Shown here one piece after another: positions 1 through 64,000 of a stretch of DNA of 64,000 nucleotides. Below the pieces are notes generated by a model, which saw only the letters and a program-made list of their open reading frames with translations, was not told the origin of the DNA and searched no databases. Position numbers and translations under genes: made by a program. How positions within the stretch are numbered: the first letter of the stretch is position 1; each line of letters opens with the position of its first letter. The stretch spans positions 1 to 64,000 of the forward strand of contig CASGBA010000009.1 in the NCBI GenBank assembly GCA_949299755.1, written 5' to 3'. The stretch comes from an uncultured Treponema sp. GTDB taxonomy: Bacteria > Spirochaetota > Spirochaetia > Treponematales > Treponemataceae.

Positions 1-131
1 ATTCAAAGTGAAGGAGCCAAAAACAGCGCCGCAGGGATACGAGGCGCTGATTCAAAGTGAAGGAGCCAAAAACAGCGCCGCAGGGATACGAGGCTCTGAT
101 TCAAAGTGAAGGAGCCAAAAACAGCGCCGCA
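1..131. repeat. 49-bp tandem direct repeat
   Basis: A unit of 49 bp starts at 1, 50 and 99; the third copy diverges after about 33 bp. Copies one and two differ by one base (ggcgctg versus ggctctg). The period is not a multiple of three and no convincing ORF reads through, so I take it as intergenic. The array may extend beyond the left edge. There are no unique spacers, so it is not CRISPR. Confidence 0.9.
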
Positions 132-165
132 AAAACAAGTGGTGCTTAAAATATAGGGGAAGACA

Positions 166-2145
166 ATGATAACATATGATGACAACAAACTTTATTATCG
201 TTATAACCACGAAACAGTTCTTGTGGAACCTTGGGGAAAAAATGCCTTCCGAATAAGAGCTTGGAAGCAGGGAGAACGCCCACAGGAAAACTGGGCTTTA
301 ACGGAATCTGTCTCCTCCTTGGCAACTCTCCGGAAAGAGGATGACGTGTGGATTGTCACCAACGGAAAACTTTCTATACAGCTTACTTCCGGAGGAAAAT
401 TGTCTGCCTTCAACCAGAAAGGGAAAAAACTGTTGGAGGAATATCACCGAAACCGCAGGGACTTTAAAGATCCCAAATGCAGCGCAATTGAAGTTGAGGC
501 CAGGGAATTCCGTCCCATCCCGGGAGGAAACTATCATCTTACCGCAAGGTTTGAGTCCCTGGATGCAGCCGAAAAACTTTACGGCATGGGGCAATACCAG
601 CAGCCTTATTTGAATCTGAAAGGGGCTGATCTGGAATTGGCCCAGCGCAATTCCCAGGCTTCTGTCCCCTTCCTGCTGTCCTCATTGGGGTACGGGCTTT
701 TGTGGAACAATCCCTCGGTGGGCAGGGCCGTCCTTGGTAAAAACATAATGAGCTTTGAGTCCTATTCCTCCTGTTGCCTGGATTATTGGGTTGTGGCGGG
801 TGACAGCCCCGCTGAAATCCTTAAAGGTTATGCCTCTGTTACCGGGACGGTTCCCATGATGCCTGAATACGGATTGGGCTTCTGGCAGTGCAAGCTCCGC
901 TACCAAACCCAGGAAGAGCTTTTGTCGGTGGCCCGGGAATATAAGCGCAGGGGACTTCCCCTGGATGTTATTGTGGTGGATTTTTTCCACTGGCCCAGGC
1001 AGGGCGACTGGAAGTTTGATCCGGTTTACTGGCCGGATCCGAAGGGAATGGTTTCCGAGCTTAAAAAGATGGGTGTGGAATTGATGGTCTCCATTTGGCC
1101 CACCGTGGACAAGGAATCCGAAAATTACAATGAAATGAGGGAGTGCGGATATCTTTCCCTGTGCGAAAAGGGAATCCAGATTGAACAGGAATACATGGGA
1201 AGCACTGTTTTTTATGACGCCACTAATCCTGAAGCCCGGCAGTATGTTTGGAACAAGGCAAAAACCAATTATTATGACAAAGGTATCCGTATTTTCTGGC
1301 TGGATGAAGCAGAGCCGGAATTTTCCGCCTATGATTTTGACAATTACCGGTATCATTCTGGGCCTGTGCTCCAAGTGGGCAATATTTACCCGGTGTGTTA
1401 TGCCAAAACCTTTTATGATGGCATGGCCGCCGCCGGACAGAAGGACGTTGTAAACCTTATCCGCTGTGCCTGGGCTGGAAGTCAAAAATACGGCGCTCTG
1501 GTTTGGTCCGGCGATATTGCCTCCAGTTTTGAAAGTATGCGTAACCAATTGGCCGCCGGACTTAACATAGGGCTTGCGGGAATACCCTGGTGGACAACGG
1601 ACATCGGGGGATTCCACGGCGGAAACCCGGAGGACAAGGCTTTCCGGGAGCTGTTTGTCCGCTGGTTTCAGTGGGGTACTTTCTGCCCCGTGATGCGTCT
1701 CCACGGAGACCGGGAACCACGGCAGCCCCAGGTTGGCACCATCGGCGGTGCTCCGTGCCGTTCCGGGGCGCCCAATGAAGTATGGAGCTACGGCCCGGAA
1801 GTTTATGACATTTGTGTTAAATATTTACGGTTGAGGGAATCCCTGCGGGAATATACCCGGAGCCTTATGGCGGAGGCCCATAACAGCGGCGCCCCGGTGA
1901 TGCGGACGCTTTTTTATGAATTTCCCGGAGATCCGGTTTGTTGGGAAGTGGAGGACGAATATTGTTACGGCTCCAAATATTTGGTGGCGCCGGTTCTTTA
2001 TCCGGGGCAGAAAACCCGCCGGGTATATTTGCCCGAAGGATGCGGGTGGACGCTGATGGAAACCGGAAAGGATTTCCCCGGCGGCGGTTGGGTTAAAGTG
2101 GATTGCCCTCTGGATACCATGCCGGTTTTTGTCAGGAAAGAATAA
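166..2145 (+). CDS. GH31 alpha-glucosidase/alpha-xylosidase-type glycosidase
   Basis: This is a 659-residue retaining glycosidase of family GH31, cleaving alpha-linked glucosides or xylosides. An N-terminal beta-sandwich (about 1-230) precedes the TIM barrel. The catalytic aspartate is D380 in WLDEAEPE and the acid/base D450 in VWSGD, both placed as in GH31. Conserved barrel text includes LDVIVVDFFHW and IPWWTTDIGGF. There is no signal peptide, so it is probably cytoplasmic and acts on imported oligosaccharides. ATG 166 follows an AGGGGA ribosome site at 155-160. The WLDEAEPE form is one I associate with xylosidase-like members, but substrate cannot be fixed from sequence. Confidence 0.93.
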   Translation: MITYDDNKLYYRYNHETVLVEPWGKNAFRIRAWKQGERPQENWALTESVSSLATLRKEDDVWIVTNGKLSIQLTSGGKLSAFNQKGKKLLEEYHRNRRDFKDPKCSAIEVEAREFRPIPGGNYHLTARFESLDAAEKLYGMGQYQQPYLNLKGADLELAQRNSQASVPFLLSSLGYGLLWNNPSVGRAVLGKNIMSFESYSSCCLDYWVVAGDSPAEILKGYASVTGTVPMMPEYGLGFWQCKLRYQTQEELLSVAREYKRRGLPLDVIVVDFFHWPRQGDWKFDPVYWPDPKGMVSELKKMGVELMVSIWPTVDKESENYNEMRECGYLSLCEKGIQIEQEYMGSTVFYDATNPEARQYVWNKAKTNYYDKGIRIFWLDEAEPEFSAYDFDNYRYHSGPVLQVGNIYPVCYAKTFYDGMAAAGQKDVVNLIRCAWAGSQKYGALVWSGDIASSFESMRNQLAAGLNIGLAGIPWWTTDIGGFHGGNPEDKAFRELFVRWFQWGTFCPVMRLHGDREPRQPQVGTIGGAPCRSGAPNEVWSYGPEVYDICVKYLRLRESLREYTRSLMAEAHNSGAPVMRTLFYEFPGDPVCWEVEDEYCYGSKYLVAPVLYPGQKTRRVYLPEGCGWTLMETGKDFPGGGWVKVDCPLDTMPVFVRKE

Positions 2146-2166
2146 AGGTTTTTCCGCTCTTAGCCC

Positions 2167-3720
2167 CTATTCAGATTTTGCCTCAGACTTTGCGGCGGGT
2201 TTTGTGACGGGACTCTCCCCTTCGGGATGGGTGTGGCCTTCCTCAATTTCCGTTGCCAAGGGAATTTCCGCCTCGCCGGTGGAAACCAGTTCGAGCACCC
2301 TGTCCGGGGTTCCCATAATGAAAAGGATGTCTTTGTCCTGTATCTGCGTGTTTCCCCGCGGGGACATGATTTTTCCATTCCTCACCATTGATGAAACCAC
2401 AATGTCTTCCGGCAGGGAAATTTCAGAAAGCCTTTTCCCGCACCAGGGTGAGTTGGGATGTATTTCAACATCGACAACATCAAAGTCAGTTTTATCCAGG
2501 GCGAAAAGCTCCAGGGAATAGGGGGAATGGGTTTGGGGCGGAACAGAGAGATCCAGTTTTTTCGCCAGAAAAGAGAGGGTTGTGCCTTGCAGGGAGCAGG
2601 AAAAAAGGACGACGAAAAAAACAATATTGAAAATCAGTCCGTCTGAATCCAATCCGTAGGCAGCCGGATAGGTTGCCAGAATAATGGGGACGGCACCTTT
2701 CAATCCTCCCCAAGATATGAAGATTTTATCCTTCAGTGTGAATTTGAATGGTGCGGTGCATAAGAAAACCGTCACCGGACGTGCCACGAAAATCAATGCC
2801 AACGCCAGGATAATTCCCTGCTGCCAGACTTTCACCATTGAATGGGGGAAAACAAGAAGCCCCAGCATCAAGAACACAAACATATTTGAAAAGGAGGACA
2901 GACCCGAAATAAAGTGGGACAATCCCCTGCGGAACACAAAGTTCGTGTTCCCCATCCAATAACCCGCGAAAAACACCGCTATTGTGCCGTTCGCCCCGAT
3001 TATGTCGGCGGCGCTGTAAATCGAAACGACGACACCCACGTACAAAACGTAGAACATCGCTTGTTTGTCGTTGCCCAAATGGTTAAAAAGCCAGATTGCC
3101 ATCCGGCTCAAGATGAAGGCCGTCAGGATGCCGCCGCCGAATTGCCACAGAAGCTTGGCGGTGAAAACCGCATAATGGGAAAAGGTTGCGGATTCGGTGT
3201 TTTGCGCAAAGGTTATCATGAAAACCGTAAGCAAAATCGCCATGGGGTCGTTGGCTGCGGACTCTATTTCCAAGGTGGAAGAAACATTGGCCTTAACGGG
3301 CTTTTCCCGCATGATTGTCATGACGGCAGCGGCGTCGGTTGAAGAAATAATGGCGCCAATGAGGAATGCCAGACCCCAATCCATGTTCAGCAGAAAGTGG
3401 ATGAGGATTCCGAGGCAGACTGCCGTTATCATTATTCCGACAATTGCCAGGGAAAGGGAAGGCCCGCAGTATTTTTTCAGGTTGACTTTTTTTGTGTTGA
3501 ATCCGCTGTCAAACAGGATAAAGATAAGGGCCATGTTCGCAAAATCCCGGGCAGCCCTGTAATCACTGAAGGAAATCAAATCAAGGACATCGCTTCCTGC
3601 AAGCATTCCTATCCCGAGGAAAACCAGCAGAACCGGCAACCCTATCCGGGAACTGATTTTGGAGAGGAATGTTCCGATGACAATTAAGAGACCTAAAATC
3701 AGAATGAGGTAGGATGTCAT
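2167..3720 (-). CDS. nhaP2: K+/H+ antiporter, CPA1/NhaP2 type, with TrkA-C domain
   Basis: The 517-residue membrane protein has about 12 hydrophobic segments over residues 1-390, with an acidic GTFLSK/LGIGMLAGSD start and the STDAAAV motif typical of CPA1 cation/proton exchangers. A soluble regulator-of-conductance TrkA-C domain follows (about 410-480, VVDVEIHPNSPWCGKRL to IMGTPDRVLELV), as in NhaP2/CvrA potassium/proton antiporters, then a charged tail. It should export K+ in exchange for protons to control cytoplasmic potassium and pH. There is no Shine-Dalgarno; TATACT lies 7 nt before the ATG (3728-3733) with a poor 15-bp spacer to TTGCAA. Confidence 0.88.
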   Translation of the reverse strand: MTSYLILILGLLIVIGTFLSKISSRIGLPVLLVFLGIGMLAGSDVLDLISFSDYRAARDFANMALIFILFDSGFNTKKVNLKKYCGPSLSLAIVGIMITAVCLGILIHFLLNMDWGLAFLIGAIISSTDAAAVMTIMREKPVKANVSSTLEIESAANDPMAILLTVFMITFAQNTESATFSHYAVFTAKLLWQFGGGILTAFILSRMAIWLFNHLGNDKQAMFYVLYVGVVVSIYSAADIIGANGTIAVFFAGYWMGNTNFVFRRGLSHFISGLSSFSNMFVFLMLGLLVFPHSMVKVWQQGIILALALIFVARPVTVFLCTAPFKFTLKDKIFISWGGLKGAVPIILATYPAAYGLDSDGLIFNIVFFVVLFSCSLQGTTLSFLAKKLDLSVPPQTHSPYSLELFALDKTDFDVVDVEIHPNSPWCGKRLSEISLPEDIVVSSMVRNGKIMSPRGNTQIQDKDILFIMGTPDRVLELVSTGEAEIPLATEIEEGHTHPEGESPVTKPAAKSEAKSE

Positions 3721-3762
3721 GCTTCATAGTATATGACAGAAAACTTTCTTGCAAGTGTTTCT

Positions 3763-4890
3763 TTAAGTTTGCTTTTTTAGAACGAATAGATATTCAGAAA
3801 CGTGGATATTCCTGTTATTCAAGTTTCTGCTTCCCCGGAAAGTATTGTATTTTATTTCCTCTGTTTTTACGGCGCCGTATTTTTTTATCATGGATACCAT
3901 TTCTTCAAAATCTATGAAGCCTTCCGAATTGTAGGAAATTATAATGAATTTTGAATCCAGTTTATCGATTGTTTTTTCCAAGGCTTTAAGAGCTGAATTT
4001 TTTTTATTGAATACCGATCTGTTCCAATCATTCAATATTCCGGAAACTTTGCTCATGGGAGAATCTATTTTATTTTTTAATATTAAGTTAAGCATAAAGT
4101 AATTTGATCCGTATGGATGTTGGTTGTATGGAGAATCCAAATAGGCTATGTCAATGTTGCTAATTTTGGGGGCAAGATCTTCTGCCTTTTGCCGGTGTAT
4201 TTCCACTTCGGATTCAAAATTACTGAAAATAGGTTTTAGCAGTTCCACTTTTCCGAATATGCGCATTAAGGCATTTTTACCAGTGCCACCGAAACATCCA
4301 ATTCCGGTGGTCTTGTCTTTATAGAAACCTTTAAAAACCCCGCTTGTATTTACGTGTATTGAAGCTTCTGTTATCAGAGGAGCAAGGAAATACTTCCGGT
4401 ATTCCTGATTTGTCACGTGTTTTTCGATAAGATTCCTGTAGGTGTCAATCCGTAAGGCATTTTCCCGTGTGTAAAAGGCTCTTTCCCCTTTTTTTATGTT
4501 TTCATCGTTCTGTGGCGCATAGTTTTCCGTGATTATACCGGGGCTGAGACTGTATTCAAAATTATTGTCGATTTTTTCCCGGAAAGAACCGTAGGTGTTT
4601 TCATCAAAAGAACTTTTATTTGTTAAGTAACAGGAGTTTATAACCTGGGAATAGGTTTCTAGATCGTTCGCTATTAAAAGGGAGGCGTGGCGTTTCATCA
4701 TTCTTGCCACAATTCCAGAACCGGCAAATAAGTCCGCACATACACATTTGTCTTTGCCTAAAAGATTTTTTATTGCGGATACTTCTTTTTCAATATTGGG
4801 TATAAGTGAACGTTTGTTTCCTAAATACGTTATTAGTTGAGTCGTTAAATATTCTCCGTTTTCTTCGCTAATGCCGGAAAAGGTTTCCAT
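3763..4890 (-). CDS. Orphan N6-adenine DNA methyltransferase (D12 class)
   Basis: A 375-residue Dam-like D12-class methylase. QLITYLGNKRSL near residue 20 is the usual N-terminal motif, ADLFAGSGIVARM (52-64) is the AdoMet-binding FxGxG motif, and LDSPYNQHPYGSN (251-263) is motif IV. The catalytic tetrapeptide is D252-S-P-Y rather than the common DPPY. No restriction endonuclease lies nearby, so it is an orphan or a relic of a type II system. By eye the gene is much more AT-rich than its neighbours, which suggests acquisition. It lies 23 bp downstream of the regulator gene on the same strand. The recognition sequence is unknown. Confidence 0.88.
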   Translation of the reverse strand: METFSGISEENGEYLTTQLITYLGNKRSLIPNIEKEVSAIKNLLGKDKCVCADLFAGSGIVARMMKRHASLLIANDLETYSQVINSCYLTNKSSFDENTYGSFREKIDNNFEYSLSPGIITENYAPQNDENIKKGERAFYTRENALRIDTYRNLIEKHVTNQEYRKYFLAPLITEASIHVNTSGVFKGFYKDKTTGIGCFGGTGKNALMRIFGKVELLKPIFSNFESEVEIHRQKAEDLAPKISNIDIAYLDSPYNQHPYGSNYFMLNLILKNKIDSPMSKVSGILNDWNRSVFNKKNSALKALEKTIDKLDSKFIIISYNSEGFIDFEEMVSMIKKYGAVKTEEIKYNTFRGSRNLNNRNIHVSEYLFVLKKQT

Positions 4891-4913
4891 GGTTTTTATT
4901 GCGTGGGTTATGG

Positions 4914-5573
4914 CTAATCCGTGTTGTCTTTTATTTTTCTCAAGTATCTGTATACCGTCGGTTCTGAAATATTGAGCTCATCCGCAACCTGTTTCACGGC
5001 TCCTCTGGTGGAAAAAACCCCCCTCTTGTTTAGTTCAAGGATGATTTTTTCTTTTTCGGATGTGTGCATCGGCCTTCCCGGAGCCGCAACAGCAAGGATT
5101 GTACTGTGTATCAGGGTTGAGGAAATACCTTCGATAGAGTTATCCAAGGTTTCCGTCATTCCCGAGTTTTTATATTTACCCGGAATCTTAAAAGCTTTCA
5201 AAAGGCTTTGAATATTTCTGTCCACTATTTCTATGCTGGAAATATCATGGTTGATGCAGATGAGGCCGAGCAACTCTTTTCCTTCTTTTATGAAAAAGGT
5301 TGAGGAGACAAAACGTTTCCCTTTGCGGTTTCTTCCCTCATAATTAGCTATAAAATCCTTTTTTTCGTAAATTTTCTCTTTTATCAGCTTTTCCGCAAGC
5401 TCTGTCATTGGGGAGCCTATCTTTCTGCCGCTTAAATGTCCGTTGTATATTGCGACAACTGAATTTTCGTGGTTGTATGCGTCATGGAGGACAACTTCAA
5501 AATCGTCTCCGCAGATTTCACTGATGAAGGCTACCAAGGGAAAATAACGTTTTAGTTTTGCGTTGCCACCCAT
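4914..5573 (-). CDS. YheO/DauR-type transcriptional regulator (PAS + HTH)
   Basis: The 219-residue protein has a YheO-like PAS domain (about 8-125, with GDDFEVVLHD and VSSTFFIKEGKELLGLICINHDIS) and a C-terminal helix-turn-helix (about 170-215, AVKQVADELNISEPTVYRYLRKI). DauR, the named family member, regulates D-arginine catabolism. This gene is divergent from the RidA-symporter-serine dehydratase operon, so I infer that it senses an amino acid or imine intermediate and controls that operon. The start is preceded by GGAGGAG (minus strand, near 5580). Confidence 0.88.
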   Translation of the reverse strand: MGGNAKLKRYFPLVAFISEICGDDFEVVLHDAYNHENSVVAIYNGHLSGRKIGSPMTELAEKLIKEKIYEKKDFIANYEGRNRKGKRFVSSTFFIKEGKELLGLICINHDISSIEIVDRNIQSLLKAFKIPGKYKNSGMTETLDNSIEGISSTLIHSTILAVAAPGRPMHTSEKEKIILELNKRGVFSTRGAVKQVADELNISEPTVYRYLRKIKDNTD

Positions 5574-5667
5574 CAGCTCCTCCTCTCCGTCATTATATAC
5601 ACAAGCCTTAAAAAAACAAAGTATTTTATTAAAAAAATCGGGGAATCATTTTTTTGAAATATTTTTC

Positions 5668-5709
5668 TTGACAGATTTAAAAATGATAAATTATTATCAA
5701 AAGTGATAA
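5668..5709 (+). promoter_or_regulatory. Promoter and TGATAA repeats of the serine-catabolism operon
   Basis: TTGACA (5668-5673), an 18-bp spacer and TATTAT (5692-5697) form a strong promoter. An inverted repeat TGATAA (5684-5689) / TTATCA (5694-5699) overlaps the -10 box, and a further TGATAA follows at 5704-5709. A repressor bound there would block transcription; the divergent DauR-like regulator is the obvious candidate. The promoter is seen; the operator role is inferred. Confidence 0.7.
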
Positions 5710-5730
5710 TTTTTTTATTGGAGGCAGATG

Positions 5731-6108
5731 ATGAAAAAGCTAATTGAAACTGATTGCGCTCCTAAGCCTGTTGGGCCTTATTCCCAGGGTATAGAAGCAT
5801 CCGGCTTTGTTTTTGTTTCGGGTCAGCTGCCTGTTGACCCGAAAACCGGTGCTATGCCTGATAATCCCGGTGCACAAGCAAGGCAATCCCTGGAAAACGT
5901 GAAAGCGATTTTGGCGAAACAGGGCGTTTCAATGGCTGATGTAGTAAAAACAACAGTACTTTTGGCAGATATCGCTGACTTTGCCGAGGTTAATGAAGTA
6001 TATGCTTCTTATTTTCCTGCTCCGGAACCGGCCAGGTCCTGTTTTGCTGTGGCGGCTTTGCCAAAATCCGCCAAAGTCGAAATAGAGGTTATTGCGGTAA
6101 AATCCTGA
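5731..6108 (+). CDS. ridA: RidA-family enamine/imine deaminase
   Basis: A complete YjgF/YER057c/UK114 protein of about 125 residues. PKPVGPYSQGI, VFVSGQLPVDP and PARSCFAVAALP are family signatures; the arginine in PARSCF (R103 counted from ATG 5728) binds the substrate carboxylate. RidA hydrolyses 2-aminoacrylate released by serine/threonine dehydratases. That fits its place as first gene of an operon ending in L-serine dehydratase. Two ATGs are possible, 5728 and 5731; GGAGG at 5720-5724 is better spaced for 5731. Confidence 0.95.
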   Translation: MKKLIETDCAPKPVGPYSQGIEASGFVFVSGQLPVDPKTGAMPDNPGAQARQSLENVKAILAKQGVSMADVVKTTVLLADIADFAEVNEVYASYFPAPEPARSCFAVAALPKSAKVEIEVIAVKS

Positions 6109-6164
6109 AGTATGTTGTCCGCTTTTGCGGATTAAAACGCATCCTGATTTTGAGGAGGAAAAAA

Positions 6165-7406
6165 ATGGGTGAAAAGAAGATGAAGATCGGTCTCCTTCCA
6201 AGACTTCTCATCGCTATCGTTCTTGGTATTCTGATAGGAAGCTTTATGCCGGAAGTTTTCTGCCGGATTATCATCACGCTGTCAGGATTGTTCAGTACAT
6301 TCCTGTCCTTCATTATCCCGCTGATGATTGTCGCTTATGTATCAATGGGTATTGCAGGTCTTACATCCGGTGCGGGAGCCCTTCTTTTGGTGACTTTTTT
6401 GCTTGCATACGGATCATCATTGATTTGCGGTTCCCTGTCATTTATTGTTGCAAGTACAATCTTCCCCTCGTTTATTTCCCCCGATGTAGTCGACTTGATT
6501 GTGCAGGCATCATCCAGAACCCTTGACAGATATTTCAGCATCCCTGTAAGTCCGATTCTGGATACAACGGCAGCTGTTGTTCTTGCTTTTACCCTCGGTC
6601 TCTGTATTTCAGTTCTCCGCTCTAAAAAACAGTTGGGAGATTCTCTTTATAACTCATTGTCTGATTTTTCAAAAATCATTGATTTGGTTTTGAATAGAGT
6701 TATTGTTCCCGGTTTGCCCCTTTTGATTTGCGGTACATTTGTCAATATGACTTATTCCGGACAAACGGCCGCAATTCTTGGCGTTTTGTGGAAAGTATTC
6801 CTTATAGTCATAATCATGCACTTGGTGTATTTGCTGTTCTTGTTTATTGTTGCCGGATCTGTGGGAAAGAAAAATCCTTTCTTTTTGTTGCGTAATCAGG
6901 TAAGGGGCTACCTTACAGCTATTGGTACCCAGTCATCCGCCGCCACAATTCCTGTAAATCTTCAGTGTGCGGAAGCTGACGGTATTTCAGAAGAGGTCCG
7001 GGAATTCGTTGTCCCTGTTTGTGCAAATATTCATATGGCCGGTTCAATGATTACAATTACCGCTTGCGCTACTTCGGTTTGCCTCATGTATGATTTGCCT
7101 ATTGGCTTAAACATCGTCATTCCTTTTATTGCCATGCTGGGTATAGCCATGGTTGCGTCTCCCGGTGCCCCTGGCGGTTCAATTATGACGGCCCTTCCAT
7201 TCCTGTATATGATTTTCGGACGGGAAATGGGAGATGTAAACGGCCCTCTGTGCGCTATAATGATTGCGTTGTATCTTACACAGGATTCTTTTGGAACCGC
7301 TTGTAACGTTTCCGGAGACAACGCTATCGGTGTTATCGTTGACACAATCGCTAAGAAAATGCGTGGGACTGCGCCTGCCAACCAAAGTTCTTCGGCCGGA
7401 GAATGA
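6165..7406 (+). CDS. DAACS-family sodium:dicarboxylate/amino acid symporter
   Basis: This membrane carrier of about 413 residues belongs to the dicarboxylate/amino acid:cation symporter family (GltP, SstT relatives). It has multiple hydrophobic segments, the serine-rich reentrant motif TQSSAATIPV around residue 255, and the PGAPGGSIM segment before the last helices. Position between ridA and sdaAB suggests serine or threonine uptake, SstT-like, but substrate is inferred. A start at TTG 6150 would add five residues; ATG 6165 is chosen because AGGAGG (6153-6158) sits 6 nt upstream. Confidence 0.88.
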   Translation: MGEKKMKIGLLPRLLIAIVLGILIGSFMPEVFCRIIITLSGLFSTFLSFIIPLMIVAYVSMGIAGLTSGAGALLLVTFLLAYGSSLICGSLSFIVASTIFPSFISPDVVDLIVQASSRTLDRYFSIPVSPILDTTAAVVLAFTLGLCISVLRSKKQLGDSLYNSLSDFSKIIDLVLNRVIVPGLPLLICGTFVNMTYSGQTAAILGVLWKVFLIVIIMHLVYLLFLFIVAGSVGKKNPFFLLRNQVRGYLTAIGTQSSAATIPVNLQCAEADGISEEVREFVVPVCANIHMAGSMITITACATSVCLMYDLPIGLNIVIPFIAMLGIAMVASPGAPGGSIMTALPFLYMIFGREMGDVNGPLCAIMIALYLTQDSFGTACNVSGDNAIGVIVDTIAKKMRGTAPANQSSSAGE

Positions 7407-7439
7407 TTTTCGGTTGAAGATGTAAATATGGGAAACCAA

Positions 7440-7461
7440 CCGGCGGATTAAAATCCGCCGG
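7440..7461 (+). other. Intercistronic GC-rich hairpin
   Basis: CCGGCGGAT (7440-7448) and ATCCGCCGG (7453-7461) form a perfect 9-bp stem with a TAAA loop, between the symporter and sdaAB. No T-run follows, so it is more likely an mRNA-stability or processing element than a terminator. Confidence 0.6.
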
Positions 7462-7490
7462 ATTGACGGACGAATTTTCAGGAGGTTCAG

Positions 7491-8150
7491 ATGAATGTGT
7501 TCGATATTATCGGTCCCGTAATGATAGGTCCTTCAAGTTCCCATACTGCCGGAGCCGTAAGACTGGGGCGTATCGCTTCCAAGGTTTTGGGCGCGCGCCC
7601 CGTTCATGCAGACATTCTTTTGTCAGGATCCTTCGCCCAAACCCATAAAGGACACGGCACGGACAAGGCACTTATAGCGGGAATACTCGGGATGTATCCC
7701 GATGATGAAAGGGTCCGTTCTTCCCTGCAGATTGCGGAAAAGAAAGGCTTGGCTTTTTCCTTCGTTGAAGGGGATATACCCGAGTCCCATCCCAATACGG
7801 CAAGAATAACTTTAACCGGAGATAATGGGGAAAAGATTGTATTGCAGGGAGCTTCCACCGGTGGCGGGAATATTCTTGTTACAGAAATAAACGGAATGGA
7901 AGTTTCTGTTTCAGGACAATACAATACCCTGCTTGTCCTGCATCATGATAAACCCGGTGCCATCGCCGCTGTCACTAATTTTATGGCTTACTCCGGTATT
8001 AATATTGGAAATTTCAGATTGTCCCGTCCCAAAAAGGGTGGGGTCGCTGTTATGACGATTGAAGTCGATGGTTCTGTTTCCCAGCAAATGATTGACAATT
8101 TGAAAATCCTGCCAAATGTCATAAACGTTATTCTTATCAAAGTCATTTGA
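7491..8150 (+). CDS. sdaAB: L-serine dehydratase, beta subunit
   Basis: The 219-residue regulatory subunit of the iron-sulfur L-serine dehydratase, which converts serine to pyruvate and ammonia. NVFDIIGPVMIGPSSSHTAGA at the N-terminus is the family signature (SSSHT at 15-19). An ACT domain occupies about 145-219 (KPGAIAAVTNFMAYSGINIGNFRL). ATG 7491 follows AGGAGG. The alpha subunit follows 29 bp later; split subunits are usual in Firmicutes and spirochaetes. Confidence 0.95.
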   Translation: MNVFDIIGPVMIGPSSSHTAGAVRLGRIASKVLGARPVHADILLSGSFAQTHKGHGTDKALIAGILGMYPDDERVRSSLQIAEKKGLAFSFVEGDIPESHPNTARITLTGDNGEKIVLQGASTGGGNILVTEINGMEVSVSGQYNTLLVLHHDKPGAIAAVTNFMAYSGINIGNFRLSRPKKGGVAVMTIEVDGSVSQQMIDNLKILPNVINVILIKVI

Positions 8151-8179
8151 TTTTGACGGTTGTGTTTGAAGGGGATAAA

Positions 8180-9052
8180 ATGTTTGACTACAAAACAATA
8201 GAAGAACTTTGCGCAGAAGCCGAAAAACGAGGGACTTCGATTTCAGAAGTTGTTCTTGCGGATCAGTCTGAGGAAATGGAAATCGCTTCTGAGGACCTTT
8301 TTTCCAGAATGAAAACTAATCTGGACGTTATGCTGAAAGCTGTGGAAGAGGGTCGGAAGCCTAAGCTTAAATCAGCCTCAGGCCTCTCCGGCGGAGATGC
8401 CCACAAAATGGAATGCTATGCAGAGAGCGGTGGGATAACAGGCTCCTTTATGAATCGGGCCATGGCCCGTGCTCTTGCTGTTTCTGAATATAATGCCGCA
8501 ATGGGTAAAATTGTTGCGGCTCCTACAGCCGGAGCCTGCGGAATTCTTCCTGGAACAATTATTTCTGTTTTGAAGGAAGGTTTGTGCGACGAAAAATCCG
8601 CTGTCATGGCTCTTTTTACAGCCGGGGCGATTGGTATGGTAATTGCCAATAAAGCTTCCATTTCCGGCGCCCAGGGTGGTTGCCAGGCTGAATGTGGTTC
8701 AGCTTCTGCCATGGCGGCCGGTGCCTTGGTTGAATTGAAGGGAGGAACCCCGAGACAGGTTGCCGCCGCTTGTGCTATGGCAATAAAAAACTGTCTCGGT
8801 CTTGTTTGTGACCCGGTGGCCGGGTTGGTGGAGATTCCCTGTATAAAGCGCAATGTTGCCGGAACTGTGACAGCTTTTGCTTGCGCAGAAATGGCTCTTG
8901 CGGGAATTGAAAGTAAAATTCCTGTCGATGAATGCATAGCAGCCATGCGTAGTGTCGGGGATGCCATGTCGTCATTGTTAAAGGAAACAGCTTTGGGAGG
9001 GCTTGCCGCAACTCCTACCGGACAGGAACTTAAGCGTAGGGTTTTCGGATAA
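8180..9052 (+). CDS. sdaAA: L-serine dehydratase, iron-sulfur alpha subunit
   Basis: The catalytic subunit of about 290 residues. SGGDAHKMECYAESG and APTAGACGILPG are conserved, and the cysteines in CLGLVCDPVAGLVEIPC are expected to hold the oxygen-labile [4Fe-4S] cluster. The longer ORF begins at TTG 8147 and would overlap sdaAB; ATG 8180 is preferred because GAAGGGG precedes it and the protein then starts MFDYKTIEELC as in homologues. It ends the operon. No clear terminator is visible before the convergent HAD gene. Confidence 0.95.
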   Translation: MFDYKTIEELCAEAEKRGTSISEVVLADQSEEMEIASEDLFSRMKTNLDVMLKAVEEGRKPKLKSASGLSGGDAHKMECYAESGGITGSFMNRAMARALAVSEYNAAMGKIVAAPTAGACGILPGTIISVLKEGLCDEKSAVMALFTAGAIGMVIANKASISGAQGGCQAECGSASAMAAGALVELKGGTPRQVAAACAMAIKNCLGLVCDPVAGLVEIPCIKRNVAGTVTAFACAEMALAGIESKIPVDECIAAMRSVGDAMSSLLKETALGGLAATPTGQELKRRVFG

Positions 9053-9086
9053 CAATTGCGGGTTTTTATTCTCAAACGGTCAGGAT

Positions 9087-9743
9087 TCAGTTTTTCAAAA
9101 TTTCCAAAGCTTTTTCTGCGGAAATTTCATAAAAGTCGTTTATTATTAAATCCGCATACCGGCTTACAATATTTTCCGGATTTGTTGTTGTCAGCCCCAC
9201 CAGTTTCATTCCGGCGCTTTTTGCTGATTTAAATCCGTTGACTGAATCCTCAAAAACAAGACAATTTGTCCGAGGTAAATTAAAAATTTCTGCGCCAAGC
9301 ATATAAGGATCCGGATCCGGCTTGCTCTTGGAAAACATTTCCGCTGTCAGGATTTTATCAAACATTGTTTGTATTTCAGGAATTTTTTTGTATACGCTTT
9401 TCATTTTTCCTGCGCTGGAACTGGTTACAACAGCTGTTTTCCAACCGGCTTTTTTTAAGCTTTGGAAAAAATCCTTGAATCCGTTAATATACGGCACTTC
9501 CATTTTTGCCTCAAAATCATCCAGGGCCGCGCTTATTTCATTTTGTTTGTCTTTCAATTCGGAAAAAAATTCCTCAAAAATATGAACCAGCGTTCCACCT
9601 TTTATCAATTTCCCAAAATCCGGATGGTGAAGGTATTGTCTCCCTATCATATCCCAAAACAAAGTGTATTGTCTTTCTGTGTCTATAATTACCCCGTCCA
9701 GATCAAACAAAGCAGCGGGTGGCATTGAAGAATCAAAGGTCAT
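9087..9743 (-). CDS. HAD-family phosphatase, beta-phosphoglucomutase-like
   Basis: A 218-residue haloacid dehalogenase-type hydrolase. Motif I is DLDGVIID (residues 14-21, nucleophile D14), motif II is TSSS, motif III is the lysine of SKPDPDPY, and motif IV is FEDSVNG. An alpha-helical cap lies between motifs I and II, as in beta-phosphoglucomutase and 2-deoxyglucose-6-phosphatase types. The substrate, probably a small sugar phosphate, cannot be named. No Shine-Dalgarno precedes the ATG; the promoter at 9750-9778 suggests a leaderless mRNA. Confidence 0.9.
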   Translation of the reverse strand: MTFDSSMPPAALFDLDGVIIDTERQYTLFWDMIGRQYLHHPDFGKLIKGGTLVHIFEEFFSELKDKQNEISAALDDFEAKMEVPYINGFKDFFQSLKKAGWKTAVVTSSSAGKMKSVYKKIPEIQTMFDKILTAEMFSKSKPDPDPYMLGAEIFNLPRTNCLVFEDSVNGFKSAKSAGMKLVGLTTTNPENIVSRYADLIINDFYEISAEKALEILKN

Positions 9744-9749
9744 GAGTAT

Positions 9750-9778
9750 ATGTTATCCATTGCTATACCGGTTGTCAA
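9750..9778 (-). promoter_or_regulatory. Promoter with start codon at predicted +1 (HAD gene)
   Basis: Read on the minus strand: TTGACA (9778-9773), 17-bp spacer, TAACAT (9755-9750), then 6 nt and the ATG at 9743. Transcription would start at or within a base of the start codon. Confidence 0.55.
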
Positions 9779-9806
9779 TGTTTACATTTTATAACGGAAA
9801 CTCTGC

Positions 9807-9835
9807 TTCACAAATCCGGTTTTTTGAAGTATCTT
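9807..9835 (+). promoter_or_regulatory. Promoter close to the start codon (hydrolase gene)
   Basis: TTCACA (9807-9812), 17-bp spacer, TATCTT (9830-9835), then 9 nt to ATG 9845. No ribosome-binding site fits in the predicted leader of 2-3 nt. Confidence 0.5.
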
Positions 9836-9844
9836 TTCTATATT

Positions 9845-10813
9845 ATGAATGAAAAGAAAAAAAAAGTATCCGGTAAAAAGCGGAATATAATCGTGATTAT
9901 TTCCGTTTTGTTCGTTGTAATCATTGCCGCGATTTTTTTCCCGGCTAATTATCTGGTTTCTTTTGCATTGGATTCTGAGAATGAGAAAGGTTCTCCCGTT
10001 GAGAAAATGTCCGGGCAGCGGATTGCCTTGTGGGAGTCTCTGCTTCCCAGGGCTTTCCCGGTAGAAATTTCTTCCAGGGACGGTTTGAATCTCGGAGGGT
10101 ACCTTTTTTTCCCGGAAGCGGACGGAACCGAGAAGACTGTCCGCAAAAACTGTTTTGTGATAGCTGTTCATGGTTATAAAAGTTCTCCCGTTTCAATGGC
10201 GTTTATTCTTTCCCATTATTTGGAACAGGGGTGGACGGTTCTTGTGCCGGAGCAGCGCTCCCATGGTTCCAGCGATGGCAAATATATTGGAATGGGTTTT
10301 TACGAAAAAGACGATGTTGCCTGCTGGATAGATTATATTCTTGACGGGAATCCCTCGGCAAAAATCCTCCTCCATGGGGTTTCAATGGGCGCTGCCACAG
10401 TTATGTTGACCACAGGAATGAAGCTCCCCGCAAATATTTTTGCGGCAGTGGAAGACTGCGGTTATTCTTCCTTAACGGAGGAATTCACCGCCCAGCTTTC
10501 GGAAATGTTTTCGCTTCCATATTTTCCTTTGATTCCTGCCGCTTCCCTTATTACAAAAGTCCGTGCCGGGTTTTTCTTCGGGGACGTGAATTGCATGGAG
10601 GCTGTTTCCCGTTCTGTTACCCCTACTTTATTCATCCATGGAGACAAAGATTCTTTTGTTCCCTTTTATATGCTTGAAAAACTCTATAACGCCGCCTCCT
10701 GTGAAAAAGAGATGCTTGTTGTCCCCGGTGCAGAACATGCGGAATCAGTGGATGTGAATCCTTCCTTGTATTGGGAAACTGTTGATAAATTTGTTTCAAC
10801 ATATTTTGAATGA
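9845..10813 (+). CDS. Membrane-anchored alpha/beta hydrolase
   Basis: A serine hydrolase of about 322 residues with an N-terminal transmembrane anchor (IIVIISVLFVVIIAAIFFPANYLVSFAL) and an exported catalytic domain. The nucleophile elbow is HGVSMGAA (G-x-S-x-G), the acid is in FIHGDKDSFVP and the histidine in VPGAEHAES. It resembles the YqkD/Bem46-like family of hydrolases with N-terminal anchors; substrate unknown. A TTG at 9824 would extend it by seven residues, but ATG 9845 places a charged N-terminus directly before the anchor. Confidence 0.88.
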   Translation: MNEKKKKVSGKKRNIIVIISVLFVVIIAAIFFPANYLVSFALDSENEKGSPVEKMSGQRIALWESLLPRAFPVEISSRDGLNLGGYLFFPEADGTEKTVRKNCFVIAVHGYKSSPVSMAFILSHYLEQGWTVLVPEQRSHGSSDGKYIGMGFYEKDDVACWIDYILDGNPSAKILLHGVSMGAATVMLTTGMKLPANIFAAVEDCGYSSLTEEFTAQLSEMFSLPYFPLIPAASLITKVRAGFFFGDVNCMEAVSRSVTPTLFIHGDKDSFVPFYMLEKLYNAASCEKEMLVVPGAEHAESVDVNPSLYWETVDKFVSTYFE

Positions 10814-10848
10814 GGGATTTCAACTGAATTTTTACAACAGGAGATTTT

Positions 10849-11853
10849 ATGACCTGCGAAAACAGAAAAGTATCAGAAACCCGTTATGATGACATGAAAT
10901 ATAACCGCTGTGGAAAAAGCGGTTTAAAACTTCCCGCTCTTTCCTTGGGACTCTGGCATAATTTTGGTTCCGCGGCATCCTTCGACTCCATGGAAGAATT
11001 GTGTATAACCGCCTTTGATAACGGGATAACCCATTTTGATTTGGCAAATAATTATGGTCCCCCTCCCGGAAGTGCGGAGGAAAATTTTGGCCGCATAATT
11101 TCTTCTTCCCTGAAACCTTTCCGTGATGAAATCATTGTTTCCACAAAGGCTGGTTATACTATGTGGCTTGGACCGTACGGTGATTGGGGGAGCAGAAAAT
11201 ATTTAATGGCCAGTTTGGATCAAAGCTTAAAAAGGATGGGTCTGGACTATGTGGATATTTTTTATCACCACAGGATGGATCCGGAAACACCCCTTGAGGA
11301 AACAATGGGTGCTTTGGCTCAGGCGGTAAAGGCTGGGAAAGCCCTTTACGCCGGAATTTCCAATTATGACAGCAAAACCATGATTAAGGCTTCGGAAATT
11401 CTCCGGCAGCTTAATTGTCCTTTTATTATAAACCAGGTTAGGTATTCTATATTTGACAGAAGGATTGAAAAGGACGGGTTAAAAGAAGCTGCCAGGCAAA
11501 CCGGAACGGGGTTGATAGCTTTCAGTCCTCTTGCCCAAGGACTTCTTTCCAATAAGTATTTGCATGGAATTCCTGATGACAGCAGAATTGCGGTTAGTGG
11601 TAAATTTCTCCGGGAATCGGACTTAACCGCCGGACGGCTTGGGCAAATTGCAAGTTTGAATGCCCTTGCGGAAAAAAGGGGGCAAAGTCTTCCTCAAATG
11701 GCCTTGTCCTGGATTCTCCGGGACGGATCTTTTTCCAGCGTTTTAATTGGGGCTTCAAAACCGTCGCAGATTATCGAAAATATTTCCGCAGCGGTAAATG
11801 CGGCTGAGTTCACGCCGGAAGAATTATCGGAAATAGACCGTATATCTCTCTGA
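10849..11853 (+). CDS. Aldo/keto reductase, YghZ/MgrA type
   Basis: A 334-residue NADPH-dependent reductase with the AKR barrel. HFDLANNYGPPPGSAEENFG holds the catalytic Asp and Tyr, AGYTMW follows the catalytic Lys (STKAGY), and FYHHRMDPETPLEETM contains the catalytic His. These strings match the L-glyceraldehyde-3-phosphate/methylglyoxal reductase subgroup (YghZ, GPR, AKR14). Its likely role is detoxifying reactive aldehydes. It follows the hydrolase by 35 bp on the same strand with a CAGGAG site before ATG 10849. Confidence 0.92.
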   Translation: MTCENRKVSETRYDDMKYNRCGKSGLKLPALSLGLWHNFGSAASFDSMEELCITAFDNGITHFDLANNYGPPPGSAEENFGRIISSSLKPFRDEIIVSTKAGYTMWLGPYGDWGSRKYLMASLDQSLKRMGLDYVDIFYHHRMDPETPLEETMGALAQAVKAGKALYAGISNYDSKTMIKASEILRQLNCPFIINQVRYSIFDRRIEKDGLKEAARQTGTGLIAFSPLAQGLLSNKYLHGIPDDSRIAVSGKFLRESDLTAGRLGQIASLNALAEKRGQSLPQMALSWILRDGSFSSVLIGASKPSQIIENISAAVNAAEFTPEELSEIDRISL

Positions 11854-11882
11854 GGCAGGATACAGGGAAATCGGGAAAATTT

Positions 11883-13373
11883 TTATTTTTTCCGGCGGAC
11901 ATCTCCGGCGACATTTTTAATTGAGATTTCAAGCTCGTCGAATGTGTCTTCCATTCCTTCCATGGATTCCTCCGGTATCATTTCAGAATCCTGTGGATTA
12001 TGGTAGAAAGATTCCAGGCAGGTGACCACATGAGATGTAAGTTGCCCCATCATGATGACATCCTGATCAGGAATGTCTTTTGGAGAAATCCCTGATTTTT
12101 GTATAGAATGCACAAATGTTATTATCCGGCTGAAAAGGTTTATAAGCCTGCCCCTGTATTTCGCGGAAAATCTGTCCGCAAACCAATTGTAAATATTTTT
12201 TTGTGCGTAAAACTCGGATGAGACGATGTGCTGGATTATCTGCTGCTTGGGAAATTCCCTGGGATTGCAGGTCGCCAGTTTTTCTATCCTGCTTACAAGG
12301 GCATCCGGTGTTTTTTCCTGCCTGTATAATGCATCTAGGATATAAGCGTTTAAGATTTCAGGACAAACAGGAATACCCGTTTGATGAAAAAGCCTTGTGT
12401 TGTTTATACCTGTAGTGCCTTGAAGCCATTGGTTCCAGTTTCCGGGTACCGGGAAAGGGAGTCCTTTCTGCCAAAGACGTGTTTCCGCCCCGTAGGGGCT
12501 TAACTCTATTTTTTTTGATTCGGCAATCGTGGTGGAAATGTCATCCGGCGGAAAATCAAAAAGCTTTTGCCCTCCGATAAAAAAAGCCGTGGTAATCTGT
12601 TCTTCTATGCTTGCAGCCGGTCCGTCTGTTTGAAAAGAAAGAGCCAAAGCCGCTTCAAAGACATTCCGCCATTTTTTCAGGCCTTCTTCATCAGTGTCTT
12701 TCTTGTGCCTTACGGAAACCGAGAAAACAGAGGCGCTCCAGTTTTTAACCTTGAAAATCAAGGCGTCCCCGAAGTGGACTTCGTTTTTCCAGTAAAAGTC
12801 CCTCATGTCCACAACAGTCACCGGAAAGTCGTTTTGTTCTTCCATAAAAAAATCAAAATCCTTGAAAATCTCCTTGCTTTCCGGATTGTCCATCGCCAGA
12901 TACTGGGGCGTGAATTCCTCCCCGTAAAGGATGTAGTAGGGGCATATCTCGGCTTCCGTTGTGTCCACAAGGATTGTGTCCAGTTTCCTTCCTTTATGGA
13001 AAAACTGAAACTGGCTGGGCAAATGTCTGGGGTTTGCGAAGGGAATGCATCTGGAGCCTGGGATAAAAATACCAGAGGCCAGTTCCATTTTTGTCGGGGT
13101 AACGGAAAATTCCCTTTCCGTGAAAAGTCCCGCTCTGCTTAACCATAAATCTTCATTTTCGGAAATTTTGCTGCAAAAGGCTATGCAATTGATAATCAGA
13201 AAATCACTCAATTGGTTTCGGTTTTCCACGGAGTCTTTTTTGCCCAGCGCCAAAAGAATTTCCCGCAGAGAAAAAGGATACAGCCTGTTTTCAAGAAAAT
13301 GATAAAGCGCATTTTCAAAATTGTAGTCGTTGAAGAGATTCTTTTCCTGAAAAATGTCGAAAGCTTGTTTCAT
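11883..13373 (-). CDS. Conserved hypothetical protein, 496 residues
   Basis: I do not recognise this protein. It looks soluble: no signal peptide and no transmembrane segment. The N-terminal 90 residues (ENALYHFLENRLYPFSLREILLALGKKD) look like a small helical, possibly winged-helix, region; the middle is mixed alpha/beta; the C-terminal 100 residues are strongly acidic and helical. ORF length, codon use and a clean boundary against the divergent nfnA gene support that it is real. Its size and style recall spirochaete-restricted proteins, but I cannot name a family. A TTCAAT-17-TAAAAT promoter ends one base before the ATG. Confidence 0.75.
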   Translation of the reverse strand: MKQAFDIFQEKNLFNDYNFENALYHFLENRLYPFSLREILLALGKKDSVENRNQLSDFLIINCIAFCSKISENEDLWLSRAGLFTEREFSVTPTKMELASGIFIPGSRCIPFANPRHLPSQFQFFHKGRKLDTILVDTTEAEICPYYILYGEEFTPQYLAMDNPESKEIFKDFDFFMEEQNDFPVTVVDMRDFYWKNEVHFGDALIFKVKNWSASVFSVSVRHKKDTDEEGLKKWRNVFEAALALSFQTDGPAASIEEQITTAFFIGGQKLFDFPPDDISTTIAESKKIELSPYGAETRLWQKGLPFPVPGNWNQWLQGTTGINNTRLFHQTGIPVCPEILNAYILDALYRQEKTPDALVSRIEKLATCNPREFPKQQIIQHIVSSEFYAQKNIYNWFADRFSAKYRGRLINLFSRIITFVHSIQKSGISPKDIPDQDVIMMGQLTSHVVTCLESFYHNPQDSEMIPEESMEGMEDTFDELEISIKNVAGDVRRKK

Positions 13374-13398
13374 TATTTTAAAGATATCACGTTTTTAA

Positions 13399-13427
13399 TT
13401 GAATAAACAGGTTAAAAGATATAAAAT
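13399..13427 (+). promoter_or_regulatory. Promoter of nfnAB
   Basis: TTGAAT (13399-13404), 17-bp spacer, TAAAAT (13422-13427). The start codon at 13456 is 28 nt further on, with GGAGAT in the leader. Confidence 0.5.
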
Positions 13428-13455
13428 AGCAAAAATACTGTGGAGATATAGAAAT

Positions 13456-14316
13456 ATGCATACGATTCTTGAAAAAAAGCAGTTTTCGGAGGAAGTTTTT
13501 TATTTTCGTGTTTCCGCTCCGGAAATTGCCCGCAACCGTAAAGCCGGGCAGTTTGTACTTGTGCAAATAGACGAGGAATTCGGTGAGCGTATTCCGCTGA
13601 CAATCGCTGACGCTGACGCAAAGGAAGGTTGGATAGCCCTGGTTTTTCAAACGGTTGGGGCCACAACCCATAAACTCGCCTTGAAAAATAAAGGGGATGA
13701 AATCCCCGCCATTCTCGGGCCCCTGGGCCGTCCCACTCAAATTGAAAAGAAAGGCCGGATTGTCTGTGTGGGTGGCGGAATCGGCGTTGCCCCCCTGTAT
13801 CCGATTGTGAAAGCCCATAAAAACATAGGGAACGAAGTGACCGTCATAATTGGTGCCCGTAATAAGCAGCTTTTGATTTTTGAGGAAGAAATGAAGGCAG
13901 TCTGTGATAATTTGATTGTCGTTACTGATGACGGCTCTTACGGGCGGAAAGGCCTTGTAACCGAGCCCCTGAAGGAGTTGTGCGAAAGCTCTGCGCCTCC
14001 GGCGGAGGTTGTGGCTATCGGGCCTCCAATAATGATGAAATTCTGTGCGGAAACAACCCGACCCTTCGGAATCCACACCGTTGTTTCCCTCAACACCATC
14101 ATGATAGACGGGACAGGAATGTGCGGCGGATGCCGTGTTTCCGTGGGCGGAAAGACGAAATTCGTTTGTGTTGACGGCCCGGAATTCGACGGTCACCAGG
14201 TGGATTTTGACACAATGATGTTGAGAATGAAAGCTTATAAATCCCGTGAAGAGCAGGATCATCATAAGTGCCATCTTGAAATGCAGGCTGAAAAAATCCG
14301 GCAGGAAAACAGTTGA
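13456..14316 (+). CDS. nfnA: NfnA-type ferredoxin:NADP+ oxidoreductase small subunit
   Basis: A protein of about 286 residues of the ferredoxin-NADP reductase fold, annotated elsewhere as sulfide dehydrogenase or dihydroorotate dehydrogenase electron-transfer-like subunit. The FAD-binding barrel includes GERIPLTIAD, the NAD domain starts at IVCVGGGIGVAPLYPI, and the C-terminal cysteines TGMCGGCRV...FVCVDGPEFDGH bind a [2Fe-2S] cluster. Next to an NfnB-like gene it probably forms the NADH-dependent reduced ferredoxin:NADP+ transhydrogenase (electron-bifurcating NfnAB). The longer TTG-initiated ORF from 13399 is rejected; ATG 13456 fits homologues. Confidence 0.9.
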   Translation: MHTILEKKQFSEEVFYFRVSAPEIARNRKAGQFVLVQIDEEFGERIPLTIADADAKEGWIALVFQTVGATTHKLALKNKGDEIPAILGPLGRPTQIEKKGRIVCVGGGIGVAPLYPIVKAHKNIGNEVTVIIGARNKQLLIFEEEMKAVCDNLIVVTDDGSYGRKGLVTEPLKELCESSAPPAEVVAIGPPIMMKFCAETTRPFGIHTVVSLNTIMIDGTGMCGGCRVSVGGKTKFVCVDGPEFDGHQVDFDTMMLRMKAYKSREEQDHHKCHLEMQAEKIRQENS

Positions 14317-14360
14317 TTCGGTAATAAACAAAGAATTGATAATGATAAGGAAGAAATAAT

Positions 14361-15875
14361 ATGGATAATTCCGTTCCCCATATTTCCAAAGATGAATTGA
14401 CAAAAAAAGCTTCCATTCTTTGGGATGAAATTTCCGCAAAAAAACAAAACGGAGCTCTGGCTCCCAAAGACAGGCTCGCCATTCCCCCGCAAGAAATGGG
14501 AACACAGGAGCCCAAGGCTCGGGCAAAACGCATGACGGAGGTTGCTCTCGGTTATTCCGAGTCTCAGGCCCGTTGTGAAGCGGAGAGGTGTTTAAACTGC
14601 AAAAACCGTCCCTGTGTTTCAGCTTGCCCCGTCGGTGTTCCGATACCGGAATTCATAGCCTGTATTCAGGACGGGAAATATGCGGATGCCCTGGCTGTCA
14701 TAAAAACAGCGAACCTGCTTCCCGCCATATGCGGACGTGTGTGCCCCCAGGAAAAACAGTGTCAGAGTATGTGCACTGTCGGAAAGAGCCTTAAAAATGT
14801 GGAAAAAGCGGTTGCAATCGGCCGCTTGGAGCGTTTTGTGGCAGACTGGGAAAGGGAAAACGGGAATAGTGTTCCCGCTGAAATTGCGCCTTCCACCGGA
14901 AAGAAAGTCGCTGTTGTTGGTTCCGGTCCGGCAGGCCTTACTGTTGCGGCGGATCTCCGCCGGGCAGGCCATGATGTTACCGTTTTTGAAGCTTTCCACA
15001 AAACCGGTGGTGTCATGGTTTATGGAATTCCGGAATTCCGTCTGCCCAAGGCTATTGTCGCGTCTGAGGTGGAAAACCTGAAAAAAATGGGGGTCACTTT
15101 CAGGACGAATTTCCTTGTGGGCCGGACAGAAACCCTTTTTGACCTTCTGAATAATGAAGGTTTCGATGCTGCTTTCGTTGGTACCGGAGCCGGGCTTCCC
15201 AAATTCATGAATATCGAGGGAGAGAATCTTATAGGCGTTTTCAGCGCCAACGAATACCTTACCCGGGCGAACCTGATGAAAGCCTACGACACCGCCCATG
15301 CGGCGACCCCTCTTTATGAGGCTAAAACCGTTGCCGTAATTGGCGGCGGTAATGTGGCAATGGATGCCGCCCGTATGGCTTTCCGGTTAGGCGCTGAAAA
15401 AGTTTATTGCATCTACCGCCGTACCCGCGCTGAAATGCCTGCCCGCGCCGAAGAGGTTTCCCATGCGGAGGAGGAGGGGGTTGACTTCCGGTATCTGCAA
15501 AATCCGACCCGTATTATCGGAGATGAATCCGGCCGTGTTAAGGCTGTCGAAGTCCTTGATTACGAGCTGGGAGAACCTGACGCATCCGGGCGCCGCCGGC
15601 CTGTGGCAAAACCCGGCACCGAACATCAGCTTGAAGTTGATGCGGTTATCGTGGCCCTCGGAAATGACTCGAATCCTCTTATATCCCAGACAACGGAAGG
15701 TCTTGAAGTCACCCCGAAAGGAAACATTGTTGTGACTGAGGGACAGAAAACCAGCCTGAAAGGCGTTTGGGCCGGCGGCGATATTGTTCTCGGAGCCGCC
15801 ACAGTCATCCTTGCGATGGGCGAAGGCAGGAAAGCCGCCGCTTCCATCAACAGCTATTTAGCTTCGGAAAAATGA
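14361..15875 (+). CDS. nfnB: NfnB / GltA-type NADPH-linked flavoprotein
   Basis: A 504-residue member of the family called homotetrameric NADPH-dependent glutamate synthase, which also contains NfnB. N-terminal cysteines CEAERCLNCKNRPCVSACPVG and CGRVCPQEKQCQSMC bind two [4Fe-4S] clusters; KVAVVGSGPAGLTVAADLRRAGH is the FAD Rossmann motif and VAVIGGGNVAMDAARMA the NADP(H) motif. With nfnA 44 bp upstream, the pair is best read as NfnAB rather than glutamate synthase, because no glutamine amidotransferase large subunit is present. AAGGAAG precedes ATG 14361. Confidence 0.9.
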   Translation: MDNSVPHISKDELTKKASILWDEISAKKQNGALAPKDRLAIPPQEMGTQEPKARAKRMTEVALGYSESQARCEAERCLNCKNRPCVSACPVGVPIPEFIACIQDGKYADALAVIKTANLLPAICGRVCPQEKQCQSMCTVGKSLKNVEKAVAIGRLERFVADWERENGNSVPAEIAPSTGKKVAVVGSGPAGLTVAADLRRAGHDVTVFEAFHKTGGVMVYGIPEFRLPKAIVASEVENLKKMGVTFRTNFLVGRTETLFDLLNNEGFDAAFVGTGAGLPKFMNIEGENLIGVFSANEYLTRANLMKAYDTAHAATPLYEAKTVAVIGGGNVAMDAARMAFRLGAEKVYCIYRRTRAEMPARAEEVSHAEEEGVDFRYLQNPTRIIGDESGRVKAVEVLDYELGEPDASGRRRPVAKPGTEHQLEVDAVIVALGNDSNPLISQTTEGLEVTPKGNIVVTEGQKTSLKGVWAGGDIVLGAATVILAMGEGRKAAASINSYLASEK

Positions 15876-15943
15876 AATGTCCAAGAGATTTCCTTTTGGA
15901 TATTTCAGTTATATATTATTAGATTTCTATTCAGGAGGAGTGT

Positions 15944-16459
15944 ATGTTGAATAAGAAAGTGGAAGAACTGCTGAATGATCAAATCAACAAGGAATTTTAT
16001 TCAGCTTATTTGTATCTTGATTTTTCAAATTATTATTCCGCAAAAGGATTGGACGGATTCGCCAACTGGTACCGTGTCCAGGCTCAGGAAGAACGTGACC
16101 ATGCCATGATGTTCTACGATTATCTTCAGGAAAACGAGGTTTGCGTCACGTTACCGGCCATCGCCGCCCCGGATAAAAAATTTGATAATCCTTCCCAGCC
16201 TTTGAAGGCTGCATTGGAGCATGAGGAATATGTCACCTCCCTCATCAACAATATTTATGCGGCTGCTCACGAAGCAAAGGATTTCCGGACAATGAAATTC
16301 CTCGATTGGTTTGTCAAGGAACAGGGTGAAGAAGAAAAGAATGCCCGTGATTTGATTTCCAAGATGGAGCTTTTCGGAGGCAAACCTGAAGGTTTGTACC
16401 TTCTTGACCAGGAGCTTGCGGCAAGGCAGTATGCTGCCCCTGTTGTGAGTGCAACCTGA
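15944..16459 (+). CDS. ftnA: Ferritin (non-haem)
   Basis: A 171-residue four-helix ferritin that oxidises and stores iron in a 24-subunit shell. Ferroxidase ligands are visible: E17 in INKEFYSAYLY, E50 and H53 in QEERDHAMMF, and the later glutamates in EHEEYV and KEQGEEEK. Length and lack of a bacterioferritin haem methionine indicate FtnA type. AGGAGG precedes the ATG. A terminator follows directly. Confidence 0.96.
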   Translation: MLNKKVEELLNDQINKEFYSAYLYLDFSNYYSAKGLDGFANWYRVQAQEERDHAMMFYDYLQENEVCVTLPAIAAPDKKFDNPSQPLKAALEHEEYVTSLINNIYAAAHEAKDFRTMKFLDWFVKEQGEEEKNARDLISKMELFGGKPEGLYLLDQELAARQYAAPVVSAT

Positions 16460-16473
16460 TTTATTTGTTTAAT

Positions 16474-16498
16474 CGGCCGGTGCAACCGGCCGTTTTTT
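16474..16498 (+). terminator. Ferritin terminator
   Basis: CGGCCGGT and ACCGGCCG form an 8-bp stem (16474-16492) around GCA, followed by six T residues. Confidence 0.9.
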
Positions 16499-16526
16499 GC
16501 TTTATACGTTTTTTGGAAAGGTTATG

Positions 16527-16931
16527 ATGCATACTGCAAAACTTGTTGTTCGTTCCTACGAGTTGGATTCATATAATCATGTGAACAATGCCAATTATTT
16601 GAATTATCTTGAATACGGCCGTATGGAGTTTTTGAGATCCATCGGATTTGATTACGAAGGACTCATCGCCGCCGGCTACTATTTATATGTTACCCACATT
16701 GACATCCGCTATAAAGCTTCTGCAAGGCTGTTTGACGAGCTTTCAATTGAGGTGGAGCCGGTAAAACTGGGCAAGGTTTCCGGAACCTTTCATCAGGTTA
16801 TAAAAAACCAAAAAGGTGAAGTTTGCGCGGAGGCGGATGTATCCTGGGGTTGTGTGGATCACAGTGGCCGTCCTGCCAAAATACCGGACAGTTTTTTTGT
16901 AGACGGTCTACGTCCTGAAATCAAATCCTGA
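16527..16931 (+). CDS. Hotdog-fold acyl-CoA thioesterase (YbgC/FadM-like)
   Basis: A thioesterase of about 134 residues of the 4-hydroxybenzoyl-CoA thioesterase group. SYELDSYNHVNNANYLNYLEYGRMEFLRSIG carries the active-site region; the central HVNNANYL is the family hallmark. It would hydrolyse acyl-CoA or acyl-ACP thioesters; chain preference is unknown. The ORF could start at TTG 16497 inside the ferritin terminator, or at ATG 16524 or 16527; GGAAAGG (16515-16521) is best placed for 16527. Confidence 0.88.
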   Translation: MHTAKLVVRSYELDSYNHVNNANYLNYLEYGRMEFLRSIGFDYEGLIAAGYYLYVTHIDIRYKASARLFDELSIEVEPVKLGKVSGTFHQVIKNQKGEVCAEADVSWGCVDHSGRPAKIPDSFFVDGLRPEIKS

Positions 16932-16969
16932 AAAGTGTCCTTGCGGCCTGATTCCCTGTTGTGGCGGGA

Positions 16970-18499
16970 TCAGGCGCCGCCTTTAAGGTATAGCTGCATC
17001 AGCATAACAAAAGCGTAAATTTTTTTGTATGTTGTTATAAGCATTTCTTTTACGTTGCTGTCAGCGGCTGATTCGATTTCCTTCCAGTTGATAATAAGTT
17101 TATGGGGTTGAGCCTCATAATCCCCCAAAATCGCTTTGAGGTTTTTTCCTATTACAATTAGATTTTGCGTTGCGCTGGTTAACATTGCCAGGGCGGAATT
17201 ATTCACATCCTTCAGGTTTGTATTAAGCTGGCTTCTGGCTTCCCTGTCGTGTTCCTGACGCATCATCAGGGATTTCAGTTTACTGCCCAAGGGGGAATCC
17301 TCTGAAAGGGATTCGTCAAATTCCACCAGCTTTTCAGAAATATCCGTCAAAGCATGAAAACTGTTTGAAAAGGAAATGGATTCTTCCTGGACAGCCCATT
17401 TCCCCCGGACGAGACACAAGTCCGTTATAGTGGTAATATCTTTTTTCAGATAGGCTGCCAAGAAACAACTCAGGTAGTTTATTTCATCCACATGGGTGAA
17501 TCCGGCGAAATTCCGCCGCTTAAAAATTTCACTCCTGGAATCCGTATAATTTTCCATCCTGCTTGTGGGTGCGGAACCGAAAAGCTGGTTTATAAGCTCA
17601 GAAGATTTGGAAACCCTTGTGTTTTGGATAATCTGCCGCAAAAAGGTTTCTGTCTGTGTCCTCAGCTTGGAAATATAAGCATCCACAATTCTGGAATTAA
17701 CTGTGGTTGGCTTGATTTGTTCCCCCGGGTTTTTATCAATGTGGCGGATAATCAGGGTAAGAATATTGCTTTTTCTTATTTCATTCAGGGTGCGGGTGAT
17801 TTTCCCCCAACGGTTTATTGCCGCCGGCTCAACCCCTTTGTAGTTCTTTATGATTGAAAAAATCTGCTTCCAGTCAGCGCTTAGGGGAAGGGCAAAGGCC
17901 ACCACCGCAAAATCCTTTAAGTCATCCAGGACATATTCCCCCCGGATGGTGTCATAATGGGGCGTATATGAAAAATTTCTTTCAGGGATATTGGAATCGA
18001 ATTTTTTCAGCATGAAATAATAGTCAAAGAGAACAAAATTGCTGAAAGCTTCAAGTTGAGAATAAAGATGGTCGATTTGCTTTATCTTTTCCGGATTCAA
18101 CTCCCTTTGAAAAGCATCCAACTCTTTTTTAACCTGAATTTCCAACTGGTTTGTATTTTCTTTTTGTGCCCTTTCTTTTAGTCTCTCTTCCGAAAGGTTT
18201 TCCTTTATTTTTTTCTGGTTTTCCGAAAAGAAATCTTCGATTACTATTGTCTTTAAAACAGCGGAAGCGTTTGCGTTTGAAAGAATATTCTGCGCGCCGC
18301 CAATTGTGGAATACACCTCATAAAAAAACTTCGCCATCTGCGGCAGGGCTTCTCCAGAGGAAGGCTTGTACCATTTGAATCGTTGCCTGGTTATTTCTTT
18401 TCCGATTTTTTTTAGGTTTTTCCGTTTTATCACTTCCGGATCATTGGAAAAAAATAAAAAACCGAAAGCTTTTTGGAAAAATCCTTCTTTCTTTTGCAT
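16970..18499 (-). CDS. Conserved hypothetical protein, about 509 residues
   Basis: No family is recognised with certainty; it looks like one of the large spirochaete-restricted soluble proteins. It is rich in predicted helix, with a charged coiled-coil-prone stretch (about 95-160, FFSENQKKIKENLSEERLKERAQKENT) and a C-terminal helical region (LNTNLKDVNNSALAMLTSATQNL). The first residues (MQKKEGFFQKAFGFLFFSNDPEVIKRK) could be amphipathic and membrane-associated, but no transmembrane helix or signal peptide is clear. ATGs at 18505 and 18499 are in frame; the promoter geometry favours 18499. Confidence 0.75.
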   Translation of the reverse strand: MQKKEGFFQKAFGFLFFSNDPEVIKRKNLKKIGKEITRQRFKWYKPSSGEALPQMAKFFYEVYSTIGGAQNILSNANASAVLKTIVIEDFFSENQKKIKENLSEERLKERAQKENTNQLEIQVKKELDAFQRELNPEKIKQIDHLYSQLEAFSNFVLFDYYFMLKKFDSNIPERNFSYTPHYDTIRGEYVLDDLKDFAVVAFALPLSADWKQIFSIIKNYKGVEPAAINRWGKITRTLNEIRKSNILTLIIRHIDKNPGEQIKPTTVNSRIVDAYISKLRTQTETFLRQIIQNTRVSKSSELINQLFGSAPTSRMENYTDSRSEIFKRRNFAGFTHVDEINYLSCFLAAYLKKDITTITDLCLVRGKWAVQEESISFSNSFHALTDISEKLVEFDESLSEDSPLGSKLKSLMMRQEHDREARSQLNTNLKDVNNSALAMLTSATQNLIVIGKNLKAILGDYEAQPHKLIINWKEIESAADSNVKEMLITTYKKIYAFVMLMQLYLKGGA

Positions 18500-18506
18500 A
18501 GCCATG

Positions 18507-18535
18507 ATTATATTGTCATAGAAAAAGCCTGTCAA
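18507..18535 (-). promoter_or_regulatory. Consensus promoter directly before a start codon
   Basis: Minus strand TTGACA (18535-18530), 17-bp spacer, TATAAT (18512-18507), then exactly 7 nt to ATG 18499. Both boxes are perfect consensus. The mRNA would begin at the start codon. Confidence 0.75.
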
Positions 18536-18564
18536 TCAAACAAAGCTGAAGAATTCTTCTTTGA

Positions 18565-18582
18565 TTGTGAAAAAAATCACAG
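18565..18582 (+). promoter_or_regulatory. Rex box 1 (imperfect)
   Basis: TTGTGAAAAAAATCACAG matches the Rex operator TTGTGAA-N4-TTCACAA except for two bases in the right arm. It lies 7 bp upstream of the -35 box of the rex promoter. Confidence 0.7.
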
Positions 18583-18589
18583 CAAACGG

Positions 18590-18618
18590 TTGACATAATT
18601 TTGTTTCTTCTGTATTAT
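18590..18618 (+). promoter_or_regulatory. rex-serC-serA promoter
   Basis: TTGACA (18590-18595), 17-bp spacer, TATTAT (18613-18618). It is flanked by two Rex boxes, so rex is probably autorepressed when NADH is low. Confidence 0.85.
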
Positions 18619-18629
18619 CTCCCCATCGA

Positions 18630-18647
18630 TTGTGAATTTTTTCACAA
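18630..18647 (+). promoter_or_regulatory. Rex box 2 (exact consensus)
   Basis: TTGTGAATTTTTTCACAA is a perfect match to TTGTGAA-N4-TTCACAA and sits just after the predicted transcription start, where a bound repressor would block elongation or open-complex formation. Confidence 0.88.
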
Positions 18648-18663
18648 ACAATGGAGATGTGTT

Positions 18664-19326
18664 GTGGGAATTTCAAAACCTGCCGCGGAACGATTGGCAA
18701 GGCTTGCCCGTCTTTTGGAGCAACGTATTGAAGCTGGGATGGATGGCTTTGTTTCCTCTTCTGAGCTTGAACAGATGACAGGATGGCCCAGTCACACAAT
18801 ACGTAAAGATATTTCCCGGCTTGGGGCCGGAATTCCCGGAAATGCTGAAGAAGCGGATGCTTTTTCCACCCCTTCCGGTTATGAGCCGGGCGGTCTTGCA
18901 GCTTGTATCCGGCGGGTTTTAAGCTTGGAAAATGCCGCCCACAACTGTTGTGTTGTGGGTTTGGGAAGGCTTGGTTCTTCTTTTTTGAATTATGAAGCTT
19001 TTGCCGGAACGCCTTTTACGCTCAGGGCCGGGTTTGACTCGAATGTGAACCGGATAGAAATTCTTCAAGGGGAATTTCCTCTTTATCCCACATTCAGGAT
19101 GAAGGAGGTTATCCCCAGGTTTGATATAAAATTCGCGCTTTTGTGCGTTCCCGGGGAATGTGCACAGGCTTCCGCCGACAAACTTTTTTCCTGTGGCGTG
19201 ACCGGAATAGTGAATTTTACTTCCGCTGTCCTTTCTGCGCCGCCAGGTACGGCGGTGGAAAATGTTTCTGTACTTGACGCTCTGGGGGCTTTGGCTGCCA
19301 GACTTGCATTCAATAGATTAAAATAA
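18664..19326 (+). CDS. rex: Redox-sensing transcriptional repressor Rex
   Basis: A repressor of about 220 residues with an N-terminal winged helix (ERLARLARLLEQRIEAG to SHTIRKDISRLG) and a C-terminal Rossmann domain that senses the NADH/NAD+ ratio (CCVVGLGRLGSSFLNY). The C-terminal helix VLDALGALAARLAF is the domain-swapping helix of Rex dimers. The start is taken as GTG 18664, 6 nt after GGAGA at 18653-18657; the longer TTG ORF runs back through the Rex box. The gene heads an operon with serC (23-bp gap) and serA. Rex normally controls fermentation genes, so linkage to serine synthesis is notable. Confidence 0.92.
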   Translation: MGISKPAAERLARLARLLEQRIEAGMDGFVSSSELEQMTGWPSHTIRKDISRLGAGIPGNAEEADAFSTPSGYEPGGLAACIRRVLSLENAAHNCCVVGLGRLGSSFLNYEAFAGTPFTLRAGFDSNVNRIEILQGEFPLYPTFRMKEVIPRFDIKFALLCVPGECAQASADKLFSCGVTGIVNFTSAVLSAPPGTAVENVSVLDALGALAARLAFNRLK

Positions 19327-19349
19327 GGCTGAAATACAAGGAGAAAAAA

Positions 19350-20447
19350 ATGAGCCGTGTTTACAATTTTTCAGCAGGACCCTCTATGCTTCCTGAAAGT
19401 GTTTTGAAGAAGGCTGCCTCAGAACTTACAGATTACCGTGGTACGGGTCAGTCTGTTATGGAGATGAGCCACCGGTCCAAAGCTTATAAAGGCATAATAG
19501 AGAACACAGAAGCCCTTGTCCGGGAACTGATGGCTGTTCCTTCGAATTATAAGGTTCTGTTTTTACAGGGTGGGGCAAGCCTTCAGTTTGCCATGGTTCC
19601 CATGAATCTCCGGAAAAAGGGAAAAGCCGCCTACGTGGATACCGGAGTGTGGGCTTCAAAGGCTGCAAAAGAAGCAAAGAAATGGTTGGAGGTGGATACC
19701 ATCGCATCCTCCAAAGATGCCGGTTATTCCTTTATTCCGGAAGTTAAAAAGGTTGACGGGGATTATGATTACCTTCATATAACGTTGAACAACACCATTA
19801 TGGGCACAAAATGGGAATATCTTCCCGAAACAGGCTCTATTCCCCTGGTGTCCGACATTTCCTCCTGTGTGCTTTCCGAGCCTCTGGATGTTTCAAAATT
19901 CGGTTTATTGTATGCCGGTGCCCAGAAAAACCTGGCTCCCGCCGGTGTAACCCTGGTGATTATCCGGGAAGATTTGATTACGGACAGTCCGGTGGAAAAC
20001 ACGCCGGCAATGCTGCGTTATGACATTCATGTGGAAAACGGTTCCATGTACAACACTCCGCCATGTTATTCAATTTATATGATGGGGCTGGTGTTGGAAT
20101 GGATAAAAGAAAACGGAGGACTTCCCGAAGTCACCAGGAGGAATAAAGAAAAGGCGGCTCTCCTTTACGATTATCTGGACGCTTCTTCCTGCTATCATGC
20201 CACGGCCCAAAAAGGAAGCCGTTCCCTGATGAATGTTCCGTTCCTCACAAAAGAAACCGATCCTGAAAAAGCGGATGCCATCAATAAAAAATTTGTGGCG
20301 GAAGCCGCAGAAGCTGGTCTTGTCAATCTGGCTGGCCACAGATTGGTTGGAGGTATGAGGGCAAGCATTTATAATGCCATGCCCGTGGACGGTGTAAAGG
20401 CTTTGATTGCCTTTATGGATAAATTTGCCGCTGAAAATCTTAAATAG
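19350..20447 (+). CDS. serC: Phosphoserine aminotransferase
   Basis: A 365-residue PLP enzyme converting 3-phosphohydroxypyruvate and glutamate to phosphoserine. YNFSAGPSMLPESVL at the N-terminus is the family signature, LFLQGGASLQFAMVPMNL binds the cofactor phosphate, and the lysine in AGAQKNLAPAG forms the Schiff base. HRLVGGMRASIYNAMP near the C-terminus binds substrate. AAGGAG precedes ATG 19350. It is the second gene of the rex operon, 28 bp before serA. No serB is seen in the window. Confidence 0.96.
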   Translation: MSRVYNFSAGPSMLPESVLKKAASELTDYRGTGQSVMEMSHRSKAYKGIIENTEALVRELMAVPSNYKVLFLQGGASLQFAMVPMNLRKKGKAAYVDTGVWASKAAKEAKKWLEVDTIASSKDAGYSFIPEVKKVDGDYDYLHITLNNTIMGTKWEYLPETGSIPLVSDISSCVLSEPLDVSKFGLLYAGAQKNLAPAGVTLVIIREDLITDSPVENTPAMLRYDIHVENGSMYNTPPCYSIYMMGLVLEWIKENGGLPEVTRRNKEKAALLYDYLDASSCYHATAQKGSRSLMNVPFLTKETDPEKADAINKKFVAEAAEAGLVNLAGHRLVGGMRASIYNAMPVDGVKALIAFMDKFAAENLK

Positions 20448-20475
20448 ATAAAATATTAAATGACAGGAGACTGAT

Positions 20476-21699
20476 GTGTATAAAATCCAAACAATGAATA
20501 AAATTTCCATTCAAGGACTCTCCCTTTTTCCCCATGGAAAATATGAGGTTGCCGGGGAAATCATCAATCCGGATGCTGTGATCGTCCGTTCTGCCGATAT
20601 GCATGAAATTGAAATCCCCGCCAGCGTTAAAGCGGTGGCCAGGGCCGGTGCCGGGGTCAATAACATTCCCCTCCAAAAATGTACTGACCGGGGCATTGTT
20701 GTTTTCAATACACCGGGGGCAAATGCAAACGCTGTAAAGGAGCTTGTAATCGCATCCCTGCTTTTTTCCAGCCGCCCCGTTTTTAATGCTGCCAGCTGGG
20801 TAAAGTCCCTGATGGGCAAAGGGGATGAAATTCCTTCTTTGGCAGAAAAAGGAAAAAGCCAGTTTATCGGGCCGGAAATTCAGGGAAAAACACTGGGGGT
20901 TATCGGCTTGGGGGCTATCGGAGCTTTGGTGGCCAATGCAGCGGTGGGTCTCGGCATGGAGGTAATCGGGTATGACCCGTTTATTTCCGTCGATGCGGCC
21001 TGGTCTTTGTCCCGTGCCGTTGTTAAGGCGGAGTCCATGGATTCGCTTCTCGGAAAGGCCGATTACATTACGCTTCATGTCCCCCAGACGGATATAACCA
21101 AGGGATTTATAAACGCTGAAAAAATAGCCTTGATGAAAAACGGTGTCCGGTTGTTGAATTTTTCCCGTGGAGGGCTTGTGATTAACAGTGATGTGATACA
21201 GGCAGTGAAAAGCGGCAAAATCGCTTGTTTTGTAAGTGATTTCACTGATGAAGCCCTTTTAAATACGGAAAACGTTATCTGTCTGCCTCATCTCGGGGCT
21301 TCCACTCCGGAAGCTGAAGAGAACTGCGCCCGTATGGCTGTCCAGCAGATTATGGATTTCCTGGAAAACGGCAATATAGTGAACTCCGTTAATTTCCCCA
21401 AATGCAGGGCTGATTCCCCCATTCCGGAAGGCGGCAGCCGTCTGTGTATTGCCAATAAGAATGTTCCCAATATGATAGGACAAATTGCCGCGGTTATTGC
21501 ATCCGCCCATCTTAATATCGATGCAATGACAAACCAAAACAGGGCGGAAATTGCTTATAATCTTATAGATGTAAGTGAATTCGTGGACGAAGATGTCCTG
21601 GAAAAAATAAAGGCAATTGACGGGGTTGTTTCTGTCCGGATAATCCATGGGGCTAAAAGAGCCGAAGAGCCTGTTGTGGCGGACAGTGATGATGATTGA
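20476..21699 (+). CDS. serA: D-3-phosphoglycerate dehydrogenase with ACT domain
   Basis: The 407-residue enzyme catalyses the first step of serine synthesis. VARAGAGVNNIPL and LGVIGLGAIGALVANAAVGLGM (NAD-binding GxGxxG) are clear, with catalytic Arg in NFSRGGLV and His in CLPHLGASTPEAEEN. A C-terminal ACT domain (about 325-395) probably gives serine feedback. It starts at GTG 20476 with AGGAG 6 nt upstream; an ATG at 20474 is out of frame. It ends the rex-serC-serA operon before a strong terminator. Confidence 0.95.
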   Translation: MYKIQTMNKISIQGLSLFPHGKYEVAGEIINPDAVIVRSADMHEIEIPASVKAVARAGAGVNNIPLQKCTDRGIVVFNTPGANANAVKELVIASLLFSSRPVFNAASWVKSLMGKGDEIPSLAEKGKSQFIGPEIQGKTLGVIGLGAIGALVANAAVGLGMEVIGYDPFISVDAAWSLSRAVVKAESMDSLLGKADYITLHVPQTDITKGFINAEKIALMKNGVRLLNFSRGGLVINSDVIQAVKSGKIACFVSDFTDEALLNTENVICLPHLGASTPEAEENCARMAVQQIMDFLENGNIVNSVNFPKCRADSPIPEGGSRLCIANKNVPNMIGQIAAVIASAHLNIDAMTNQNRAEIAYNLIDVSEFVDEDVLEKIKAIDGVVSVRIIHGAKRAEEPVVADSDDD

Positions 21700-21778
21700 A
21701 AAGTTTTCCGCCGGAATTTTTCGGTTTCCGGTTCCTGGCGGTTTCCGGCTCAAACAGGAATCCCGTTCATAGTTTACG

Positions 21779-21804
21779 CCGCTCCCGCAGGGAGCGGTTT
21801 TTTT
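21779..21804 (+). terminator. serA terminator
   Basis: CCGCTCCC / GGGAGCGG form an 8-bp stem with a GCA loop (21779-21797), followed by seven T residues. Confidence 0.92.
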
Positions 21805-21864
21805 CTGTTCCAGGCAATAAAAGTTAATGCCTGGAGTATTTTGTTTCCCAAATCACCAAAGGTG

Positions 21865-21893
21865 TTGACACTTTTTTAAGAAATGTATATCTT
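21865..21893 (+). promoter_or_regulatory. Promoter of the transglycosylase gene
   Basis: TTGACA (21865-21870), 17-bp spacer, TATCTT (21888-21893); a TATATC two bases earlier is the alternative -10. The start codon is 38 nt downstream. Confidence 0.6.
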
Positions 21894-21931
21894 TAACGTA
21901 ATCTCCTTGAAAAGGATGGAATATTTTGCAT

Positions 21932-22654
21932 ATGACGAAAAATAATGAATATACTTCTTCTATTCCGAAAAAAGTGTTGTTGTCTATCTTCCTTTTCGGA
22001 CTGGTTTTGCTGGCGGGCCGGTTTATTTATTCCCAGTTTTTGGGAATCTCCGCCTGTCTGCATGATGGGATTCCGGCGGCCGGTGGCCAGGCTGACTTGG
22101 CTTCTTTGGATTCCCAAACTGTTCTTAACAGCTCTTCGGCCAAAAACAAATACGGTGACGGTGATTTTGCCCTCCAACTTTACCGTTCCGAAGAGACAAA
22201 GGCCGATGTGGTTTCCTTTTATACCGAGCTGACCGGAAACGCTGAAATTTCCGACATAATCCTGCGGAACGCTGATGAAAACAACATTTCACCTTCCCTG
22301 GCCTTTGCCCTTTCCTGGGAAGAAAGCCGCTTTCAGCCCAAGGCTGTAAACCGCAACTCCAATTCCGTGGACAGGGGATTGTTCCAGCTTAACAACAAAG
22401 CTTTTCCTTCCCTTACGGAAGAGGATATGTTTAATCCGGAAATCAATGCCCGCAACGGTCTTTCCCACCTGCGGTTTTGCCTGGACCAGTCCGGTAATGA
22501 AATTGCAGCTTTGGCAATGTATAACGCAGGGACAACAAAGGTCCGGAACGGAAATACGCCCAAAAGAACCCTGGACTATGTTTCCAGAATTCTTGCCTTC
22601 CGGGAAAACGCGGATAAATATCTGCTTCAAACCATTGCCACAAAAAATCTTTAA
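21932..22654 (+). CDS. Lytic transglycosylase, SLT domain
   Basis: An exported or membrane-anchored peptidoglycan-cleaving enzyme of about 240 residues. A hydrophobic segment near the N-terminus (VLLSIFLFGLVLLAGRFIYS) acts as anchor or signal. The SLT domain spans about 110-235: ALSWEESRFQPKAVN carries the catalytic glutamate (the E before S), GLFQLNN and LAMYNAG are the other family motifs. ATG 21932 is preferred over TTG 21926. It is monocistronic, with its own promoter and terminator. Confidence 0.92.
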   Translation: MTKNNEYTSSIPKKVLLSIFLFGLVLLAGRFIYSQFLGISACLHDGIPAAGGQADLASLDSQTVLNSSSAKNKYGDGDFALQLYRSEETKADVVSFYTELTGNAEISDIILRNADENNISPSLAFALSWEESRFQPKAVNRNSNSVDRGLFQLNNKAFPSLTEEDMFNPEINARNGLSHLRFCLDQSGNEIAALAMYNAGTTKVRNGNTPKRTLDYVSRILAFRENADKYLLQTIATKNL

Positions 22655-22694
22655 AACAAATCCTTGGAAAATCCTTGAATCAGTTTTGTTTTGT

Positions 22695-22725
22695 AAGTCC
22701 GGAGTTTGAGCCCCGGACTTTTTTT
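22695..22725 (+). terminator. Transglycosylase terminator
   Basis: AAGTCCGG (22695-22702) and CCGGACTT (22713-22720) form the stem, followed by a run of T residues. Confidence 0.9.
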
Positions 22726-22744
22726 ATCCTGTCCTGTTATTGAT

Positions 22745-23359
22745 TTATTTTCCTGTTCCTGGAGATTCTGCCGGATCAAAAGCCGGTAAAAAAGAGGCTT
22801 CCGCAAAAAGATTTTTCTTTTCTGTGCTTTCCGATGATTCACCGTCGCCTGGATGCAGGAAGAAAATAAAATGGGGATGTTTTTTTGAGAACCGGCCGGC
22901 AAATTTAAGCTTGAAGTTTTCGCCACCGCCTGGCGGAAGAAGAAAGCCCAGAATGCCGGCGCAGTCTTTGATTCGTCTGGCCGTATGGGCCGCCGCCTCG
23001 ATATAGTCATCCTGTTTTTCCGGGCTGTCCGGAACGGCGAAAATCTCCCCTTCCTTTCCGGGTGAGAAAGAAATCACCGCCGCCACTGACTGGCTTTCCG
23101 CCGCTTTCAGGAAATCCCTCAAGCCGGCCAAAAAAGCCTCGTTGTATTGGCCGGATTCCGGCTCCACCTGGCTATGGTATATTTTCACTATCAAAAAGTT
23201 TTTCCGGTCTGCTTTTAACTTCCGGAACAGACTTTCAGTGTTTTGCCCCGAATGAATAATGTCTGCGAAAAATATTTCCTCTGGGGAAATGGATGCTTTG
23301 ATGTCGGCTTTGTCGGTTAAAAATCCGTCACTATAAAAAAACAACGGTTCGGTTTTCAT
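22745..23359 (-). CDS. Hypothetical protein, 204 residues
   Basis: I do not recognise the family. The protein has no signal peptide or membrane helix. Alternating short beta strands and helices (KNFLIVKIYHSQVEPE, AVAAVISFSPG, CAGILGFLLPPGGGENF, HPHFIFFLHPGD) suggest an alpha/beta fold. The C-terminus is rich in serine, glutamate and lysine. It follows the EIIA gene on the same strand after a 90-bp gap holding a hairpin, and AAAGG precedes its ATG. Confidence 0.65.
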   Translation of the reverse strand: MKTEPLFFYSDGFLTDKADIKASISPEEIFFADIIHSGQNTESLFRKLKADRKNFLIVKIYHSQVEPESGQYNEAFLAGLRDFLKAAESQSVAAVISFSPGKEGEIFAVPDSPEKQDDYIEAAAHTARRIKDCAGILGFLLPPGGGENFKLKFAGRFSKKHPHFIFFLHPGDGESSESTEKKNLFAEASFLPAFDPAESPGTGK

Positions 23360-23397
23360 TTGAGAACCTTTGATCAGTGGAAGAGGAATAGGAAATG

Positions 23398-23434
23398 AAT
23401 CCCGTCCGCAGGTTTAAAACTGACAGACGGGATT
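23398..23434 (-). terminator. Possible terminator after the EIIA gene
   Basis: AATCCCGTC (23398-23406) and GACGGGATT (23426-23434) form a 9-bp stem with a 19-nt loop. On the minus strand only a weak T-rich tail follows, so it may be an intercistronic hairpin instead. Confidence 0.5.
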
Positions 23435-23449
23435 TTCAAGGTGAAGGTA

Positions 23450-23896
23450 CTATTCTGTTAAGATTTTGATAACTTCACTCTTGTCAGTGGATTTAAGAAT
23501 TTCCTGCCGTTTTTCCGCGCTCTTAAACAGAAGGCTCACTTCAGCAAGGAACTGTAAGTGGGGCCCTGTTTTGTCAACAGGCGAAAGAGTCATGATGAAT
23601 ATGCGGCAAGGCTCCTGATCAAGGGAATCAAAATCGACCGGATTGTCGGAAATTCCAAGACAGGCAACAAGATCCTCCACGGAATCTGTTTTGCCGTGCG
23701 GAATGGCAATGCCGTGCTTCATACCGGTGGACATTTTGCGTTCCCGGTCCAAAACGCAGGCTTTGGCGGCATCTTTGTCCTTTACCTTTCCGGCATTGAC
23801 AAGGATATCAAGAAGCTCATCAATAATAGCTTCCTTTGTTGTTCCCTTCAAATGAAGATTTACAGTGTCAGTTGTTAAGACAGTTTTTAAGTTCAT
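23450..23896 (-). CDS. ptsN: PTS EIIA-like (PtsN/fructose type) phosphocarrier
   Basis: A 148-residue EIIA domain of the fructose/mannitol/nitrogen type. The phosphorylated histidine is in GIAIPHGKTDSV; LIRCxxF-like IFIMTLSPVDKTGPHLQFLAEVSLLF follows. No EIIB or EIIC is nearby, so it is likelier a regulatory phosphocarrier (PtsN-like), as recalled for T. pallidum, than part of a sugar importer. The long ORF begins upstream at 23995, but homology starts at MNLKTVLTTD, giving ATG 23896. Confidence 0.88.
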   Translation of the reverse strand: MNLKTVLTTDTVNLHLKGTTKEAIIDELLDILVNAGKVKDKDAAKACVLDRERKMSTGMKHGIAIPHGKTDSVEDLVACLGISDNPVDFDSLDQEPCRIFIMTLSPVDKTGPHLQFLAEVSLLFKSAEKRQEILKSTDKSEVIKILTE

Positions 23897-23948
23897 AACA
23901 ATAAGTTTACGTTTCTTATTGATAAAAGTCAAGTTTTTTTTATTTTCG

Positions 23949-24878
23949 TCAATCACTTTCGGAAGGTACGGAAAGGGGAATCCAGGCTGTATCAATGGTG
24001 AAAATTATGTCTGTATCGCTGAAAGAGTTGTATCCCCGGACGGCGCATACCATTTCTTTCCTGATTTTATCCAGTTCCCTGATTTTCCTTTCCCTGTCCA
24101 GATAAACATGGATGAGGATGTACAGGCTTCTTCCCCGTTGGGAAGAATAAATGTTGAACCCGGAGAACCCGTGTTTTTCCACAAAAGGCTCTATTACCCG
24201 GTCAAGGTCTTTCTGGATGTTCTGGCTGGGGGCGGCTATCAGAAGTTCCCTCATGTTAAAAAGCATTTGCCGGAAAAACCGGGGCGTTATGAAAACAATG
24301 AAAAACAGGGTTATGGCGGAATCCATGTATGCTGCCGCCCATGATACCGGTGTGTACCGCAGAACGGCTATGACAGCGAAAGAAAAAATGACTGAAAAAC
24401 TCAGCAGCGCATCATTGAACCAGCTTTTTGATTCCGCGAACAATGTGGGAGAGTCTATTTTCCTTGCGTATCTGTGGAGAAGGATGCCTCCTCCAAGGCT
24501 CACAACGGCTGAAAGCACCGTATAAAAGGCGGCGTAGGACAAGTAGACTGTGTTGCCTCCTGCGATGATTGTTCTGACTGCATTGAAGGCAAGGGTCAGG
24601 TTCATGCATATAATGAAAATCGAACGGATGACAATAAACAGGGGTTCAAAGGCTCCGTATCCGAAATGGTATTTACTGTCGTCACCCTTTAAGACGAGTT
24701 TCACAACCTTCGCGGAAATCAATGTGAAGAATACCGCCGTGAAAGAGAAAAGGGCGTCAAAAAAAACCGACTGGGAACGGGATTTAAGGGCGAAAAAAAA
24801 TCCACCCAGGGCAAATAAAAAGCTTATTACAGTGGATTTTTTCAGGAGGGATATTTCTTTCGCAGTTTTATTTGTCAT
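23949..24878 (-). CDS. Cation diffusion facilitator transporter
   Basis: A 309-residue CDF-family divalent-metal/proton antiporter. About six transmembrane segments are followed by a cytoplasmic ferredoxin-like domain (about 215-300, LDRVIEPFVEKHGFSGFNIYSSQRG). FFDALFSFTAVFFTL and ESKSWFNDALLSFSVIFSF correspond to the metal-binding helices II and V (D in FFDAL, D in FNDAL), and KYHFGYGAFEPL is the loop between helices II and III. The open frame extends to 25664, antisense to alkD, but the homologous protein starts MTNKTAKEIS at 24878. Confidence 0.85.
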   Translation of the reverse strand: MTNKTAKEISLLKKSTVISFLFALGGFFFALKSRSQSVFFDALFSFTAVFFTLISAKVVKLVLKGDDSKYHFGYGAFEPLFIVIRSIFIICMNLTLAFNAVRTIIAGGNTVYLSYAAFYTVLSAVVSLGGGILLHRYARKIDSPTLFAESKSWFNDALLSFSVIFSFAVIAVLRYTPVSWAAAYMDSAITLFFIVFITPRFFRQMLFNMRELLIAAPSQNIQKDLDRVIEPFVEKHGFSGFNIYSSQRGRSLYILIHVYLDRERKIRELDKIRKEMVCAVRGYNSFSDTDIIFTIDTAWIPLSVPSESD

Positions 24879-24989
24879 TGCCGGTGAATGATACCATGTC
24901 CTGGGTTTTCCGGCAATGGGATGGAATCCTCCGTTATTCTTGAATAGGATTTTGCCCTGTGTTAGAATCCCCGGGAAAGGGTTGTTTCC

Positions 24990-25733
24990 ATGAAAAAAAA
25001 TGAATCCAGGGCCGATTCTTCCGGCGTTTCCGTTGAATATGCCCGTGCCAAGCTTTTTGAGCTGGCAGATGAAAAATACAAGGAATTCCACAGCGGTCTT
25101 GTTCCTTCCCTGTCTCCCGGTACAATAATCGGTGTAAGAATGCCTGTTTTGCGGGAATTGGCAAAACAGTTGCTGAAGGAGTCCGCCGTTCCAGGCGCTT
25201 CTTTTTCCGCAGATGATTTCATGGGAAACCTTCCCCATTCCTATTATGAGGAAAATAACCTGCACGCTGTTTTTATCGAAAAAATCCAGGATTTCGGGAA
25301 GTGTCTGAAACATATCCAGGAATTCCTTCCCTACGTGGATAACTGGGCCACCTGTGATATGATGAATCCTTCCGTTTTCAGGAAACACAGGGATGAGCTG
25401 TTGCCGGAAATCATGAAGTGGACGGCATCCCGCAAGACTTATACCGTCCGGTTCGGCATCGGTATGCTGATGCGGTATTACTTGGATGAGAATTTTGACG
25501 TGGGGTTCCTTGATGTTGTGGCGGAGATTGAATCCCGGGAATATTATGTGAACATGATGCAGGCATGGTATTTTGCCACGGCTTTGGCAAAACAATATGA
25601 AAAGACCCTGCCGTTTTTTGAACAAAAAAAGATGGACAAATGGACCCATAATAAGGGCATTCAAAAAGCCTTGGAAAGCTTCCGGTTGGGGGTTGACAGG
25701 AAATCTTACCTTAAAACACTTAAAATAAAATAA
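24990..25733 (+). CDS. AlkD-like DNA alkylation repair protein
   Basis: A 247-residue HEAT-like-repeat protein of the AlkC/AlkD family, whose characterised members are DNA glycosylases for bulky alkyl adducts. GTIIGVRMPVLRELAKQL, YVDNWATCDMMNPSVF and TYTVRFGIGMLMRYYL are typical family strings; the tryptophan and aspartate of DNWATCD correspond to DNA-contacting residues. It sits 11 bp before rsmE on the same strand and is probably co-transcribed with it. Confidence 0.9.
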   Translation: MKKNESRADSSGVSVEYARAKLFELADEKYKEFHSGLVPSLSPGTIIGVRMPVLRELAKQLLKESAVPGASFSADDFMGNLPHSYYEENNLHAVFIEKIQDFGKCLKHIQEFLPYVDNWATCDMMNPSVFRKHRDELLPEIMKWTASRKTYTVRFGIGMLMRYYLDENFDVGFLDVVAEIESREYYVNMMQAWYFATALAKQYEKTLPFFEQKKMDKWTHNKGIQKALESFRLGVDRKSYLKTLKIK

Positions 25734-25744
25734 AAGGCAGTTGT

Positions 25745-26485
25745 ATGAATATAATTCTTTTTGAAGGGGAACCCTTTTTTCCCCGCGGGGATGAACGCTT
25801 TTCCCACATCACCAAGGTACTGCACAAAGGTGTGGGGGATTCGTTCCAGGCGGGGATTGTGGACGGACCTGCCGGACAGGCTGTAATCAGGGAAATGGAC
25901 AGCAACGGTTTGTTTTTTTCTTTTTCTCCGGAAAATCCGCCGGAGCCCCTTTTCCCGGTGTGGCTTTTGGTTGGATTTCCCCGGCCCATACAGCTCAAGC
26001 GGCTTCTCCGTTCCGTTTCCAGTATGGGGGCCGCCGGAATCCTTCTCACCGGTACGGATTTTGGGGAAAAGTCTTACCGCAGTTCCGGAGTTTTTGAAAG
26101 GGGCACGGTCCGGGCTTCCCTTATAGACGGAGCCATGCAGTCCGGGTTTTCCACGGTGAGCGAAATCCGTTCTTTTGATTCAGTGGCGGAAAGTTTGGAG
26201 TTCGCGGAAGGTCGTTTCCCCCGGGGAAAGCGTATTTTTTTCGATATAGGGCAGGACAGCCTTCCTTTCCGCATGGAAAATTTCGGGGAAATAAACGCCG
26301 GCGCACCCCTTCTTCTGGCTGTGGGCAGCGAGCGGGGATGGTCTGCCCGGGAACGGGATTTGTTCTCCACAAAAGGCTGGGTTGCCAGGCATTTGGGCAA
26401 ACGGATAATGCGCACGGAAACCGCCGTTGTGGCCGGGTTGGCGGTGGCTCTTTCAATGGGCGGATTTTGGGACGGACAGAAATAA
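25745..26485 (+). CDS. rsmE: 16S rRNA (uracil-1498-N3)-methyltransferase RsmE
   Basis: A 246-residue SPOUT-fold RNA methyltransferase. The N-terminal PUA-like part (FSHITKVLHKGVGDSF) and the C-terminal knotted motif (LLAVGSERGWSARERD then GKRIMRTETAVVAGLA) are characteristic. It methylates 16S rRNA in the decoding centre region. AAGGCAG precedes ATG 25745. Confidence 0.94.
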   Translation: MNIILFEGEPFFPRGDERFSHITKVLHKGVGDSFQAGIVDGPAGQAVIREMDSNGLFFSFSPENPPEPLFPVWLLVGFPRPIQLKRLLRSVSSMGAAGILLTGTDFGEKSYRSSGVFERGTVRASLIDGAMQSGFSTVSEIRSFDSVAESLEFAEGRFPRGKRIFFDIGQDSLPFRMENFGEINAGAPLLLAVGSERGWSARERDLFSTKGWVARHLGKRIMRTETAVVAGLAVALSMGGFWDGQK

Positions 26486-26495
26486 TCCGGCTGTT

Positions 26496-26810
26496 TCAGT
26501 TGAATCGTTTTCCGGATGCTTCTATGTCCTTTTCAAGCTCATCCGGGATGTATTTCCTGAAAATATAAATGAAAACGTTGGATGTAATGAATCCGGTTAA
26601 TCCCGCTCCACTGCATATCATCAAACCGGTCATGGGAGGAAAATAAAGGCTTAGAATTTCGACCGTCCCGTATATTACCAGCAGGAGAAGGGTGCATGGA
26701 AAATGGCGTAAAGACATAAGAAGGGCATTTTTTACGTTGTCGAAGATTTTATTGGTGAATTTTGCCTGCACCGGGAAAATGTAAAGACAAATCAAAAGGA
26801 AGGGGAACAT
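26496..26810 (-). pseudogene. 3' fragment of a YesL-like (DUF624) membrane protein gene
   Basis: The 104 residues match only the second half of YesL-type DUF624 proteins of about 200 residues, which accompany sugar ABC transporters: LICLYIFPVQAKFTNKIFDNVKNALLMSLRHFPCTLLLLVIYG and two more hydrophobic segments. The 5' half is missing; upstream of about 26810 the sequence switches to a GH43 fragment on the other strand. I infer a deletion or rearrangement that left a remnant. Confidence 0.7.
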
Positions 26811-26818
26811 CCGTTCCG

Positions 26819-27187
26819 GAATATGACAGGGTTATACTCCGCAAAACTTCTTCCGTCGCCGGACTCAAGGATGCGCCTGAAACTACCCTTTGGCGCCGGC
26901 ATGAAAGCGGTCCCCAGAGTATACATGTTTGGGCTCCCGAAATACGTTATTTGGACGGAGGTTGGTATATTTACTATGTGGCCGGTGACAAGGACAGTGT
27001 ATGGGATATCCGTCCATATATCCTCCGGTGTACCGGTCAGAATCCCATGGAGGATTCCTGGGTGGAAGAGGGAATGACGCAGGCCGCCGATGATGACGAC
27101 TTTCCTTTCCACGCCTTTTCCCTGGATGGTACTGTGTTTGAAAACAAGGGGGAGCGGTATTATGTGTGGGCGGAAAAACCGGAGTAG
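26819..27187 (+). pseudogene. Internal fragment of a GH43 glycosidase gene
   Basis: About 120 residues from the middle of a GH43 arabinofuranosidase/xylosidase-type five-bladed propeller: HVWAPEIRYLDGGWYIYYVAG and AFSLDGTVFENKGERYYVWAEK. Neither the N-terminal catalytic aspartate region nor the C-terminal part is present. The frame stops at TAG 27185 right where homology to an ABC permease begins, so both ends are broken. Confidence 0.75.
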
Positions 27188-27195
27188 GAAAACAG

Positions 27196-27741
27196 GTGTC
27201 CAATCTGTATATTGCCCGGATGGCAAGTCCCGTAAAGCTGGCCACCATGATGATTCCCTTTGCGGTTGTCATGATACCCCAGTACGTGATGTTTTCCAGG
27301 ATGGGTTTGACAAATACTCTGTTACCGCTGATTTTGCCCGGTTTATTCGGAAGTGTCAGCATTGTTTTCTTCCTTCGTCAGAATTTAACGAGTATTCCCG
27401 ATTCGTTGGTGGAGGCTGCGAAAATAGACGGATGCGGATATTTCAAGATGTATTACAGCATTTTTCTTCCGCTGATGAAGGGCGCTCTTATGACCCAGAT
27501 TATTCTATGGTTTATGGGAATCTGGAATGATTATCTTGCCCCTACTATTTTCATCCAAAAGGAAAAATGGTTCACCCTTCAGGTGGTAATCCGCTCATTC
27601 AATTTCTTTTATGCGGTGAATAGCGATTATCCCCTTATTATGGCGGCTTCGGTGCTGGCCATATTGCCAACCCTTCTCCTGTTCTTTTTCTTCCAGAGAT
27701 ACATTATAGAATCCATCGCGGTTTCCGGGGTTAAAGGTTGA
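27196..27741 (+). pseudogene. 3' fragment of a sugar ABC transporter permease (MalG type)
   Basis: About 180 residues of a carbohydrate ABC permease: KLATMMIPFAVVMIPQYVMFSRMGLTNTLLPLILPG and the EAAKIDGCGYFKMYYSIFLPLMKGA loop, which is the EAA motif contacting the ATPase. The first 90 or so residues of a normal MalG-like permease are missing; their place is taken by the GH43 fragment. The 3' end is intact and is followed by a terminator. Confidence 0.78.
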
Positions 27742-27746
27742 ATTCC

Positions 27747-27777
27747 AAGCCGTTGCCGGGAGGTAACGGCTTTTGTT
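27747..27777 (+). terminator. Terminator after permease fragment
   Basis: AAGCCGTT (27747-27754) and AACGGCTT (27765-27772) form the stem, followed by a T-rich tract. Confidence 0.8.
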
Positions 27778-27825
27778 TTTAAGGCAACTCCGGTATTGCA
27801 AACCAGGAGAAAATCGGGCATATTG

Positions 27826-27841
27826 TTTAGATAAATCTAAA
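27826..27841 (+). promoter_or_regulatory. Palindromic operator candidate for the ArsR-type regulator
   Basis: TTTAGATAAATCTAAA is a perfect 7-bp inverted repeat around AA, 33 bp before the regulator's ATG and at the end of a weak TTGCAA...TATTGT promoter. Winged-helix ArsR proteins bind such AT-rich palindromes, so autoregulation is likely. Confidence 0.65.
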
Positions 27842-27874
27842 ATGTTTGGCTTCATTTAATGACAGGGGCGGACT

Positions 27875-28795
27875 ATGCTGCATATAAAAAATTTGGATGA
27901 GGGTCTCGAAGTATTCAAAGCCTTGGGTTCCGAATTAAGGCTGAATATTGTGAAGCTTCTTTTGGAAAACCGGGAAATGAATATGAACGAGTTGGCTTCC
28001 GCACTGGAAATTACCAATGGAGCCCTCACCAGTCATATTAAGAAGCTGGAAGAAAGCGGCGTAATCAAGGTTTTGTCAAAGCATGACGGTCACGGAAACC
28101 AGAAATTCTGCCGGGTTGCCGTGGATAAAATTTTAGTTGAAATAGAGAACGACGGTATAGAAAACGAAAGCAACATATATGACACTGAAGTTAAAATAGG
28201 CCATTATTCGGATTACAATATTTACCCCACCTGCGGGCTTGCCACAGACCAGGCTCTTGTGGGTGAAGTGGATGATCCCCGGTACTTTGCCCATCCGGAC
28301 AGGATAAAGGCGAGGGTACTTTGGTTTACAAAAGGATACATTGAATATATCATTCCCAACCTGCTGCCCAACGCCACAAGAATCGACCAGATCACCATGT
28401 CCTTTGAGATTTCCTCCGAAGCTCCCGGCGTCAACAACGACTGGCCTTCCGATATATCATTTTTCCTTAATGATGTGAAAATCGGGACATGGACAAGCCC
28501 CGGGGATTTCGGGGATGTGCAGGGGGTGTTTACCCCGGACTGGTGGTTCCCCAACTGGAACCAGTACGGCTTGTTGAAAATGATAGTTATCAATAAAAAA
28601 GGAACTTTTATTGACGGTCTTAAAATATCCGATGTGGATATCAGACAATTCAACCTTGATTACAAAAGTACCATCCGCTTTAAATTCCAGGTTGAAGAGG
28701 ATGCGAAAAATGTGGGAGGTCTGACAATTTTCGGCAGCGGTTTCGGAAATTACAACCAGGATATCCGGGTAAGGATAGCGTACAGTCCCATGTGA
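27875..28795 (+). CDS. ArsR-type winged-helix regulator with C-terminal ligand domain
   Basis: A 306-residue protein with an N-terminal winged helix (about 8-85, FKALGSELRLNIVKLLLENREMNMNELASALEITNGALTSHIKKLEESGVI) and a large C-terminal beta-rich domain that may be carbohydrate-binding (FEISSEAPGVNNDWPSDISFFLNDVKIGTWTSPGDF). I recall this architecture next to arabinan and xylan genes in Firmicutes. The gene is intact, unlike its neighbours, and its stop overlaps the region just before the GH43 arabinanase gene, so the two form an operon. It probably senses an arabino-oligosaccharide. Confidence 0.85.
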   Translation: MLHIKNLDEGLEVFKALGSELRLNIVKLLLENREMNMNELASALEITNGALTSHIKKLEESGVIKVLSKHDGHGNQKFCRVAVDKILVEIENDGIENESNIYDTEVKIGHYSDYNIYPTCGLATDQALVGEVDDPRYFAHPDRIKARVLWFTKGYIEYIIPNLLPNATRIDQITMSFEISSEAPGVNNDWPSDISFFLNDVKIGTWTSPGDFGDVQGVFTPDWWFPNWNQYGLLKMIVINKKGTFIDGLKISDVDIRQFNLDYKSTIRFKFQVEEDAKNVGGLTIFGSGFGNYNQDIRVRIAYSPM

Positions 28796-28809
28796 AAGAG
28801 GCGGATAAA

Positions 28810-30294
28810 ATGAAGATGAAAATCAGGAAAAACGGTTTAAGGAGTTTAGAGGTGGGTTTGATGGTGTTTTCAGTTTTAAGTATGGCTGCGTGCGGGAACC
28901 AGGATAAGCTTAAACCGGATCATCCTGTTGAATACAGCTTTTCCGAAGTGTCCGTGCATGACCCTGCCATAGTGAAAGGGGATGACGGTTATTATTATAT
29001 ATTCGGCTCCCACCTCGCTGTGGCGAAAACAAATGACCTGATGAATTGGACATATGTGAATCAGGGTGTTAAAAACAAAAATGAAGTTATCCCTGATGTT
29101 TATCTGGTTATGAGGGACGCTTTTGAATGGTCCCGGAGCAATACATTCTGGGCTCCCGATGTGGCGAAACTTAACGACGGCAGATACCATATGTATTACT
29201 GCAACTGCAAGGGCGATGAGCCTTTGTCCTGTCTGGGGACTGCTGTTTCCGCCTCTGTGGCCGGCCCGTATAAAAATGAGGGGATTATGCTGCGCTCTGG
29301 GATGGATGCTTCCGAAATGGATGAGGACGGGAATCTTTACCAGTCAACCGGCGACCCCAATACAGTGGATCCGAACGTGTTTTATGACAAGGACGGAAAA
29401 CTCTGGATGGTTTACGGTTCCTATTCCGGCGGGATTTTCATCAAAGAAATGAATCCGGAGACGGGACTTCCCCTTTCGGCCGGTTACGGTAAAAAGTTGT
29501 TGGGTGGGAACCATTTAAGAATAGAAGGCCCTTATATCATTTACAATGAGGATACCGGATATTATTACCTGTTTTTGTCATTCGGCGGTCTTGATTCCGA
29601 TGGCGGCTACAATATAAGGGTTTGCCGTTCGGAAAATCCCGACGGTCCCTATTTTGATTCCATGGGTCATGAAATGACGGAATGTAAAGGGCCTGCCGGT
29701 TCTTTTTTCAGCGATACGACCGCCCGTCTTTACGGCACTAAGTTGATGGGCGGTTATAAATTCCTTTGGAAAAAAGGGGAGGAAGGGGAATTCCGGATAG
29801 GGTACCTGTCTCCCGGCCATAATTCCTGTCTTTATCAAAAGGAGACAGGCAAATATTTTATTGTTTACCACACAAGATTTGAAAGCAAAGGAGAAGACCA
29901 TCAGGTGCGTGTACACCAGATGTTTTTCAATGATGAGGGATAGCCTGTCATAAGTCCCTACCGTTATGCGGGGGAAACCGTAGTGGAATATGTTTCCGGG
30001 GATGTGCCGGGAATTTACAAATTCATCAACCACGGACGGGACATTTACGGCGGAATGATTGAGTCGGTGGAAATCGAATTGAAGAAAGACGGTTCTATCC
30101 GTGGTCCGGTGCGGGGAACATGGAAACTGGAGGAAGGATATAAGGCCGTCATGGAAATTGACGGGGATATTTATAACGGCTTGTTTTTGAAACAATGGGA
30201 CGAAGACGGAAAAAAGAATGTCATGACATTCTCTGTTTTGTGCGGTAAAACAGGTGTTTCAGTCTGGGGAAGCGGTTTGTCCGCCATGGAATGA
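28810..30294 (+). pseudogene. GH43 endo-arabinanase lipoprotein gene with an in-frame stop
   Basis: The frame encodes a lipoprotein (lipobox SMAAC near residue 26) with a GH43 propeller: catalytic aspartate in SVHDPAIVK, FWAPDVAKL, DPNVFYDKDGKLWMVYGS, and the general-acid glutamate in RIEGPYIIY. It resembles endo-1,5-alpha-arabinanases. Translation stops at TAG 29941-29943, but the same frame continues with PVISPYRYAGE and 110 more homologous residues to 30294. Homologues have tryptophan there (EDGWPV), so TGG to TAG is the simplest cause. The truncated protein keeps the catalytic residues but loses the C-terminal domain. ATG 28810 is chosen over GTG 28792. Confidence 0.85.
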
Positions 30295-30421
30295 TGGAGG
30301 GCTCCTTTTTTCCGGACAGTGCCTGCCGGATAACCGGTGTCAGTAAGAAGGATTTTCCAAGCCGGTAGCGCTGAGAGGCATTCTCTGAAACTGAAAAACC
30401 GGGAAAAGATATATGCCCGGG

Positions 30422-33180
30422 TTAAGGGTTTGGAGGGTTATCAACTTTAACGTAGTTTGGGGTATAAGTTCCACTTCCGCCGGTTTGGAAGTAAACATCA
30501 ACGTTACTGCTACCTGCTATGTTTCCTGTGATAGATGCGGTTGTGTTGGGATCAGTGGAACCGGTGAAATTACAACTCGAACCAATATAAACTCCACCTG
30601 CACCACTATTGGCTTTATTTCTGGTAATTGTACCACCATTCATATTCATAGTAGCACTGATAACAAGATACACGCCGCCAGAAGTCCCTTCTCCTGTATT
30701 GTCAGAAATTTCTCCTCCGGACATTTCAAATTTCGCACTCGGTCCGCTAACATACACACCGCTACCATATGTATGCCCCCGGTATTACCCTTGATAGAAC
30801 CGCCGGTCATTATCAGCTTGCCGTCGGTCACAGATACGCCCCCTCCAGCTCTGTTGTTTTGTATGTAGGCATTGTCCTCTATAGTCGCAGTTCCGCCGGC
30901 AGATACTTTTATTAGCGGTTTGTCGGCTCCCTCCTTTTCCGGGGGCTTAGCGGTTGGGTCTCCAGACACGTTAACCACACCGGCACCGCCGCCCAGGGTC
31001 AGGCTGCCGCCCTCTTGCACATCAAAGACGGTGGTGTCGCCGTCGGCGTTAATGTCTACAACTTTGCCGTTGCCCGGTTTAATGGCAACGTCCGCACCGT
31101 CGGGAACGGACACCGTGCTGCCAATATCGATATCCATGTCGCCGGATATTTCCACCTTGTATCCTCCGTCAGCGGAGTTATTCACCAAATCCTGCAAGCC
31201 GCCATTGTCAGCGGGAGGCGTCGTCACAGTAACAGTATCGCCGGACAGGGTTCCGTTTATGTATTTTAAAATGCCGTTCATTCCTTCCAGTCCTATCCAC
31301 CAGACACCGGCTGGCGGGTTGTCCAGGGCGAATTTACCGCAGATATCCTTGCTGCCGGCATTTTCCAAAAGCACTGCGTTTTCCTGATAATAACCGTTGA
31401 GAAGGTTGAGCTGCACGTTTAAAAGGGCAAATGCATTCAATCCCTTTACATTGATGTGTGCATCTTGTTCCAGTGTGATGGTGCAGTTGGTAATTGTGGG
31501 ATTTTCCGTTATGGCGAAAGTTTTTGCGGAGTAGATTTCCTTTTTGTTGCCTTGTCCCTGGATGGTTCCACCGTTCATGGTGAAAGTGCCGCCGGTACTT
31601 ACATACACGCCGCCGCCGAGGGAGGCTGTGCTCCCGGTTATTTTGCTGCCGCTTTCCATGGTGACATTTCCGCCATCTGTTATGTACACCGCACCGCCGG
31701 TGTTATTGTCATTAATTCCGGTGAGGGTTATGTTTTCCCCAGGGTAAGCTCGCCGCCGGTACCTATTGTGAACACACGGCCGGTATTGTTTTTCAGCGTT
31801 GCGCCGGCGGCGCTGCCCCTCACCGTGAGTGTCGTTACAGAACCGGTGGTACCGTTTAATGTACTGATTATCACCTCTTCAGTTGCAACGGTTCCCGTGA
31901 CAACTATTTCGCCTTCAGTAAATTTTGCATCACCAAGCAACTGTACGGCTTGCTGCAGTGTAGCCACTGGCTTAGTCTCTGTTCCCGGATTGCTGTCATC
32001 TCCGCTCGCGCTGACATAAACGGCGGCAGCCTTTACTGTGTATGTGAATGTCACTTCTTCGGAATTGGCCGCTCCGGTCATTTTAGCCACGGCACTTAAA
32101 GTATAGGTTCCGGGATCATTGAAAGTCACCGTAACATCGGGGTTTCCCGTATGAATGTTAACATTAGATGAATCACCATCGGTCACACGAACATCCAGGG
32201 TACGATTGACTCCGCTGGAGGCGGGATGCCGGATTGTTACGGAGTCTCCTACTTGTAAAATACTGCCCGACGGCGGATTAGATGTCGGGAGCTCCAGTTT
32301 GGATGCAGTCGCCCCGGCTTCTACCGATGTGGAAAGCCCGTAGCTGTCATATGTGGTCACGGTAAAGGAGACCGTGTCTCCCGACAGCGGGATTCCTGTG
32401 TCTATCCCCACAAAACGGTTGATTTCATCACCGATGAAATCTGCGGCTCCGTTGACTACCGGTTGCCAGTCTGCACTTTTGGTTGTGTGAATGGTTCCGG
32501 TTCCGCTGATGGTTCCATTTTGCATATCCACCGTGTAGGTGCGGTTGAAAGAGTTTCCGTCCACCGAAATGGTTTCTATGTCCCCGTTTGCCTTTGTAGC
32601 GTCAGGCATGTTGAAGCAGAGTATATAGGTTTCTGGGCTTGAACCGCTCCGCAGGACCACAGGGCTTTTTACCCCGTCCGGCGCCGAGTTCGCCCGCAAG
32701 GGGACGCTGTAGCTTCCGAAGTCCCTGCCGGAGTTGGGTTCCGTTATGCTCACCGTGGGGCTTATCTCCGTTCCGGTGCTGTCCAGGGGCTGAAGGTAAG
32801 AATCATTCAGGGTGAGACGCAGGACAGTCCTGTCCGACGCGTCCTGCTCTATGCTGTAATCCGAGCCTTGGTTGGGGCCGGGGGATGATGCGAAGGTTGC
32901 GGAGGGGGTCAGCACGTAGTTCTGGGGGTTTATGACGTAATAGGTTATCACCCGGTCGCCTCCGGAGGGCAGGTTGGTCATGCGCCGGTTGCCGGGTAGG
33001 AGCCGTCGAAGCGGTGCTCCATTATTTGGGCCACATTCGTCCACTCGTCCAGGAAGTCCTGGAGGGGCTTGTTGAACAGGTCGCAGGAAAGGAAGGTCAG
33101 GGCGCACAGGAAGAGCGCCGCAACCTTCGTCACGGGGCGGAAAGCCGGGATTTAAGGGGTTTACGGACGGGGCGCTGCAT
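30422..33180 (-). pseudogene. Surface lipoprotein gene A (Pmp-like repeats), frameshifted
   Basis: The gene is a paralogue of the intact lipoprotein at 34816-38778. Joining frames restores a lipoprotein signal (ALFLCALTFLSCDLFNKPL), an N-terminal Ig-like/IPT-like region (TNLPSGGDRVITYYVINPQNYVL), and a right-handed beta-helix of GGGVYVSTGGTFTMNGGTI-type repeats. Frameshifts are visible near 33150 (a CCC to CC loss after CGGCTTT), near 32985, at about 31738 (GGGG where the paralogue has one more G) and near 30775. They are mostly single-base homopolymer changes, so slippage, decay or sequencing error are all possible. It has no lectin-like domain. Confidence 0.78.
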
Positions 33181-33279
33181 GGTTTATACCCTCCCCCGTG
33201 ATACCTGGAAGCCGGCCGGGAATTCTGGTTTACGGGTCACCAATATTTTTCCTGCCATATTTCTACACCAGTATGTATT

Positions 33280-33309
33280 ATTATACACCATCAATATACA
33301 TTTTTTCAA
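33280..33309 (-). promoter_or_regulatory. Promoter of lipoprotein gene A
   Basis: Minus strand TTGAAA (33309-33304), 18-bp spacer, TATAAT (33285-33280). The surrounding 230 bp is homologous to the upstream region of the 1320-residue lipoprotein gene. Confidence 0.65.
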
Positions 33310-33407
33310 AAAAAGTATATCGGTTTTGCAATGGCTCCGCCAGGTGCCGGCAACAGGGTATGAAAAAAGTTTCAATGCGTTTCCCGGAGTTGCCGGCGGG
33401 CACTTCC

Positions 33408-34034
33408 CTAAGGTTCTTGGTATATTTTATCAACCGTACCGCCGGTTTTGTTAAAATAACAGTTTTGACTTACGTACACATCTTCACCGTTGATGGTTGC
33501 GGTGTTCTCGCTTATGGTTCCGTCATTCATGGTGACAGTGCCAAAGTTCATCACGTATACCCCGCCACCTAAATCCGCTCTATTGGCAGCATTTGCTTCT
33601 GTACCACCGATGGTTCCGCCGTTCATGGTGAAGCCGCCACTGCTGCTACTTACGCACACGCCGCCACCTCCATTACTGCTGTTGCCTCTTATGGCCGCAG
33701 TGCCGCTCATTTCGAAAGTCCCGTTCATCACGAACACACCGCCGCCATTGTCAGCGGTGTTTGCGCTTCCCGCATCGGTTCCGCCGATGGTTCCGCCTGT
33801 CATGGTGAACTCGCCGCCGGTACTTACAAACACCCCGCCACCACTGTCGGTTGCGGTGTTTCTGCTTATGGAACCATCGCTCATAGTGAAAACGCCTTTA
33901 TAAACACACACACCGCCACCGGATTCGGAAGAGTTGGCACTTGCCCCATCGGATCCACCGATGGTTCCGCCTTCCATAGTAAACTTGCCAGTCTCATAAA
34001 CGTACACACCTCCACCACCACTGGGTGGGCTGCC
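33408..34034 (-). pseudogene. 3' remnant of a Pmp-like surface lipoprotein (gene B)
   Basis: About 200 residues of beta-helix repeats (GGGVCVYKGVFTMSDGSISRNTATDSGGGVFV and similar) ending at a normal stop. There is no signal peptide, lipobox or N-terminal region. Its 5' end is joined at about 34034 to the truncated HRDC protein, in a different frame. The remnant is therefore the tail of a lipoprotein gene whose start was removed, probably by the same deletion that removed the downstream part of the retroelement. Confidence 0.75.
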
Positions 34035-34415
34035 CGACCCCCTGAATTGCAGCTAATTTTCCCAAATTATCTGGTTTTTGCTTTACGATTTGAGAAAGCT
34101 GTTCGTCAGTAAAAATTACAAATGGAGGGACACCTTCTTTTACAGCAAGTTCTTTTCGCTTTTCTCGTAACTTTGAGAAAACTGCAAACTCCTCGGTAGT
34201 AAGGACTTTCATATAGTCAACCTTACCACCCCCCCCCCTTGTCAGCCCCATCTTGAGACTGTAAATATTCTATATAAGACACACCAGGCTGGTGTATCAC
34301 CACCTGAAAATTCCGTTCTTACGCTAATAATTCTATGGGAATTTAAAAAAGAATTAAGCGTATCTTCCGTCTTTTCACTGCCACTGGCCGGCAACATAAA
34401 ACTTTTATACTGCAT
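34035..34415 (-). pseudogene. HRDC-domain DGR accessory protein, frameshifted and truncated
   Basis: Two frames encode one small protein. The N-terminal part (MQYKSFMLPASGSEKTEDTLNSFLNSHRIISVRTEF...TPAWC) is a beta-rich domain; the C-terminal part (KVDYMKVLTTEEFAVFSKLREKRKELAVKEGVPPFVIFTDEQLSQIVKQKPDNLGKLAAIQGVG) is an HRDC helical domain cut off after GVG. I recall proteins of this layout beside reverse transcriptases in some diversity-generating retroelements. The frames are separated by a probable extra T near 34287 and by a G10 tract (34229-34238); G9 would restore the second shift. ATG 34415 is chosen because homologues begin close to it and AAGG precedes it. Confidence 0.72.
34229..34238 (-). 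repeat. G10 homopolymer inside the accessory gene
   Basis: Ten consecutive C residues on the plus strand, G10 in the coding strand. With nine G residues the reading frame joins ADKGGGG to KVDYMKV. It is a candidate slippage site. Confidence 0.85.
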
Positions 34416-34575
34416 TTTTTCAACCTTAAAAAACATGGTGAAACCTTCACATAATTTCTCATGTTACCAATACCACCATGCAATAGTATTTTTGCAAATA
34501 CATCTAAAAAATGTACTTACACGATATTTTCCGGTTTACCCTATATGGTTTTTATGTTTTATAATCAAGAGCAAG

Positions 34576-34688
34576 CTGCGCAGAGCGGACGAGGCGGAAG
34601 CCGTTGTTGTTGTTCCGGTTCGAGACGGTACAGTTTGAGGCGTTGTTGTTCCAACTGCCGCCACGTTTTACCCGGTTACTGCCGGTAA
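34576..34688 (-). repeat. DGR template repeat (TR)
   Basis: This 113-bp non-coding segment nearly copies the 3' end of the 1320-residue lipoprotein gene. Read on the minus strand its codons would give GSNRVKRGGSWNNNASNCTVSNRNNNNGFRLVRSAQ, where variable positions are AAC or AAA. Compared with the VR, substitutions fall on template adenines at 7 of 8 aligned differences; the exception is one G to A at the edge. The adenine-rich codons and the identical 3' block CGCCTCGTCCGCTCTGCGCAG (after which TR and VR diverge) match the TR of a diversity-generating retroelement. The run of variable codons is 24 nt shorter than in the VR. Confidence 0.82.
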
Positions 34689-34729
34689 ACAAGTCCGCTT
34701 TTATTATGCTGGAAAATACCGTATTTAAA

Positions 34730-34802
34730 CGGAAAATCCTTTTTACGGCAGTGGCCCCGGGCTTACGCACCGGTGCCTACCCTGCCGTATCAGGATTTTC
34801 CG
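34730..34802 (-). repeat. Composite inverted repeat just after the VR
   Basis: Outer arms CGGAAAATCCT (34730-34740) and AGGATTTTCCG (34792-34802) are perfect 11-bp complements. Inner arms ACGGCAG (34745-34751) and CTGCCGT (34782-34788) pair too, and the centre holds the palindrome GCACCGGTGC (34767-34776). It lies 17 bp beyond the VR. In phage BPP-1 a hairpin downstream of VR promotes retrohoming; a transcription terminator is the alternative. Confidence 0.75.
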
Positions 34803-34815
34803 GGAAACCATAGGG

Positions 34816-37800
34816 TTACTGCGCAGAGCGGACGAGGCGGAAGCCGTAGCTGCCCCGGTAGTAGGGGCTGCTGTAGCTGAGCCGGTTCGAGACGGTACAG
34901 TTTGAGGCGCTGTAGTTCCAACTGCCGCCACGCCCTACCCGGTAATCGCCGGTAACCGGTCCTGCAGGATCCTCTGTACCACTGGGATAGCCGCTACTTT
35001 TGCCATACCAGTCCCAGCACCACTCCCATACATTACCGCTCATGTCATAAAGCCCCAGGGCATTGGCTTGCTTTTTCCCTACCTCATGGGTCTTGCTGTC
35101 GCTATTTTCACTGTCGTTATTTTCAAAGTACCAAGCCACATCTTCCAGTGTATTGCTGCCGCTGTATGTGTAGCCCCAACTGCCGTCTGAAATTCCGGTC
35201 TGGCCTCCCCGGGCGGCGTATTCCCATTCCGCCTCTGTAGGGAGCCGGTAACCGTTAGCATTAAAATCACAGGTTACCCCATCCCAAGCTACATCACCTT
35301 CTGATGTGGGGGAAGTTCCCCAGGCAGCAGGGTCTGTAGAACTTTTGATGGTATAACAGGGGGTCAAGCCTTCTTTCATGCTTAAAAGGTTACAGTATAC
35401 GATTGCATCGTACCAGCTCACACGTTCCACAGGACGCCTTTCCTGCACCTCTCCCGCCGCTGGATTATCTGGAAAGTAACTAGGGTTGGACGCTATGCCG
35501 TTAGTGTTCCCGGTCATTATGCTTTTAAATTCAGCTTGGGTTACCTCGTAGGAGGAAATCCAGAAACTTGAGAGGGTTACATTTTGCCCGTTGAGGGTAC
35601 AGCTTCCACCTTCCACACGAACGAGATTGAGAGACAACTCAGAACCACTCAATGCCACATTACGTTCTGTATCATCGGAGAAGAAGAATGTGGTGTCTGT
35701 TAAACCGGAGGAACTCCAATTGGAAGTAAATACTCCCGGGGTAGCCATGGAAATACCTATGTTACCGGACACTTCTGCCTTTTCTAGTTTTCCAGTAATA
35801 GATAAGGTTTTACCATTATACAGATATACATTATTGGTAGAATTGCCGGTTTTTGTATTTCCGTAAATGACGGGGGAACTCCCAGCGCTTGAAGGACCAA
35901 GTGTAAAAGCACCGGAACTACTTACATACACGCCGCCACCGTTACCTTGTTCTGAACTGTTTTTTGTTATAATGCCGTTTTCCATGGTAAAGGTACCGTA
36001 AACAAATACCCCGCCTCCATGACTGGATGTACTGTTTTTTACAGTATTACCATCTATACTGCCTCCCTTCATAGTCAAGGCACAGTCACTATCAATATAT
36101 ACCCCGCCACCATTAGATCCATCTGCATTATTTTGCCAAATCTTCCCGCTTTCCAGTATCAGAGAACCGGGAACAGAACCTATAGAATTACTGGTTATAT
36201 GTATTCCTCCTCCACCGCCCTTAGAATTACCGCCGGTTATGGTACCGGTTCCGTTAGCACCGTCAGAATTTGTTGCAGAGGAGTCTTTTATTGTTAAGGT
36301 ACCGCCTACTATTTTTATAACTGAGCCATCGGCTTGAGCTGAAGTTAATTCACGGTTTATGGTTTTGCCGTTAAGGTCAAGAATAAAAGATCGTGTTTCA
36401 TCGTCACTAGAAAAGGTTATGGGCTGATTATTGGCAGAACTAGTGCCAAAGACTGCGTTGCTACTATCAATATCCTTTAACAAGGTGATGGTTCCGCCGG
36501 ATCCATTTACTGCAGTAAGAGCATCTGTAAAAGCACCAAAGGTTTCAGTACCGGAATTTGCTACATACACTGTTTCAGCATCTGACAGATATACAGCTCC
36601 ATTATATTCTGCAATGCTATAGGTATCCACATCAGAAGTAAATATTCCCGCTGTACCGTTAACATCTCCATTTGTTATCTGTACTGCACTTCCCGATGGC
36701 ACGTTTTCTGCCGTGACCCCGATAGTACCACCGGTAAGACCTTCGGCACCGATGGTAATGGTTTTTCCGCGGGGCAGATACACGTTGTTGGCGTTGTTAC
36801 TTACTGTGTTGCCGGTAATGGTTGGACTACCACTGACGGTAAAGGTACCATCAAATACATACACGCCGCCACCGTACTGGGCAGAGTTGTCGCTTCCCGC
36901 CTCGGATCCGCCGATGGTTCCTCCTGCCATGGTAAAGTTTCCATCATTTACATATACACCGCCACCACTTTCAGTCACTGTGTTTCCGCTAATAGTACCA
37001 TAATTCATATTAAATGTACCGCCGGAAACAAACACACCACCACCATATTCAGCTGTGTTTGCAGCAGTTCCACCGATAGTTCCACCGTTCATAGTAAAAG
37101 TACCACCGGAATAAATATGTACACCGCCACCGTGAGTAGTAGCCCTATTACCTTGTATTGTGGCAGTATCGCTCATGGTGAAACTTCCGCCGTTTACATA
37201 TACGGCACCGCCGCTTGCCGTGGTACCGGTTGCACTGCTTCCGGTTATGATACTATTACCTTCCATGATAAAGTTTCCGCCGGCTACATATACGGCACCA
37301 CCGTTATCATCTGTTACAGTTCCCGTTAATGTGATATTTTCTCCCAAGGTAAGGCTTCCGCCGGTTATGTTAAGGACACGACCGGAACTGTTGGCTATAG
37401 TTCCTCTGCCGTTATATCCCCGCAGAGTCAGATTACCGGAACTGTGGGCATATTCACCGGAAACAGAAACAGTACCTTCTACATAAACAACTCCGTCATT
37501 ACCTATGGCACCGGCAGCTTTAGTCAAGGTGGCATAGGGGTTATTAGGAGTACCGGTACCGGTATCGTCATTACCACCCGCAGCTATATATGCGGCAGAA
37601 TAAGGTACCGTATAGGTAAATGTTGTTGTGGTATCCCTGGCACCGGATACCCCGCCGGCGGTGGCGGTGACGGTGTAGGTTCCCTTCTTGATAAAGGTCA
37701 GGGAGATTCCGCTGACGTCTTTCACGGTGTTTCCGGTAAAAGTCAGAGGGTTTCCACTTTGGTCAGTTGCAGACACGCCTTCTGAGCTGCTCAAGGTAAG

Positions 37801-38778
37801 CGTTACCGTGGAACCGGCGATTTCCTGATTAAAGGTCACCGGCACACCGGGGTTAATGGTGCCGGATCCGGGACTGGCCGTGACGGCGGGCAGCGGCGGC
37901 GCTTCCGTGGAAGCGGTAACCACCGAAGTAAGACCGGAAGAATCGGTTAAAGTTATGGTGCATTCAGGGCTGGGTACGTCATTCAGCGATATGCCCGTTT
38001 CTATCCCCACAAAGCGGTTGTTTTTGTCCCCGAAAAACGCGCCGCCGTCACCCACCGGCGCGTAATTTCCGAATGTGTCGTTGATTTTATCTTGCCCTGT
38101 AATGCCGTTGCCGTTGCTGTCGGAGGGAGCCGCCACCGTGTATGTTTTGTCGTAAAAACCGCTGACCGTAAGGGATACAATGTCCCGGTGGATGCCGGTC
38201 ATGTCCGGCATGTTGAAGCAAATCACGTAGGTGTTGTCCGGGTCTTTGTAAAGGATGATAGGGGAAGTCACTGCGGGCGGCACCGTGTTCACCCGCAGGG
38301 GAACCCTGTAGCTTCCGAAGTCCCTGCCGGAATTCCTCTCCGTTATGCTCACTGTGGGGCTTATGTTCGTTCCGGTGCTGTCCAGGGGCTGGAGGTAAGA
38401 ATCTCTCAGGGTGAGGCGCAGGACAGTCCTGTCCGACGCATCCTGCTCTATGCTGTAATCTTGACCCGAGCTGGGATTGCCGGAGGCGAAGGATACCACA
38501 GGATCCAGCAAGTAGTTCTGGGGATTCACCAGGTAATAGGTTATTATCCGGTCGCCTCCGGAGGGCAGGTTGGTAAGCCCGCTGGTTGCCGGGTAGGAGC
38601 CGTCGAAGCGGTGCTCCATTATCTTCGCTGTGCTGGTCCACTCGTCCAGGAAGTTCTGGAGGGGCTTGTTGAACAGGTCGCAGGAAAGGAAGGTCAGGGC
38701 GCACAGGAAGAGCGCCGCAAACACCGCCACGGTGCGGGAAAGCCGGGATGGAAGGGTTTTACGGGCGGGACGCCGCAT
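34816..38778 (-). CDS. Surface lipoprotein with Pmp-like beta-helix and variable lectin-fold domain
   Basis: An intact 1320-residue lipoprotein, probably outer-surface. The signal peptide ends at lipobox FLSC (C33). Residues 40-400 form Ig-like/IPT-like beta domains; about 400-1060 is a right-handed beta-helix of GGGVYV...GTFTMNGGTI repeats like polymorphic membrane proteins; about 1075-1320 is a formylglycine-generating-enzyme-like domain (YRLPTEAEWEYAARGG, MSGNVWEWCWDW, VGRGGSWNYSASNC, GFRLVRSAQ), the C-type lectin fold used by TvpA in Treponema DGRs. The last 137 bp before the stop are the VR. AGGAGGGGG precedes the ATG. The protein is a likely diversified ligand-binding adhesin; the ligand is unknown. 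Confidence 0.88.
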   Translation of the reverse strand: MRRPARKTLPSRLSRTVAVFAALFLCALTFLSCDLFNKPLQNFLDEWTSTAKIMEHRFDGSYPATSGLTNLPSGGDRIITYYLVNPQNYLLDPVVSFASGNPSSGQDYSIEQDASDRTVLRLTLRDSYLQPLDSTGTNISPTVSITERNSGRDFGSYRVPLRVNTVPPAVTSPIILYKDPDNTYVICFNMPDMTGIHRDIVSLTVSGFYDKTYTVAAPSDSNGNGITGQDKINDTFGNYAPVGDGGAFFGDKNNRFVGIETGISLNDVPSPECTITLTDSSGLTSVVTASTEAPPLPAVTASPGSGTINPGVPVTFNQEIAGSTVTLTLSSSEGVSATDQSGNPLTFTGNTVKDVSGISLTFIKKGTYTVTATAGGVSGARDTTTTFTYTVPYSAAYIAAGGNDDTGTGTPNNPYATLTKAAGAIGNDGVVYVEGTVSVSGEYAHSSGNLTLRGYNGRGTIANSSGRVLNITGGSLTLGENITLTGTVTDDNGGAVYVAGGNFIMEGNSIITGSSATGTTASGGAVYVNGGSFTMSDTATIQGNRATTHGGGVHIYSGGTFTMNGGTIGGTAANTAEYGGGVFVSGGTFNMNYGTISGNTVTESGGGVYVNDGNFTMAGGTIGGSEAGSDNSAQYGGGVYVFDGTFTVSGSPTITGNTVSNNANNVYLPRGKTITIGAEGLTGGTIGVTAENVPSGSAVQITNGDVNGTAGIFTSDVDTYSIAEYNGAVYLSDAETVYVANSGTETFGAFTDALTAVNGSGGTITLLKDIDSSNAVFGTSSANNQPITFSSDDETRSFILDLNGKTINRELTSAQADGSVIKIVGGTLTIKDSSATNSDGANGTGTITGGNSKGGGGGIHITSNSIGSVPGSLILESGKIWQNNADGSNGGGVYIDSDCALTMKGGSIDGNTVKNSTSSHGGGVFVYGTFTMENGIITKNSSEQGNGGGVYVSSSGAFTLGPSSAGSSPVIYGNTKTGNSTNNVYLYNGKTLSITGKLEKAEVSGNIGISMATPGVFTSNWSSSGLTDTTFFFSDDTERNVALSGSELSLNLVRVEGGSCTLNGQNVTLSSFWISSYEVTQAEFKSIMTGNTNGIASNPSYFPDNPAAGEVQERRPVERVSWYDAIVYCNLLSMKEGLTPCYTIKSSTDPAAWGTSPTSEGDVAWDGVTCDFNANGYRLPTEAEWEYAARGGQTGISDGSWGYTYSGSNTLEDVAWYFENNDSENSDSKTHEVGKKQANALGLYDMSGNVWEWCWDWYGKSSGYPSGTEDPAGPVTGDYRVGRGGSWNYSASNCTVSNRLSYSSPYYRGSYGFRLVRSAQ
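34819..34955 (-). repeat. DGR variable repeat (VR) at the 3' end of the lipoprotein gene
   Basis: The last 137 bp before the stop codon correspond to the TR at 34576-34688. The variable patch (34846-34881) reads CTC AGC TAC AGC, AGC CCC TAC TAC, CGG GGC AGC TAC; nearly all codons are NNC, as expected from AAC codons mutated at their adenines. The downstream 27 bp, GGC to CAG, are identical to the TR and would act as the initiation-of-homing segment. Confidence 0.82.
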
Positions 38779-38875
38779 GGGCTATACCCCCTCCTGTGGT
38801 ATCTGGATGCAGGACAGGAATTCTGGTTTACGGGTTCCTGTTTGTTTCCTGCCATTTATTACACCAGTGAGTATC

Positions 38876-38904
38876 ATTATACATCATAATGAGCCGTTTT
38901 ACAA
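38876..38904 (-). promoter_or_regulatory. Promoter of the 1320-residue lipoprotein
   Basis: Minus strand TTGTAA (38904-38899), 17-bp spacer, TATAAT (38881-38876), followed by a leader of about 90 nt with a strong AGGAGGGGG site before ATG 38778. Confidence 0.72.
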
Positions 38905-39141
38905 AAAAAATTATATCGATTTTGAAAGATCTCCGTCCGGTTCCGGCAACAGGGCACGAAAAAGTTTCAATGCGTTTTATGGAGTTACCGGGAAATGCCG
39001 TGGGACGTGCCGCACAAGGAACGGCTATCGCACAAAGCACAGCCTTTTAGGCGCCGGGCTCACTACCGCCGGGCGGGATGACTTGCGGGGGTATACAGCC
39101 CGTCTGGGGGTATATAACCCGGCGGGGTTTTGCAATTGCCC

Positions 39142-39441
39142 TTAAGGTGTCTGTTCGGGATAAATATTATCGGGTTTGTTATCTGTAATATTGGCCCTAA
39201 CTAAATTGGCGGTGCCGCCAGACATGTACACACCGCCGCCATAGTAAGACACAGTGTTTCCGCCGGAATATACATACACTCCGCCTCCTCTGGCATCGCT
39301 GCCTGCCACTTCATTCCCGCTTATGACCGCAAACACCGCCACGGTGCGGAAAAGCCGGGAGGGGAATTTAGTACATGGAGGGAGGTATGCCAAGGAATAC
39401 GGATTGGGCTGTGTTTTTTTTTCTTCTTGCCAGGAATACAC
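39142..39441 (-). pseudogene. Lipoprotein gene D reduced to its two ends
   Basis: The 99-residue frame joins the start of the lipoprotein family (KFPSRLFRTVAVFA, equal to PSRLSRTVAVFA of the intact paralogue) directly to a terminal beta-helix repeat (VISGNEVAGSDARGGGVYVYSGGN...GGGVYMSGGTANLV). The hydrophobic core of the signal, the lipobox and all middle repeats are gone. This is an in-frame internal deletion, so the product, if any, has no export signal. Confidence 0.72.
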
Positions 39442-39592
39442 TTGTTTTTATCTCCATACCAATCTTATCCTAATATTATAATCCTATATAATATGAATTC
39501 TCAATATTTTTATTTTGGATATTGATTTTATGGATGATAAAAGCCTCTGGTTCCTGTAAAAAAACGCTTATAAGGTGTATAATTTATCCGTT

Positions 39593-40387
39593 ATGAATCA
39601 GGATCAGGTAAAAGAGATGCTTTTGGGATTGGAAGAGAGCCCTTCGGATTTTTCGGTTGTTTTTTCCGGCAAGACGAGCAAGAAGGTTAACGGTTTGTAC
39701 AAACCATACGACAGGGAAATCCTCCTCCATAATAAAAATTTTGAGTCGGATAACCAGTTGGTTTATACAGCCATTCACGAATATGCCCATCATTTATGTT
39801 GTCAGGCTGCCGGAGGAGAGCTTTCCCCCCGGCACCACAATACGGAATTCTGGGCGTGTTTTCACGGTCTTTTGAAAAAAGCTGAAGAAGCCGGCTTGTA
39901 CTCTATCGGGCTGGAATCTTCCCCGGAACTGGCCGCCCTTACCGATGAAATCCGGGAAAAATACCTGGCGGAAAACGGCAGGCTGATGAGCGGGCTTGGC
40001 AAGCTTCTGGAAAAAGCCCAGCTGCTGTGCCTTTCCGCCGGCATACGTTACGAGGATTACATAGACCGGGTTTTATGCCTTCCCAGAACCACCGCCAGGG
40101 CGGCTGTCAAGGTCGCATCCGTGGACATGGATCCGTCCTACGGGTACGAGGCCATGAAAATCGTGGCTTCCCAGCGTTCCCCGGAAAAGCGCGCCAAGGC
40201 ACAGCAGCTTTTTTCCCAGGGGAACAGCCCGGATTCCGTGAAAATTTCCCTTTCGACAAAAGAAGAGGAAAGCCCCCGGGAAAGGCTGCAAAAGGAAAAG
40301 GAACGGCTGGAAAGGAATATCGCCAAATTAACCGCGCGGCTTGAACACGTGGAACAAAGCCTTGCCTCCATGGAAGATGGTGCATGA
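39593..40387 (+). CDS. Putative zinc metallopeptidase-like protein (HEYAHH)
   Basis: A protein of about 264 residues with TAIHEYAHHLCCQAAGG (near residues 55-70), an HExxH zinc motif, and a possible further ligand in RHHNTEFWACF. The N-terminal 120 residues therefore look like a small gluzincin-type domain, similar in style to SprT or ImmA domains, though I cannot assign it. The C-terminus (EEESPRERLQKEKERLERNIAKLTARLEHVEQSL) is a coiled coil. No signal peptide. ATG 39593 is preferred over GTG 39575; TATAAT (39578-39583) lies 9 nt before it, so the mRNA may be leaderless. Confidence 0.75.
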   Translation: MNQDQVKEMLLGLEESPSDFSVVFSGKTSKKVNGLYKPYDREILLHNKNFESDNQLVYTAIHEYAHHLCCQAAGGELSPRHHNTEFWACFHGLLKKAEEAGLYSIGLESSPELAALTDEIREKYLAENGRLMSGLGKLLEKAQLLCLSAGIRYEDYIDRVLCLPRTTARAAVKVASVDMDPSYGYEAMKIVASQRSPEKRAKAQQLFSQGNSPDSVKISLSTKEEESPRERLQKEKERLERNIAKLTARLEHVEQSLASMEDGA

Positions 40388-40482
40388 AATCCCTGTCCGG
40401 TAAATCCGACGCTTTGGCTTAAAGGGAGCCGGAAATCCGCCGATATTCAGAAAAGGTTATTTTCACTTTTTGAGGGGTTAAA

Positions 40483-41502
40483 ATGAAATTTTCTCGGACG
40501 GTTTTTTCTGTTTTCCTTTTAGCCGGGACACTTTCGGTTTTGTTTTCTGTTGAAAAATCCACTGTTGATGAAATCGAACCCCGGCGCACTTCGATTTTTA
40601 AGCCTCTTTTTCCGGATGCCTTGACATGGGAAGGGCTGGCTGCAGTGCGCCGTTCCGTTCCCGAAAAAACCTACAACGTACCGTCCCTTAAAGATATAGC
40701 TGAAAGCAAACGTAATCCCTATGACTTACAGTCTTTTCTCCTGAATAACGATGTCTTCGCCCTTTACGGAAAGCCGGGAGCCTATACTATGGGAATTCTC
40801 GGCCAATATTCCTTGGAGGAAATCGAAGGGGTGATGAATGATTTTGTCGCCCTGTATGATGCCGCCAACGGGCAGCGGGGGATTATCCCGGCTTTTTACA
40901 TTATTTTCGGAACATGCTGGCCCGAAGGCGAAATAGGCTTGCTCCGGGATTCGGTTGTGAAGGAATACATTGAATTTGCCAGGGACAGGGGATGGCTTGT
41001 TTTACTTGACCACCAGATAGGACGTTATTCAGTGGAAAGTGCCGTGGAAAAACTTCTCCCGTGGCTGAAGTATGATAACGTGCATCTGGCTTTGGATCCG
41101 GAGTGGCGGACGGAAAAACCCATGCAGGAAATCGGCTTTGTTTCCGCCGGCGAAATAAACAAGGCCCAGCAGATGATTCAGGATTACATGATTGAGAACG
41201 CCATTCCCGGCAGACGGATGCTCGTAATCCACCAGTTTAAGCCTAAAATGATTCAAAACCGGGCGGAGGTTCGCAGTGATTTTGACCTGGTAAAACTGAT
41301 TCACTGCGCTGACGGTTTCGGTTCCCCGCAGTTGAAAAAAAACACATACGCTTCCAATGCGGCCGCCACAAATATTCCGTTGAAATCTTTCAAGCTTTTT
41401 TTGAAACCGACAGTTGAAGGTGCCGGCTACGATTCCCCTCTTATGAGTCCGGAAGAGGTTCTGTCTTTGAATCCCAGGCCGTATTTGATTATGTACCAGT
41501 AA
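40483..41502 (+). CDS. Secreted conserved hypothetical protein, TIM-barrel-like
   Basis: A 339-residue protein with an N-terminal signal sequence (FSRTVFSVFLLAGTLSVLFSV). Conserved-looking strings such as YIIFGTCWPEGEIG, WLVLLDHQIG, NVHLALDPEWR, GFVSAGEINKAQ and RMLVIHQFKPKMI recur with barrel-like spacing. I recall similar strings in uncharacterised exported actinobacterial proteins, but no activity is known to me. The acidic residues in LDHQ and LDPEW could be catalytic; this is a guess. It precedes the XPB helicase gene by 18 bp but that gene has its own promoter. Confidence 0.75.
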   Translation: MKFSRTVFSVFLLAGTLSVLFSVEKSTVDEIEPRRTSIFKPLFPDALTWEGLAAVRRSVPEKTYNVPSLKDIAESKRNPYDLQSFLLNNDVFALYGKPGAYTMGILGQYSLEEIEGVMNDFVALYDAANGQRGIIPAFYIIFGTCWPEGEIGLLRDSVVKEYIEFARDRGWLVLLDHQIGRYSVESAVEKLLPWLKYDNVHLALDPEWRTEKPMQEIGFVSAGEINKAQQMIQDYMIENAIPGRRMLVIHQFKPKMIQNRAEVRSDFDLVKLIHCADGFGSPQLKKNTYASNAAATNIPLKSFKLFLKPTVEGAGYDSPLMSPEEVLSLNPRPYLIMYQ

Positions 41503-41513
41503 AAAGCTATATT
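41485..41513 (+). promoter_or_regulatory. Promoter directly before the XPB start codon
   Basis: TTGATT (41485-41490), 17-bp spacer, TATATT (41508-41513), then 7 nt to ATG 41521. It overlaps the end of the upstream gene. No ribosome-binding site is present. Confidence 0.65.
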
Positions 41514-41520
41514 ATAGGTT

Positions 41521-43242
41521 ATGCAGAGAGACCCTTCTAATCCATTGATTGTCCAGGGCGACAGGAGCATACTTCTCGATATTCATGCCCCCCGTTCAGC
41601 TGAAGCCAGATGTGCCCTCATTCCCTTTGCTGAATTGGAAAAGTCGCCGGAACATCTGCATACTTACCGTATAACACCCCTTTCCCTGTGGAATGCCGCC
41701 AGCGCCGGTTTAACTCCGGAAGAGATTTTGTCCGTTCTGGATGATTTTTCCCGCTATCCGGTTCCCGCCAATCTTTTGGTTTGGGTTTCTGAAATCATGT
41801 CCCGGTTCGGGGAGGTGACAATGGAAGAAGTCCCAGGCGGAGCGGATGAAAACGGGGACAACGGGATTCCTGCCGGTCAGCAGCTCATCCTGAAAACAGC
41901 TTCCCGGAAAGTCTTTCTGGAAATATCCGCTTCAAAAAAAACGTCCAAATACCTTTTCCCCGTGCCGGGGAAGGAAAACGCTTTCACGCTGGATTTGTTG
42001 AATCGGGGGACAGTGAAGCAGGAGCTTTTAAGGCTGGGCTGGCCAGTTAAGGATTTGGTTCCCTTGAAAGCCGGTTCCCCCCTGGAGGTGAGGCTCCGCA
42101 AAGAAACGACAGGCGGGAAACCCTTTGAAATACGGGGATACCAGGATTCCGCTGCCAGGGCCTTTGTGGGCGACAAAAACCCCGGCACAGGCTTCGGAGT
42201 CATCGTCCTTCCCTGCGGTTCCGGCAAAACCGTTGTGGGTATGGATGTGATGGCCATGCTTCAAACTGAAACCCTGATTTTGACCATGAACACCGCCGCC
42301 GTCCATCAATGGATTGGGGAACTGAAGGACAAAACCTTCCTGGATGACAACCAGGTGGGGGAATATACCGGCATGGTGAAGGACATTAAGCCGGTGACGG
42401 TTGCGACATACCAGGTTCTAACCTGGAGGGGCGGCAAGGAAGAGGAATTCCCCCATTTCACCCTTTTCAGGTCAAGGAGCTGGGGTTTGATAATTTATGA
42501 CGAGGTTCACCTGCTGCCGGCCCCGGTTTTCAGGATAACCGCCGAACTTCAGGCTGTAAGACGGCTGGGGCTTACGGCGACCCTTGTGCGGGAGGACGGA
42601 CTGGAAACAGATGTGTTTTCCCTGGTGGGGCCCAAACGCTTTGATGTCCCCTGGAAAGAAATGGAAGAACAGGGCTGGATAGCCTGTGCCCGTTGCAAGG
42701 AAATAAGGGTTCCCCTTCCGGAAGATTTGGAAATCAAATACGCTTCCGCTTCCCTGCGGGAAAAACACAGGATTTCCGGAGAGAACCCGCTGAAAGCGAA
42801 GACAGCCGCCTTCCTGGTGGAACAGCACCGGGGGGAGCAAATCCTGATAATCGGCCAATACCTGGGGCAGCTGGGGGAAATAGCCTCCCTGTTGAATGTC
42901 CCGCTGATAACGGGGAAAACCCCGGAACTCCAGCGGGAAAGAATATACGCTGATTTCCGTTCCGGCAAAGAAAAGGTCATTGTGGTGTCCAAGGTTGCCA
43001 ATTTTGCCATAGACCTTCCGGACGCCTCCGTCGCCATCCAGGTTTCCGGTTCTTTCGGCAGCCGCCAGGAAGAAGCCCAGCGGCTCGGAAGAATCCTCCG
43101 CCCGAAAGAGCGGGACTCGGTTTTTTATACAATCGTTACAGAACACAGTGTCGAGGAGAATTTTGCCGCCAACCGGCAGAAGTTCCTTGCGGAACAGGGT
43201 TATGAGTATTCAATTATCCGGGGAGGAGACTGCTGTTTATGA
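41521..43242 (+). CDS. XPB/ERCC3-type DNA repair helicase
   Basis: A 573-residue superfamily 2 helicase of the bacterial XPB group. An N-terminal region (about 1-200) precedes domain 1 with Walker A IVLPCGSGKTVVGMD, DEVH box IIYDEVHLLPAP and motif III RRLGLTATLVRED; domain 2 contains QEEAQRLGRILRPK (motif VI). It unwinds DNA in repair, paralleling the eukaryotic TFIIH subunit. T. pallidum carries a homologue. The next gene overlaps by 4 nt (ATGA), so the two are translationally coupled. Confidence 0.93.
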   Translation: MQRDPSNPLIVQGDRSILLDIHAPRSAEARCALIPFAELEKSPEHLHTYRITPLSLWNAASAGLTPEEILSVLDDFSRYPVPANLLVWVSEIMSRFGEVTMEEVPGGADENGDNGIPAGQQLILKTASRKVFLEISASKKTSKYLFPVPGKENAFTLDLLNRGTVKQELLRLGWPVKDLVPLKAGSPLEVRLRKETTGGKPFEIRGYQDSAARAFVGDKNPGTGFGVIVLPCGSGKTVVGMDVMAMLQTETLILTMNTAAVHQWIGELKDKTFLDDNQVGEYTGMVKDIKPVTVATYQVLTWRGGKEEEFPHFTLFRSRSWGLIIYDEVHLLPAPVFRITAELQAVRRLGLTATLVREDGLETDVFSLVGPKRFDVPWKEMEEQGWIACARCKEIRVPLPEDLEIKYASASLREKHRISGENPLKAKTAAFLVEQHRGEQILIIGQYLGQLGEIASLLNVPLITGKTPELQRERIYADFRSGKEKVIVVSKVANFAIDLPDASVAIQVSGSFGSRQEEAQRLGRILRPKERDSVFYTIVTEHSVEENFAANRQKFLAEQGYEYSIIRGGDCCL

Positions 43243-45407
43243 AACCTTCTTCCGTGGCCGCTTGGAAAGAGGCTGTGCTGAAACTTTCTGACAGGCATTT
43301 TTTCAACCTGATGCGCCTGTATCTCGGACCCGTGAAAACTCCCTTCAGCAAGCAGAAACTGGTGGATTCCCTTTCCGCTTTTTTGCGGAAGCCGAAAATA
43401 CGGGAGAATATCCTTTCCGGTCTCGATTATCTGGACTTGCGGCTCATAAGCGGTGTGATTTTTTTGACGGATCCTGACAGAATGAAACTTGTGCGCCTTT
43501 TTTCCGGAGAGTACCAGTTCCCCGAATTGTACGACAGAATCCTCAACCTGGAAGAGCGGCTTTTGATTTTCCGTACCGGAGACGACAGTACCGCCGGTTA
43601 CCGGGTTAATCCCCATCTGGAAGAGGATTTGCGGCGTTTGGCAGGTTTTTCCTTTTTATTTTCCTGCTGTCCGGACGGCGAAACCGGGATGGTTCCTTCT
43701 TCCGGAACTGTTCCCGCTTCCGATTTAACGGCGGCGGGGATTTTCTGCTATTTTTTGCAGTGCAAGCCTTCGGAAAAACAGGATTCCTCCCTGAAAAAAA
43801 AGGATGCGGAGGTTTTTTCCGGGATTTTCCCGGATTTTCCCTGTCCTGTGGACATTCTTACCGCCTCTTTGAAAAGGCTTTCCCTGATAAAGCTCCAGGA
43901 AAGCAGGTTGGTTCCGGACATCCATGTCTGGAAAGATTTCTCCGCCCTTTCGGTTTTGGAAAGAACTATATGGTTATGTGCCGCCATTTCCGTGCAGGGG
44001 GCGGTCCCGTCTTTTATAAGGGAACGGGCGGCGATGTTTTCCCTGCTGGCCGGCTGCCTTTCCCCTGAGAGGAAATACCGGCGTTCTGATTTGGACAGAC
44101 TGGTTTTCCTTATAGAGGACAATACCGGTAACAAGGGCTTTCCCGGGAATCCCCTGCCTCTTAAAAGTCACCCGGAGCGAAGCCGTTTTGCTTCAATTCT
44201 TGCGTCCGGCAGGGAATCTTCCGTTACAGTTCACCCCGTGGAAGCCGCCCTGTTTTTCGGTCTCCTTGTGGAAGAGAAGGGTCTTTTTTCCTTGAATAGC
44301 GGGCTTTTCACTAAAACCGGTGATAATTCCAGGGTTTTATTTGTGGAACCTTCATTTGAGGTGACGTTACTCCAGGGTAGTTCTCTTAAAAACCTCCTTT
44401 CCCTCATGTATTTTATGGAGCCCGTACAGATTCAAACCGCAGGACTTTTCCGCATAACCCGGAGGGCTTGTTCCTCCGCGTTTTCCGCCGGAGAAACGGA
44501 GAAAAATGCCGTGGCAGCTTTTTCTTCCTTTGGGACAGACCTTCCGGAAAACGTCCTGTTTTCCCTGGAAGACTGGTATTCATCGTTTTCATCGGTCCAT
44601 TTGTACAACGGCTTTGTGGTGAAAGTTGAAAAACGCATACGCCCCTTCTTTGAGAAAGGTGGAAACCTTCATTTTCTTGTCCGGGAAGAACTTTCTCCAG
44701 GTGTTTATCTTTTGAAGGCTTTTCTAAAAAATGAAATTGAAAGCGCCTTGGAGGCGGAAGGCATCGATTTCCTTTCGCCTCTTGGTTCCAGGGGGCAGGA
44801 GCAGGAACAGGGAGGAAAATCCTCCCTTCAGGAATCCTCTGTTTCAAAAAGTGTGTTCCAGTCAAAACTTCCTTCCGTCGCGGAAACCGGGATGGATGTG
44901 CTTTTTTCCAGCCGGGAAGTTATAGCGCCGAAAGAAGAAAAGGAGCGCTCTCTTTTATATTCCGAACTGAAGGAGCATCTGAAAAGGCGGCTGGAGGCCA
45001 TGGACGTTACGGAATCCGTAAGGGCTGTCTTTGAATCCCGTATAGCTTCCAAAACAATTGTTTCCGAGGAACAGATGAATCCGGATGCAATCCGCTTTGA
45101 AAAAAATGAAGCCAAGGCGCTGGATTTTTCGGGTAAACTCCATGTTGTCGAACAGGCTTGTAAAACAGGCTCTCTTTTGGAAATCATTACGGAGGAGGGG
45201 ACTGGGACTGGTGTAAAAACCTACCTGATGAGGCCTGACCATATTGAAAATTTTCCGGATAAAACCTCTGTAAAAGGACGGCGGATAAAAATACACGGAA
45301 AGTTGGAGCCGGGGCAGGAGGAATGTTCCTTTTCGGTTGCCGGTGCCTCATCTGTCAGAATTATATCGGGTTCCGTTTTTTCCGATGACACCTTTCTTTC
45401 TGATTGA
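43239..45407 (+). CDS. Helicase-associated protein, partner of XPB
   Basis: A 722-residue protein coupled to the XPB gene. In actinobacteria and spirochaetes the neighbour of bacterial XPB is a protein with a helicase-associated C-terminal domain (Helicase_C_3, XPB/Ssl2 N-terminal-like). Here VEPSFEVTLLQGSSLKNLLSLMYFMEPVQIQTAGLFRITRRACSSAFSAGE fits that domain. Residues 1-110 look helical (VLKLSDRHFFNLMRLYLGPVKTPFSKQKLVDSL), and the C-terminal 70 residues form a beta-rich domain (EIITEEGTGTGVKTYLMRPDHIE). No Walker motifs are present, so it is likely a non-catalytic partner. Confidence 0.75.
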   Translation: MKPSSVAAWKEAVLKLSDRHFFNLMRLYLGPVKTPFSKQKLVDSLSAFLRKPKIRENILSGLDYLDLRLISGVIFLTDPDRMKLVRLFSGEYQFPELYDRILNLEERLLIFRTGDDSTAGYRVNPHLEEDLRRLAGFSFLFSCCPDGETGMVPSSGTVPASDLTAAGIFCYFLQCKPSEKQDSSLKKKDAEVFSGIFPDFPCPVDILTASLKRLSLIKLQESRLVPDIHVWKDFSALSVLERTIWLCAAISVQGAVPSFIRERAAMFSLLAGCLSPERKYRRSDLDRLVFLIEDNTGNKGFPGNPLPLKSHPERSRFASILASGRESSVTVHPVEAALFFGLLVEEKGLFSLNSGLFTKTGDNSRVLFVEPSFEVTLLQGSSLKNLLSLMYFMEPVQIQTAGLFRITRRACSSAFSAGETEKNAVAAFSSFGTDLPENVLFSLEDWYSSFSSVHLYNGFVVKVEKRIRPFFEKGGNLHFLVREELSPGVYLLKAFLKNEIESALEAEGIDFLSPLGSRGQEQEQGGKSSLQESSVSKSVFQSKLPSVAETGMDVLFSSREVIAPKEEKERSLLYSELKEHLKRRLEAMDVTESVRAVFESRIASKTIVSEEQMNPDAIRFEKNEAKALDFSGKLHVVEQACKTGSLLEIITEEGTGTGVKTYLMRPDHIENFPDKTSVKGRRIKIHGKLEPGQEECSFSVAGASSVRIISGSVFSDDTFLSD

Positions 45408-45468
45408 ATTTGCTGTTTTTAATTAAAAATACGCTTAAAAAAAATAAAAAAAAACACTTAAAAAAGGC

Positions 45469-45496
45469 TTGCATTCTCTTAAAAATACTTTATAAT
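45469..45496 (+). promoter_or_regulatory. Promoter of the nagB leader
   Basis: TTGCAT (45469-45474), 16-bp spacer, TATAAT (45491-45496), preceded by a long A-rich tract that could act as an UP element. The nagB start is about 390 nt downstream, an unusually long leader for this window. Confidence 0.7.
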
Positions 45497-45513
45497 TAAT
45501 CTCATAAAAAAAA

Positions 45514-45546
45514 GGCTAAAGGTATTTCTGCCTTTAATCCTTTTTT
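45514..45546 (+). terminator. Terminator-like hairpin at the start of the nagB leader
   Basis: TAAAGG (45517-45522) pairs with CCTTTA (45531-45536), with two further G-C pairs beyond a bulge, followed by six T residues. It begins about 10 nt after the predicted transcription start, so it could be an attenuator or the end of a very small RNA. Confidence 0.5.
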
Positions 45547-45574
45547 ATCACGTCCAAAGAGAAAGGAGAGGGCT

Positions 45575-45847
45575 TTGAAGGCAGGTAAAAGGCTTCGGCG
45601 GGGGTTATGCGCTTGTTGCGCTCTTGGGGATGTTTCCGGTAATACTCCAGGCTCTGGTGATCCGGCGCATATTTTTCATCAGGAATGTTTACGGGCTGGA
45701 GTGTGGCGTTATTTGCCGGGCGCCACTGTTTTAAATATTCCCTTTCCCGTTTTTTGCTCTTTTATATCGCGTTTTATCATTTCCAGTATTACAATGGGGT
45801 GTAAGGGGACGGTTTTACCTGCGACCCCTTCCTTATGGAAGGAGTAG
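45575..45847 (+). CDS. Possible small ORF in the nagB leader
   Basis: A 90-residue frame starting at TTG 45575, 5 nt after a strong AGGAGAGG site. The sequence is rich in cysteine, glycine and arginine and matches nothing I know. It ends 42 bp before the nagB start. It may be a leader peptide or chance; the ribosome site is the only real support. Confidence 0.25.
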   Translation: MKAGKRLRRGLCACCALGDVSGNTPGSGDPAHIFHQECLRAGVWRYLPGATVLNIPFPVFCSFISRFIISSITMGCKGTVLPATPSLWKE

Positions 45848-45889
45848 CGGTGTATAAAGTACTTCAAATACAAACATAAGGAGATGATT

Positions 45890-46681
45890 ATGCGTGTGGT
45901 TATTAAAGAAAATTATTCGGCTTGTGCAATGTGGGCGGCGGAACTTATTGTCCGCAGGATAAATGAGTTCAATCCCACATCGTCCAAACCTTTTGTGTTG
46001 GGGCTTCCCACCGGTTCCACTCCGTTGGGCGTTTATAAGGAGCTTATCAACCTGTATAAAGGAGGCAAGGTTTCTTTCCGTGATGTGGTCACTTTCAACA
46101 TGGATGAATATCTTTCCCTTGATTCCAAACATCCCCAAAGTTACCACCGGTTCATGTATGATAATCTTTTTTCCCATATTGATATCAAATCAGAGAACAT
46201 CAACATCCTTGACGGCATGACAAAGGATCCCAAAGGGGAATGCCGCCGGTATGAGGAGAAAATCGCCAGTTACGGGAAAATAAATTTGTTTTTGGGAGGT
46301 GTTGGAGCTGATGGTCACATTGCTTTCAATGAACCAGGTTCTTCCCTTTCTTCCAGAACCCGTGTGAAAACACTCACTCAGGATACAATAATACAAAATT
46401 CAAGGTTTTTCGGAGGAGATATTTCCCAAGTTCCCACACAGGCATTGACTGTGGGTGTCGGTACAATCACCGATTCCGAAGAAGTTATGATTCTTGCCAC
46501 CGGCCATGCGAAGGCCAGGGCTTTGAAACATGCGATTGAAGGAAGCGTTAATCATATGTGGACAGTGAGTGTCCTCCAGCTTCACCCAAAAGCTATTATT
46601 GTATGTGATGAAGACGCGACGGAAGAGCTTCGGGTGGGTACAGTACGTTATTTTAACGACATTGAGAATCAGACTAAATAA
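45890..46681 (+). CDS. nagB: Glucosamine-6-phosphate deaminase
   Basis: The enzyme converts glucosamine-6-phosphate to fructose-6-phosphate and ammonia, the last step of amino sugar catabolism. [15 protein letters not shown] binds phosphate, FNMDEY (catalytic Asp) and the [19 protein letters not shown] segment (catalytic His) are intact, as is [23 protein letters not shown]. Length is usual at about 263 residues. ATG 45884 would leave only 0-2 nt after AAGGAG; ATG 45890 gives MRVVIKENY and better spacing. Cellobiose phosphorylase follows. Confidence 0.95.
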
Positions 46682-46744
46682 AAAGAACAAATAACAAAAA
46701 GTATTATTTAAAAAAATTTATTTAAATATCCCACGGGAGGCATT

Positions 46745-49225
46745 ATGAAATTCGGTTATTTCGATGATTTAAACCGGGAATATGTTATTGAAACTCCACG
46801 GACTCCGTATCCTTGGATCAATTATCTCGGAAACTCAAATTTCTTTTCGCTGATTTCAAATACTGCCGGCGGATATGCTTTCTATACAGATGCCAGGCTC
46901 AGGAGGCTTACACGATACAGGTATAACGATGTGCCTTTGGATGGCAACGGCAGGTATTTTTACATAAAAGACGGTGAATGTATTTGGAATCCCGGCTGGA
47001 AACCCATGATGGTTGAATTGGACAAATATGAGTGCAGGCATGGATTCGGGTACACGAAAATCTCATCGGAAAAAAACAGCCTTAAAGCTGAAGTCCTTTA
47101 TATGGTACCAAACGGGGAAAATGCGGAAATCCAAATGATCTCGCTTTCCAATGTTTCTTCTTCCGGTAAAAAAATTTCCCTTGTTTCCTTTGTGGAGTGG
47201 TGTCTGTACAATGCCCAGGACGACTCCACGAATTTCCAGCGTAATTTTTCCACCGGGGAAGTTGAGGTTTGCGGAGGGGCGATTTATCACAAGACTGAAT
47301 ACCGCGAGCGGCGCAACCATTTTGCGTTTTATTCAGTGAATGCCGAGCCGTCCGGCTTTGACACGGACAGGGAATCTTTCCTTGGATTGTACAACGGATA
47401 TGATAAACCGGAGACGGTTGTCAACGGTAGAAGCAGGAATTCAATCGCGGACGGATGGTCACCGGTGGCAAGCCACAGGCTGGAAATGTTTTTGAATCCG
47501 GGGGAAAGCAGGACTTTCATCTTCATTCTCGGTTATGTGGAAAACGAAGAGGCCCGCAAATGGACGGATAAACCGGAGCAAGGGCTTTTGCAGACAAACG
47601 GGAAAATGCGGATTATCAATAAAGAGAAGGCTGTCGCCATTCAGAAAAAATTCGATTCACCGGAAAAGGTTATAAAGGCTTTCGATGAATTGAAAATTTT
47701 CTGGGATAAGCTTCTTTCAAATTTTGTTTTGAAAACCGAAGATGAAAAACTTAACCGCATGGCGGTGTGGAACCAATATCAATGTGTGGTGACTTATAAT
47801 TTTGCCAGGTCAGCGTCATATTTTGAGAGCGGTATAGGAAGAGGAATCGGGTTCCGTGATACAAGCCAGGATATGCTGGGAGTTGTCCATCAGCTTTCCC
47901 GGGAAAGACTGCGTGCAAGGCTTTATGATGTGGCTGCCACGCAGTTTGAAGATGGAAGCGCTTACCATCAGTTCCAGCCTTTAACCAAGCGGGGGAACGC
48001 CGATGTGGGTTCCAATTTCAATGACGATCCTTTGTGGCTTATTCTTGGGGTCAGCGGTTACATAAAAGAAACCGGCGATACAGGATTCCTGAAGGAAATG
48101 GTTCCTTTTAATAACGATGAAAACAATTGCGTTACTTTGTTTGAACATTTGAAACGTTCTTTCCGGTATATAACTACCCATACAGGTCCCCACGGGCTGC
48201 CGCTCATAGGAAGGGCTGACTGGAACGACTGCCTCAACCTGAATTGTTTCAGTGCAGACCCCAACGATTCTTTCCAAACCTGCACAAACAACGACGGGAA
48301 CCGGGCTGAATCTGTTATGGTGGCCCAGATGTTTGTTTTTGTTGCCCCTGATTATGCGGCGATGTGCCGTCTGGAAGGGAATGAGGCGGAAGCGGTTTTC
48401 GCTGAGCGGGAAGCTGAAAAAATGTCTTCGTTGATATGTACCGCCGGATGGGACGGAGAGTGGTTTCTGCGGGCTTATGATGACTTTGGAAATAAGGTCG
48501 GTTCAAAAGAATGTGAGGACGGGAAAATATTCATAGAAACCCAGGGTTTTGGTACGATGGCGCAAATTGGCGCGGATAAGGGTTTCCCCTCTAAAGCTTT
48601 GGACAGTGTTGAAAGGTATTTGGACTCAAAATACGGTATTGTGATTTTGGATCCTCCATATAAAGAATATCACATTGAGTTGGGGGAAGTGTCCTCGTAT
48701 CCTCCCGGGTATAAGGAAAATGCGGGGATATTCTGCCATAACAATCCTTGGGTTATCATTGGGGAAATCTGTACGGGAAGACCTGTCAAAGCATGGGAAC
48801 ACTACAAAAAAATTGCTCCGGCGTTTATTGAAGACATAAGTGAAATTCATAGAACAGAACCTTACGTATATGCCCAGATGATAGCGGGGAAGACAGCCTC
48901 CCGGCACGGGGAAGCGAAGAACAGTTGGCTGACCGGTACCGCTGCCTGGAATTTCGTTGCCCTTTCCCAGTATATATGCGGGATACGCGCAGAATACGAC
49001 GGTTTGCGGATTGAGCCCCGGCTGCCTCCCCACGTAAAGAATGCAGTGATTGAACGTGTATGGCGGGGCAGGCGTTATGTGGTTTCCGTTGTGAACAACA
49101 ATCCGGAAGGGAGTGTAAGCCTTTCAGTTGAATCCCCCGGTGTCTGTGTGGAGGGAACCCTTGTCGTTCCCGGCAGGGACTGCCCTGTATCCGGGGACAT
49201 CCGTGTTAAGGCGGTTGTGGGATAA
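46745..49225 (+). CDS. Cellobiose phosphorylase (GH94)
   Basis: An 826-residue GH94 inverting phosphorylase. [48 protein letters not shown] and [20 protein letters not shown] follow clostridial cellobiose phosphorylases closely; the general acid is the aspartate in [10 protein letters not shown]. It splits cellobiose with phosphate into glucose-1-phosphate and glucose, saving ATP. N,N'-diacetylchitobiose phosphorylase is the alternative suggested by nagB next door, but the resemblance is stronger to the cellobiose type. GGGAGG precedes ATG 46745. Confidence 0.92.
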
Positions 49226-49232
49226 TTTCCGC

Positions 49233-49562
49233 TCAGGGAAACAGATACTGTACCAGGAACATATAGACGGCAGTCCCTCCCGCTATGGACAGGAGCATTT
49301 GCTTTTTCCACAAATGGAGCAGAACCACCGCTGCGATGGCTATAAGTTCCGGAAGTCCTCTGTTTCCCTGGAAAATGTTTATTCCTTTCAGGCAGTAAAC
49401 AACAAGCATCCCGAAGACCGCCGCAGGAAGAACCCTTCCAAGATACCTGATGTATTTCGGGATTTGTTTTCCCGGCGGAAACAAAATGAATGGAAGGAAA
49501 CGGGTTAACACAGTCCCGGTTATCACCATAAGGATTGTGATAACCTGCTGGGTGAAGGTCAT
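49233..49562 (-). CDS. azlD: AzlD-like branched-chain amino acid exporter subunit
   Basis: A 109-residue protein with about four hydrophobic segments, including [39 protein letters not shown], typical of AzlD. It works with AzlC to export branched-chain amino acids or analogues. AAGGAG precedes ATG 49562, 11 bp after azlC. The longer frame to 49739 overlaps azlC and is not used. Confidence 0.9.
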
Positions 49563-49573
49563 GGTATTTCTCC

Positions 49574-50299
49574 TTACAGAGTTGTGTACGGTTCCCGGTT
49601 TTTTTTCAAAAGAGACAGGGCTAAAAGAATCGCCGCCATGGAGGGAATGATGAATCTGTCGGGACCAAAAATAATCAGACATAACGATGAAAGACACAGC
49701 CCGGTGATATGGCTGGTATGAATCTTGTCCTTTTCCCACTGTTCCATGAAAATAACGACAAACATGGCTGTCATTACAAAATCAATTCCTTTAAGGCTAA
49801 ATGGTATGAATCCTCCGAATATTCCGCCAAGGGTTGAGCCTGCGAACCAGTATAAATGATTCAGCAAAGTGACAAAAAACAAGAACAAACCTTTGTCTAT
49901 GTCTCCGGGTATGTTCGCGGTGTAATTAATGGAAAAGCTTTCATCGCACATTCCAAAAATAAGATAGGTTTTTTTCCATCCAGTTCCGCTGTATTTATCC
50001 AGCATGGATATACCGTAGAACAAATGGCGGGCATTCAACATCAGTGTCATTGCCAGAGCTTGTAACGGATTGAATGAGCCAAGAAGAAGATTGACAGCCA
50101 CAAATTCCACTGAACCTGCGAAAATGGTAAGGCTCATTATCATAGGATACCAAAAACTGAAACCGGACGCATTCATGTATATACCGTAAGTAAAACCGAG
50201 AAAACAAAAGCCTGTAAGTATGGGGATTGTATAAGGAAATGCGGCTTTTAAAGCTTTTAAAAGCCGCCCGTCCTCCGGGAATGAAATATCTTGTTCCAT
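49574..50299 (-). CDS. azlC: AzlC-like branched-chain amino acid exporter
   Basis: About 241 residues with several transmembrane helices. [53 protein letters not shown] and [13 protein letters not shown] are AzlC signatures. Together with AzlD it forms a two-subunit exporter. ATG 50299 is preferred over the upstream start at 50335. It is divergent from the AI-2E family gene. Confidence 0.9.
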
Positions 50300-50394
50300 G
50301 AATCGTAGTATGGTGCATCGGAAAAATAATATCAAGAAGGATGTTCCTTTGGAGAATATAACTGGGAGTGTGCGGTTGTCCTGTTTGTTTTGTG

Positions 50395-50423
50395 TTGCCT
50401 GCCGGGGAAAAATAAGTTACACT
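50395..50423 (+). promoter_or_regulatory. Promoter directly before the AI-2E family start codon
   Basis: TTGCCT (50395-50400), 17-bp spacer, TACACT (50418-50423), then 6 nt to ATG 50430. Confidence 0.5.
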
Positions 50424-50429
50424 GTAAAC

Positions 50430-51587
50430 ATGAACCAACGTATTCCAATTCAAGCTGTTTCTATTGTTGCCCTTCTTGCCCTGATGATTTTTTTTATGGG
50501 TCAGATTTTTTTACCCTATGCAAGTGTGATTTTATGGTCGGCTGTGTTTTATATTTTGCTCCGTCCTCTTTACAAAAAAATACTTAGGAAAATGGATTCT
50601 GGAAAAAAGTTTTATCAATTCAAAAGGCATTTTTTGGCGGGAGTATTTTCTGTCGGAACTGTTGTTCTTGTGGCTTTTTTATTCAGCTTCCTGCTTATTA
50701 ATTTGGCGGGACAAATAAGCGCCTTCGTAAACGAACTTATTGCCTTTACAAATTCGAATATTTATTTTTTCAGCGGAACGGAAGCGGGCCGGGAGATTTC
50801 GGATTTTGTAAGGGACTTTTCCATGGGCGTGTTGGATTTGTCTTCAATAGACATGAAGCACCAAATCGTTGTTCTATTGCGTCAATATGCGGATTCCATA
50901 ATTTCTGTTTCCAGGGGAATTGTCCTTAACGTTTCATCTTTTTTGCTGTCTCTTTGTTTCATGTGTTTTTCCCTGTACTTTTTTTATGTGGACGGACCAT
51001 ATCTTGCCAATTTGCTTATAACGGCAATTCCGATTGACAATAACCAAACCCGTCTTTTGATGAAAAAATTCCGGGATGTACTCGGTAATTTAGTACAAGG
51101 TTTTTTCCTGGTGGCTTTGTATCAATCGATTTCCGCTTTTGTTATTTTTTCTATTTTCCACATTAACGGTTCATTGCTTTTTGCGGTTATGGTTTTCTTT
51201 TGTTCTTTTATTCCAATGTTTGGCTGTGCCATTGTATGGTTTCCTTTGGGACTGATGCTTTTTCCGACCAAAGGGGCTGTAATCGCCATTGTGTTCATGA
51301 TACTTTGCGCTGTGTTTGTCAGCTTCCTGGATAATTTTATCCGACCGTTCCTCCTGAAGGAACGGATTAAAATTCATCCGCTTTTGATTTTCTTTTCAAT
51401 TTTAGGAGGCATCAAGTTTTTCGGATTCAATGGTGTTATCCTCGGACCGATGACAGTTATTTTGTTTTTTACTGTTGTTGATATGGTTACTTCGGAATCC
51501 CAGGAAGGATCTGCCGGAGACAAGGAATCTTCCGGTGAAACGGGGCAAGGAGTGAAAACGGACGAATCCGGAAAAAAACAGGACTGA
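50430..51587 (+). CDS. AI-2E family (PerM-like) membrane protein
   Basis: A permease of about 385 residues with eight predicted membrane helices in the AI-2E family arrangement: three N-terminal helices, a long hydrophilic amphipathic region ([22 protein letters not shown]), then five helices including [21 protein letters not shown] and [16 protein letters not shown], ending at [26 protein letters not shown]. Family members have been linked to quorum-signal export or Na+/H+ exchange, so function is open. The charged C-terminal tail follows. ATG 50430 is supported by promoter geometry. Confidence 0.88.
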
Positions 51588-51610
51588 TTACAGGAAGGAA
51601 CGGGCTGGTT

Positions 51611-52363
51611 ATGAATTCAAATGATAAAATCAAAGAACTTGCGAAAATGCTTGAGGAATCAAAGCATTGTGTGGTTTTTTCCGGAGCCGGAGTAAGTACC
51701 TTGTCCGGGATAAGGGATTTCCGGGGAAAAAACGGCCTTTACCGCCAGAGCGGAGCTGACACCGAGAAGATGTTTGACATCGACATATTTTTCAGGGATC
51801 CGTCGGTTTATTATTCTTTGGCGAAGGATTTTGTTTACAATCTGGAAGAAAAACAGCCTTGCGTTGTCCATAATGTTCTTGCCCGGTTGGAAACCAGGGG
51901 TATTGTAAAGGCTGTTATAACCCAGAATATAGATTTGCTTCACCAGAAGGCTGGCTCGAAAAAAGTCATAGAGGTGCATGGTTCTCCTTCGATTCATTAT
52001 TGCCCGAAATGCGGTTACAAAATGAATTTTGACGAAGCGGCAAAAATAGTGCGTTCCGGGAATCTTCCCCGGTGTCCGCACTGTACAACCGTACTTAAAC
52101 CGCAGATAACCTTTTTTGGAGAAAGTCTTCCTGTGGATGCATTGAGAGAAGCGGAAAAGGAAGCTTCTTCCGCGGATTTGCTTTTGGTTTTAGGTTCTTC
52201 ACTTGTGGTTTATCCGGCCGCCGCCCTTCCCGATCTTACCGCCCGGGCGGGAGGACGTGTGGTGATTGTGAATGATCAACCCACAAGGATAGACTCTTAT
52301 GCCTGTATGCGTTTTGACGATTTGGGTTATGTTTTTGACGCTCTGGAGGAAATATTCCCATAA
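51611..52363 (+). CDS. cobB: Sir2-family NAD-dependent protein deacylase
   Basis: A 250-residue sirtuin. NAD-binding [15 protein letters not shown], the [12 protein letters not shown] motif and catalytic histidine in EVHGS are intact; zinc is held by CPKC and CPHC. It removes acyl groups from lysines of metabolic enzymes. The gap from the AI-2E gene is 23 bp and GGAAGGA precedes ATG, so co-transcription is likely. Confidence 0.95.
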
Positions 52364-52408
52364 TGTTTTCCTGCCCGTTGCGGTTGATACAGGTTGTCAA
52401 AGGTTTTT

Positions 52409-53311
52409 ATGATAAAAAAAATTGATATAGCTGTTTTGTTTTTCCTTCTTTGCTGTCTTATGGTGGGGTCCGGTTTTTTTGGTTCTCTGCTTCTGGATTA
52501 TTTGAACCCCCTGTTGGCGCAGACATTGTTTACCATTATTATAGGCTTGGTTCCCTTTTTATACAGTCTGATAAGACGGATTCCTTTTTCGGATTTCATT
52601 GCGCCTGGGGTTTTTTCCTGGAAGCTTTTTTTTGCTTCCATCCTGACAATGTTCGGAACAATAATATGCTCTCTTTTTTTGGCCCTTGTTTCCGTCATGT
52701 TGTTCAGGAATATCGACGTCGGATCTTATTTCACATTGGAGGAAATAATCGGCGGAACCTCTCTTCCTTGTGTTTTGGTTGTGATTGCCGTGCTTCCGGC
52801 AATATGCGAGGAAATAGTTTTCCGTGGATTTATCCTGCGAGGCTTGAAAAACAACATCTCTTCCCGGAAATTGTCCCGGTCTGTCATCGCTGTCGGTCTT
52901 TGCGCTTTAATGTTTGCAGTGCTGCACATGGATCCAATACGTTTCCTTTCAACCCTTCTTGCAGGAATTGTCCTTTCGTATGTAGGTTATATCACCGGTT
53001 CCCTTGTCATCCCGATGGTCATGCATTTTTTTAATAACGGTTTGGCGGCTGTATGCGTGTGGTATATGATTAAAATATCGGATTCTTGTCTTTATCAGGA
53101 TCTCCAAGGGGATATGTCACCGATGATAGGCATAATGGATTCCAGGCTTTTACCGGGCATTTTGTCCGTCCTCTGTGTTTTTTTAAGCAGCGGTTCCCTG
53201 TTTTTGTTTTCGGGTCTTTATCTGATAAAAAAAGAAATGGCCAAATGTAACAAACAGAAACAGGAATCCCTCTCCGAAGAAGTCTCAGTGGATGGGGGTG
53301 ATGCCGGATAA
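52409..53311 (+). CDS. CPBP-family intramembrane metalloprotease
   Basis: About 300 residues with eight or so hydrophobic segments. The Abi/CPBP motifs are present in order: CEEIVFRGFIL (EExxxR), LMFAVLHMDP (FxxxH) and VMHFFNNG. Relatives process membrane-anchored substrates or confer bacteriocin immunity; the target here is unknown. ATG 52409 is taken rather than TTG 52394. It is the last gene of the AI-2E, cobB cluster. Confidence 0.9.
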   Translation: MIKKIDIAVLFFLLCCLMVGSGFFGSLLLDYLNPLLAQTLFTIIIGLVPFLYSLIRRIPFSDFIAPGVFSWKLFFASILTMFGTIICSLFLALVSVMLFRNIDVGSYFTLEEIIGGTSLPCVLVVIAVLPAICEEIVFRGFILRGLKNNISSRKLSRSVIAVGLCALMFAVLHMDPIRFLSTLLAGIVLSYVGYITGSLVIPMVMHFFNNGLAAVCVWYMIKISDSCLYQDLQGDMSPMIGIMDSRLLPGILSVLCVFLSSGSLFLFSGLYLIKKEMAKCNKQKQESLSEEVSVDGGDAG

Positions 53312-53312
53312 A

Positions 53313-53337
53313 GCAAGCCTGTTGAAAACAGACTTGC
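53313..53337. terminator. Hairpin between convergent genes
   Basis: GCAAGCCTGT (53313-53322) and ACAGACTTGC (53328-53337) pair with one mismatch around TGAAA. There is no T-run on either strand, so termination is likely but weak. Confidence 0.5.
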
Positions 53338-53346
53338 CACTGACGT

Positions 53347-55713
53347 CTAGCGACGGGAGTCCCGGTTCTCTTTCCTTGAGTGCCTTGGATTCCTGTCCTG
53401 TCTGCCTTTTGTTTTTACGTTAGCGCCGGATTTCCGTCCGCGGATAGATGTATCAGGATTTCTTCCGCCGGATGTTTTTTTTCTTTCCGATTGAACAGCG
53501 CTAAGCTGTTTGAGCTCTTCTATTTTATCGGGATCGTAGAAGCCGTCTTTCCAGTTGAACCGGGAAATCTCCTGGAGGGGCAGCTCCTTGTGGAAGGAGT
53601 CCATAACCGCCCGGAATTCCTTCCGTGAAGAAAGGGCATTGGTGAAGTCAAACAAAAAGCGGGTAAAGCCGAGTCTGGTTAAAAGTGTCTTTTTGTCTGC
53701 AATGGAATAGGGCACCGCCGGAACAACAACGGAACCGGGATTGGTGGAAACAGCCCGGAATACTTCCTCCCGTTTGTTGTAAAACCATGTGAAGTCATAA
53801 TTTTCCGGTAAATCGAAACGCATTCTGAAAAGGGCAGGGTATGCAAATACCGGTATAATGATACGTTTGCGTTCCGCCTTTGGGAAGGCCGCTTCCAGAT
53901 TTTTGCGGGAATTTTCATAGGGGGATATAAAGGCGGTCACCCCCTGCCTGGTAAGCCAGTCCGCAGCCCTGCTGTTAAAGGAATAAAGGTAGGGTCCTGC
54001 GGCTATGTTCAGGGTGTTTGTTTTTCCGGGAATGGCAGCGGTTTTTGAAGCTTGCATTATGGAACGCAATATCCCCAGATGGGCAATATTGTTGGCGATA
54101 AAATTGCTATAGCCTTCGTCCACAAGCTTTGAGATGGTTTTTTCTGTTTCCTCTTCCCTTTCCTGGGGGAGAAAGGGCGGCAGCGATATTATGCAGGTTT
54201 TTTTGGAGACCGGCAGGGCGGGTTTTTCTTCCTGATTGCCGGGTCCGGTTTTATTTTGAGATTTTACGCTTTTCAACAAAAGTTTCAAAGTGTTTTCATT
54301 CAAGTCGATTACGATACGTACCGGTTTGCATAAAAGAGACTGGTAAAAGTCTTGCGGTGAATCCACCTGTACATATATTCCTTCCGGAAAAACTTCCGTC
54401 TTTTTTCCTTTTTTGGGAGAGGCACTTTGTTTTTGCTCCGGTGATTTGTCCGGACAATCCAATGGTGGCAGTTTCTCGTCGCCGGGTTGGCTCCTGTATT
54501 TTGACAGGCTGTTTGGAAGGACATGGGGATAATGCTTTGACATGGTTTTTGTCTGGAGAAGATAAACCTTGTCCCCTGTTGAAAATCCTTCGGGAATGTC
54601 TATCCAGAGATGGGAGCCGTCTTTCACCGTGTTTTTTATTTTCCAGCTTTCCCGCATCTCATCGGTTTTCTTGTGGAGACGGATTGAGTCCCCTGCCTCG
54701 GGATCATAGCGGTTTCCACTGAGTGCCGCAAGTAAAAGCTTTTCGCCGTTTTTTCCTGTACCGCTTTTGGTTCGGGTTATTGAACCGAGGTAAATGCCTG
54801 TGCCTCCAGGTTGGTCGGGGTTGAGCACGTTTTCCGCTTTCCGGGAATCATACCAATAGCGTGTTTTTGCCCTGGCAAAATCGTTTGCCAGGATTCTTTT
54901 GGCGGTTTCTTCCGCGGTTTTCCTGTCTTTTTCCCAGTTATCAATTATGTAGCGGTATGCTGATACAGCAGTGCCGACATATTCCGCGCTTTTCATCCTG
55001 CCTTCAATTTTGAATGAATGGACACCTGTCTGGATAAGATCTGGAATTTTGTCCACGAGCTGTAAATCGTGGGGTGAGAAAAAATATCCTTGCCGGACAC
55101 CGTTTCCACCTTCGGCTGAATAAAGGCGGCGGCAAGCCTGGGCGCACATACCCCGGTTGGCGGATTTTCCTCCGAGATAGCTTGAAAAAAGGCACAACCC
55201 GGATTCGCTTACGCACAAGGCGCCGTGGACAAAAACCTCAAGTTCGCATGAGGTTGCGGCTTTCACTGCTTTTATTTCTTCCAACCCCAACTCCCGTGAA
55301 AGGACCACCCTTGATACGCCGGACCGGCTGAGTACATTCACCGCTTTTGCGGAGGAAACATTCATTTGGGTTGAGGCATGAATCCGCAGTGAGGGGAAAC
55401 AGGTGTGCACCAGTGACACCACCCCGAAGTCCTGGACAATGAGGGCGTCAGGGCCGATTTTGTTCAGGTAAGAGAGGAAGCGGTACATTCTTTCAAGCTC
55501 GCTTTCCTCGATTACGGTGTTGACGGTGACGAATATTTTTTTGTTGCGCTTGTGCAGGGCTTCCACGGCGGCTTCGAATTGCGCCCACGTGAAATTAGAG
55601 GATCTCATCCTTGCGTTAAAACTGCGCAAGCCGAGATATACTGCGTCCGCCCCCTCGCCTACGGCTGCGTCCAGTGTTTCCGGGTTTCCTGCCGGTGCAA
55701 GTAATTCTGCCAT
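53347..55713 (-). CDS. U32-family peptidase / RNA hydroxylation protein
   Basis: A 788-residue U32 protein. AELLAPAGNPETLDAAVGEGADAVYLG and VFVHGALCVSESGLCLFSSYLGGKSANRGMCAQACRRLY are family signatures; the cysteines in ESGLC, GMCAQAC are expected Fe-S ligands. E. coli relatives RlhA and TrhP hydroxylate rRNA or tRNA, so an RNA-modifying role is more likely than collagenase activity. A long C-terminal region ends in a basic tail (about 40 residues of Arg, Lys, Ser). ATG 55713 is preferred over 55737 because homologues begin MAELLAPAG and a promoter ends 6 nt before it. Confidence 0.88.
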   Translation of the reverse strand: MAELLAPAGNPETLDAAVGEGADAVYLGLRSFNARMRSSNFTWAQFEAAVEALHKRNKKIFVTVNTVIEESELERMYRFLSYLNKIGPDALIVQDFGVVSLVHTCFPSLRIHASTQMNVSSAKAVNVLSRSGVSRVVLSRELGLEEIKAVKAATSCELEVFVHGALCVSESGLCLFSSYLGGKSANRGMCAQACRRLYSAEGGNGVRQGYFFSPHDLQLVDKIPDLIQTGVHSFKIEGRMKSAEYVGTAVSAYRYIIDNWEKDRKTAEETAKRILANDFARAKTRYWYDSRKAENVLNPDQPGGTGIYLGSITRTKSGTGKNGEKLLLAALSGNRYDPEAGDSIRLHKKTDEMRESWKIKNTVKDGSHLWIDIPEGFSTGDKVYLLQTKTMSKHYPHVLPNSLSKYRSQPGDEKLPPLDCPDKSPEQKQSASPKKGKKTEVFPEGIYVQVDSPQDFYQSLLCKPVRIVIDLNENTLKLLLKSVKSQNKTGPGNQEEKPALPVSKKTCIISLPPFLPQEREEETEKTISKLVDEGYSNFIANNIAHLGILRSIMQASKTAAIPGKTNTLNIAAGPYLYSFNSRAADWLTRQGVTAFISPYENSRKNLEAAFPKAERKRIIIPVFAYPALFRMRFDLPENYDFTWFYNKREEVFRAVSTNPGSVVVPAVPYSIADKKTLLTRLGFTRFLFDFTNALSSRKEFRAVMDSFHKELPLQEISRFNWKDGFYDPDKIEELKQLSAVQSERKKTSGGRNPDTSIRGRKSGANVKTKGRQDRNPRHSRKENRDSRR

Positions 55714-55719
55714 GGATAC

Positions 55720-55748
55720 AGCATACATGGTTTTCACGGTTTGTGCAA
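55720..55748 (-). promoter_or_regulatory. Promoter directly before the U32 start codon
   Basis: Minus strand TTGCAC (55748-55743), 17-bp spacer, TATGCT (55725-55720), then 6 nt to ATG 55713. Confidence 0.45.
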
Positions 55749-55819
55749 AGCCCGGTTTCCGGCCGTTTCCTGATTGCTGAAGGAAGGGGTTTTGTGGTAT
55801 TGTGGGGGCGGAGGATTTT

Positions 55820-57142
55820 ATGTCGCAAAGTATTATCGGCGTTCATGACAAGCCGCCGCTTAACCGTTGGATTCCTTTGAGCTTCCAGCACGTTTTTGCC
55901 ATGTTCGGTGCAACGATTCTTGTTCCGTTGCTGACGGGACTCAGCCCTTCCACAGCTTTGTTCACCGCCGGAACGGGAACTTTGTTGTATATACTGGTTA
56001 CCGGTGCCAAGGTTCCAGCTTTTCTCGGTTCGTCTTTTGCCTTCATTCCGGCCCTTACCGGTATTTCCGGCCAGTTCGGTATGCCTTATGCCCTTGGAGG
56101 GGCTTTTTGCGCCGGCTTGTTCTATGCGGTTGTCGGCGGAATCATAAAAATCGCCGGGACAAAGTGGCTGGACAGGGCCTTGCCTCCTGTGGTCATAGGT
56201 TCCGTCATTATCGTTATCGGCCTTAATCTGGCGCCGACGGCCATGCAGTCTGCGATGTATGTCAACAATCAATATTCCTTGGTCGCTTTTTCCGTTGCCT
56301 TGTTCACCCTTGCGGTGGCAATAATTGCGACAATATTTTTCAAAGGCTTTTTTAACACCTTGTCAATTCTGATAGGGCTTGTGGGCGGGTACATATTTAC
56401 CCTTGTCATGGGCAATTTTTTTCCGGCTTACAAATTCATTGACTTTTCCGTGGTGACAAGCTCGGACTGGTTCGGGCTTCCTTCTTTCGCTGTCCCTAAA
56501 TTCGCTTTTGTGCCGATTCTGACATTCATCATTGTATCCCTTGCGACAATTTGCGAGCATTTGGGGGATACGCTTGTCACCTCAAAGGTTGTGGGGCACG
56601 ATTTTTACAAAGATCCTGGGTTGCACCGCACCCTGACCGGTGACGGAATTGCCACAACCTGGGCTGCACTTTGGGGAGGTCCGCCCAACACGACTTACGG
56701 AGAGAACATCGGGGTAATGGCGATTACGAAGGTTTACAGTGTTTGGGTTATCGGCGGGGCTGCAGTGATTGCCATCATACTTTCATTCATCCACAAATTC
56801 GGCGCCATAATCCAGACGATTCCCGGGCCTGTCATGGGCGGGATTTCGATGCTTCTTTACGGGTTGATTGCTTCGAGCGGTTTGAGGACTATAGTTGAAA
56901 GCGGCGTTGATTATAAGGATAAACGGAACCTGACCATTTCCTCTGTTATACTTGTCATAGGTATCGGCGGCGGATTGCTGGAATTCTCTTTGAAAAATCC
57001 CGCCATCGATTTCAAGCTTGGAAGTGTCGCACTGGCAACTGTTGTCGGTATCCTTCTCAACCTGATTCTTCCGAAAACCCTTGATTCAAAAAAAACTGAG
57101 ACAACGGATGCTCCTCCTGACAATGCGGCTTCAGGTGAGTAA
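55820..57142 (+). CDS. uraA: Uracil/xanthine permease (NCS2)
   Basis: A 440-residue NCS2 nucleobase:cation symporter with 14 predicted helices. SFQHVFAMFGATILVPLLTGLSPSTALFTAG and the signature GGPPNTTYGENIGVMAITKVYSVWV are closest to uracil permeases; the glutamates in ICEHLGD and YGENIG are the substrate-binding positions. ATG 55820 has GGAGG 5 nt upstream; TTGCTG-18-TATTGT at 55774-55803 is a possible promoter. A terminator follows. Confidence 0.93.
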   Translation: MSQSIIGVHDKPPLNRWIPLSFQHVFAMFGATILVPLLTGLSPSTALFTAGTGTLLYILVTGAKVPAFLGSSFAFIPALTGISGQFGMPYALGGAFCAGLFYAVVGGIIKIAGTKWLDRALPPVVIGSVIIVIGLNLAPTAMQSAMYVNNQYSLVAFSVALFTLAVAIIATIFFKGFFNTLSILIGLVGGYIFTLVMGNFFPAYKFIDFSVVTSSDWFGLPSFAVPKFAFVPILTFIIVSLATICEHLGDTLVTSKVVGHDFYKDPGLHRTLTGDGIATTWAALWGGPPNTTYGENIGVMAITKVYSVWVIGGAAVIAIILSFIHKFGAIIQTIPGPVMGGISMLLYGLIASSGLRTIVESGVDYKDKRNLTISSVILVIGIGGGLLEFSLKNPAIDFKLGSVALATVVGILLNLILPKTLDSKKTETTDAPPDNAASGE

Positions 57143-57148
57143 TCCTTT

Positions 57149-57180
57149 AAGCCCGGTAAAAAAGCCGGGCTTTTATTTTT
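57149..57180 (+). terminator. uraA terminator
   Basis: AAGCCCGG (57149-57156) and CCGGGCTT (57165-57172) form the stem, followed by a T-rich tail. Confidence 0.92.
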
Positions 57181-57187
57181 TATTCCC

Positions 57188-57215
57188 TTGCAAGGCGGTT
57201 GCTTTCTGTTATAAT
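57188..57215 (+). promoter_or_regulatory. Promoter close to the GH18 start codon
   Basis: TTGCAA (57188-57193), 16-bp spacer, TATAAT (57210-57215), then 8 nt to ATG 57224. Confidence 0.65.
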
Positions 57216-57223
57216 CATTGATT

Positions 57224-58267
57224 ATGAAATTAAACATGAAATTTGGCGTGGTATTTTGTTTTGTTTGTGTTTTGTGTACCGTGGCGGAACTTTCTTCCTG
57301 TGCTTCGGATTCTCCGGCGGAAAAAAAAGTTTCCGTTCCTGAAGTTGATGTATCTTCCTACAGCGGAGAACAGGATGAGCCTGGAAGATTCCGGGAAATC
57401 TGGGCTTATTTGATGGACGGGGAAGAGGAGTATCTGGATTTTTCCTATCCCATAAGTGATATAGGTTATTTTGGCGCTGGAATTAACACTTTCGGGGAAC
57501 TTATAGGCGTTCCGGACAGGCTGGAAATCGCGGAGTATACGGGACGGGTGCATCTGGTTGTGGCGGACAACAGCAGGGCGTTAACCCATTTTTGCCTTGA
57601 TCCCCAATATCCTGTGAGGGACAGTTTGCTTCAGGAGATTGCGGAGGCTTCCGCTGATTTTGACGGGGTTCAGATTGATTTTGAATTGGTTTCGGAACGG
57701 GACAGGGAGCATTTCTTTTCTTTCCTCGGGGAGTTGAAAAACCTGGTCGCCCCCAAGCCTCTTTCCGTGGCAATCCCGGCAAGAACCCGGGACATATCCG
57801 GAGATCCCTATTCTTATTCCTCCATTGTCCCTTATGTGGATCGTATCCTTATTATGGCCTATGACGAACACTGGAGCGGCGGTTCTCCCGGACCGGTGGC
57901 GTCAATGGATTGGTGCGCATCTGTTTCCGAGTATGCCCGTTCACAGATTCCCCTCGGAAAGCTGATAATGGGGCTTCCCTTTTACGGCCGGGCATGGGGA
58001 ACACCTAATACATCGAAAGCTTACAGGTTTTCCACTCTTTCGGAATTAATGGCGGAGAAAAAGATTCTTCCCGCATCCGTTGACAGGAGTTCCGGACATC
58101 CGAATTTCTCCTATACGGAGCTTGTGTCTGTTTCCGTTTATTTTGATGATGCCCAATCTGTTTTTAGCCGGGCGGAAATGTACCGGACTGCCGGTGTGGA
58201 TAAAATAGGTTTCTGGCGTTTGGGACAGGAAGCTCCGGGTATCTGGGAAATGCTCCGGATAGAATAG
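57224..58267 (+). CDS. GH18-family lipoprotein
   Basis: A lipoprotein of about 347 residues (lipobox ELSSC, cysteine near residue 27) with a GH18 barrel. FDGVQIDFELV is the DxxDxE catalytic motif with its final glutamate; ILIMAYDEHWSGGSPGPVASMDW and GLPFYGRAWG are further GH18 strings. It may cleave chitin-like or peptidoglycan glycans at the cell surface, as SpoVK/YaaH-type proteins do; chitinase activity is not certain. ATG 57224 is chosen over TTG 57218. Confidence 0.88.
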   Translation: MKLNMKFGVVFCFVCVLCTVAELSSCASDSPAEKKVSVPEVDVSSYSGEQDEPGRFREIWAYLMDGEEEYLDFSYPISDIGYFGAGINTFGELIGVPDRLEIAEYTGRVHLVVADNSRALTHFCLDPQYPVRDSLLQEIAEASADFDGVQIDFELVSERDREHFFSFLGELKNLVAPKPLSVAIPARTRDISGDPYSYSSIVPYVDRILIMAYDEHWSGGSPGPVASMDWCASVSEYARSQIPLGKLIMGLPFYGRAWGTPNTSKAYRFSTLSELMAEKKILPASVDRSSGHPNFSYTELVSVSVYFDDAQSVFSRAEMYRTAGVDKIGFWRLGQEAPGIWEMLRIE

Positions 58268-58291
58268 GGATGTATATAGTGGGATGCGGTA

Positions 58292-59260
58292 TTACTTTTC
58301 CGGGGCGGCATTTAAGATTTTGCTGTATAAAATTACTTCCGGGCGGTATTCAAAATGCATATTATCCCAAATCATCCATTTCCCTCCCCAGATGAAACCG
58401 TTATTTTCAAATATCCGGATTACTTGCCGGGGCGGCATCCAGCGTCTGTCCAAAGGAAGCAACATCCAGTTTTCAGGATCAATGTCCCGGCGCCATGCCC
58501 AGTAGATGTTTTTTTGTCCCCAACCCCGGGGCAGGACATCCACGGCTATTCCCATGCTGTGGAATGAACGGTTCCCTGAATCACTTATCTCCCTCCAATT
58601 GTAACTGTCCGCACGGGAAAGGGTGTCAACAAAGTTTTTCACTTCTTCGTCGGTTTTCGCCGCTTCAAGTATTTGTTTTTCTATGACGGCGAGGGGTTCC
58701 TTTATACGTTCGTGGACATTGCTCCTTTTTCCCAAAAAAGATATTTGGATTATATGCTGCTCCACGGCCCTGCGGCTTTCACAGTCGTAAATCAAGTCGT
58801 AGAAAAACTGCGGGGAAGAAGCGCCTTCCCGTCTGTTTTCGGGTGAGCTGAATTTCCTTATGCGCTCAACCTCTTCCGGGGAAAAATCCGCCGGATCCGG
58901 TATTTCTTCGGAGTATTTGTAAAATAATTTCCAGTAGCTGTCTTTGTCCGCCAGTTTGTCTGCCGGCAGGAACCTGCCCCCGCACCAGTAAAGCTCCCCG
59001 CTCCGTGTCCCGGTGTCGATAAGGATTTTCCAGTCATTCATTTCTTCATCATAAGACGCTGTGAAATCAATGTCAGGATAAGCTTCCTTCAGGATAGATA
59101 ATCCTTCAGGTTCCACGGAGGATTCGTTCCCTGCGGCTTTCCCGGTTTCTGTTGATTCAGTTTTGTTCTGGATGTCTTTTTCAACGGAATTATATGCTAC
59201 ACACGAAAGTAATATTGAAATTATGAATATTAGTATGATGTAAAAATATTTCAGTTTCAC
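58292..59260 (-). CDS. M15-type D-alanyl-D-alanine carboxypeptidase lipoprotein
   Basis: A lipoprotein (lipobox SILLSC) of about 322 residues. The C-terminal domain has SFHSMGIAVDVLP (His and Asp zinc ligands) and WDNMHFEYRPE (catalytic Glu region and His), the SxHxxGxAxD...HxE pattern of VanY/M15 peptidases, so it should trim peptidoglycan stems. The open frame runs to ATG 59329, but GTG 59260 gives a compact signal peptide (MKLKYFYIILIFIISILLSC) and lies 6 nt after a TTGACT-17-AATAAT promoter, so I take GTG. Confidence 0.82.
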   Translation of the reverse strand: MKLKYFYIILIFIISILLSCVAYNSVEKDIQNKTESTETGKAAGNESSVEPEGLSILKEAYPDIDFTASYDEEMNDWKILIDTGTRSGELYWCGGRFLPADKLADKDSYWKLFYKYSEEIPDPADFSPEEVERIRKFSSPENRREGASSPQFFYDLIYDCESRRAVEQHIIQISFLGKRSNVHERIKEPLAVIEKQILEAAKTDEEVKNFVDTLSRADSYNWREISDSGNRSFHSMGIAVDVLPRGWGQKNIYWAWRRDIDPENWMLLPLDRRWMPPRQVIRIFENNGFIWGGKWMIWDNMHFEYRPEVILYSKILNAAPEK

Positions 59261-59266
59261 GGAAAC

Positions 59267-59295
59267 ATTATTGCGGAAAAACTTGATTAAGTCAA
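59267..59295 (-). promoter_or_regulatory. Promoter directly before the M15 lipoprotein start codon
   Basis: Minus strand TTGACT (59295-59290), 17-bp spacer, AATAAT (59272-59267), then 6 nt to GTG 59260. Confidence 0.6.
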
Positions 59296-59314
59296 TTTTT
59301 ACTTGGCATAAGTT

Positions 59315-59343
59315 TTGACAGTTTACCATCGTTTCTATATATT
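59315..59343 (+). promoter_or_regulatory. Promoter of the flavodoxin-like gene
   Basis: TTGACA (59315-59320), 17-bp spacer, TATATT (59338-59343). A leader of about 58 nt follows, with GGGAGG before ATG 59409. Confidence 0.78.
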
Positions 59344-59408
59344 TACAGGTATGTTCTAATTCATGGTTTAATCGCTGAAAGAAAACAAAGACACCGGGAG
59401 GTCGGGAA

Positions 59409-60029
59409 ATGAAGGTTTTGATTTTAAACGGGAGTCCCCGCGAAAAGGGGAATACATTTACGGCTTTGAAGGAAGTTGCCTCCGTCCTTGAAGAAAACGG
59501 TATAGAAACAGAAACCGTGTCCCTAGGACGGGAAGTAATCCGAGGTTGTCTTGCCTGCGGTTATTGTTCCGGGCATGGGAAATGCAGCGTTAACGATATT
59601 GTCAATGAATTGGCCGGGAAGTTTGAAGCCGCCGACGGCCTTGTGGTCGGTTCTCCTGTTTATTACGCCTCCGCCAATGCCACCCTTGTTGCCTGTTTGG
59701 ACAGGCTTTTTTACAGCACCCGGTTTGACAAAACCATGAAGGTTGGAGCCTCCGTTGTTGTTGCCAGACGGGGCGGCTGTTCCGCGACTTTTGATGAACT
59801 GAATAAGTATTTTACGGTATCGGGTATGCCTGTGGTTTCAAGCCAGTATTGGAACAGCGCCCACGGCGGCGCTCCCGGGGAAGCTGCCAGGGATGAGGAA
59901 GGGATGCAGACAATGCGGACTCTCGGCCGGAATATGGCTTTTTTAATTAAGAGCATTGCCCTGGGCCGGGAACAATACGGCCTTCCCCGGTCAGACGAGA
60001 AGCCCGCAAGAACCAATTTTATCAGGTAG
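59409..60029 (+). CDS. NAD(P)H-dependent FMN reductase / iron-sulfur flavoprotein-like
   Basis: A 206-residue flavodoxin-fold protein. LILNGSPREKGNTFTALKEV binds FMN phosphate, GSPVYYASANATLVACLDRLFY is the second flavin loop, and CLACGYCSGHGKC is the cysteine cluster seen in iron-sulfur flavoproteins and related reductases. It probably transfers electrons to quinones or other acceptors; partner unknown. It has its own promoter and shares a bidirectional terminator with the convergent GH13 gene. Confidence 0.9.
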   Translation: MKVLILNGSPREKGNTFTALKEVASVLEENGIETETVSLGREVIRGCLACGYCSGHGKCSVNDIVNELAGKFEAADGLVVGSPVYYASANATLVACLDRLFYSTRFDKTMKVGASVVVARRGGCSATFDELNKYFTVSGMPVVSSQYWNSAHGGAPGEAARDEEGMQTMRTLGRNMAFLIKSIALGREQYGLPRSDEKPARTNFIR

Positions 60030-60164
60030 CCGCAGGTTTTACGCTGACACTTTGGCAGCCCTGTGCCCGCTCCGGGGAAGGGGGTTGCCTCAGTTGCTTT
60101 TGTCCGTGGAGAAAACGCATCCGGTGATTTCGCTTTGTATCCGCTCAAAGGAATAAGGCTTGTG

Positions 60165-60200
60165 TAAAAAAGGCTGCCCGGTGTGGGCAGCCTTTTTTTG
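60165..60200. terminator. Bidirectional terminator
   Basis: AGGCTGCCC (60171-60179) and GGGCAGCCT (60185-60193) form a 9-bp stem with an A-run on the left and a T-run on the right, so it works on both strands between convergent genes. The 130 bp before it (60030-60164) shows nothing else recognisable. Confidence 0.92.
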
Positions 60201-60231
60201 TCGCTTGTTGCGCCAAGGGGAACCCGCAGGG

Positions 60232-63200
60232 TCACCCGTTCTTGTCCGCCGGCAGGTTCCTTGTCTTGTACTCAGATTCCGCCAAAGCCTTGTTGCAAAG
60301 GGTTTCAAGGTTTTTGGGCTGCAAGGGATGGACGCCCCAGACAGACCAGGAGGCGAACAAAAGATTGATGAGGTGTTCCGCGCTCTCTTTGTTGAACCAG
60401 TTTTCCCCGTCCCATTCGTGAACCTGCAACAGACCCTTTGCCGCATCCGACCCCAGAAGTGTATTGAATACGGTTCTAAGTGAAAGTATTTTGCCGGCAA
60501 AGGATAGCAATACTTTAAGGATGTAGAAGTTGTGCCCGGTTTCGTGGGAGGAAACCCCCTGATCCGTAAGGATGTCGGAAATCTTCCTGTCCAGGCTCCA
60601 AAGATCCACTAGTTTCTCCAGCGCTTTCGGCGGAAGCTTTCCGCGGAAAAGGCTGGATACAGGCATTATTAGGGCGGCTCCGGCAAAGACTTCTGGATAG
60701 ACACCTTCCTTTATTATGGGTGCCTGTGACACCAGGATTCTGCTCAAACCTTCGGCGAAGGAAATCCAGGCGGCTTCCGTGTCGAATCGGAATTTACCTT
60801 CCCTGTAGCCCGGCAACTGGGCTATTTCCGGGATGGTGGATGCCTTGTATTTTCCGCGGACAAACTCCGCGAATTTACCGTAGAAGTTCTTTACGGGTTT
60901 TTCAAGCTCCCGTATGAATTTCCCTTCAGGGGAGGAGACAGGCAGTATGAAGGGTTTTTTCCGGAGCCGTATTCCGAATATGGAAAGGATGCCCCTGAAG
61001 AATTCCCCGATTGTGTAACCCGCTCCGCCGGGGAGGGCTTTTGCCTTGTATCCGCTGTAATCCTTGCCGCCTGTAACCAGAGACCTTATTTTCTGGAAGT
61101 ACTGGGGAGTCGTTACCGCGGAAAGGGCTTCGTACAGTTCTTTGAGGAAGATGTTCTGGAGACCCATGAATACATCGGCAATTCCCTTTCCGTTCAGGGA
61201 ATCATGCAGTTTCCTGTATATGCCGTCAGGGTCGTCGGCTTCATAAATATTCATGAAAACCTGCGCCTGGAACCCGTCAAGGGCGGCGAACATTCCCTGC
61301 TCGGCCAAATCCTGCACCGACCGGAGATACCATAAACCGGAACGGATTTCCTGCATGATGCAGAATCTGTCCGGTTTCACCAGAAGGGCCAAGCCTTCGG
61401 AAAGGGTTTTTTGCACCAGTTTCTTGGTTCCGTCCGGTTCTTTTTGGGCCGCGGCAGCGGATATGCGTATCCAGCCGGAAGTTCTTTCGTATTTGTTGTT
61501 GTAGAGGATGAGGGCCCTTTCATTGCCTGCCCGGTTTGACCAGGCAAAAACATTTTCGTTTACGCCGTTCCCCGTGTAAAAGTCGTAAAGAAGGAAGTTT
61601 TCAACCCCGGCAAAAAGCCAGCGTTTCTTCATCAGCGGAAAAATTTCCCGTTGGTGCCTGTAAAGGAGGCCTTCGTCCACCTGTTCATCCCTGTAAGCCC
61701 TCCGGTATTCCATGCCGTATTTTTCCTCGAAGCCTTCAATCTGTCCGTGACCGAACATGGGAAGACCTGGCATGGCAACCATCATTGTACACACACCGAA
61801 ATATTTGTCGCCCTTCCCGAACTGGGCCACGGCTGTTTCCTCGTCGGGGTTATTCATGAAGTTGACATAACGTTTCAGGATTTCCGGGTCGAACTCTATG
61901 GTGTTTTTGATGGTGCTGCGGTATTTGTCGTTGTCCTCCCGCTTCAGCATATTCATGAAGGCGGAATTGTAAACCCGGTGCATTCCCAGGGTTCGGACAA
62001 AGTAGCCTTCCATCATCCAGAAAGCTTCCGCAAGAAGGAGGGTGTCCGGGATTTCCCTTGCGCACCTGTCCACCACTTCCCGCCAGAATTCTTCCGGTAT
62101 ACGGCGTTCAAATTCGTCACGGGTTATGGCGAATTGGGATCGGCTGGCAATGTCACCTCCCCGCCCCGGTTCAGGATACCACAACCGCTGTATGTGTTTC
62201 TTCGCAAGAACCATGGCGGCGTCAAACCTGATAATCGGGAAATTCCTCGCCACGTGGAGGATTTTCTGTATCACCTCTTCCCTGGCGGCGGGGTTGAGGA
62301 AATCTATTTGCGCCGTGTCGTTCCAGGGCATTCCGGTTCCGTCGTTTCCGTGGTATATGTAGCGGGTATCCCCGGAGGAATTGTCCACCCGCTTGAACAC
62401 AACGGCGCAGTCGGTTTTGCTGTAATAATGGTTTTCCAGGAAGATGCTTACCCTGCCGTCATGGGAAAGGTTTTCCCCGTTAAAATCGTAGGTGGGGAAG
62501 GGGCAGTCCCTTGTCTGCACAAACAAATCCGGCTTCTCCACAACCCAGCGGGAATCCATGCCCGTATGGTTCGGAACCATGTCCGATGCCAGCCTGATTC
62601 CCCGCTGCCAGGCCCGCCTGCGCAGGTTGTCCAACGATTCCCAGCCGCCCAGCTCCCGGGCGATTTCGTAATCGTCCAGGCTGTAAGCGCTGGCTGCCGC
62701 CTCCGGGTTACCGCATATCTGCTTGATTCTTGCGCTTGCAGGGGATCTTTCCCATAAACCTATCAGCCACAATCCGGTGAATCCGGCAGCCCCGAGAAAA
62801 TCCAGCTCTTCGTCCGGGATTTGGTCAAGGCGTGTTATGTCTCTTCCGTATTTTTTTGAAAGCTGGCTGAGCCACACCAGGGTGCTTTTTGCCATGAGAA
62901 CGACATTGGGCATCCATTCCCTGTCCGGGCTGTAGCGTTCATATTCTTTGCTGATGTCCCCGAAATCGTAAGGGTTCATTTCCGGGTTTCCGCCGCCGAT
63001 TCCGCCTGACCATCCGGGTTTGTTTTCTTCCGCCAGCACATCCAGTCCGGCCAGAAGCCGGGCAAGCCAGTCACCCAGCAGGTAAGCCCAGTGGGTTCGT
63101 ATGTATTCCAGCTGTCCCCGCAGGTCATTGGGTGAAAAAGCCACCGGAGCTTTCAGCATGGAGATTAAATCCAGTCCTTCCGGTCCGAAAGGCGGATTTT

Positions 63201-63831
63201 TGGCAGACCAATTCCTGAGGGTTTCCCAGAACAGGGCATAGCCGGGGACCTCTTTCAGTTTTTCATCATTGAACATGGGGAAAAACGGTTCAAAGGCCGG
63301 GTTTTCGTTTGCCAGCCGGAGGAGCATCATTTCTTCCAGGGTGAGTATGGAATTGGGTACCCCGGATTCCGGATCCACCTCTGAAAGCCACTTTTCCGGG
63401 GTCTTTTTGCCTTTGTAAACGCTGGCCGGAGGGAATTCCGTGGTGAAGGCGAAAAGAAGCCCTTCGGCTTTTTCTTTCCCCAGGGCGGATAAAACCTCCT
63501 CCCAGGCAAGCCTTGTGAAATCGGGGTTAATGTCCCGCCTGTAAAGGCGGCAGACATAGTGGAAAATCTCGTCTATCAACCCCATGGCGTTGAGGGAGCC
63601 GGCCTTCAGGTAAGCCTTCGGTTCCGCTCCCGGCGGGAGGTTGTCGTTGTATTTTTTGACGAAAAGACGTACCGCCTTGAGCCCGGAAAGAATCACGTTT
63701 CCGGAGGAGGCGAAAAGCTGGGAATCAAATTTACACCGCCGCCGGCAGTCCGCTGATATATGGAATTCTTGGAACTGCCGGTCCAACCCTTTTTCATTTG
63801 TTGAGAAGGAAAAATCGAAGGTGTCTTTCAC
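60232..63831 (-). CDS. Large GH13-family alpha-glucan enzyme
   Basis: A 1199-residue cytoplasmic protein with a GH13 barrel in the middle (about 325-760). SDMVPNHTG (416-424), the nucleophile D537 in IIRFDAAM and acid E602 in LLLAEAF are clear. The third acid is D663 in NFMNNPDEETA, where most GH13 enzymes have His-Asp. Residues 1-300 and 800-1199 are helical and match no domain I know; the C-terminal part contains HETGHNFYILKVLLSF, an HExxH string. It starts at GTG 63831 overlapping the upstream glucanotransferase stop (GTGA), with AGGAG upstream. It probably remodels glycogen or maltodextrin; specificity is unknown. Confidence 0.85.
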   Translation of the reverse strand: MKDTFDFSFSTNEKGLDRQFQEFHISADCRRRCKFDSQLFASSGNVILSGLKAVRLFVKKYNDNLPPGAEPKAYLKAGSLNAMGLIDEIFHYVCRLYRRDINPDFTRLAWEEVLSALGKEKAEGLLFAFTTEFPPASVYKGKKTPEKWLSEVDPESGVPNSILTLEEMMLLRLANENPAFEPFFPMFNDEKLKEVPGYALFWETLRNWSAKNPPFGPEGLDLISMLKAPVAFSPNDLRGQLEYIRTHWAYLLGDWLARLLAGLDVLAEENKPGWSGGIGGGNPEMNPYDFGDISKEYERYSPDREWMPNVVLMAKSTLVWLSQLSKKYGRDITRLDQIPDEELDFLGAAGFTGLWLIGLWERSPASARIKQICGNPEAAASAYSLDDYEIARELGGWESLDNLRRRAWQRGIRLASDMVPNHTGMDSRWVVEKPDLFVQTRDCPFPTYDFNGENLSHDGRVSIFLENHYYSKTDCAVVFKRVDNSSGDTRYIYHGNDGTGMPWNDTAQIDFLNPAAREEVIQKILHVARNFPIIRFDAAMVLAKKHIQRLWYPEPGRGGDIASRSQFAITRDEFERRIPEEFWREVVDRCAREIPDTLLLAEAFWMMEGYFVRTLGMHRVYNSAFMNMLKREDNDKYRSTIKNTIEFDPEILKRYVNFMNNPDEETAVAQFGKGDKYFGVCTMMVAMPGLPMFGHGQIEGFEEKYGMEYRRAYRDEQVDEGLLYRHQREIFPLMKKRWLFAGVENFLLYDFYTGNGVNENVFAWSNRAGNERALILYNNKYERTSGWIRISAAAAQKEPDGTKKLVQKTLSEGLALLVKPDRFCIMQEIRSGLWYLRSVQDLAEQGMFAALDGFQAQVFMNIYEADDPDGIYRKLHDSLNGKGIADVFMGLQNIFLKELYEALSAVTTPQYFQKIRSLVTGGKDYSGYKAKALPGGAGYTIGEFFRGILSIFGIRLRKKPFILPVSSPEGKFIRELEKPVKNFYGKFAEFVRGKYKASTIPEIAQLPGYREGKFRFDTEAAWISFAEGLSRILVSQAPIIKEGVYPEVFAGAALIMPVSSLFRGKLPPKALEKLVDLWSLDRKISDILTDQGVSSHETGHNFYILKVLLSFAGKILSLRTVFNTLLGSDAAKGLLQVHEWDGENWFNKESAEHLINLLFASWSVWGVHPLQPKNLETLCNKALAESEYKTRNLPADKNG

Positions 63832-64000
63832 TTGGAACTCCTGTGGTTACAAATTTTTTGAATCGCCACGCACAAATCTTTGTTTTTCTTTAACTCTTCC
63901 GCCGTAACCGGAAGCCGGTAAGTCCAGTTGAATTTTGAGACGGAACCGGGGACATTTATCCGTTCCGAGCCGGCTTTTTCGGGGTAGAAATCACCGGAAA
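63828..64000 (-). CDS. malQ: 4-alpha-glucanotransferase (GH77), C-terminal end, partial
   Basis: The window's last bases encode, on the minus strand, a C-terminal segment with ERINVPGSVSKFNWTYRLPVTAEEL, the conserved tail of GH77/GH13-type glucanotransferases (usually RxNxPGTVxxxNWxxR). It ends at TGA 63828-63830 and overlaps the GTG of the GH13 gene by 4 nt, so they are translationally coupled alpha-glucan genes. The rest lies beyond the edge. Confidence 0.78.
   Translation of the reverse strand, partial: SGDFYPEKAGSERINVPGSVSKFNWTYRLPVTAEELKKNKDLCVAIQKICNHRSSK

Follow-up and report, generated by a model that had tools for sequence, protein, structure and literature searches.

The window, a stretch of 64,000 nucleotides from the genome of an uncultured Treponema sp., carries on its minus strand a gene (34816..38778) for a lipoprotein-type protein of 1320 amino acid residues, in which beta-helix-like repeats are followed by a C-terminal FGE-sulfatase/C-type-lectin domain (residues 1065-1317). 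The initial annotation had reported that the end of this gene is repeated nearby, and we find the repeat where it was placed. A non-coding, AAC-rich segment of 113 bp on the minus strand (34576..34688), approximately 130 bp downstream of the end of the gene, copies the final 137 bp of the coding sequence (34819..34955, minus strand). We refer to these segments as the template repeat (TR) and the variable repeat (VR), respectively, of a diversity-generating retroelement (DGR). Translated, the lipoprotein gene (38778-34816) terminates with RVGRGGSWNYSASNCTVSNRLSYSSPYYRGSYGFRLVRSAQ and a stop codon, and the TR, if translated from 34688 to 34576, reads RVKRGGSWNNNASNCTVSNRNNNNGFRLVRSAQ. Further along the minus strand lie the remains of an HRDC accessory gene. 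Its 5' part (34272..34415) matches model positions 1-47 in a first frame (E = 1.1e-12), and the HRDC domain part (34030..34233), read in a different frame, matches model positions 58-125 of 151 (PF00570, E = 9e-13; profile, E = 2.7e-29), where it is cut off. The accessory gene is thus not intact and is best described as a pseudogene. Between 34010 and 34035 on the minus strand we place a probable deletion joint, on a basis that includes comparison with the cassette L071 of a related genome: here the HRDC gene has lost its 3' end, the reverse transcriptase (RT) gene is missing altogether, and what follows is the interior of a beta-helix lipoprotein gene. This 3' fragment of a paralogous gene (33408..34025, minus strand) has no FGE domain and is about 51% identical to the repeat region of the target.

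The N-terminus of the target protein is of the lipoprotein type, in agreement with its earlier description as a surface lipoprotein. Its C-terminal domain matches PF03781 (E = 6e-45) and TvpA of T. denticola (PDB 2y3c, E = 6e-54), which bears out the proposed TvpA-like FGE/C-type-lectin target, and the VR forms the C-terminus of this TvpA-homologous domain. An AF2 model of the target, built on a 4-row alignment, was poor over the FGE part, and the fold assignment therefore rests on sequence homology to TvpA. The N-terminal part of the protein contains GGGVYV/GTFTM repeats. Residues 43-300 of the modelled stretch were predicted to be all-beta, with pLDDT mostly 55-90, and Foldseek searches with the model returned mostly beta-helix proteins, the best of them parallel beta-helix proteins, all at E > 0.001 and not significant. 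A beta-helix in the N-terminal part is plausible in view of the repeats, with weak beta-helix matches from AF2 and Foldseek. The coupling of the target domain to a long beta-helix, put forward in the initial annotation, is likewise plausible, and L212, from a related genome, has the same beta-helix/FGE fusion. Our literature search found no paper describing a beta-helix lipoprotein as a DGR target. The genome of the window holds FGE-less paralogues of the target and a single FGE-sulfatase gene, the target itself, which rules out an FGE paralogue as the source of the copy at 34576. Judging from its sequence, the target gene is intact, and its current VR may provide a functional, fixed binding surface.

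In the optimal gapped alignment, the TR and VR differ by 12 substitutions, 11 of them at TR adenines and one a G to A change at the 5' edge. Thus, 11 of 30 TR adenines are changed, as compared to 1 of 83 other TR bases (Fisher p = 9e-7). This bias is robust to gap placement, since all alternative near-optimal placements give 12-14 substitutions with 11-13 at A (Fisher p = 4e-8 to 1.1e-6). The adenine bias and the G to A change at the edge had both been reported before; the accompanying count of 8 substitutions, 7 at template adenines, is replaced by the numbers given here. The alignment also reproduces the identical 3' ends: the last 27 bp of the TR (34576..34602, minus strand), an IMH-like region, are the same as VR 34819-34845, and the similarity stops beyond them. 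The TR is 24 nt shorter than the VR by an internal deletion, and the same 8 codons are absent from its AAC tract by comparison with the TRs of most relatives, whose length the VR keeps. The repeat is not due to chance, for no sequence in the genome matches the TR strongly except this VR (E = 3e-23, against E = 0.27 for the match ranked second). No hairpin was found downstream of the VR or TR beyond a 9-bp palindrome at 34764-34779.

The same bias is seen between species. The homologous gene in G284, a genome from another genus of the same family, shows 87% DNA identity upstream of the VR, and the two VRs differ at 16 of 30 TR-adenine columns as compared to 3 of 83 others (p = 8e-9). Hence, the expectation that VR differences between relatives favor template adenines holds in this comparison, as does the adenine-directed signature proposed from the window by itself. 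These data confirm that the TR and VR are a genuine DGR template/variable repeat pair. Although the target genes of G284 are the closest ones, its 94%-complete assembly yielded no TR, HRDC or RT. The RT-less TR on contig C42 of G145 (L067 1501-1607) lacks part of the AAC tract that is also shortened in the window TR, and the two together suggest that this tract is a deletion-prone repeat. The TRs of G151 (L071 ~770-850) and G204 (L080 ~1560-1600) carry an insert within the tract, which in L071 contains the inverted repeat CAAATTGC...GCAATTTG; in G204, no RT accompanies the TR.

When 274 genomes of the family were searched, the TR found matches at E <= 0.001 in 38 genomes other than its own. 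Most of the matches examined are non-coding, asparagine-codon-rich repeats, and a few lie inside FGE genes (L066, L082, L090). Several relatives' TRs lie <=1.5 kb from an RT with a YMDD motif. One such genome, G075, was recognized as T. denticola ATCC 35405 because the coordinates of its RT and of its TR, which is homologous to that of the window, agree with those published (PMC4891356). The gene order in L071 is TR-HRDC-RT. That cassette (G151:C178, L071/L216) and the window are alike in the order of TR and HRDC, and its HRDC protein is 67-75% identical to the window remnant. Unlike the window, it retains an RT, its HRDC and RT frames are intact, and its TR bears an insertion. Thus, the window combines a TR homologous to those of RT-bearing cassettes with an HRDC remnant at the syntenic place. 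In three further genomes (G259, G165 and G166; L068, L069 and L070), the TR and target lie on one strand and the HRDC-RT genes on the other, in convergent orientation, which resembles the inverted DGRs assigned to 'group 4' in PMC3521204; the RT reading frame of L069 (517-1632, plus strand) passes through the antisense of its own TR.

At the position that the RT occupies in relatives, overlapping or abutting the HRDC gene, the window has none. No RT was detected in the 99.2%-complete genome assembly with Pfam RVT_1 (PF00078), nor at E <= 10 with a profile of seven related DGR RTs, and no RT remnants were found in the window or the genome. Inspection of the neighborhood revealed no Avd adjoining the HRDC remnant. 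One of the HRDC frameshifts seen falls at a run of 10 G. These frameshifts could be sequencing errors, whereas the 3' truncation cannot be. A working DGR, as the initial annotation implied, is the part of that account that finds no support, given an RT absent genome-wide, an HRDC gene both frameshifted and truncated, and a TR with an internal 24-nt deletion.

We conclude, with a probability of roughly 0.84, that the window holds the remnant of an HRDC-type DGR of the T. denticola kind that was recently broken, leaving its VR frozen. In the ancestor, an error-prone RT would have reverse-transcribed the TR RNA, placing random bases opposite its adenines, and the VR that ends the gene for the FGE-domain lipoprotein would have been overwritten by the resulting cDNA. 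A later deletion, probably between the cassette and the neighboring beta-helix lipoprotein paralogue, would then have removed the end of the HRDC gene together with the whole RT. The HRDC remnant would have gained its frameshifts and the AAC tract of the TR lost 24 nt, with the target gene remaining intact around a frozen VR. We infer this past activity, the order of events and the present inactivity from the features described above, for which a deletion taking the HRDC end and the RT, plus decay of the rest, is the simplest account. The loss, if real, would be recent because a single non-A substitution separates the TR from the VR, as low a number as in the RT-bearing cassettes measured (0-5). 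Recombination-prone paralogues adjoin the cassette, in keeping with such a deletion. In the neighboring lipoprotein paralogue (31500-33180), the signal peptide is frameshifted and there are further breaks of frame, and the start regions of the two lipoprotein genes (33101-33396 and 38698-38991) are 79% identical over 297 bp; by sequence, this paralogue and the target appear to be a tandem duplication.

The T. denticola TvpA DGR (ATCC 35405) provides the closest framework for comparison with the window. Both have an FGE/C-type-lectin lipoprotein target with the TR just downstream, and in both the TR is AAC-rich and the substitutions are A-specific. Each of the nine T. denticola strains with a DGR is reported to have an HRDC accessory gene between TR and RT (PMC4891356), the arrangement also seen in the TvpA system, whereas in the window the HRDC gene is broken and the RT absent; the shortened TR and the long beta-helix-like N-terminal part of the target also set the window apart. 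Persistence of an A-diversified VR after RT loss is shared with RT-less T. denticola strains (PMC4891356). Those strains, however, 8 of 17, reportedly have neither TR nor RT but keep their target genes (PMC4891356), while the window still has a TR and an HRDC remnant. Given that difference, TR retention is a less-described stage of the same process of DGR loss, and what is new here is that a TR is retained, together with an HRDC stub and a deletion joint.

An RT located elsewhere, in an assembly gap, plasmid or prophage, might instead act in trans on a pair that still works, and we consider this unlikely. The genome is a 23-contig draft in which C7 and C11 end inside paralogues of the target lipoprotein, and an RT could possibly lie in an assembly gap or in unbinned DNA. 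There are also precedents for separation: some T. denticola target genes are remote from the RT (PMC4891356), and G145 has its RT-less TR/VR pair on C42 and an RT on C136. However, even at E <= 10 the nearly complete genome yields no RT, and the HRDC gene in cis is broken. Furthermore, the difference of 24 nt in length between TR and VR shows that no homing of the TR, in its present form, into this VR has followed the TR deletion. A genome of the same genus, G002, does carry a DGR RT (L015, G002:C6:82322-83176), but its target and TR differ from those of the window. With an Avd-like small ORF and a GARLACD-type target, it is a different DGR and is ruled out as the missing RT; the ORFs beside it look phage-like by eye. 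A broader version of the same idea, in which Treponemataceae commonly carry RT-less target and TR modules as non-autonomous DGRs that undergo diversification only if another locus or an incoming element provides an RT in trans, with the window as one example, seems to us doubtful.

Pairs of TR and VR with no RT in the assembly do recur in the family. They are present in G032, G076, G078 and G087, genomes that are 99% complete in one or two contigs, and also in G279 and G189, although in any draft genome an RT might act in trans. Such recurrence might indicate that reduced pairs are kept for an RT-independent purpose, for example restoration of the TR sequence in the VR by RecA-type conversion, and the pairs of G076 and G078, in which 17 of 17 TR/VR substitutions fall on adenines, fit this reading. 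Nevertheless, it is very unlikely: recent loss accounts for these pairs equally well, no mechanism is known, and other RT-less pairs have the many non-A changes that neutral decay predicts (13 in G279, 12 in G189 and 7 in G032). Finally, the repeat at 34576 might be nothing more than a decayed duplication of the 3' end of the gene, or might serve gene conversion as a donor cassette, in either case with no RT involved. This reading would suit a short, adjacent, non-coding copy in the same orientation next to decaying paralogues, but it is already contradicted by the strict adenine bias, both from TR to VR and in the cross-species VR comparison, by the homologous non-coding repeats that adjoin HRDC and RT genes in relatives, and by the HRDC remnant at the expected place, and we regard it as extremely improbable.

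Read as the remnant of a broken DGR, the locus illustrates how such an element dies: the RT and accessory gene are lost or broken, and the template and a frozen variable domain remain. DGR gain and loss, known from T. denticola, is thereby extended to a further genus within the family. RT-anchored searches miss RT-less pairs of TR and VR, and proteins shaped by DGRs may consequently be undercounted. RT-less pairs that differ in their number of non-adenine changes would, in addition, allow the loss of DGRs to be dated.
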